NCBI GenBank assembly: GCA_030746455.1
Contig: JASLMQ010000163.1
Coordinates: 1 to 9,357 of the forward strand
DNA length: 9,357 nt
Source: Candidatus Latescibacterota bacterium
Lineage (GTDB): Bacteria; Latescibacterota; UBA2968; GCA-2709665
Direction of reading: 5' to 3'
In this document: positions 1 to 9,357 of the stretch, in pieces
How the letters are laid out: the number at the start of each line of letters is the position of its first letter
How positions within the stretch are numbered: the stretch's first letter is position 1
Notes under the pieces: generated by a model
Databases searched by the model: none
Seen by the model: only the letters and a program-made list of their open reading frames with translations
Told to the model about the DNA's origin: nothing
Position numbers and translations under genes: made by a program

Positions 1-2
1 CG

Positions 3-3000
3 ATGGTCCTGATGATTGCGTTTGTGGCAACGTTGACAGTCGCCCTGGCGACCGCCGCTGAGGCGAAGGAGTGCAGCCGGTTCGTGACGGCGGAGATGCG
101 GGCGAACGCCGTGCGGAATGCCGAACGCTTTGAGTGGGTGCGGCGCGAGCAGGAAGAGGCTGCGTCGAGGGCGGATCCCTGGGTTCAGCTGCCCGATGTG
201 GCGCTGTGGGATATGGTGACGAGCCAGGAGCTTCCGCGGAGCCAGATCTTCACATCCGGCGTCCTCTACGAAGGGCAGAGGCCCAGGTGTCCCAGCTGCG
301 GCGACGGCATCCTTCCTTACGGGAACGACCCCTGGCGGTACGACAACCGGGAAGCGCCGTGGAAGGTTCGGTGTCCCAGCTGCCGTGAATTGTACCCGAA
401 GAACGACTTCGAGGCCTTCTACCGTACCGCGCTCGACGAGCACGGCATGTTCCGCCGTGCCCTAGGCGACCGTACGCTGCTGTTCAACGCCGATCACCCG
501 GATCCCGACGATCCCCACCATCGCGTGTATGTGGATGACGGGTACGGCATGGTGGATGAGAAGGGGCAACGGTACCACCCTGTGGCGTGCTACAACAACC
601 ATGCTCAGTGGCGGACCGTGCTCAATGGCCTGACGACCCTCGCGCGGGCCTACACGCTCACGGACGACCGGGTCTACGCCCACAAGGCGGCCGTGCTCCT
701 GGACCGGATCGCGGATGTGTATCCGGAGATGGACTATCTGCCGCTGCACGAGATGGGTTTCCAGCACAGTCAGGGCGGTACGGGCCGGGGCCGGATTCAC
801 GGCTGCATCGCCGAATGCAGCATGGGCGCCTATTCGGCGGAGACCTACGACCTCATCTACGACGGGATCCAGGACGACGCCGAGCTCGTGGCGTTCTGCT
901 CGGATCGGGCCCGGCAGTTCAAACTGACGGACAAGAGCAGTGTCTCTGCCATCTGTGCACACATCGAGGACAACCTGCTGCTGGAGATGCTTGGTTCTGT
1001 CAAGGAGGGGCAGATCTCGGGCAACACGGGGGCGACCCACGTGTGCCTCGCGCAGGCAGCGATTGCCCTGGACAGAGGGGACACGACCCTTGACTGGCTG
1101 GACTGGCTGTTCGACCCCGGCTTTCCAGGAGACATCGGACGCTACAGGGACCCGGTGCCGTGGGTGCTGGTGGAGGGCCTGGACCGCGACGGCATGGGCG
1201 GCGAGTGTGGTGGGTACGGCCTCATCTGGAAGGGGCGGATGATCGAGCTGGCAGAAATCCTGGCCAGCTACCCGGAGTACACCCGGCACAGCATGGTGGC
1301 GGACTATCCGAAGTTCCGGCAGTGCTTCAGCGTCGAGCCGCGCCTGCTGTGCCTGGATGCGGCGATCCCGCACATCGGAGACTGCGGGTGTGCCGGGGCG
1401 TGGGGCGGGATCTGGCAGAACGATCCGCCTGCGCACAGGATCTCGGCCCGGGACTTCGTCCGGGGATACAAGCTGTACAGGGACCCGGAGCTGGCCAACC
1501 AGGCCTGGCACTACGCCCGTGGCAAGCTCACGTCTCTGCGGCTGTCCGAGGACATATTCGAACGGGACCCAGGCGCCCTGGCGGAGGAGATCGCCGATGC
1601 GGTGACACCCGAACCGTTCCGGCTGAAGAGCGATCACATGGGGCGGTACGGCCAGGCGGTGCTGCAGACGGAGCACAAGGTGGACGGGCGGGCGGTCTGG
1701 ATCCACTACGGCGGGAGGAAGGGGCATTGGCATGCCGACTGCATGAACATCGGGCTGTACGCGAAGAACATCGACATGTTCCCCGACCTGGGCTACCCGG
1801 AGTTCACCGGCAGCTGGCCCAAACGCGGGGCCTGGACGTCCAACACGATCAGCCACAACACACTGCAGGTTGACGACACGCGGTCCAGTCCGGGTGGTAG
1901 GGTCGAGCTCTTTGCGATTGCTCCGCCTGTCCGGGTGATCGACGTGTCGTCCACGACGGCCTACGAGGGTCTGGAGGCCTATCGGCGAACCGTGACGCTC
2001 GTGGACATCTCAGAGACCGACAGCTACGTCCTGGATGTCTTCCGGGCGAGGGGAGGAACGAACCACCGGCTCTCCTACCACGGACCTGCCGAGACGGCCC
2101 GGGTCGAGGGGATCGACCTGGTCGGACGGTCAACGGGCACGTTCGCGGGGCCCGACGTCGCCTTTGCCACGCTCGGCGAGGAGCGGGACGACCCGCATCG
2201 GTCGAGCGGCTTCACCTATCTCTACGACATTGCGCGTTCGGCGGGACCGATCGACACAACCTATACCGTCGACTGGACGTGCGAGGACAAGCGCGGGCGG
2301 ATTGTGGAAGGCAAAGAGCCGCACCTCCGTCTGCATGCCCTGACGTCCTGTGACGAGGTGGCACTGGCCAGCGGCGATCCGCCGCAGAACCGGCCGAACG
2401 CCCCGCGCCGCTACCGATATCTGATCCAGAGCCGCCTGGGGGAGGACATGCAGAGCCAGTTTATCACAGTGCTCGAGCCGTATGACCGAGACCCGATCAT
2501 CGATCGGGTACGGGCTCTAGACGTGGAGCACAACGCCGATCCCAACGCGGTTGCAGCCGTTGCGGTCGAGCTGATGAACGGCACGACAGACATCCTGATC
2601 AGCTGCGAGGAACCCACGGCGGTGACAGTAGAAGGTGGCATCACCTTCGAGGGCCGGTTCGGGATGGTCCGATCCGAGGGCGGAAAAGTGGAGCTGATGC
2701 GGATGGCGCACGCCCGGTTCCTCAGGGTCGGTGACGTCGAGCTGACCTGCGAGGTACCCGCGTACTCGGGCAAGGTGGTCCGGGTGGATGCGAGCGATCC
2801 TCAGGACAATCAGGTGTATCTGGAGCCCGGCCTGCCGCAGGACGCCGGTCTCGCGGGTGGCGTGATCCATTTCCGGAACGAAGTGCCGTATGATACCAGC
2901 TATGATGTGAAGGCGGTGGGAGACGGCTGGATCTCGACGGGCAGAATCACGACTATCGCCGGCTTCAATGACCCGGAGGACTTCGACTCCGGGTACAGAT

Positions 3001-3059
3001 ATCTGGTGAATCCGGGTGATGGGTATGCGGTGCCGGTTGTCGTGAGGCTCGATCGGTGA
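3..3059 (+). CDS. Exported heparinase II/III-like polysaccharide lyase with zinc-ribbon insert (possibly 5' partial)
   Basis: Probable polysaccharide lyase that eliminates across uronic-acid-containing glycans. Seen: residues 1-21 form a hydrophobic export signal ending in A-E-A, but with no Lys/Arg n-region; only two bases precede the ATG, so the true start may lie outside the window. Two CPSC knuckles (C96/C99 and C124/C127) suggest a small zinc ribbon before the alpha/alpha toroid. A G-x-G-G-E-C-G-G-Y stretch (Y405) matches the position of the family's catalytic Tyr. The heparinase II/III beta-sandwich signature follows: HYGGRKGHWHAD (H575, H577, D579) and ISHNTLQVD (H618, N619). About 100 further beta-rich residues end the protein. 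At 1018 aa it is longer than characterised heparinase II (about 770 aa), largely because of the N-terminal insert and C-terminal tail. Family known; substrate unknown. It is the only gene here with an export signal, suggesting it acts first on external polymer. Confidence 0.85.
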   Translation: MVLMIAFVATLTVALATAAEAKECSRFVTAEMRANAVRNAERFEWVRREQEEAASRADPWVQLPDVALWDMVTSQELPRSQIFTSGVLYEGQRPRCPSCGDGILPYGNDPWRYDNREAPWKVRCPSCRELYPKNDFEAFYRTALDEHGMFRRALGDRTLLFNADHPDPDDPHHRVYVDDGYGMVDEKGQRYHPVACYNNHAQWRTVLNGLTTLARAYTLTDDRVYAHKAAVLLDRIADVYPEMDYLPLHEMGFQHSQGGTGRGRIHGCIAECSMGAYSAETYDLIYDGIQDDAELVAFCSDRARQFKLTDKSSVSAICAHIEDNLLLEMLGSVKEGQISGNTGATHVCLAQAAIALDRGDTTLDWLDWLFDPGFPGDIGRYRDPVPWVLVEGLDRDGMGGECGGYGLIWKGRMIELAEILASYPEYTRHSMVADYPKFRQCFSVEPRLLCLDAAIPHIGDCGCAGAWGGIWQNDPPAHRISARDFVRGYKLYRDPELANQAWHYARGKLTSLRLSEDIFERDPGALAEEIADAVTPEPFRLKSDHMGRYGQAVLQTEHKVDGRAVWIHYGGRKGHWHADCMNIGLYAKNIDMFPDLGYPEFTGSWPKRGAWTSNTISHNTLQVDDTRSSPGGRVELFAIAPPVRVIDVSSTTAYEGLEAYRRTVTLVDISETDSYVLDVFRARGGTNHRLSYHGPAETARVEGIDLVGRSTGTFAGPDVAFATLGEERDDPHRSSGFTYLYDIARSAGPIDTTYTVDWTCEDKRGRIVEGKEPHLRLHALTSCDEVALASGDPPQNRPNAPRRYRYLIQSRLGEDMQSQFITVLEPYDRDPIIDRVRALDVEHNADPNAVAAVAVELMNGTTDILISCEEPTAVTVEGGITFEGRFGMVRSEGGKVELMRMAHARFLRVGDVELTCEVPAYSGKVVRVDASDPQDNQVYLEPGLPQDAGLAGGVIHFRNEVPYDTSYDVKAVGDGWISTGRITTIAGFNDPEDFDSGYRYLVNPGDGYAVPVVVRLDR

Positions 3060-3118
3060 GTCCAAACCGTAGACCATCCCCGATCTCTGTGGCGCGATGG
3101 GATTTACGTAGGCCGCGG

Positions 3119-3182
3119 AATCCCCCCCCGGTCCCCCCCTTCCTCGCGGGCAAGTCCCCCGCGAGCAAAGGGGGGAAGGATT
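3119..3182. repeat. Imperfect intergenic hairpin/inverted repeat, C-run/G-run type
   Basis: Core stem CTCGCGGG (3143-3150) pairs perfectly with CCCGCGAG (3158-3165) around a 7-nt loop. After a small mismatch and bulge, a C-run (3134-3139) pairs with a G-run (3170-3175), and AATCC (3119-3123) can pair with GGATT (3178-3182). It fills much of the 141-nt gap after the lyase gene. No T-tract follows, so it is not a typical intrinsic terminator, although such a strong hairpin could still attenuate transcription or protect a 3' end. It resembles dispersed intergenic palindromes of environmental genomes; that family assignment is from memory and unverified. Confidence 0.7.
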
Positions 3183-3200
3183 CTCGTTGGGAATGACGCA

Positions 3201-3824
3201 ATGCTGATAGATCTGACATTGCCGATGCAGGTGGGAAGTGAAGGGCGGAGGACGGCTACCTCGGACGAGTGGGAGCTCGGGCAGGGAAAGAACCGGTACA
3301 CGGCCGTGGTCTACGAGTACGCGTTCGACTCGATGGCCGGGACCTACCTGGACCTGCCGGGGCATATCCGCGAGACGGATGACGGCGTGGACATGGCGGG
3401 CTATCCGATCGAGAGGCTGTACCGGGTGGATGCGACGGTGGTTCGCCTGAATCGAGAGGACGGGTCGGGGGCCGTGGGTGCGGACAAGTTGATCCAGGCA
3501 GCCCCGGAGATGCAGGGCGGGGCGCTGGTGATCAACGCGCTGGGACCGCGGCGGTTCGACGAGATCGAAGAGCGCAGCGTCTACCTGAACGAAGGCGCGG
3601 TGGCGTGGATCGTTGAGAGCGGGGTCCATCTACTGATTTCGGACATCTATGAGTGCGTTGAGCCATGGGGTGTCTTTCTGGAGCTGTTCCGAAACGAGAT
3701 CTCGACGGTCTGCTATCCCGTGAACCTACATCAGCTGACAGAGCCCTATGCGAAGGTGACCGTGCTCCCGGTGCGCTTCCCCGGGGTGACGCAGATGCCG
3801 TGTCGGGTGGTTGCGGAGACCTAA
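3201..3824 (+). CDS. Cyclase/kynurenine-formamidase-like protein with degenerate metal site
   Basis: A 207-aa protein with the layout of the cyclase family (PF04199: kynurenine formamidase KynB, isatin hydrolase). Seen: start LIDLTLPM; core SMAGTYLDLPGH at residues 44-55; a GVHLLISD strand near 141-148; and an end, LPVRFPGVTQMPCRVVA, that matches the family's usual C-terminal strand. The family signature is HxGTHxDxPxH. Here the first His is Met45 and the second is Tyr49, while Asp51, Pro53 and His55 remain. Near the C-terminus the usual Glu ligand of the E-x-L motif seems to be Val174. Canonical Mn/Zn binding is therefore doubtful, so the protein may be a non-metal variant, a lactone/ester-binding protein or a pseudoenzyme. 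The start has only a weak Shine-Dalgarno (TTGGGAA, 3187-3193), but no in-frame upstream ATG competes. Cytoplasmic, no signal peptide. Substrate unknown. Confidence 0.8.
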   Translation: MLIDLTLPMQVGSEGRRTATSDEWELGQGKNRYTAVVYEYAFDSMAGTYLDLPGHIRETDDGVDMAGYPIERLYRVDATVVRLNREDGSGAVGADKLIQAAPEMQGGALVINALGPRRFDEIEERSVYLNEGAVAWIVESGVHLLISDIYECVEPWGVFLELFRNEISTVCYPVNLHQLTEPYAKVTVLPVRFPGVTQMPCRVVAET

Positions 3825-3829
3825 GAGCG

Positions 3830-3953
3830 GACGACGGACCACAGACCACGGACCACCAGAGGCAGATGACAGACGATGGACCACCCAGATCGCACGATGC
3901 GGTAGGGCCGCAAGGCTGGTTCTCCAGTCGTCCGTCGTCTGTCGTCCGTGGTC
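3830..3953. repeat. Inverted repeat pair built on a 7-nt period
   Basis: Left arm 3830-3856 reads as GACGACG, GACCACA, GACCACG, GACCAC, a heptanucleotide periodicity. The reverse complement of 3927-3953 matches it at 23 of 27 positions, and the four differences are all C/G swaps at the fourth base of each heptad. The arms are 70 nt apart; a further degenerate copy of the motif lies at about 3867-3884. The pair occupies most of the 189-nt gap between the cyclase-like and glycosidase genes. It could form a long stem-loop in RNA or be a small mobile or dispersed repeat. No protein-coding content is seen. Confidence 0.8.
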
Positions 3954-4002
3954 ATCTGGAATACAAGCGGTATGGCCAACGCGCGCTGTACGGAACGGGC
4001 GC

Positions 4003-4007
4003 GAGGA
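4003..4007 (+). promoter_or_regulatory. Shine-Dalgarno for the glycosidase gene
   Basis: GAGGA lies 6 nt before the ATG at 4014. This fixes the start directly before the DUF5060 domain and excludes a longer, signal-peptide-bearing N-terminus. Confidence 0.65.
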
Positions 4008-4013
4008 TAGGGC

Positions 4014-5477
4014 ATGGTGCAGATAGGACAGTGGGATCGGTTTGAGGAGGCCTTCGAGCACAGGGGGCCAGTCCAGGATCCCTACGGAGACGTGCGGCTG
4101 GAGGTTACGTACCGTCGGCCCGACGGCAGCACCGTGGACTTCTGGGGTTTCTACGACGGCGGCGACACGTGGCGCATCCGGTTTATGCCCGACCAGATCG
4201 GGAGCTGGGAGTACAGCGTACGATTCTCGGACGGATCACCCGGTACCCAAGGGACATTTGAGTGCGTGGCGTCCGACATCCCGGGGATGATCTCGCAGGA
4301 TAGAGACAATCCGGCATGGTTCGGCTTCAGCGGCCGTGGCCGCGTGCTGGTGAGAAGCCTGCACGTGGGCGACTGCTTCTTTGCGGACGAGGACAACTCC
4401 GTCACGGGAGAGCGATGGGATCCCGAGATGCGCCGCGCGTTCTTGGAGTGGGCCGGCGTGCAGGGCTACAACATGCTCTCGATTGCCAGCCACTACCTCA
4501 ATCGGGACAGCGAGGGGCGCGGGCAGGGATGGCTGACGCCGGATCTCTGGGACGGCGAGAGAGGTGCACCCTGGCCCGAGGAATACCAGAGGCTGGAACG
4601 GGTCATGGACGATCTGTCGGACCGTCGTATGATGGTCTATCCATTTGCGGGATTCTTCGGGAGGGATTCGACGGCACCTCGCGATCCGGATGAGCAGGAG
4701 CTGTACATCCGCTACACGCTCGCCCGGCTTGGCCCTTACTGGAACCTTCTGTTCATGGTCGGTGGGCCGGAGCCTCGCTTGGGAAGCAAGGCCTATCTGT
4801 CCGAGGACGACGTCGATCGGCTCGGCGGGATGATCGCATCACTCGACGTGTTCGGTCACCCGCCCTGGGCCTCCTATGTGACGCTCCAGGGCCCCAAGAC
4901 GGTGGATCGGAAGGAGCTCGGGGAGACGATCCTGCGGAATCGGCGGCCTGGGAAACCCCTGTACGCCCAGGAGACGCTGTGGCCCGGCAATGTGCTGCAC
5001 GCGCGTCGGGCCGGCCGGGACTACAGCGACGATGATATTCGCAAGAACGCCTACGTGATGCTGATATCGGGGGCGGCGATCAACTTCGGCGACATGGACG
5101 GCCTGTCATCGACCGGCTTCAGCGGACGCCCTGACCTGGGCCTGAAGGAGCAGGCGCGGCACGACGCGATCCAGGAGGTGTGGGATTTCTTCGAGACGAT
5201 TCCCTTCCAACGGATGGTACCACGCCAGGACCTGGTTGACACCGGGCATTGTCTGGCCGAGGAGGGGGAGCGGATCCTGGTCTACCTGGAGCTCTCGGGT
5301 GATGTGCGGGTGAGACTGGGGGATACTGTCTGCCGAGCGGAGTGGATCAACGCGCGACACACCCGAGACCGACGGTTTGCGGGGACCGTCAAGGACGGGG
5401 ATCGGTTGAGATCGCCGGACGACGGGGGCGACTGGTTGCTCGACCTCGTTCGCGTTGACGGTGGCGTATTGGCTTGA
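4014..5477 (+). CDS. Cytoplasmic DUF5060/DUF4038-type glycoside hydrolase
   Basis: Probable glycosidase of 487 aa in three modules. Residues 1-85 match DUF5060, a beta-sandwich: W7, F10, then VDFWGFYDGGDTWRIRFMP and G-S-W-E-Y. Residues about 100-385 look like the DUF4038 TIM barrel (the broad family that includes GH140 apiosidases), with WNLLFMVGGPEP (E253) in place of the usual N-x-x-W-x-x-G-G-(D/E) strand and KPLYAQETLW (E320) as the likely second catalytic acid. Residues about 395-485 match the putative collagen-binding C-terminal domain (PF12904): C413-L-A, VYLELSGDVRVRL, then the AEWINAR and GGDWLLDL strands. No signal peptide is present, so it probably acts on imported oligosaccharides, unlike the upstream exported lyase. 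It ends 39 nt before the first isomerase gene, suggesting one transcript. Substrate is not deducible; the catalytic acid assignment is inference. Confidence 0.82.
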   Translation: MVQIGQWDRFEEAFEHRGPVQDPYGDVRLEVTYRRPDGSTVDFWGFYDGGDTWRIRFMPDQIGSWEYSVRFSDGSPGTQGTFECVASDIPGMISQDRDNPAWFGFSGRGRVLVRSLHVGDCFFADEDNSVTGERWDPEMRRAFLEWAGVQGYNMLSIASHYLNRDSEGRGQGWLTPDLWDGERGAPWPEEYQRLERVMDDLSDRRMMVYPFAGFFGRDSTAPRDPDEQELYIRYTLARLGPYWNLLFMVGGPEPRLGSKAYLSEDDVDRLGGMIASLDVFGHPPWASYVTLQGPKTVDRKELGETILRNRRPGKPLYAQETLWPGNVLHARRAGRDYSDDDIRKNAYVMLISGAAINFGDMDGLSSTGFSGRPDLGLKEQARHDAIQEVWDFFETIPFQRMVPRQDLVDTGHCLAEEGERILVYLELSGDVRVRLGDTVCRAEWINARHTRDRRFAGTVKDGDRLRSPDDGGDWLLDLVRVDGGVLA

Positions 5478-5504
5478 TGCCGATCCGCGATCGCGCACTC
5501 AACT

Positions 5505-5509
5505 GGGAG
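5505..5509 (+). promoter_or_regulatory. Shine-Dalgarno for isomerase 1
   Basis: GGGAG lies 7 nt before the ATG at 5517, inside the 39-nt gap after the glycosidase stop codon. It supports the start used for the next gene. Confidence 0.6.
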
Positions 5510-5516
5510 TGAAGGG

Positions 5517-6473
5517 ATGAACAAGCTGGCGATCATATCGGGATTCCTGGGCGGGACCCACAACCGCTACATGGTCTACCAGGAGAACCGCACACTGGCC
5601 GAGAAGGTGGCGATGGCCGCGCAGGTCGAGGGGGCAGACGGCCTGGAGCTCTGCTATCCCGCGGACTTCGAGGATGTGGGTGAGCTCAAGGAGCTGCTCA
5701 GTCGGTACAGCCTAGGCGTTTCGGCGATCAACTTCCGATCTCGGAGATCGGGTAAGTGGTGGCGAGGGTCCTTCGTATCTGAGAAGGGCAACGAGAGGCA
5801 GGAGGTGGTGGACGACCTGAAGCGGGCCATGGACTTCTCGGTGGAGCTGGGATGCAGCCGCGTAACCACGTGCCCGCTCAACGAGGGGACCGACAACCTC
5901 TTCGAGGCCGATCCGGTCAGGCTCTGGGACCACGCCGCGGAGACCTTTACGGCCGCGTGCGAACACAACCGCGACGTGCGGGTGTGCATCGAGTACAAGA
6001 TCAACGATCCGATGGCCCGGTGCCTCTTCGGCTCGGCGGGGGAGACAGCGAGCTTCGCCGCGCAAATCGGAGCCAACAACCTGGGCGCCACGATGGATAT
6101 CGGTCACGCGTTCCTCGCGGGCGAGCGTCCCTCCCAGGCGGCGGTCCTGCTGCACAAGACGAACCGGCTGTTCTACGTCCACGTCAACGACAACGACGGG
6201 GTCTGGGACTGGGACATGCTGCCCGGGGCCTATCACTTCTGGGAGACGATCGAGTTCTTCTACACGCTGCGCAAGCTGGGCTATGACAACGACTGGTACG
6301 GCTTCGACGTGTTCCCGAAAGAGATCGACACGGTCGAGAACTTCAGCGCAGCGATGCACCTCACACGGAAGCTGGAATCCATCACGGACCGGATCGACAC
6401 GGAGGAGATGGCGAGGCTGATGACGGAGCGGAATCCGGCGAAGACGATTCCTTACCTTTACTCGCTGATCTGA
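5517..6473 (+). CDS. Xylose-isomerase-like TIM-barrel sugar isomerase, paralog 1
   Basis: A 318-aa protein of the AP-endonuclease-2/xylose-isomerase-like fold (PF01261). Seen ligand pattern: E159 in CIEYK, D194 and H197 in MDIGH, H222 in HVNDND, D231 and D233 in DWDML, and D264 in GFDVFPK. In L-rhamnose isomerase, metal 1 is held by Glu, Asp, His and Asp, and metal 2 by a His in D-x-G-H plus an Asp-x-Asp pair. All of these have counterparts here. D-tagatose/psicose 3-epimerases use Glu where this protein has D264. Aldose-ketose isomerisation is therefore a better guess than C3 epimerisation; this is inference. There is no signal peptide, so it is cytoplasmic. It follows the glycosidase gene closely and has a close paralog downstream; their N-terminal segments share 18 of 28 residues (from RTL to DFE). 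The sugar handled is unknown. Confidence 0.82.
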   Translation: MNKLAIISGFLGGTHNRYMVYQENRTLAEKVAMAAQVEGADGLELCYPADFEDVGELKELLSRYSLGVSAINFRSRRSGKWWRGSFVSEKGNERQEVVDDLKRAMDFSVELGCSRVTTCPLNEGTDNLFEADPVRLWDHAAETFTAACEHNRDVRVCIEYKINDPMARCLFGSAGETASFAAQIGANNLGATMDIGHAFLAGERPSQAAVLLHKTNRLFYVHVNDNDGVWDWDMLPGAYHFWETIEFFYTLRKLGYDNDWYGFDVFPKEIDTVENFSAAMHLTRKLESITDRIDTEEMARLMTERNPAKTIPYLYSLI

Positions 6474-6493
6474 CCGAAAGACAAAACAGCGGA

Positions 6494-6735
6494 ACCACCG
6501 ATGAACACAGATAAGCACTGATAAGGTGGCGGCAGAGCCTGACGATTGCAGGCTAGGATGGGGTCTGCGGTGGGGTGGGCAACGGCCGACAGAACAGAGG
6601 AATCACTTTGCCTCTGGTGGGATGAAGGCTCGAGGTGGGCCCACCGCCCGTCCGCCCTACACGAATGTGGCTTCGGCCAGAATTGCTCGGGCCTTCGTGT
6701 ATCTATATCGGTGTCTATCCGTGTTCATCCGTGGT
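6494..6735. repeat. Inverted repeat pair with 10-nt period enclosing 182 nt
   Basis: Left arm 6494-6523 reads ACCACCGATG, AACACAGATA, AGCACTGATA, a 10-nt periodicity around A-x-C-A-C-x-G-A-T. The reverse complement of 6706-6735 matches it at 25 of 30 positions. The arms lie 182 nt apart in the 319-nt gap between the isomerase genes. Similar ACGGATGAACACGGAT-type repeats are, from memory, frequent in intergenic DNA of many environmental bacteria; this is not verified here. It may be a small non-autonomous element or a pair of dispersed repeats in opposite orientation. Confidence 0.8.
6524..6705. other. Interior of the repeat-bounded gap; no gene seen
   Basis: This stretch sits between the arms of the 10-nt-period repeat. 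It contains a short hairpin (AGCCTG 6536-6541 with CAGGCT 6549-6554) and a perfect 12-bp palindrome GGTGGGCCCACC (6634-6645). The frame of the downstream isomerase stays open back to 6526, but that translation shows no family resemblance and the ribosome-binding evidence favours a start at 6793. I find no transposase remnant, tRNA or convincing promoter. Confidence 0.5.
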
Positions 6736-6780
6736 AAGGTTCGGTTTCTGCGAGCGTTGTCCATTGCTAAGAGCCAAGTA

Positions 6781-6786
6781 GGGGAG
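6781..6786 (+). promoter_or_regulatory. Shine-Dalgarno that sets the isomerase 2 start
   Basis: GGGGAG directly abuts the ATG at 6787 but is 6 nt from the ATG at 6793. The second spacing is normal, so 6793 is the preferred start. It also aligns well with paralog 1: both proteins place a G-F-x-G motif about ten residues in. Confidence 0.6.
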
Positions 6787-6792
6787 ATGTCG

Positions 6793-7767
6793 ATGAAGTG
6801 GAGGTTCAGTGCCAATGCGGGGTTCTTTGGGGCCCGGCGGGACCGGTTCGTTCAGTACCAACCGGTTCGTACCCTGGAAGAGAAGTTCGGCCTGGTGGCG
6901 CAGGTCGAAGGCGTCACGGGGATCGAGCTCAAGTACCCACTCGATTTCGAGAAACCCTGCGCCCTGAGAGCGCTCCTCGATCGGCACGGCCTGGCGGTGT
7001 CCGCGGTGAACGTAGACCTCAAGGACGTAGCGCACTTCCGGCACGGCGCGCTTTCGGCCGTCGATCCCGAGGTACGGAGTCACGCCGCGGGTCTCCTTCA
7101 GAGGGGGATGGATGCAGCCGCCGAGTTCGGCGCGGGGCTGGTGACCACCTGTCCACTGGCGGACGGTTATGACTATCCCTTCCAGATCGACTACACGCGG
7201 GCATGGAACAACCTTGTGGGGACGGTGAAGGCGGCGACTTCCCATCGGTCCGACGTCCGGCTTGCGCTGGAATACCAGCCGCACGAGCCCCACGCCCACA
7301 TCCTGCTGGACAACGTGGGCAAGGTGCTCCACGTGTACGCGGAGGTCGAAGCCCCGAACCTGGGGGTCAACCTCGATGTGGGGCACTCCCTGGCTGCAGG
7401 AGAGTCCCCCGCAGAGGCCGCGGCGCTGCTCGCAACGAAGGGCCGCCTGTTCTACCTCCATTCTAACGACAACACGGGCGACGGGGGCGACTGGGACATG
7501 ATGTCGGGGTCGGTCCATTTCTGGCACTGGCTGGAGCTCTTGCACACGCTCCATCGCGTGGGGTACGAGGGGTGGATCGGGGCGGACATCGCGCCCAAGC
7601 ACATGGGCCCGGTGGAGGCCTACGACGTGAATTTCACGATGGTCCGGCGGATGACCCGAGTCCTCGATCGACTTGGATGGGATGCGGTCTCCGAGCAGGT
7701 TCAGAAGACCGGGAGCAGCGCGGAGACATACAGGTTCCTCACGTCGTTCATGGATTCGGATCCATAG
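6793..7767 (+). CDS. Xylose-isomerase-like TIM-barrel sugar isomerase, paralog 2
   Basis: A 324-aa protein from the chosen ATG. Seen: E160 in ALEYQ, D195 and H198 in LDVGH, H223 in HSNDN, D233 and D235 in DWDMM, and D265 in GADIAPK. These line up almost residue for residue with paralog 1, so the complete two-metal isomerase set is kept. Differences that may set substrate choice include Lys161 of paralog 1 becoming Gln162 in EYQPHEP, and a two-residue longer metal-2 loop (NTGDGGDWD). An HFW motif follows the metal-2 site in both. Family knowledge: aldose-ketose isomerases or epimerases on monosaccharides; the sugar is unknown. Cytoplasmic. The frame is open back to 6526, but that extension crosses the inverted-repeat element and lacks homology. 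The stop lies 20 nt before the acetyltransferase start, which suggests co-translation or a shared transcript. Confidence 0.82.
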   Translation: MKWRFSANAGFFGARRDRFVQYQPVRTLEEKFGLVAQVEGVTGIELKYPLDFEKPCALRALLDRHGLAVSAVNVDLKDVAHFRHGALSAVDPEVRSHAAGLLQRGMDAAAEFGAGLVTTCPLADGYDYPFQIDYTRAWNNLVGTVKAATSHRSDVRLALEYQPHEPHAHILLDNVGKVLHVYAEVEAPNLGVNLDVGHSLAAGESPAEAAALLATKGRLFYLHSNDNTGDGGDWDMMSGSVHFWHWLELLHTLHRVGYEGWIGADIAPKHMGPVEAYDVNFTMVRRMTRVLDRLGWDAVSEQVQKTGSSAETYRFLTSFMDSDP

Positions 7768-7773
7768 ATTCTC

Positions 7774-7779
7774 AGGAGG
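7774..7779 (+). promoter_or_regulatory. Strong Shine-Dalgarno that sets the acetyltransferase start
   Basis: AGGAGG, a perfect core, lies 8 nt before the ATG at 7788. It excludes the longer open frame from 7572, which would overlap the isomerase 2 gene by nearly 200 nt. Confidence 0.8.
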
Positions 7780-7787
7780 CAGCTGCG

Positions 7788-9239
7788 ATGGCTGCACACG
7801 TGACGCAGACGGACATAGAGAATGGGCTCAGGGAGCTGGGACTGGGTGATGGGGACATCGTCCTGGTGCACAGCTCACTGTCGAGCCTTGGCCACGTTGA
7901 AGGAGGCGCAGAAACCGTTGTCGAGGCTATCCTGCGGGTGCTCGGTCCAAGCGGAACGCTGGTCGTGCCGACGTTCGGGAGTTTCGGCGTGATCACGGAC
8001 GTGGTGAAGGACCTGCCGCACGCGGTACACAGCATCCATCCGAAGGCATCGGTGGCCGCGGTGGGCGCGCAGGCGGAGGCCCTCTGTCGCGATCACTGGA
8101 AGGCGGAGACCGCGCACGGCACGGACACACCGTACGTACGCATCGCGGATCTGGCCGGATACGTGTGCCTGCTGGGGGTGGACCAGGACCGCAACACGAC
8201 GCTCCACGCGGTGGAGGAGCTCCTTCGTCTACCCTACCTGAAGCCGACAGATCGATTTGCGTTCGAGACGCCCGAGGGCGAGGTCACGATGTCGTGGCCA
8301 CATTTCCCGGGACCCCACCGGGACTTCATCGGGCTGGACGCGGACCTACGCCGACGGGGGATCGTGAAGCTCGGGCGCGTCGGGGACGCGGCCGTGCGGC
8401 TGATGAAGTCGCAGGAGACGATCGACTACCTGCTCGAAGTGGGACGGTCGAATCCGGCGTTCGCACTGTGCGAGAATCCGAACTGCGCGGACTGCGTTGG
8501 GCAACGGTCCGACTTGCGGCGCGATCGGTTTGGGAGGGAGCCGTTCCGGGTGGTGGCATCGGCCCGGCTGGCGGGGGATTGGGTTTCGGAGATCCTGGCG
8601 AGCTGCGGCGCTGCAGGGATCGATGCCGTGGAACTGGACGGCCTGGCCGGCCGGCCCGTGGATGCGCTGCCGACCGATGAGGTGCAGCAGGCGGTGGAGG
8701 CCCTGCGCGACGGGGGGTGCGAGGTCGCCGCGCTGAGGGCGTCGGCTTCGGGGGGTCGGTCTCGGGACCTGATTCTGACGGCGGCGGGATGCGAGGTGGA
8801 ACGAGTGGTGTTCCCTCTGGGAGTGGATTCGAACACTCTGTCCGTGGAGGCACAGGAGGCGGGGCTGTCCGTGTCGTTCGTCAACCTCGCGATGGGTGGG
8901 GGCAAGGTGTTCGATATGATGGAAGAGGTCCGCGCCGTCAACCCCGATGCGGGGTTGACTTTCAGTGCGACAGGCTTCGTGTCGGTCGGCGAGAAGCCGT
9001 TCCTCCAGAGCTACGGGAGCAAGCTGAAGCGGTTCGTCGATCAGCTCGATGTGGAAGACCGGACTTTCTCGGGCGAGGCGACGACATTGGCGGGAGGCAA
9101 TGCCGAGATCAAGGAGCTGGTGTCGATCCTGCGATGCTCGCACTTCAGCGGTACGATGCTCCTGGGGGCAGGGAATCGGGAGGCGGGAGACCTCAGACAG
9201 GCGGCGGAAAGGTTTGAGAGGATGCTGCGGGAGCTTTGA
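7788..9239 (+). CDS. AAC(3)-family N-acetyltransferase fused to a degenerate sugar-isomerase-like domain
   Basis: A 483-aa protein. Residues 1 to about 225 match the aminoglycoside 3-N-acetyltransferase family (PF02522; acetyl-CoA-dependent): LVHSSLSSLG (27-35), GPSGTLVVPTF (53-63), the active-site-type HPKAS (H84-S88), then LLGVD and NTTLHAVEE (H140, E143). A CENPNCADC cluster (C228, C233, C236) follows. Residues about 253-483, absent from ordinary AAC(3) enzymes of about 260-290 aa, read as a divergent xylose-isomerase-like barrel: AGIDAVELDG, a GEKPF...LKRFVDQLDVED stretch, AGGNAEIKELVSIL and SGTMLLGAGN. At the four positions where such barrels carry Glu, Asp, His and Glu ligands it has non-ligand or altered residues, so the domain looks inactive. 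In a sugar-degradation locus, an amino-sugar acceptor is more likely than an antibiotic; this is inference. It follows isomerase 2 by 20 nt. Acetyltransferase call firm, C-terminal domain call moderate. Confidence 0.82.
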   Translation: MAAHVTQTDIENGLRELGLGDGDIVLVHSSLSSLGHVEGGAETVVEAILRVLGPSGTLVVPTFGSFGVITDVVKDLPHAVHSIHPKASVAAVGAQAEALCRDHWKAETAHGTDTPYVRIADLAGYVCLLGVDQDRNTTLHAVEELLRLPYLKPTDRFAFETPEGEVTMSWPHFPGPHRDFIGLDADLRRRGIVKLGRVGDAAVRLMKSQETIDYLLEVGRSNPAFALCENPNCADCVGQRSDLRRDRFGREPFRVVASARLAGDWVSEILASCGAAGIDAVELDGLAGRPVDALPTDEVQQAVEALRDGGCEVAALRASASGGRSRDLILTAAGCEVERVVFPLGVDSNTLSVEAQEAGLSVSFVNLAMGGGKVFDMMEEVRAVNPDAGLTFSATGFVSVGEKPFLQSYGSKLKRFVDQLDVEDRTFSGEATTLAGGNAEIKELVSILRCSHFSGTMLLGAGNREAGDLRQAAERFERMLREL

Positions 9240-9273
9240 GAGAACGAAGACCGGGGAACTACGAAAAGCGGTA

Positions 9274-9305
9274 GAGTAGAGAGGGGTGAGTAGCCCCTCC
9301 CCCTC
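9274..9305 (-). ncRNA. Group II intron domain VI with branch-point adenosine
   Basis: On the minus strand, 9305-9294 pairs with 9286-9274 around a 7-nt loop (9293-9287), using several G-U pairs. Every base pairs except A9277, which bulges between G9303-C9276 and G9302-U9278. A single bulged A, 6 nt from the intron's last base, is what a branch-point nucleotide should look like. Confidence 0.83.
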
Positions 9306-9308
9306 GTC

Positions 9309-9341
9309 AAACCGGACGGGCGGTTTTCCCGCATCCGGCTT
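9309..9341 (-). ncRNA. Group II intron domain V
   Basis: Minus-strand hairpin of 33 nt. Lower stem: A9341-U9309, A9340-U9310, G9339-U9311, C9338-G9312, C9337-G9313, G9336-C9314, G9335-C9315, A9334-U9316, U9333-G9317. A 2-nt bulge (C9319, C9318) follows, then a 4-bp upper stem (9332-9329 with 9320-9323) closed by a GAAAA loop. The AGC catalytic triad is at 9340-9338. The two-helix shape with a 2-nt bulge and GNRA-like loop is the hallmark of domain V. Confidence 0.87.
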
Positions 9342-9357
9342 TCCTGTGGACTCTTGC

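What the first reader, a model, noticed from the sequence alone, without database searches (positions are those of the whole stretch)
7788..9239. AAC(3)-type acetyltransferase fused to a sugar-isomerase-like pseudo-domain
About 230 residues beyond the AAC(3) domain look like a xylose-isomerase-like barrel. At the four usual ligand positions they seem to have Asn366 (Glu), Ser393/Thr395 (Asp), Gln419 (His) and Gly460 (Glu). The locus also carries two intact isomerases of this fold. A catalytically dead isomerase domain tethered to an acetyltransferase suggests a sugar-recognition or isomerase-docking role and a non-antibiotic substrate.
Basis: partly seen in the sequence, partly recalled or inferred. 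Interest (0 to 1): 0.7.

Follow-up and report, generated by a model that had tools for sequence, protein, structure and literature searches.

The report
Acetyltransferase fused to a retired isomerase
An enzyme of the antibiotic-acetylating AAC(3) type carries, as a second half, a sugar-isomerase barrel that has lost its metal site, and it usually occurs together with a second protein that has also lost metal-binding residues, which points to an undescribed acetylation system in environmental bacteria rather than to antibiotic resistance.

Summary
Window 7788-9239 encodes 483 aa: an AAC(3) (Antibiotic_NAT) domain, a zinc-clasp-like segment (C228/C233/C236) as in AAC(3)-IVa, and an eight-stranded xylose-isomerase-like TIM barrel (about 250-483; model pLDDT 94.7). 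Standalone relatives with a full E-D-H-E metal set fix the register: the window has V365, S393, D421, G460, so S393 and G460 were right and Asn366/Gln419 one and two residues off. Of 80 aligned sequences (window plus 79 loci) none has the full set and 67 have none; the AAC dyad H140/E143 is in all 80. Isomerase docking is not supported: isomerases like the two next door appear in 1 of 80 related loci. The usual partner is a PF04199 'cyclase' (window 3201-3824), near the fusion in 60 of 80 loci; in two phyla all 17 fusion genomes hold it against 1 of 245 others, though 4 of 20 genomes picked for lacking it nearby show none. That cyclase family has replaced two metal histidines of kynurenine formamidase. 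Best reading: a two-gene N-acetyltransferase module for a non-antibiotic amine, perhaps an amino sugar or aminocyclitol, with metal-less former enzymes as substrate-handling parts. Substrate and mechanism are inferred.

The parts
7788..9239 (+). AAC(3)-pseudo-isomerase fusion, 483 aa
   Evidence: ORF and ribosome-binding-site-like AGGAGG; of the 120 proteins listed, the window's own included, 119 cover at least 97% of the query
7788..8459 (+). Antibiotic_NAT domain, residues 1-224, with catalytic dyad H140/E143
8460..8507 (+). Zinc-clasp-like segment, residues 225-240, C228/C233/C236
   Evidence: [quoted passage not shown] Cys kept in 76, 77 and 76 of 80 sequences, lost in the same 4 loci (C233 kept in 1 of these)
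8535..9236 (+). Xylose-isomerase-like TIM barrel without metal ligands, residues 250-483 (V365, S393, D421, G460)
   Evidence: Models and fold matches, hhalign, ligand register
3201..3824 (+). PF04199 'cyclase' partner, 207 aa, with M45 and Y49 where kynurenine formamidase has metal-binding His
   Evidence: PF04199 E 2e-7, 31.7 bits against 23.1; in 60 of 80 loci of relatives, 52 within 300 bases; co-occurrence; residues. In the window three genes lie between it and the fusion
5517..6473 (+). Intact xylose-isomerase-like protein 1, local neighbour
   Evidence: PF01261 E 1.7e-24; rare beside relatives
6787..7767 (+). Intact xylose-isomerase-like protein 2, local neighbour (ATG 6787 preferred)
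   Evidence: PF01261 E 3.1e-24; start by position of MSMKWRF
4014..5477 (+). DUF5060 protein with weak apiosidase-like match, local neighbour
   Evidence: PF16586 E 1.7e-19; no match by phmmer in the ORFs chosen in the other loci

Best explanation
The protein is an acetyl-CoA-dependent N-acetyltransferase of the Antibiotic_NAT fold that acts on a small amine other than an aminoglycoside. Shown: the two-domain fold prediction, the kept catalytic His/Glu, the lost metal ligands of the barrel, and the association with one cyclase family. Inferred: the acetyltransferase half is active; the barrel, a former metal-dependent isomerase, now serves as a metal-free pocket or lid that binds or positions the acceptor, taking over from the acidic minor subdomain that this branch has lost or shortened; the metal-site-altered cyclase works with it, as a second binding subunit or an altered hydrolase in the same step or pathway. 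The likeliest acceptor class is an amino sugar or aminocyclitol (lead only: a minority of loci also hold a sugar aminotransferase, an inositol-dehydrogenase-like enzyme and a creatininase-like hydrolase).
For: Dyad H140/E143 in 80 of 80 sequences (window plus 79 loci) and 120 of 120 proteins. Barrel fold. None of the 80 sequences has the full ligand set, 67 have none, even with Gln allowed at 460; of the 120 nearest proteins 117 have none. Standalone intact relatives P0275, P0277, P0278 point to the ancestry. D424, E440 and E443 in 80 of 80, N366 in 79 of 80: the barrel is still under selection. Cyclase in 60 of 80 loci, 52 within 300 bases on the same strand. In one phylum 15 of 15 fusion genomes hold the cyclase against 1 of 179 others (hypergeometric p 2e-21, which ignores kinship); in a second 2 of 2 against 0 of 66. 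G011, G013 and G005 among these were known beforehand to have the fusion. In G011 and G013 the two genes lie on different contigs. Within 3 kb: creatininase-like in 15 of 80 loci, DegT-profile hits in 13 (2 of them also class I/II aminotransferase hits), Gfo/Idh/MocA in 10, in Lentisphaerota and in L070, L071, L074 of other phyla (there partly beyond 3 kb).
Against: No substrate, activity or complex was tested. Loops at the barrel mouth are not more conserved than those at its bottom (mean 0.424 against 0.451, permutation p 0.75), so a conserved binding pocket is not shown as a whole. Beyond the cyclase the neighbours are mixed, including RecD2, RecA and CinA, so the amino-sugar link rests on a minority of loci. 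Of 20 genomes without a cyclase in the locus, 4 show none at all and 2 more only a weak match; these are drafts of unknown completeness.
Confidence: 0.45

Rival explanations
1. The barrel is a second, working catalytic domain with metal-free chemistry (a bifunctional enzyme), using the kept polar residues E282, D284, R317, N366, D424, E440 and E443.
For: D424, E440, E443 in 80 of 80 and N366 in 79 of 80 sequences; N366, D424 and E443 are also present in intact standalone relatives.
Against: The sugar isomerases and epimerases are, as far as recalled, metal-dependent; mouth loops are not conserved above background; N366, D424 and E443 may be structural, as they are shared with the intact enzymes.
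Confidence: 0.2
2. The barrel is a structural or dimerisation module only, kept for stability of the fused protein.
For: Mouth and bottom loops equally conserved; Antibiotic_NAT enzymes vary in oligomeric state (PMC8956665, passage); barrel less conserved than the AAC domain (mean 0.40-0.52 by element against 0.565).
Against: Persistence of the whole barrel in about 480-aa homologs of many phyla and invariant polar residues near strand ends.
Confidence: 0.2
3. It is an ordinary aminoglycoside-resistance enzyme with an extra domain.
Against: Far below the cut-offs of the five NCBIfam AAC(3) models matched (best 117.7 against 270); three of four acidic aminoglycoside contacts absent; association with a cyclase.
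Confidence: 0.05
4. One reading: the barrel docks the two intact isomerases encoded next door.
For: Same fold and same strand series in the window (gaps of 313 and 20 bases); 2 of 71 flanking genes in one batch of loci match PF01261.
Against: Isomerases of this kind near the fusion in 1 of 80 loci; no genome-level association for the first of them, 2 of 15 against 7 of 179.
Confidence: 0.05

Closest known systems
AAC(3)-IVa (Antibiotic_NAT Group 1; PDB 6mn3)
   Different: Window protein has a barrel of about 230 residues added, lacks the segment with D67, has P174/P176 for E185/D187, and scores 104 against a cut-off of 420 for the AAC(3)-IV model
BA2930, YokD, FrbF (other Antibiotic_NAT enzymes of solved structure)
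   Different: Chains of 265-286 residues without a barrel
Xylose-isomerase-like TIM barrels (PF01261), e.g. 3p6l, Art22 (8z1i), UlaE (3cqj)
   Different: All four metal ligands replaced (register); fused to an acetyltransferase
5hmq, isomerase-like barrel fused to 4-hydroxyphenylpyruvate dioxygenase
   Different: Other partner domain; whether that barrel keeps its metal site was not tested here
Bacterial kynurenine formamidase KynB (for the cyclase partner)
   Same: PF04199; Asp56 and His60 equivalents kept (D51, H55; ligands from PMC4243253, passages)
   Different: His50 equivalent is Met in 49 of 59 and His in 2; His54 equivalent is Tyr in all 58 with a letter there

Membership tests
Antibiotic_NAT (PF02522) | Profile score above the curated cut-off | tested here: met
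   151 bits against 25
Antibiotic_NAT (PF02522) | Catalytic His/Glu | tested here: met
   H140 aligns to His154 of AAC(3)-IVa and to the His mutated in BA2930 H183A; H140 and E143 in 80 of 80 sequences. That E143 is the dyad Glu is my assignment
Antibiotic_NAT (PF02522) | Acetyl-CoA-dependent N-acetylation | not testable with these tools
   Needs purified protein
Group 1, AAC(3)-IV | NCBIfam AAC(3)-IV score cut-off | tested here: not met
   104.2 against 420
[quoted passage not shown]
   C233 and C236 align to Cys, C228 lies one residue from the His; a fourth ligand is not identified; H177 is a candidate but stays in the 4 loci that lose the Cys
Group 1, AAC(3)-IV | Acidic aminoglycoside contacts D67, E185, D187, E249 | tested here: not met
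   Deleted, P174, P176, D235 (alignment; residues)
Xylose-isomerase-like TIM barrel (PF01261 superfamily) | Eight-fold beta/alpha barrel matching this superfamily | tested here: met
Xylose-isomerase-like TIM barrel (PF01261 superfamily) | PF01261 profile match | tested here: inconclusive
   15 of 51 barrels match at E 0.01 or better, the window's own does not
Metal-dependent sugar isomerase/epimerase | E-D-H-E metal ligands | tested here: not met
   V365, S393, D421, G460; full set in 0 of 80 sequences
Kynurenine formamidase (for the partner) | His50, His54, Asp56, His60, His161, Glu173 | tested here: not met
   First two replaced, next two kept; last two could not be aligned with confidence

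The most novel reading that the evidence does not exclude
A self-contained two-protein acetylation system, found most often in Lentisphaerota and scattered through at least ten other bacterial phyla, in which two former metalloenzymes, an isomerase barrel fused to the enzyme and a kynurenine-formamidase-like cyclase, have been turned into metal-free substrate-handling parts of one AAC(3)-type acetyltransferase; clinical AAC(3) enzymes with a zinc clasp would then be relatives of a metabolic enzyme.
Probability: 0.25. Interest if true: 0.75.

Novelty: new variant of a known kind. Interest (0 to 1): 0.55.

Why it matters
AAC(3) enzymes are studied mainly as resistance enzymes, and what many environmental relatives do is, as far as I recall, open. 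Here is a large branch with an intact acetyltransferase dyad, a metal-less isomerase half and a partner protein that usually travels with it, so the question of a non-antibiotic role becomes directly testable with two genes. It may also be a case of two metal-enzyme folds retaining strong constraint after losing metal ligands. Public names ('aminoglycoside 3-N-acetyltransferase') could lead to false resistance calls.

Tried and rejected
hhalign alone put Q419 or residue 422 (divergent clade) on the His, so the register at that strand rests on the standalone relatives; His at 419 is present in 3 of 80 sequences.

Single-profile search of the barrel against PDB sequences gave designed proteins and chance matches (best E 0.0028); not used. 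Foldseek also lists other TIM barrels such as pyruvate kinase from rank 16 on, at E about 6e-6 and weaker, so the family assignment leans on VIA-align, hhalign and Pfam. Conserved mouth pocket: tested, not supported. Single-chain cyclase-AAC fusion in L053: rejected, the ORF runs through a stretch of N in the scaffold; its cyclase is counted in the 60 of 80, not in the 59. Isomerase partnership: not supported. Heparinase or glycosidase link: no counterpart of those two window genes by phmmer in the 80 loci, although 2 of 71 flanking genes match PF07940.

First ORF choice missed some fusions because longer antisense ORFs were taken; replaced. Residue counts of 80 are the window plus 79 loci: L067 (fusion cut by the contig end), L033_4814 (a second AAC(3) protein of that locus) and a duplicate window row were left out. 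The cyclase alignment has 59 rows, window included, L053 left out. The 80 loci are the best of 115 confirmed, from an exact-peptide scan, and the protein search scored only 7996 capped candidates, so divergent relatives are under-sampled. Flanking genes were tallied on 141 chosen by script, of whose 87 and 94 families only 25 each are shown. Paper searches listed nothing whose title or abstract start describes this fusion or pairing; only open-licence papers are held.

Full report
What is there. Window 7788-9239 (+) is one gene of 483 aa with an AGGAGG 5' of its ATG, the last of a same-strand series: heparinase-like 3-3059, cyclase 3201-3824, DUF5060 protein 4014-5477, isomerase-like 5517-6473 and 6787-7767; the gaps are 141, 189, 39, 313 and 20 bases. 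Pfam sees only PF02522 above its cut-off, up to about residue 215. A search of 5.8 billion proteins gave 796 relatives among 7996 capped candidates; the 120 listed, the window's own among them, are 446-514 aa and 119 cover at least 97% of the query, so the architecture is not a chance fusion.

Metal site. Of four standalone barrels found by the barrel profile (P0275-P0278), P0275, P0277 and P0278 align with E, D, H, E where the window has V365, S393, D421, G460; P0276 keeps only the first two. In 80 sequences (window plus 79 loci) none has the full set and 67 have none; 10 have one, 2 two and 1 three if Gln is allowed at 460. The divergent clade (Armatimonadota, Omnitrophota, Ratteibacteria, planctomycetes, an opitutal, a spirochaete) keeps Glu at 365 in 11 rows, which looks like stepwise loss. 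Among the 120 nearest proteins 117 have none, Asp allowed at 460. A quick tree puts that group outside the clade with the window, but its deep forks are open. Two paralogs in the genomes of L001 and L002 (L081, L083) also have AAC plus what reads as a degenerate barrel (by eye).

Is the barrel decaying? N366 is kept in 79 of 80, D424, E440 and E443 in 80 of 80 sequences. Against a conserved pocket, mouth loops as a whole are no better conserved than bottom loops.

Acetyltransferase half. H140 aligns to the catalytic His154 of AAC(3)-IVa and, with E143, is invariant in 80 of 80. C228/C233/C236 align with the Cys-rich extension of AAC(3)-IVa, described there as a C3H1 zinc site conserved in Group 1 (PMC8956665, passages read). 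The acidic aminoglycoside contacts named there are mostly gone: D67 in a deleted segment, E185 to P174, D187 to P176, E249 to D235. With NCBIfam scores far under the cut-offs of the five AAC(3) models matched, an aminoglycoside is an unlikely substrate.

The partner. Of the 80 loci, 60 contain a PF04199 cyclase, 59 within 3 kb on the same strand, 52 within 300 bases (L053 left out there because of its N stretch). In the window itself three genes lie between them. Of 20 genomes without it in the locus, 16 hold it elsewhere, though weakly in 2 (E 3.7e-27 and 8.8e-19); 4 show none. Across 194 genomes of one phylum, 15 hold the fusion (E 1e-60 or better) and 16 the cyclase (E 1e-25 or better); all 15 are among the 16. 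In 68 genomes of a second phylum 2 hold both, none holds one only. G011, G013 and G005 in these sets were known beforehand, no completeness is given, and related genomes are not independent, so the p of 2e-21 is nominal. The cyclase family has Met at the His50 position of kynurenine formamidase in 49 of 59 rows (His in 2), Tyr at His54 in all 58 with a letter, and keeps Asp56 (Asp 51, Glu 7) and His60 (58 of 58) (ligands from PMC4243253, passages read).

Wider setting. Within 3 kb of the fusion: creatininase-like in 15 of 80 loci, DegT-profile hits in 13 (those of L026 and L029 are the same genes as class I/II aminotransferase hits), Gfo/Idh/MocA in 10, ROK in 5. The one Gfo/Idh/MocA protein tested has inositol 2-dehydrogenase as its best NCBIfam model, and the two creatininase-like ones also match the IolN ring-opening hydrolase model, all below cut-off. 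Such genes occur together in loci of Lentisphaerota and in L070 (Opitutales), L071 (Planctomycetes) and L074 (Spirochaetales), partly beyond 3 kb, which suggests oxidation, amination and acetylation of a sugar or cyclitol. But most flanking genes are mixed, so this is a lead.

Verdict. Observation confirmed, ligand register corrected; the dead-isomerase half holds, isomerase docking does not. The added result is the association with a metal-site-altered cyclase. New variant of a known kind; substrate and mechanism open.

Noticed in passing
L033:4814-7234 and L085:4028-6655: AAC(3)-type domain at the C-terminal end of a longer protein whose front half reads like an M28-type peptidase (by eye, no call): another AAC(3) fusion.
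   Followed up: no
L081:7142-8896 and L083:6526-7875: Paralogs in the genomes of L001 and L002 with AAC(3) plus a degenerate barrel but with a longer AAC(3) insert (by eye): the fusion family is wider than the branch studied.
   Followed up: partly
L044, L048, L065, L066, gene just 5' of the fusion: An APH-type phosphotransferase (one tested; 4 of 71 flanking genes match PF01636) is the 5' neighbour in place of the cyclase in these four related loci; their genomes keep the cyclase elsewhere.
   Followed up: partly
L074, L070, L071, L016-L021: Creatininase-like, DegT, Gfo/Idh/MocA and sometimes ROK genes, in varying sets, around the fusion.
   Followed up: partly
window 3-3059: Heparinase II/III-like protein of 1018 aa with very weak zinc-binding-type matches near residues 95-146 (E 0.06 and 0.27, possibly chance).
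   Followed up: no
L025, L027, L038, L060: Fusion gene directly before a 724-749-aa gene, RecD2-type helicase in the one tested, in Lentisphaerota without a neighbouring cyclase.
   Followed up: no
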